Positions 1-9,545 of a DNA stretch of 9,545 bases are shown piece by piece. Each line of letters begins with the position of its first letter. Positions within the stretch are counted from its first letter, which is position 1. The notes beneath the pieces were generated by a model. It was not told the DNA's origin. It saw only the letters and a list, made by a program, of their open reading frames with translations, and searched no databases. Source of the stretch: Mesorhizobium sp. (lineage in GTDB: Bacteria; Pseudomonadota; Alphaproteobacteria; Rhizobiales; Rhizobiaceae); contig JAEKLU010000126.1 in the NCBI GenBank assembly GCA_019509685.1, positions 1 to 9,545 on the forward strand, in the 5' to 3' direction. The position numbers were made by a program, and so were the translations under genes.

Positions 1-241
1 TCATGCGATGGCGCAAGGCGGTGACGAGAATGGCGCGCACCAGCGCACGGTCGCGGCCGTCAAGAACCTTGTACTGCGGATGGCCGTGCTCGTTGTCGGT
101 CAGCCCGTCGAGCGGTGTGCGGGCATCGATGACGGCGGCCAGCAGGCGCGCCGCGGCTTTGCGCGCGGCAAGGCCGGCGACGGTCTCGTCATCGGCCTGG
201 TGCTGCGGATTGCCTTGCTGACCGCGTCTCGGCGGCTTCAC
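1..241 (-). CDS. rsmB: RsmB/NOP-family rRNA cytosine-5 methyltransferase, N-terminal fragment
   Basis: Reading the minus strand from a GTG at 241-239 gives 80 uninterrupted codons to the window edge. The visible part is the N-terminal NusB-like RNA-binding region of RsmB-type 16S rRNA m5C methyltransferases: [14 protein letters not shown] at about residues 21-34, then [23 protein letters not shown] and LRHRM. The SAM-binding catalytic domain lies outside the window. The GTG start overlaps the htpX stop by four bases (GTGA), and an AAGGG at about 252-256 lies roughly 9 bases upstream as a possible ribosome binding site. This implies translational coupling behind htpX. The family call rests on recognition of the N-terminus and on htpX-rsmB neighbourhood, which I recall from other rhizobia. 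An ATG-only gene caller would miss this fragment. Confidence 0.8.
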
Positions 242-1275
242 GACCACGGACCCTTCGACCCGACATTGCGTGGTCCGGTCGGGTTGAGGCCCCATGGATT
301 GGATTTTGGCGGTTCCGGTTCGGCGAGCGGCGTAGCTTCGGCAGGCCCACTTCCCCATGGTCCCGCCGATGGCTCCTCGGGCTGGATCGGCGGAGCAGAG
401 GCCAGGCGCCGGCTAGCCTGCGGCGCGCCGCCCATCTCGCGCGCCATTTCCTGCAGGGCGGCGATGCGGTTCTCCGTGCTCGGATGGGTCGAGAACAGGC
501 TGTCCATACGCTCCCCCGAGAGTGGATTGATGATGAAGAGATGCGCCATCGCCGGGTTGCGCTCGGCATCCGGATTGGGGATCTGTTCGGCGCCGCGCGC
601 GATCTTGTTCAGCGCCGAGGCCAGCCACAGCGGGTGACCGCAAATCTCGGCGCCGCGGCGGTCGGCCTCGTATTCGCGGGTGCGGCTCACCGCCATCTGC
701 ACGACCATGGCAGCAAAGGGCGCCACGATCATCGCCACGAGCACGCCGACAAAGCCGAACGGATTGTTGTTGTCGCGATTGCCGCCGAAGAAGAAGGCGA
801 AATTGCCGAGCATCGAGATGGCTCCGGCAAGCGTCGCGACGATCGTCATGGTCAGCGTGTCGCGATGCTGCACATGGGCAAGCTCGTGCGCCATCACTGC
901 CGCGACCTCTTCATGGCTGAGCCGCTCCAGCAGGCCGGTGGAGGCGGCCACGGCCGCGTTCTCGGGGTTACGTCCAGTGGCGAAGGCGTTGGGCTGCGGG
1001 TTGTCGATCAGATAGGTCCTTGGCATCGGAAGGCCGGCCTGCTTGGCCAGCACCTGCACGATGGCGTAATATTCCGGCGCGTTCTTCTCGTCCACCTCGA
1101 CGGCGCGGTTCATCGACAGCACCATCTTGTCGGCATTCCAGTAGCTGAACAGGTTCATGCCGGCGGCGAATAACAGTGCGATGATCATGCCGCCCGAGCC
1201 GCCGATCATGTAGCCGACGCCCATGAACAGCGCCGTCATCGCGGCTAGAAGCATGGCGGTGCGAAGCGTGTTCAT
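238..1275 (-). CDS. htpX: HtpX, membrane-bound M48 zinc metalloprotease
   Basis: The 345-residue product is a HtpX-type M48B peptidase. These inner-membrane proteases degrade misfolded membrane proteins and work alongside FtsH. Two hydrophobic segments lie at about residues 5-25 and 28-45. The zinc site HELAH is at 130-134, with catalytic Glu131. The third ligand is in SRTREYEAD, probably Glu201. Two more hydrophobic segments lie at about 141-163 and 172-196. [13 protein letters not shown] at 262-274 is the usual C-terminal M48 signature. The last 55-60 residues form a Pro/Gly/Ser-rich tail that E. coli HtpX (293 residues) lacks. It is probably disordered and I cannot assign it a function. 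The ATG at 1275-1273 starts directly at the typical N-terminus ([10 protein letters not shown]), with a weak GGAT upstream. The stop overlaps rsmB. A promoter-like sequence of heat-shock type lies about 55-90 bases upstream. Confidence 0.96.
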
Positions 1276-1330
1276 CGTTTCATCCGTATGGCGAGGTGGC
1301 GAATAGGGGTCGATCCTCTCGGTTTCATGG

Positions 1331-1363
1331 CTATATGATGGGAAACAGCCGCTCCCGTTTCAA
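1331..1363 (-). promoter_or_regulatory. Candidate htpX promoter, heat-shock (RpoH)-like
   Basis: On the minus strand TTGAAA (1363-1358) is followed after 15 bases by CCCATCATATAG (1342-1331). This resembles the RpoH pattern of CTTGAA plus CCCCATnT, and htpX is a known RpoH target in E. coli. The leader to the htpX ATG would be about 50 bases. On the opposite strand the same core reads CTATAT (1331-1336), a rhizobial -10-like hexamer facing the DUF1674 gene, but without a convincing -35. The 106-bp gap therefore probably holds overlapping divergent promoters. The assignment is by motif only. Confidence 0.45.
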
Positions 1364-1381
1364 TCGGCAAGGACTTATCGC

Positions 1382-1603
1382 ATGATCGAAGAGCCAGGCA
1401 AAACCGAAGCTGCGGACGCGAGCGAAAAGCCGCAAAGGACACTGACGCCCGAAGCGCAGCGGGCGTTGGCAGAGGCTGAAGCCCGTCGTCAAAAGTATCG
1501 AGTGGCGGAAGCGCAATTGCCGAAGGAAATCGGCGGTCGCGGCGGCAAGGAACCCGGCCGCTACGGCGACTGGGAGGTGAAGGGCCTCGCCACCGACTTC
1601 TGA
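1382..1603 (+). CDS. DUF1674 protein, SdhAF4-like succinate dehydrogenase assembly factor
   Basis: This is a 73-residue soluble protein. Its C-terminal block, EIGGRGGKEPGRYGDWEVKG then LATDF (about residues 49-73), is the hallmark of DUF1674, the bacterial relatives of mitochondrial SDHAF4. In eukaryotes SDHAF4 binds the flavinylated SdhA subunit and helps it join SdhB; that role is inferred here by homology. The first 48 residues are charged, Ala/Glu-rich and probably disordered or helical, as is usual for the family. AAGGA at 1369-1373 lies 8 bases before the ATG. The gene diverges from htpX and is followed by a non-coding gap, so it is probably monocistronic. No sdh genes are in the window. 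Confidence 0.88.
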   Translation: MIEEPGKTEAADASEKPQRTLTPEAQRALAEAEARRQKYRVAEAQLPKEIGGRGGKEPGRYGDWEVKGLATDF

Positions 1604-1681
1604 GGTTCCCGAGCGGAATCTGCCGAACAGTGGTCACGCAGATTGCATGCGTCGGAGATTGACCGAAACGCCCCATGGCGA

Positions 1682-1731
1682 TCGTCATCCTATGGCGGAG
1701 CAAGGAGCGAAGCGACGCGCGTGGATGACGA
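1682..1731. repeat. Decayed palindromic intergenic repeat (rhizobial type)
   Basis: A perfect 9-bp inverted repeat, TCGTCATCC (1682-1690) and GGATGACGA (1723-1731), encloses GGCGGAGCAAGGAGCGAAGC (1694-1713). I recall a similar block, GTCATCCTAGGGCGGAGC with AGGAGCGAAGCGACGC, recurring between genes in Mesorhizobium, so this looks like a decayed copy. The rest of the 1604-1826 gap shows no gene. A weak hairpin, AGTCCT (1810-1815) and GGGACT (1823-1828), overlaps the stop codon of the HAD gene on the minus strand and lacks a U tract. Confidence 0.4.
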
Positions 1732-1826
1732 AGTTCGTAAGCTTCGGCCAATCTCGAAGGTTTGGCTGATTCGACGAACGAATCTCGCCTCTGCAAGCGT
1801 GTCCGTCAAAGTCCTTGTATCAGGGA

Positions 1827-2492
1827 CTAGGCTGCGGCGCGTGTCGGCGACAACGCGATGAAACCAGTATCGTCGACTGTAATGCCGATCTCGTCATAGG
1901 AGCGGATGGTCGGGTGCGGCGTGACCAGCGGATGGACGTGCGTGGCGGCGATCACCATCACCGAGGCGCCGGAAGCCTCGCCGGCCGCTATTCCCGCCGG
2001 CGCATCCTCGAAGACGAGGCAGTCGCGTGCCGCGACGCCGAGACGCTTTGCCGCCATAAGAAAACAGTCCGGCGCAGGCTTGCCGTGCGTGACTTCCTCG
2101 CCGGTGACCATCATGGCGGGAACCGGGATGCCGGCCGCGCGCATGCGCAACAGCGCCAGCTCGCGCGGGGCCGACGTGACGATGGCCCAGCGCTGCGGCG
2201 GCAGCGCGTTGAGGAACGCTACGGCGCCCGGGATCGGGACGATGCCTTCGAGATCCTCTGCTTCGGCCTTGAGCAGTGCCGTGGCCTCCGCGACGGCGTC
2301 AACGCCAGGCAGCCCCAGTCTGCCAATCGTCTCGATTGCCCGCTTGCCGTGGATCGTCGGCAGGAAGCTTGCCACGTCCAGACCATGGCGCTCTGCCCAT
2401 TTCGCCCAGACCCGCTCCGCGGCGGCGATCGAATTGAGGACCGTGCCGTCCATGTCGAAGAGAAATGCAGCGAACTTTCTGCCTGCGAACAT
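1827..2492 (-). CDS. HAD-superfamily (subfamily IA) sugar-phosphate phosphatase-like hydrolase
   Basis: The 221-residue product has all four HAD motifs. Motif I is FDMDGTVLNS at residues 12-21 (nucleophile Asp13, acid/base Asp15). Motif II is VTSAPRE at 105-111, motif III GKPAPD at 137-142 (Lys138), and motif IV FEDAPAG at 161-167. The cap region (about 22-85), with AAERVWAKWAERHGLD and FLPTIHGKRAIETI, resembles the yeast DOG/GPP and E. coli YfbT group. The likely activity is therefore dephosphorylation of a small sugar or polyol phosphate, but the substrate cannot be read from sequence. I start at the ATG at 2492-2490 because motif I then sits 12 residues in. The frame stays open to 2660, but the extra 56 residues match nothing in the family. 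CAGGG about 6 bases upstream is a modest ribosome binding site. The gene diverges from the transglutaminase-like gene. Confidence 0.88.
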   Translation of the reverse strand: MFAGRKFAAFLFDMDGTVLNSIAAAERVWAKWAERHGLDVASFLPTIHGKRAIETIGRLGLPGVDAVAEATALLKAEAEDLEGIVPIPGAVAFLNALPPQRWAIVTSAPRELALLRMRAAGIPVPAMMVTGEEVTHGKPAPDCFLMAAKRLGVAARDCLVFEDAPAGIAAGEASGASVMVIAATHVHPLVTPHPTIRSYDEIGITVDDTGFIALSPTRAAA

Positions 2493-2609
2493 CGGGTGCC
2501 CTGAGTCTGTTTCGGTGAGGGGATCTGTTTTCGGGGAGGCGCCAAGCGCGACCGCACCGTAGCCGCGATGGCGGCATGTGGGAAGGCGGCATTTCGACGT
2601 GACCCGGGA

Positions 2610-2626
2610 ACAAGGCCGGCCCTTGT
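2610..2626. promoter_or_regulatory. Small hairpin in the HAD/transglutaminase divergent gap
   Basis: ACAAGG (2610-2615), CCGGC, CCTTGT (2621-2626) is a near-perfect palindrome in the 179-bp gap between divergent genes. It could be an operator for one or both, or chance. I found no convincing sigma-70 pair in the gap. A CTTGAC on the minus strand (2661-2656) overlaps the ribosome binding site of the plus-strand gene and has no good -10 at 17 bases. Confidence 0.2.
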
Positions 2627-2671
2627 GGCGTTGAGCGAAAAGTTTTCCAACAATCGTCAAGGGGGAATGCG

Positions 2672-3541
2672 ATGCTGATCCGGCTCGGCTACGAAATCAC
2701 CATCGACTGCGTCGCCGCGACGCCCATCATTTCGCTGCTCGAAATCCATCCGGAACGGCAATCCGACATCAAGCGGCAGACGCGGGTGCTGACGTCCCCT
2801 TCCGTGCCGACTCGAACCTATCGTGACGGCCATGGCAATATGTGCCGGCGCTTCACCGCACCTGCCGGAAGCTTTCGTATTCTCTATGACGCGGCGATCG
2901 AAGACAGTGGCGAGACCGACGAGGTCAACACGCTGGCGGGTGAAACGCCGGTGGCGGATTTGCCGGATGACGTGCTGGTGTACCTGCTCGGCAGCCGCTA
3001 TTGCGAGACGGATCACCTCAGCAACGTCGCCTGGCAGCTTTTCGGCCATGTACCGCCGGGCTGGGCCCGGGTGCAGGCGATCGTCGACTACGTCAACAAC
3101 CGGCTTTCCTTCGGCTACGGTTACGCACGCTCCACCCGGACGGCCGCGCAAGCGCATGAGGAGCGGGTCGGGGTCTGCCGCGACTTCGCGCATCTGGCGA
3201 TCACGCTCTGCCGCTGCATGAACATTCCGGCGCGCTATGTGAACGGCTACCTCGGCGATATCGGCGTGCCGGCCGATCCGGCGCCGATGGATTTCTCGGC
3301 CTGGATGGAAGTCTTCCTCGACGGCAAATGGTACACGTTCGACGCGCGCCACAATCGGCCGAGGATCGGCCGGATCGTCATCGCGCGCGGCCGCGATGCC
3401 ACCGACGTGCCGCTGCTGCACAGCTTCGGGCCGCACACGCTCAGCCTGTTCAAGGTCTGGACCTATGAGCAGGAAGGCAAGCTTTTCAATCCGCCGCATC
3501 ACGGCATCGACCGGACGGCCAGCGCACAGATGCTGGCTTAG
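2672..3541 (+). CDS. Transglutaminase-like (COG1305) protein lacking the canonical active-site His
   Basis: This 289-residue cytosolic-looking protein has no signal peptide or membrane segment. The N-terminal beta-rich domain (about 1-100) is the usual bacterial transglutaminase N-region. The papain-like core runs from about 125 to 230. The nucleophile is Cys169 in RVGVCRDFAHLAI. The third triad residue is Asp224 in WYTFDARHN. Where the family normally has HAW, this protein reads MDFSAWMEVF, so the triad His is replaced by Ser209. Other His residues nearby (His174, His227) might substitute. The activity could be protease- or amidase-like, but the substrate is unknown. The C-terminal block ARGRDATDVPLLHSFGPHTL is typical of rhizobial members as I recall them. 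A strong ribosome binding site, AAGGGGGA (2659-2666), lies 5 bases before the ATG. The TAG stop uses the first base of the adjoining inverted-repeat element. Confidence 0.85.
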   Translation: MLIRLGYEITIDCVAATPIISLLEIHPERQSDIKRQTRVLTSPSVPTRTYRDGHGNMCRRFTAPAGSFRILYDAAIEDSGETDEVNTLAGETPVADLPDDVLVYLLGSRYCETDHLSNVAWQLFGHVPPGWARVQAIVDYVNNRLSFGYGYARSTRTAAQAHEERVGVCRDFAHLAITLCRCMNIPARYVNGYLGDIGVPADPAPMDFSAWMEVFLDGKWYTFDARHNRPRIGRIVIARGRDATDVPLLHSFGPHTLSLFKVWTYEQEGKLFNPPHHGIDRTASAQMLA

Positions 3542-3709
3542 GGTCTGTTGAGATTCAGATGAGGCCGGCCTGCAAATGGCGGCTTCCTGCGCTTCCGGTG
3601 CTCACGTACGAAGAGTACGATCCGCTCCGGCTCTCGGAATCCGTCCAGTTTGGTCGCTTCGCGCCCGTCTTCGACTCCGACTCGGCCTGACCTGATTCCC
3701 AACAGACCC
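3541..3709. mobile_element. 169-bp MITE-like element with 18-bp terminal inverted repeats
   Basis: The left end GGGTCTGTTGAGATTCAG (3541-3558) and the right end CTGATTCCCAACAGACCC (3692-3709) are inverted copies matching at 16 of 18 positions; the outer 10 are perfect. Weaker complementarity extends inward (AGGCCGG on the left, CGGCCTGA on the right). A central hairpin CGTAC-GAAGA-GTACG lies at 3605-3619. The element has no transposase and no credible gene. I recall very similar blocks (CAACAGACCC ends, GCTCACGTAC interior) scattered in Mesorhizobium intergenic DNA, comparable in style to rhizobial mosaic elements (RIMEs). No target-site duplication is evident. It begins on the third base of the upstream stop codon and carries five GANTC sites. 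Confidence 0.72.
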
Positions 3710-3727
3710 AGCTTCGGTGTTTCATCC

Positions 3728-3782
3728 CGGCTCATGATCGTCGTTGAGCCGCTTCGGGACAGGCTCCGCTGTGCCGAAGCGG
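3728..3782. repeat. Pair of overlapping, mutually exclusive hairpins
   Basis: Hairpin A pairs CGGCTCA (3728-3734) with TGAGCCG (3745-3751). Hairpin B pairs CCGCTTCGG (3749-3757) with CCGAAGCGG (3774-3782). B continues past a single G/G mismatch into ACAG (3759-3762) and CTGT (3769-3772) around a 6-base loop. A and B share bases 3749-3751, so they compete. There is no U tract after B, so a simple terminator is unlikely. The rest of 3783-3890 shows no gene, apart from one GATTC at 3830-3834. Confidence 0.45.
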
Positions 3783-3914
3783 GAAGCGCCGTCATTGCGC
3801 GACAATGCTTGGGTCGGCCTATGGTAAGCGATTCCTGAACGGCCGGTCGCCGGCGCTTTCCCGTTTACCTCTCGTTCACCGTCATGTGCCCGAAAATCTA
3901 ACAAAAACAACAAA

Positions 3915-3929
3915 TTAACCGAGCGTTAA
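3915..3929 (+). promoter_or_regulatory. CtrA-binding site (TTAA-N7-TTAA)
   Basis: TTAACCGAGCGTTAA is a perfect full match to the alphaproteobacterial CtrA consensus TTAA-N7-TTAA. It sits in a locally AT-rich stretch (about 3893-3930) 93 bases before the TadE/TadG-like start codon. CtrA is the cell-cycle master regulator and controls the pilus gene pilA in Caulobacter, so control of this pilus-family gene is plausible. The -10 element was not identified with confidence. Confidence 0.65.
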
Positions 3930-4022
3930 GGCTGTTCTCGCCGCGCTCCCGGCGCGTCTGGCCGAAATCCTGCAGCGCATTCGCCGAGCGGCACGAAGCC
4001 GCACACAGTGGAGGCGGAAGGG

Positions 4023-5384
4023 ATGCGGCAGTTCAGAGGTGTCGTTCGTGGGGTGGACGACTTTGCCCGGGATCGCGGGGGTAATTTCGCGGTTCTGTTC
4101 GGAGCTGCCGCATCGGTCCTCGCGCTGGGGGTGGGATTCGCGGTCAATATCTCGCAGCTCTACAATGCGAGATCGAGCCTGCAGGGCGTCGTTGACGCCG
4201 CTGTGACTTCGACGGCCCGCGATCTCACCCTCGGCGTAATCCAGGAGGCGGATGCCAACAAAATGGTGCAGGCGTTCCTCGACGCCAACAGCACCGCCGG
4301 CATCCTGCAGGCCAACCAGATCGTCATCGACAAGCTTACCGTCGACAGGACAGCCAACACCGTGCAGGCGGATGTGCACGTCGATGTCGGTCTCTATTTT
4401 CCGCTGTTCGGCACGGACAGCATGCGGCGCGTGACCGGATCGACCACCGCGCTTTATTCCGACAAGACGATCGAAGTGGCGATGATGCTCGACGTCACCG
4501 GCTCGATGGCCGGCCAGAAGATCAAGGATTTGAGGGTGGCGGCCGGCAATGCGGTCGATGCCTTCCTCGACGGCCAGAATGCCTCCAATCCCCGGGTCCG
4601 GGTGGCAATCGTGCCCTATGCCAATTCGGTCAATGCAGGTTCGCTCGCCGCAAGCAGCGTCTTTGTCGAAACCAAAGCCAGCGAGCGCAAGCAGGCGCCG
4701 GGCAATGAGGATCCGAAATATGTCTCGGCGTCGTCGCGCCCGGATAATTGCGCCACCGAGCGCAAGGGCGCCTATCAATATTCGGATGCGGGTCCCGAAA
4801 TCAGCATGGTCAACCGCGATCTCTATCTGTCCGATTTCGCCAGGCAGAGCGGCACACGCGCCTGTCCGGTTGCAACGGTGCAGCCGCTGACCACGGATGC
4901 CTCGGCTTTGAACAATGTCATCAAGAACCTCGATGCGTCCGGCGGCACTGCTGGCCATATCGGCGTGCAGTGGGCCTGGTACATGCTGTCGGAGAACTGG
5001 GGCGGCGTGATGAAGGCTTCGGAGCGGCCGGCCAGGATGGACCCGAAGAAAGTCGCCAAGTATGTGATCCTGATGACCGACGGCGAGTTCAACCTGTCCT
5101 ATTTCGACGCCACCGATCCTAATCAGGTCTACAACGATGCCGGCAAGGTGCAGACACGCACCGCAGCGACGACACTGTGCTCGGCGATGCGCGGCCAGGG
5201 CATCGAGATATTCACCATCGGCTTTGCCCTCACCGAGAGGAATGCCAAGTCGACACTGCAGAGCTGCGCCACTCCGGACACCGGGAACACCAAGCATTTC
5301 TACCAGGCCGCCAACGGCGCCGAGCTCGATCAGGCGTTTCAGGATATCGTGCGCAACATCGACAAGCTGACGGTGACCAAGTAG
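4023..5384 (+). CDS. TadE/TadG-like Flp pilus assembly protein with von Willebrand factor A domain
   Basis: The 453-residue product has a short basic N-terminus, then RDRGGNFAVLFGAAASVLAL with a single membrane helix (about 20-43). The following VNISQLYNARSSLQGVVDAA is the TadE/TadG (pilin-like) N-region. The remainder should be periplasmic. A vWA domain spans about 150-445. Its metal site is DVTGS at 157-161 (Asp157, Thr159, Ser161), with Thr309 in GGTAGHIG and Asp353 in LMTDGEF. Cys243, Cys281, Cys386 and Cys415 may form disulfides. I prefer the ATG at 4023, with GGAGG at 4010-4014 eight bases upstream, over an in-frame GTG at 4008 that overlaps that site. TadG-type proteins support Flp/Tad pilus assembly or surface adhesion. 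This copy stands alone, with no other tad gene in the window. A terminator follows the stop by 37 bases. Confidence 0.9.
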   Translation: MRQFRGVVRGVDDFARDRGGNFAVLFGAAASVLALGVGFAVNISQLYNARSSLQGVVDAAVTSTARDLTLGVIQEADANKMVQAFLDANSTAGILQANQIVIDKLTVDRTANTVQADVHVDVGLYFPLFGTDSMRRVTGSTTALYSDKTIEVAMMLDVTGSMAGQKIKDLRVAAGNAVDAFLDGQNASNPRVRVAIVPYANSVNAGSLAASSVFVETKASERKQAPGNEDPKYVSASSRPDNCATERKGAYQYSDAGPEISMVNRDLYLSDFARQSGTRACPVATVQPLTTDASALNNVIKNLDASGGTAGHIGVQWAWYMLSENWGGVMKASERPARMDPKKVAKYVILMTDGEFNLSYFDATDPNQVYNDAGKVQTRTAATTLCSAMRGQGIEIFTIGFALTERNAKSTLQSCATPDTGNTKHFYQAANGAELDQAFQDIVRNIDKLTVTK

Positions 5385-5421
5385 CTGCGAGAAACCGCTG
5401 AACAGTCGTGTTCAAAAGGAA

Positions 5422-5455
5422 AAGGCCGCCGCTTCTTGACGAAGCCGGCGGCCTT
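5422..5455. terminator. Strong intrinsic terminator, probably bidirectional
   Basis: The stem pairs AAGGCCGCC (5422-5430) with GGCGGCCTT (5447-5455), has one bulged C (5446), then pairs GCTTC (5431-5435) with GAAGC (5441-5445) around a TTGAC loop. In the plus direction it follows the TadG-like stop by 37 bases, with a weak T-containing tail. In the minus direction the stem is followed by a T-rich run (complement of 5412-5423, reading TTTTCCTTTTGA), the better terminator context. It therefore probably ends both the TadG-like transcript and a minus-strand transcript from about 5625. Confidence 0.8.
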
Positions 5456-5524
5456 CCGTGTTTCCGTCCATGACGCGGCTTCAGGCGATAGCCGCTTCGG
5501 GCTACCTGCCGCGCGTTTCGCGCC

Positions 5525-5596
5525 TTAACGGGAAGACTGCTTCCCGAAAGTGCAATCCGCTGAGCTCACGTTATGGAAAACGAAATCACTCGACAT
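5525..5596 (-). CDS. Small 23-residue protein with exceptionally strong Shine-Dalgarno sequence
   Basis: ATG at 5596-5594 opens 23 codons ending in TAA at 5527-5525. The peptide starts MSSDFVFHNV and ends DCTFGKQSSR. It is polar and Ser-rich, with one Cys and two VF/TF hydrophobic pairs, and has no membrane helix. Upstream, GAAAGGAGGTGATCC (5612-5598) is complementary to the 3' tail of 16S rRNA over about 15 bases, with AGGAGG seven bases before the ATG. That is far better than any other start in this window. Third-position GC is 13 of 22 after the ATG, lower than is typical of the neighbouring genes. A candidate promoter lies upstream and a terminator with a T-rich tail downstream, so this looks like a self-contained small gene. 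I recognise no family, and no function is proposed. It is shorter than most gene callers accept. Confidence 0.55.
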   Translation of the reverse strand: MSSDFVFHNVSSADCTFGKQSSR

Positions 5597-5597
5597 C

Positions 5598-5612
5598 GGA
5601 TCACCTCCTTTC
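5598..5612 (-). promoter_or_regulatory. Extended Shine-Dalgarno site of the small reading frame
   Basis: On the minus strand GAAAGGAGGTGATCC complements about the last 15 bases of 16S rRNA (the plus strand reads GGATCACCTCCTTTC, like the 16S 3' end). The ATG follows one base later, so AGGAGG is 7 bases from the start codon, the ideal distance. If instead the plus strand were transcribed, the same bases would mimic the anti-Shine-Dalgarno tail, but no plus-strand promoter or terminator supports that. Confidence 0.6.
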
Positions 5613-5632
5613 AGTTTGTTGAACACGCCCTC

Positions 5633-5662
5633 ATGATGGGGTGCGTCGCGGCAAAAGACAAG
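5633..5662 (-). promoter_or_regulatory. Candidate promoter of the small minus-strand unit
   Basis: On the minus strand CTTGTC (5662-5657) is followed after 15 bases by CCCCATCAT (5641-5633). The layout matches the htpX-upstream sequence, TTGAAA-N15-CCCATCAT, and resembles RpoH promoters (CTTGAA, CCCCATnT). A transcript would start at about 5626, leaving a 30-base leader to the peptide's ATG. The call is by motif and position only. Confidence 0.35.
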
Positions 5663-5776
5663 ACGCGGGTTTGAAATAGCCAGGGACCGTGGCTCGCGGC
5701 CGCCTTGTTGCGATTGGCCGTCGGCGCAGGCACACTCCGGGGTGAGGAGACTGCTGGCTACTTGGGAGGTATCCGC

Positions 5777-7045
5777 ATGGAGGCAGCCGAAAAAGCCGCT
5801 CGCATCGTGCGAACGGTGATCGAAACGCTAAAGCCGGGTTTTGCGGTCAGGCTCTGGACCGGGGAACGCATCGGTCCGGCCACCGGTCCGGTGCTCACCA
5901 TCAATGACCAGGACATCGTCTGGCAGTTGGTGCGTCGGCCGGTGTTTTCGACGCTGATCGAGATGTGGATTTCCAAGACCGTCGACATCGAGGGCGGGAC
6001 GCTGTTCGATTTCTACGCGCTGCCCTCGCAAGGCAAGCTCAGGACGAAGCTCAAATCCTTGCCGAAGCTGGCGATCCTGCGCGACCTGCCGGCGGTGCTG
6101 TTCTCGCGAAGAGAGATGAGCGCGCGCAGCGATCTTTCCGGTCGCAACCCCTATGTCAGCGGATCGAGCCAGGAAGCGATCCAGCATCACTACGATATCT
6201 CGAATGCCTTCTACCGCCTCTTCCTCGATGAACGCATGGTCTACAGCTGCGGCTATTTCACGGATTTCGCCAACAGCATCGACCAGGCGCAATTCGACAA
6301 GCTCGACCACATCTGCCGCAAGCTCCGGCTGAAACCGGGCGAAAAGCTGCTCGACATCGGCTGCGGCTGGGGCGCCATGCTGATCCATGCGGCGAAGAAT
6401 TACGGCGTCGTCGGCCACGGCGTTTCGTTGTCGCAAGCCCAGACCGATCTCGCGCGCGAGCGCATCCGTGCCGAAGGCCTGGAAGACCGCATCACCATCG
6501 AGATCAAATCCTATGCCGAACTCACCGGCTCTTTCGACAAGATCTCGTCGATCGGCATGTTCGAGCATCTCGGGCTCGTCAACCATGCGGCCTATTTCTC
6601 GACGGTACATCGCCTGCTGAAACCAGGCGGCATCTATCTGCATCACGCCATCACCAGGCGCAGCAAGGGTGATATCAAGAAGACGTTGCGCAAGGGGGCG
6701 GAGTACAAGGCGCTGCTCAAATACATCTTTCCCGGCGGCGAGCTCGACACGATCGGCATGACGCTCGGCAATCTCGAGGCGCACGGCTTCCTTGTCTACG
6801 ACGTGGAGAATTTGCGCGAACACTACGCGCGCACCTGCCGCCAGTGGGCCGAGCGCCTGCAGGCGCGTTTCGACGAGGCGATCGCCGAGGTCGGCGAGGC
6901 CAAGGCGCGGCTATGGCTGCTCTATCTCACCGGCTGCTCGGTCACCTTCGAGCGGGCTTCGGCGCAGATTTTCCAGACCGTCGCCACCAAACGCGCGCGC
7001 GGCCCGAGCGGCCTGCCGCCGACGCGGGCGGACCGGTATCGGTAG
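5777..7045 (+). CDS. cfa: Cyclopropane-fatty-acyl-phospholipid synthase (SAM-dependent)
   Basis: The 422-residue enzyme transfers a methylene from SAM to the double bond of unsaturated phospholipid acyl chains at the inner membrane. The N-terminal lipid-binding region spans about 1-125. IQHHYDISNAFYRLFLDERM (135-154) then VYSCGYF is the CFA signature, with Cys158 matching the bicarbonate-site Cys of E. coli Cfa. SAM motif I is LLDIGCGWGA at 191-200. MFEHLG holds Glu263, the catalytic/bicarbonate Glu, and LHHAIT holds His289/290. REHYARTCRQW holds Tyr350, equivalent to the conserved C-terminal Tyr. Length is near the usual 380-420. GGGAGGT (5764-5770), six bases before the ATG, fixes the start. 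The frame extends upstream only to a TTG at 5705 without a good ribosome binding site. No clear promoter is seen in 5663-5763. It faces the MOSC gene convergently. Confidence 0.94.
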   Translation: MEAAEKAARIVRTVIETLKPGFAVRLWTGERIGPATGPVLTINDQDIVWQLVRRPVFSTLIEMWISKTVDIEGGTLFDFYALPSQGKLRTKLKSLPKLAILRDLPAVLFSRREMSARSDLSGRNPYVSGSSQEAIQHHYDISNAFYRLFLDERMVYSCGYFTDFANSIDQAQFDKLDHICRKLRLKPGEKLLDIGCGWGAMLIHAAKNYGVVGHGVSLSQAQTDLARERIRAEGLEDRITIEIKSYAELTGSFDKISSIGMFEHLGLVNHAAYFSTVHRLLKPGGIYLHHAITRRSKGDIKKTLRKGAEYKALLKYIFPGGELDTIGMTLGNLEAHGFLVYDVENLREHYARTCRQWAERLQARFDEAIAEVGEAKARLWLLYLTGCSVTFERASAQIFQTVATKRARGPSGLPPTRADRYR

Positions 7046-7098
7046 CGACCCGCGAAAGGTGCTGGGGCTTAGGCGGAAATCGTTCTGTCGCGATCTTT

Positions 7099-7255
7099 CG
7101 CGCCCCCCTCTGTCCTGCCGGACGTTTCCCCACAAGGGGGGAGATTGGCAGCTTCGTCGCAGGCGCCGTCCTGCAACGCTGGTGATTGGCGAAAGCGGCG
7201 GTGACATCGATCTCCCCCCAGGTGGGGGAGATGGCCGGCAGGCCAGAGGGGCGCG
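7099..7255. repeat. 157-bp palindromic intergenic repeat (rhizobial MITE-like)
   Basis: The ends are inverted copies. On the left CGCGCCCCCCTCTGTCCTGC (7099-7118) then CGGAC; on the right CGGCAGGCCAGAGGGGCGCG (7236-7255), whose complement reads CGCGCCCCTCTGGCCTGCCG. The arms agree apart from a 2-base length difference in the C run and one mismatch. Each half also holds its own hairpin: CCCCACAAGGGG (7128-7139), and ATCTCCCCC (7210-7218) with GGGGGAGAT (7224-7232). There is no reading frame of note. I recall this CCCCCTCTGTCCTGCCGGAC / CTCCCCC pattern as abundant between genes in Mesorhizobium. It lies between the convergent cfa and MOSC genes and may help separate their transcripts, although no U tract is present. 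It accounts for most of the 244-bp gap. Confidence 0.7.
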
Positions 7256-7289
7256 CTGTCCCGCCGGCATCTCAAGGGTTCTACACCAG

Positions 7290-8038
7290 CTAAACGAACC
7301 GCATCGGTGCGCCGATCGCGACGCGCGCCGGCCGGTCGACGGTGCAGTAGACGCCGAGATTATGGGCGTTGTGGCGCACCACATTGCGCAAGATGCCGGG
7401 ATCGTTGTCGAAACCGTCCTGGGCGATGATGGTGAAGCCGCAGCGGCGGCAAGGCTCCGAGACGGTCAAGAGCAGGTCGCCGACCGCGAGCTTGCGGCCG
7501 ATCCACTCGGTTTCCGGGAAGGAGCCGTCGACGGCTTCCATGTCGATCAGGATGTTGGGTCGGAAGCGGCGCGGATCGGGCACGCCGTCCGGATGCAGCG
7601 TTTTCAATCTCGCCAGCGAGGCGGTGGTGAGCAGATGGATCGGCGCCTTGGTGTAGCGCGCGGCCGTCAATGGGCCGGTATAGTCCGAAGCCGCATTCTC
7701 TTTCCCGAAAGGCAGGATCGACGCCGCAAAGCCAAGGAAGGCGGAAACGGCGCGGTCGCTTTCGGGATCCGGCGCCGGCAGCCAGTCGCCACCCGGCACC
7801 GCTACTTCGAGCCGGCGATCTTGGGTCAGCCGGGTGCGGATCAGCGGCACTTTGTGCCATTTCGGGCTGCGATCGGGACGCGCGATCTCGCCATCGGAAG
7901 CATCGACGAGGCCGAACAGCCGGTCACCGTCAACGGTCGTCGTCCCGATCGAGATGGCATCAAGCGGCTCACCGGCGAGCGAACTCGCCGGGTAACGCCA
8001 CAGCTGGCGGACGGTGCCGAGTGAGGTCTCGCCGGTCA

Positions 8039-8039
<1 letters not shown>
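7290..8039 (-). CDS. MOSC domain protein (YcbX/mARC-like molybdenum-cofactor sulfurtransferase-related)
   Basis: The 249-residue product has a MOSC_N beta-barrel region (about 6-100: VRQLWRYPASSLAGEPL, DGDRLFGLVD) followed by a MOSC domain (about 115-245). The core MOSC signature is RRFRPNILID (158-167), FPETEWIGRKLAVGDLLL, then EPCRRCGFT (195-203). Cys200 corresponds to the conserved Cys that binds or ligates the Mo cofactor in this superfamily. NLGVYCTVDRPARVAIGAP closes the domain. Possible roles are an mARC/YcbX-type reductase subunit for N-hydroxylated compounds or a Moco carrier; sequence alone does not decide, and no partner reductase is nearby. The ATG shares its A with the acs stop (TGATG), so translation is probably coupled to acs. 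Confidence 0.88.

Positions 8040-9545
<1,506 letters not shown>

What the first reader, a model, noticed from the sequence alone, without database searches (positions are those of the whole stretch)
5416..5662. Unannotated small gene unit: 23-residue peptide behind a near-maximal Shine-Dalgarno, with its own promoter-like sequence and terminator
On the minus strand, in order: CTTGTC-N15-CCCCATCAT, a ~30-base leader, 15 bases complementary to the 16S 3' tail, an ATG at ideal distance, 23 codons, several hairpins, and a terminator with a T-rich tail on this strand. These parts fit a transcribed, heavily translated small gene or dual-function sRNA. Long Shine-Dalgarno matches are rare by chance. 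The peptide is below normal gene-calling length.
Basis: partly seen in the sequence, partly recalled or inferred. Interest (0 to 1): 0.72.

Follow-up and report, generated by a model that had tools for sequence, protein, structure and literature searches.

The report
Ribosome-tagged structured small RNA with mini-ORF
This gap encodes a short RNA, found in many relatives, that carries an almost complete match to the end of ribosomal RNA, a folded body and a very short reading frame that is kept open although its amino-acid sequence drifts freely, which suggests that being translated, not the peptide made, is what matters.

Summary
It is not chance: 96 of 99 genomes of the genus carry one copy each, as do many other alphaproteobacteria. 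It is related to Rfam RF01867 (CC2171) but scores below that family's cut-off; Mesorhizobium huakuii MH_s33 was listed under it with a 215-nt RNA-seq product. It is the same kind as the rreB small mRNA (Hahn 2017, recalled). New here: (1) the RNA fold is supported by compensatory changes, some inside the ORF and peptide-changing; (2) synonymous changes are not enriched in four ORF groups (observed/expected 0.74-1.3) against 2.63 in a neighbouring gene, and 33 loci with the same peptide share one identical 69-nt ORF; (3) yet 128 of 128 non-redundant members have an ORF of 14-36 codons, against 39 expected and 47 and 38 in the other frames. So frame and length look selected, the amino acids do not. 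Best reading: a stress-promoted RNA gated by ribosome docking and a short act of translation. The mechanism is inferred.

The parts
5657..5662 (-). -35 element CTTGTC
   Evidence: Sequence. CTTG lies 48-51 nt upstream of the SD in 130 of 149 distinct MSS/MSN-type upstreams.
5633..5640 (-). -10 element CCCATCAT, 16 nt after the -35 box: RpoH-like
   Evidence: RpoH1 CTTGAA-N15-16-CCTATAT and RpoH2 CTTGCC-N15-16-CCTATCT as quoted in PMC4843759; CTTG-N16-19-CC[CA][AC] in 105 of 149 MSS/MSN-type upstreams against 1.8% in letter shuffles.
5618..5626 (-). Leader 5' end GTGTTCAAC; predicted transcription start about 5626
   Evidence: CAAC 3-8 nt upstream of the SD in 139 of 149 MSS/MSN-type, 41 of 80 sphingomonad-type and 14 of 21 other upstreams. 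The start site is inferred from the promoter.
5598..5612 (-). Extended Shine-Dalgarno GAAAGGAGGTGATCC, 15 nt complementary to the 16S 3' end
   Evidence: Of 68 genomes found by a model without SD or start codon, 53 have the exact pattern; 14 of the other 15 keep ATG and an SD with one or two mismatches.
5525..5596 (-). 23-codon ORF with stop TAA
   Evidence: Length 14-36 codons in 128 of 128 non-redundant members; no amino-acid selection detected.
5458..5593 (-). Structured domain (P1, P2, P3 three-way junction) covering codons 2-23 and the 3' UTR
   Evidence: Model R1; 81 both-sides-changed cells against 30.9 +/- 5.8 in shuffles, 0 of 500; window 127 bits (the window was in the seed).
5562..5589 (-). 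P1, 5' strand (codon 3 onward)
   Evidence: Pairs with 5458-5482; averaged pair probabilities, counts, class-wide re-pairing. RNAalifold on the same alignment pairs its first 7 nt elsewhere.
5458..5482 (-). P1, 3' strand, just before the terminator
5513..5560 (-). P2; its apical hairpin CGGGAAG-CAGT-CTTCCCG is 5546-5529, with the stop codon directly after it
   Evidence: Apical pair col 52-61: GC 10, AU 9, GU 1 of 20; codon 19/22 cross-table over 41 of 43 unique ORFs: AAG-TCC 22, GAG-CTC 10, GAG-TCC 5, four others 1 each.
5483..5510 (-). P3 hairpin in the 3' UTR
   Evidence: 9 of 10 pairs have changes on both sides.
5414..5455 (-). Intrinsic terminator and T-rich tail

Best explanation
A stand-alone small RNA of about 210 nt, of the same kind as Rfam CC2171 and the rreB/rreR small mRNAs. 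SHOWN by sequence comparison: RpoH-like promoter boxes; a leader ending in a near-complete complement of the 16S 3' tail 1 nt before the start codon; a folded body (P1-P3) whose 5' half is the ORF; a terminator; selection that keeps the fold, the SD, the start codon and a short frame, but no detectable selection on the amino acids. INFERRED: the 30S subunit docks very tightly through the 15-bp duplex, initiates, and a ribosome travels 14-36 codons, opening P1 and P2, then as a rule stops before the 3' strand of P1 and the terminator. Translation thus switches the RNA between a folded state (ribosome absent) and an opened state (ribosome present, probably decaying faster). The RNA would report or tune 30S availability under RpoH-type stress; the peptide is a by-product.
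For: One copy in 96 of 99 genus genomes, control 0; 128 of 297 in the order, control 1; 64 of 151 in the family; 50 of 337 in the class, control 0. Covariation, also across types: CATGGT/ACCATG, CATTGTC/GACAATG, GTGAG/CTCAC; helix >=6 in 79 of 117 against 29% in swapped controls. SD and ATG kept in members found without them. ORF length 14-36 codons in 128 of 128; shuffles 38.8 +/- 5.1, maximum 51; frames +1 and +2 give 47 and 38 of 128. Synonymous observed/expected 22/18.1, 21/28.2, 16/16.4, 12/9.1 in the ORF groups against 1802/685.8 in the CFA gene. 33 loci with the same peptide have one 69-nt ORF; in 31 of them with the CFA gene, 28870 of 90350 CFA fourfold comparisons differ and 0 of 5115 in the ORF. 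Recalled, not read here: rreB mRNA co-sediments with 30S, is weakly translated, and is stabilised when its start codon becomes a stop.
Against: No expression, binding or translation data for this strain. RNA-level constraint could mask weak selection on amino acids. RNAalifold on the same alignment keeps the P2 tip and P3 but not P1; it pairs GUGAUUU with an internal GGAUUGC instead (only 1 of those 7 pairs has a change on both sides). SD opening energy does not differ from shuffled domains, so nothing in the fold shows regulated SD access. The RpoH assignment is consensus matching only, and only 2 of 80 sphingomonad-type upstreams match it. MH_s33 is tabulated on the same strand as both neighbours, whereas here the RNA opposes both; unresolved. 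One structure-model hit, L269, has lost both SD and ATG. R1 matched only 23 of 72 sources at E <= 1, sources fetched for their SD-type copy, so the fold is shared in plan more than in detail. That the stop precedes the terminator (117 of 117) is mostly built in, since the terminator search began 85 nt after the start.
Confidence: 0.5

Rival explanations
1. 30S decoy: the RNA acts only by sequestering 16S 3' ends (dampening initiation under stress); translation of the ORF is incidental.
For: 15-bp duplex of -28.0 kcal/mol; SD kept with at most two mismatches in 67 of 68 structure-found members; RpoH-like promoter.
Against: Does not explain why 128 of 128 ORFs are 14-36 codons nor the near-constant 1-nt spacing to a start codon (two listed cases have 0 nt). 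A decoy would need high copy number, unknown here.
Confidence: 0.2
2. Trans-acting antisense sRNA working through P2/P3 loops or the leader, with the ORF as a minor dual function.
For: Folded, terminated RNA; the P2 apical loop is nearly the same (AGCARYCU) in the 20 seed sequences of A1; CAAC leader.
Against: That loop sequence is absent from several other types folded or listed here; frame selection is unexplained. Targets were not searched.
Confidence: 0.12
3. One reading: a functional 23-residue peptide.
For: ATG, SD and frame conserved; N-terminal MSSDF and C-terminal KQSSR/EQPLR recur.
Against: Synonymous changes not enriched in four groups while the control gives 2.63-fold; the compensatory change at pair 52-61 goes with Lys19 to Glu and Ser22 to Leu; peptides differ widely between families; no Pfam match.
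Confidence: 0.1
4. RNA thermometer: the fold hides the SD until heat opens it.
For: RpoH-like promoter; SD-complementary sites in the domain exceed shuffles (mean z -1.0 over 117).
Against: Opening energy of the SD equals shuffles (mean z -0.11 over 61) and falls only smoothly with temperature in the three sequences tested.
Confidence: 0.04

Closest known systems
Rfam RF01867, CC2171 (Caulobacter sRNA)
   Same: The Rfam consensus shows cAAcaAucGAAAGGAGGUGAUCCAGUGUCUCAU, i.e. leader, extended SD, GTG, TC, then a helix from codon 3 to just before the terminator. Full-length match to the window, E 2.7e-5. I scanned 20 of the 30 class-level loci stored (chosen by SD pattern): 20 of 20 match (18 at E <= 0.012), 2 above the gathering score.
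   Different: The window scores 31.8, below the gathering score of 75, and part of that must come from SD and terminator. Its P2/P3 were not shown to be homologous. Rfam types the family as an sRNA gene; I find a selected reading frame.
rreB (Bradyrhizobiaceae) and rreR (Rhodobacter/Roseobacter) small mRNAs, Hahn et al. 2017, RNA Biol 14:1353
   Same: Extended SD, tiny ORF, stand-alone transcript.
   Different: Window: 15-nt SD, ATG, 23 residues, unrelated peptide. The paper is not held: only its title was seen, in a reference list; its content is recalled.
MH_s33, Mesorhizobium huakuii 7653R (PMC5596092, Table 1)
   Same: Same genus as the window's nearest relatives, listed as RF01867, 215-nt RNA-seq product; my predicted transcript here is about 211 nt.
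   Different: Tabulated on the same strand as both flanking genes; treated there as a non-coding sRNA; not marked as Northern-tested. I did not see its sequence.

Membership tests
Rfam RF01867 (CC2171) | Score at or above the gathering score of 75 bits | tested here: not met
   31.8 bits, E 2.7e-5, model 1-159 of 159; gathering search empty.
Rfam RF01867 (CC2171) | Leader + extended SD + start + helix from codon 3 to the terminator | tested here: met
   But R1 listed none of L171, L214, L216, which pass the RF01867 gathering score, so homology of P2/P3 is not shown.
rre-type extended-SD small mRNA (Hahn 2017, recalled) | At least 16 nt complementary to the 16S 3' end (threshold recalled) | tested here: not met
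   15 contiguous nt; in L207, L208 and L213 the SD is followed by A, giving a longer match.
rre-type extended-SD small mRNA (Hahn 2017, recalled) | Tiny ORF at constant spacing, own promoter and terminator | tested here: met
   promoter and terminator by sequence only.
rre-type extended-SD small mRNA (Hahn 2017, recalled) | Association with 30S subunits; translation-dependent RNA stability | not testable with these tools
   Needs gradients and start-codon mutants.
Extended-SD structured small RNA group as delineated here | SD kept in homologs found without using it | tested here: met
   53 of 68 exact pattern; 14 of the other 15 with ATG and one or two SD mismatches; 1 lost both.
Small protein gene | Excess of synonymous over nonsynonymous change | tested here: not met
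   Observed/expected synonymous 1.2, 0.74, 0.98, 1.3 against 2.63 in the control gene.
RpoH regulon | RpoH -35/-10 boxes at 15-16 nt spacing | tested here: met
   CTTGTC-N16-CCCATCAT, an imperfect match; consensus from PMC4843759 passages. RpoH dependence itself not testable here.
RNA thermometer | SD sequestered beyond chance | tested here: not met

The most novel reading that the evidence does not exclude
A widespread alphaproteobacterial RNA, partly catalogued as an sRNA, in which the act of translating a short ORF of free amino-acid sequence is the selected function: a 30S-availability sensor built from a near full-length SD, a ribosome-openable fold and a length-limited frame.
Probability: 0.4. 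Interest if true: 0.8.

Novelty: new member of a known kind. Interest (0 to 1): 0.58.

Why it matters
It links alphaproteobacterial RNAs filed as sRNAs (RF01867) with the little-known extended-SD small mRNAs, and shows a rare evolutionary signature: reading frame and length selected, peptide free to drift, RNA fold conserved. That makes a concrete question testable: can translation of a meaningless peptide be a regulatory signal, and does the RNA report free 30S subunits under RpoH-type stress?

Tried and rejected
Chance: rejected. Selected peptide: not supported (all-pairs version: 1058 synonymous against 1115 expected). Thermometer or programmed SD sequestration: not supported; an excess of SD-complementary sites exists (mean z -1.0) but SD opening energy equals shuffles, so I do not build on it. 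Attenuator or leader peptide of a downstream gene: rejected, since the unit ends in a terminator and the next gene, the VWA/TadG-like protein, runs the other way. A first alignment of 51 mixed-type sequences gave no useful structure because trimming was poor and was dropped. The seed A1 was then drawn from the 72 sequences that trimmed (5 did not), thinned there to 23; I used 19 of these (L047 re-trimmed by hand; L084, L133, L152 and L203 left out for trimming or large inserts) plus L020. RNAalifold on A1 gave a partly different structure without P1; I used the one from averaged pair probabilities. The R1 search of the order found 4 of 150, all strong, with strict filters and 22 scored candidates per genome; it is not evidence of absence. 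One search made an alignment A2 that I did not use for any count. The phylum search (44 of 299) bears no taxon names, so I draw nothing from it about other classes. MH_s33 strand conflict left open.

Full report
WHAT IS THERE. Reading 5662 to 5414 on the minus strand: CTTGTC, 16 nt, CCCATCAT, about 6 nt, GTGTTCAAC, 5 nt, GAAAGGAGGTGATCC, one base, ATG, 22 further codons, TAA, folded elements and a terminator. The 15 SD bases complement the 16S 3' end of alphaproteobacteria, with a predicted duplex of -28.0 kcal/mol. The predicted transcript is unusually stable (z -3.8).

IT IS REAL AND WIDESPREAD. In the genus of a Mesorhizobium relative (G002), 96 of 99 genomes have one copy each and the reversed-pattern control has none. 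Of the three without it, one has a copy with a single change in the SD and two gave no R1 hit. In the order 128 of 297 (control 1), in the family 64 of 151, in the class 50 of 337 (control 0). The start codon follows after one base in nearly all listed cases; two have none, and that list is cut. In 24 of 119 loci at least one of eight window neighbours is also near: VWA/TadG in 19, Acs in 19, CFA in 10, HtpX in 9.

KNOWN RELATIVES. A permissive Rfam scan gives RF01867 (CC2171) over its whole length, E 2.7e-5, but below the curated score. Twenty of 30 stored class-level loci, picked by the SD pattern, were scanned and 20 match RF01867, two above the score; L171, L214 and L216 pass it too, 3 of 20 other loci scanned. 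Since the RF01867 consensus contains the SD, part of this agreement is built in. In Mesorhizobium huakuii 7653R a 215-nt RNA-seq product, MH_s33, was listed as RF01867 (PMC5596092: section with Table 1 and passages seen). Two formal criteria fail here, the RF01867 gathering score and the recalled 16-nt threshold of the rre work, so I do not file the window as RF01867 or as rre. The known kind I mean is the extended-SD small mRNA.

THE FOLD IS SELECTED. From 20 aligned sequences covering codon 2 to just before the terminator (A1), averaged pair probabilities give a three-way junction. Counting pairs: 82.9% of cells paired; 31 pairs and 81 cells with changes on both sides, against 18.0 +/- 2.6 and 30.9 +/- 5.8 in shuffles, 0 of 500 reaching either; slid partners drop to 38-47% paired. 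The structure came from the same sequences, which favours it over the slid controls. RNAalifold on A1 agrees on the P2 tip and P3 (12 of its 24 pairs have changes on both sides) but replaces P1 by a short helix inside the ORF; the two may be alternative states. A pair inside the ORF is G-C in 10, A-U in 9 and G-U in 1 of 20; the change goes with Lys19 to Glu and Ser22 to Leu. Across types the first helix keeps its place with different letters: 79 of 117 non-redundant loci (of 195 with a terminator found) have at least 6 pairs there against 29% in swapped controls. R1 finds a match at E <= 1 in 23 of 72 sources, so the detail of the domain varies widely.

THE SD AND START ARE SELECTED INDEPENDENTLY. 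Model R1 contains neither. In 151 family genomes it finds 68; 53 of those also have the exact SD pattern, 15 do not, and 11 others have only the pattern. Of the 15, 14 keep ATG and an SD with one or two mismatches; L269 has lost both.

THE PEPTIDE IS NOT SELECTED, THE FRAME IS. With nearest-neighbour pairs, synonymous changes observed against expected from the same base changes are 22/18.1 (40 unique ORFs), 21/28.2 (53), 16/16.4 (12) and 12/9.1 (8). The same test on 17 windows of the CFA gene of 56 loci gives 1802/685.8. In 33 loci with the same peptide the 69 nt are identical, while 32% of fourfold comparisons in the CFA gene of 31 of them differ. Yet among 128 non-redundant members (of 291, chosen only by SD core, start codon and the following TC), every ORF has 14-36 codons, against 38.8 +/- 5.1 in shuffles and 47 and 38 in the other two frames. 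Relatedness inflates the counts, but the other frames of the same sequences share it. The stop precedes the terminator stem in 117 of 117, but the terminator search began 85 nt after the start, so this says little for ORFs up to 27 codons.

PROMOTER. Of 149 distinct MSS/MSN-type upstreams, 130 have CTTG 48-51 nt before the SD, and 105 have CTTG-N16-19-CC[CA][AC] against 1.8% in letter shuffles. This fits the RpoH1/RpoH2 boxes quoted in PMC4843759 (passages) better than the RpoD box CTTGAC-N17-CTATAT quoted in PMC8844928 (passages). Only 2 of 80 sphingomonad-type and 7 of 21 other upstreams have it, so regulation probably differs by lineage.

MECHANISM. Shown: conserved fold, SD, start and frame length; free peptide. 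Inferred: tight 30S docking, a short ribosome run that opens P1 and P2, release as a rule before P1's 3' strand and the terminator. The simplest reading is an RNA whose state or lifetime depends on whether a ribosome uses it. A thermometer was tested and not supported. The recalled rreB results (30S co-sedimentation, weak translation, stabilisation by loss of the start codon) fit, but were not read here.

VERDICT. The searches that bear on that point were made; the key paper is not in the library.

Noticed in passing
window 3541-3709: Inverted repeat (27-nt arms, 85% complementary, 115 nt apart) beginning GGGTCTGTTGAGATTCAG at the end of the transglutaminase-like gene; looks like a dispersed rhizobial repeat (recalled, not tested).
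   Followed up: partly
window 7128-7227: Inverted repeat (18-nt arms, 89%) between the CFA gene and the MOSC gene, resembling a rhizobial intergenic mosaic element (recalled).
   Followed up: partly
window 238-1275 (-): HtpX-like M48 protease, a family often RpoH-linked (recalled), lies near the RNA in 9 of 119 loci.
   Followed up: no
window 5408-5423 (-): The tail after the terminator stem reads TTTTCCTTTTGAACAC: TTGAACAC is the exact complement of the leader GTGTTCAA, and the SD pairs with the T-rich tail in the minimum-energy fold of the whole transcript. Not tested across relatives.
   Followed up: no
L152 1516-1701: A Mesorhizobium copy with an insert of about 50 nt in P3, the rest intact (125.8 bits), suggesting the P3 tip tolerates insertions.
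   Followed up: partly
L269: A copy matched by the structure model but with a degraded SD and TTG in place of ATG: decayed gene or false hit.
   Followed up: no
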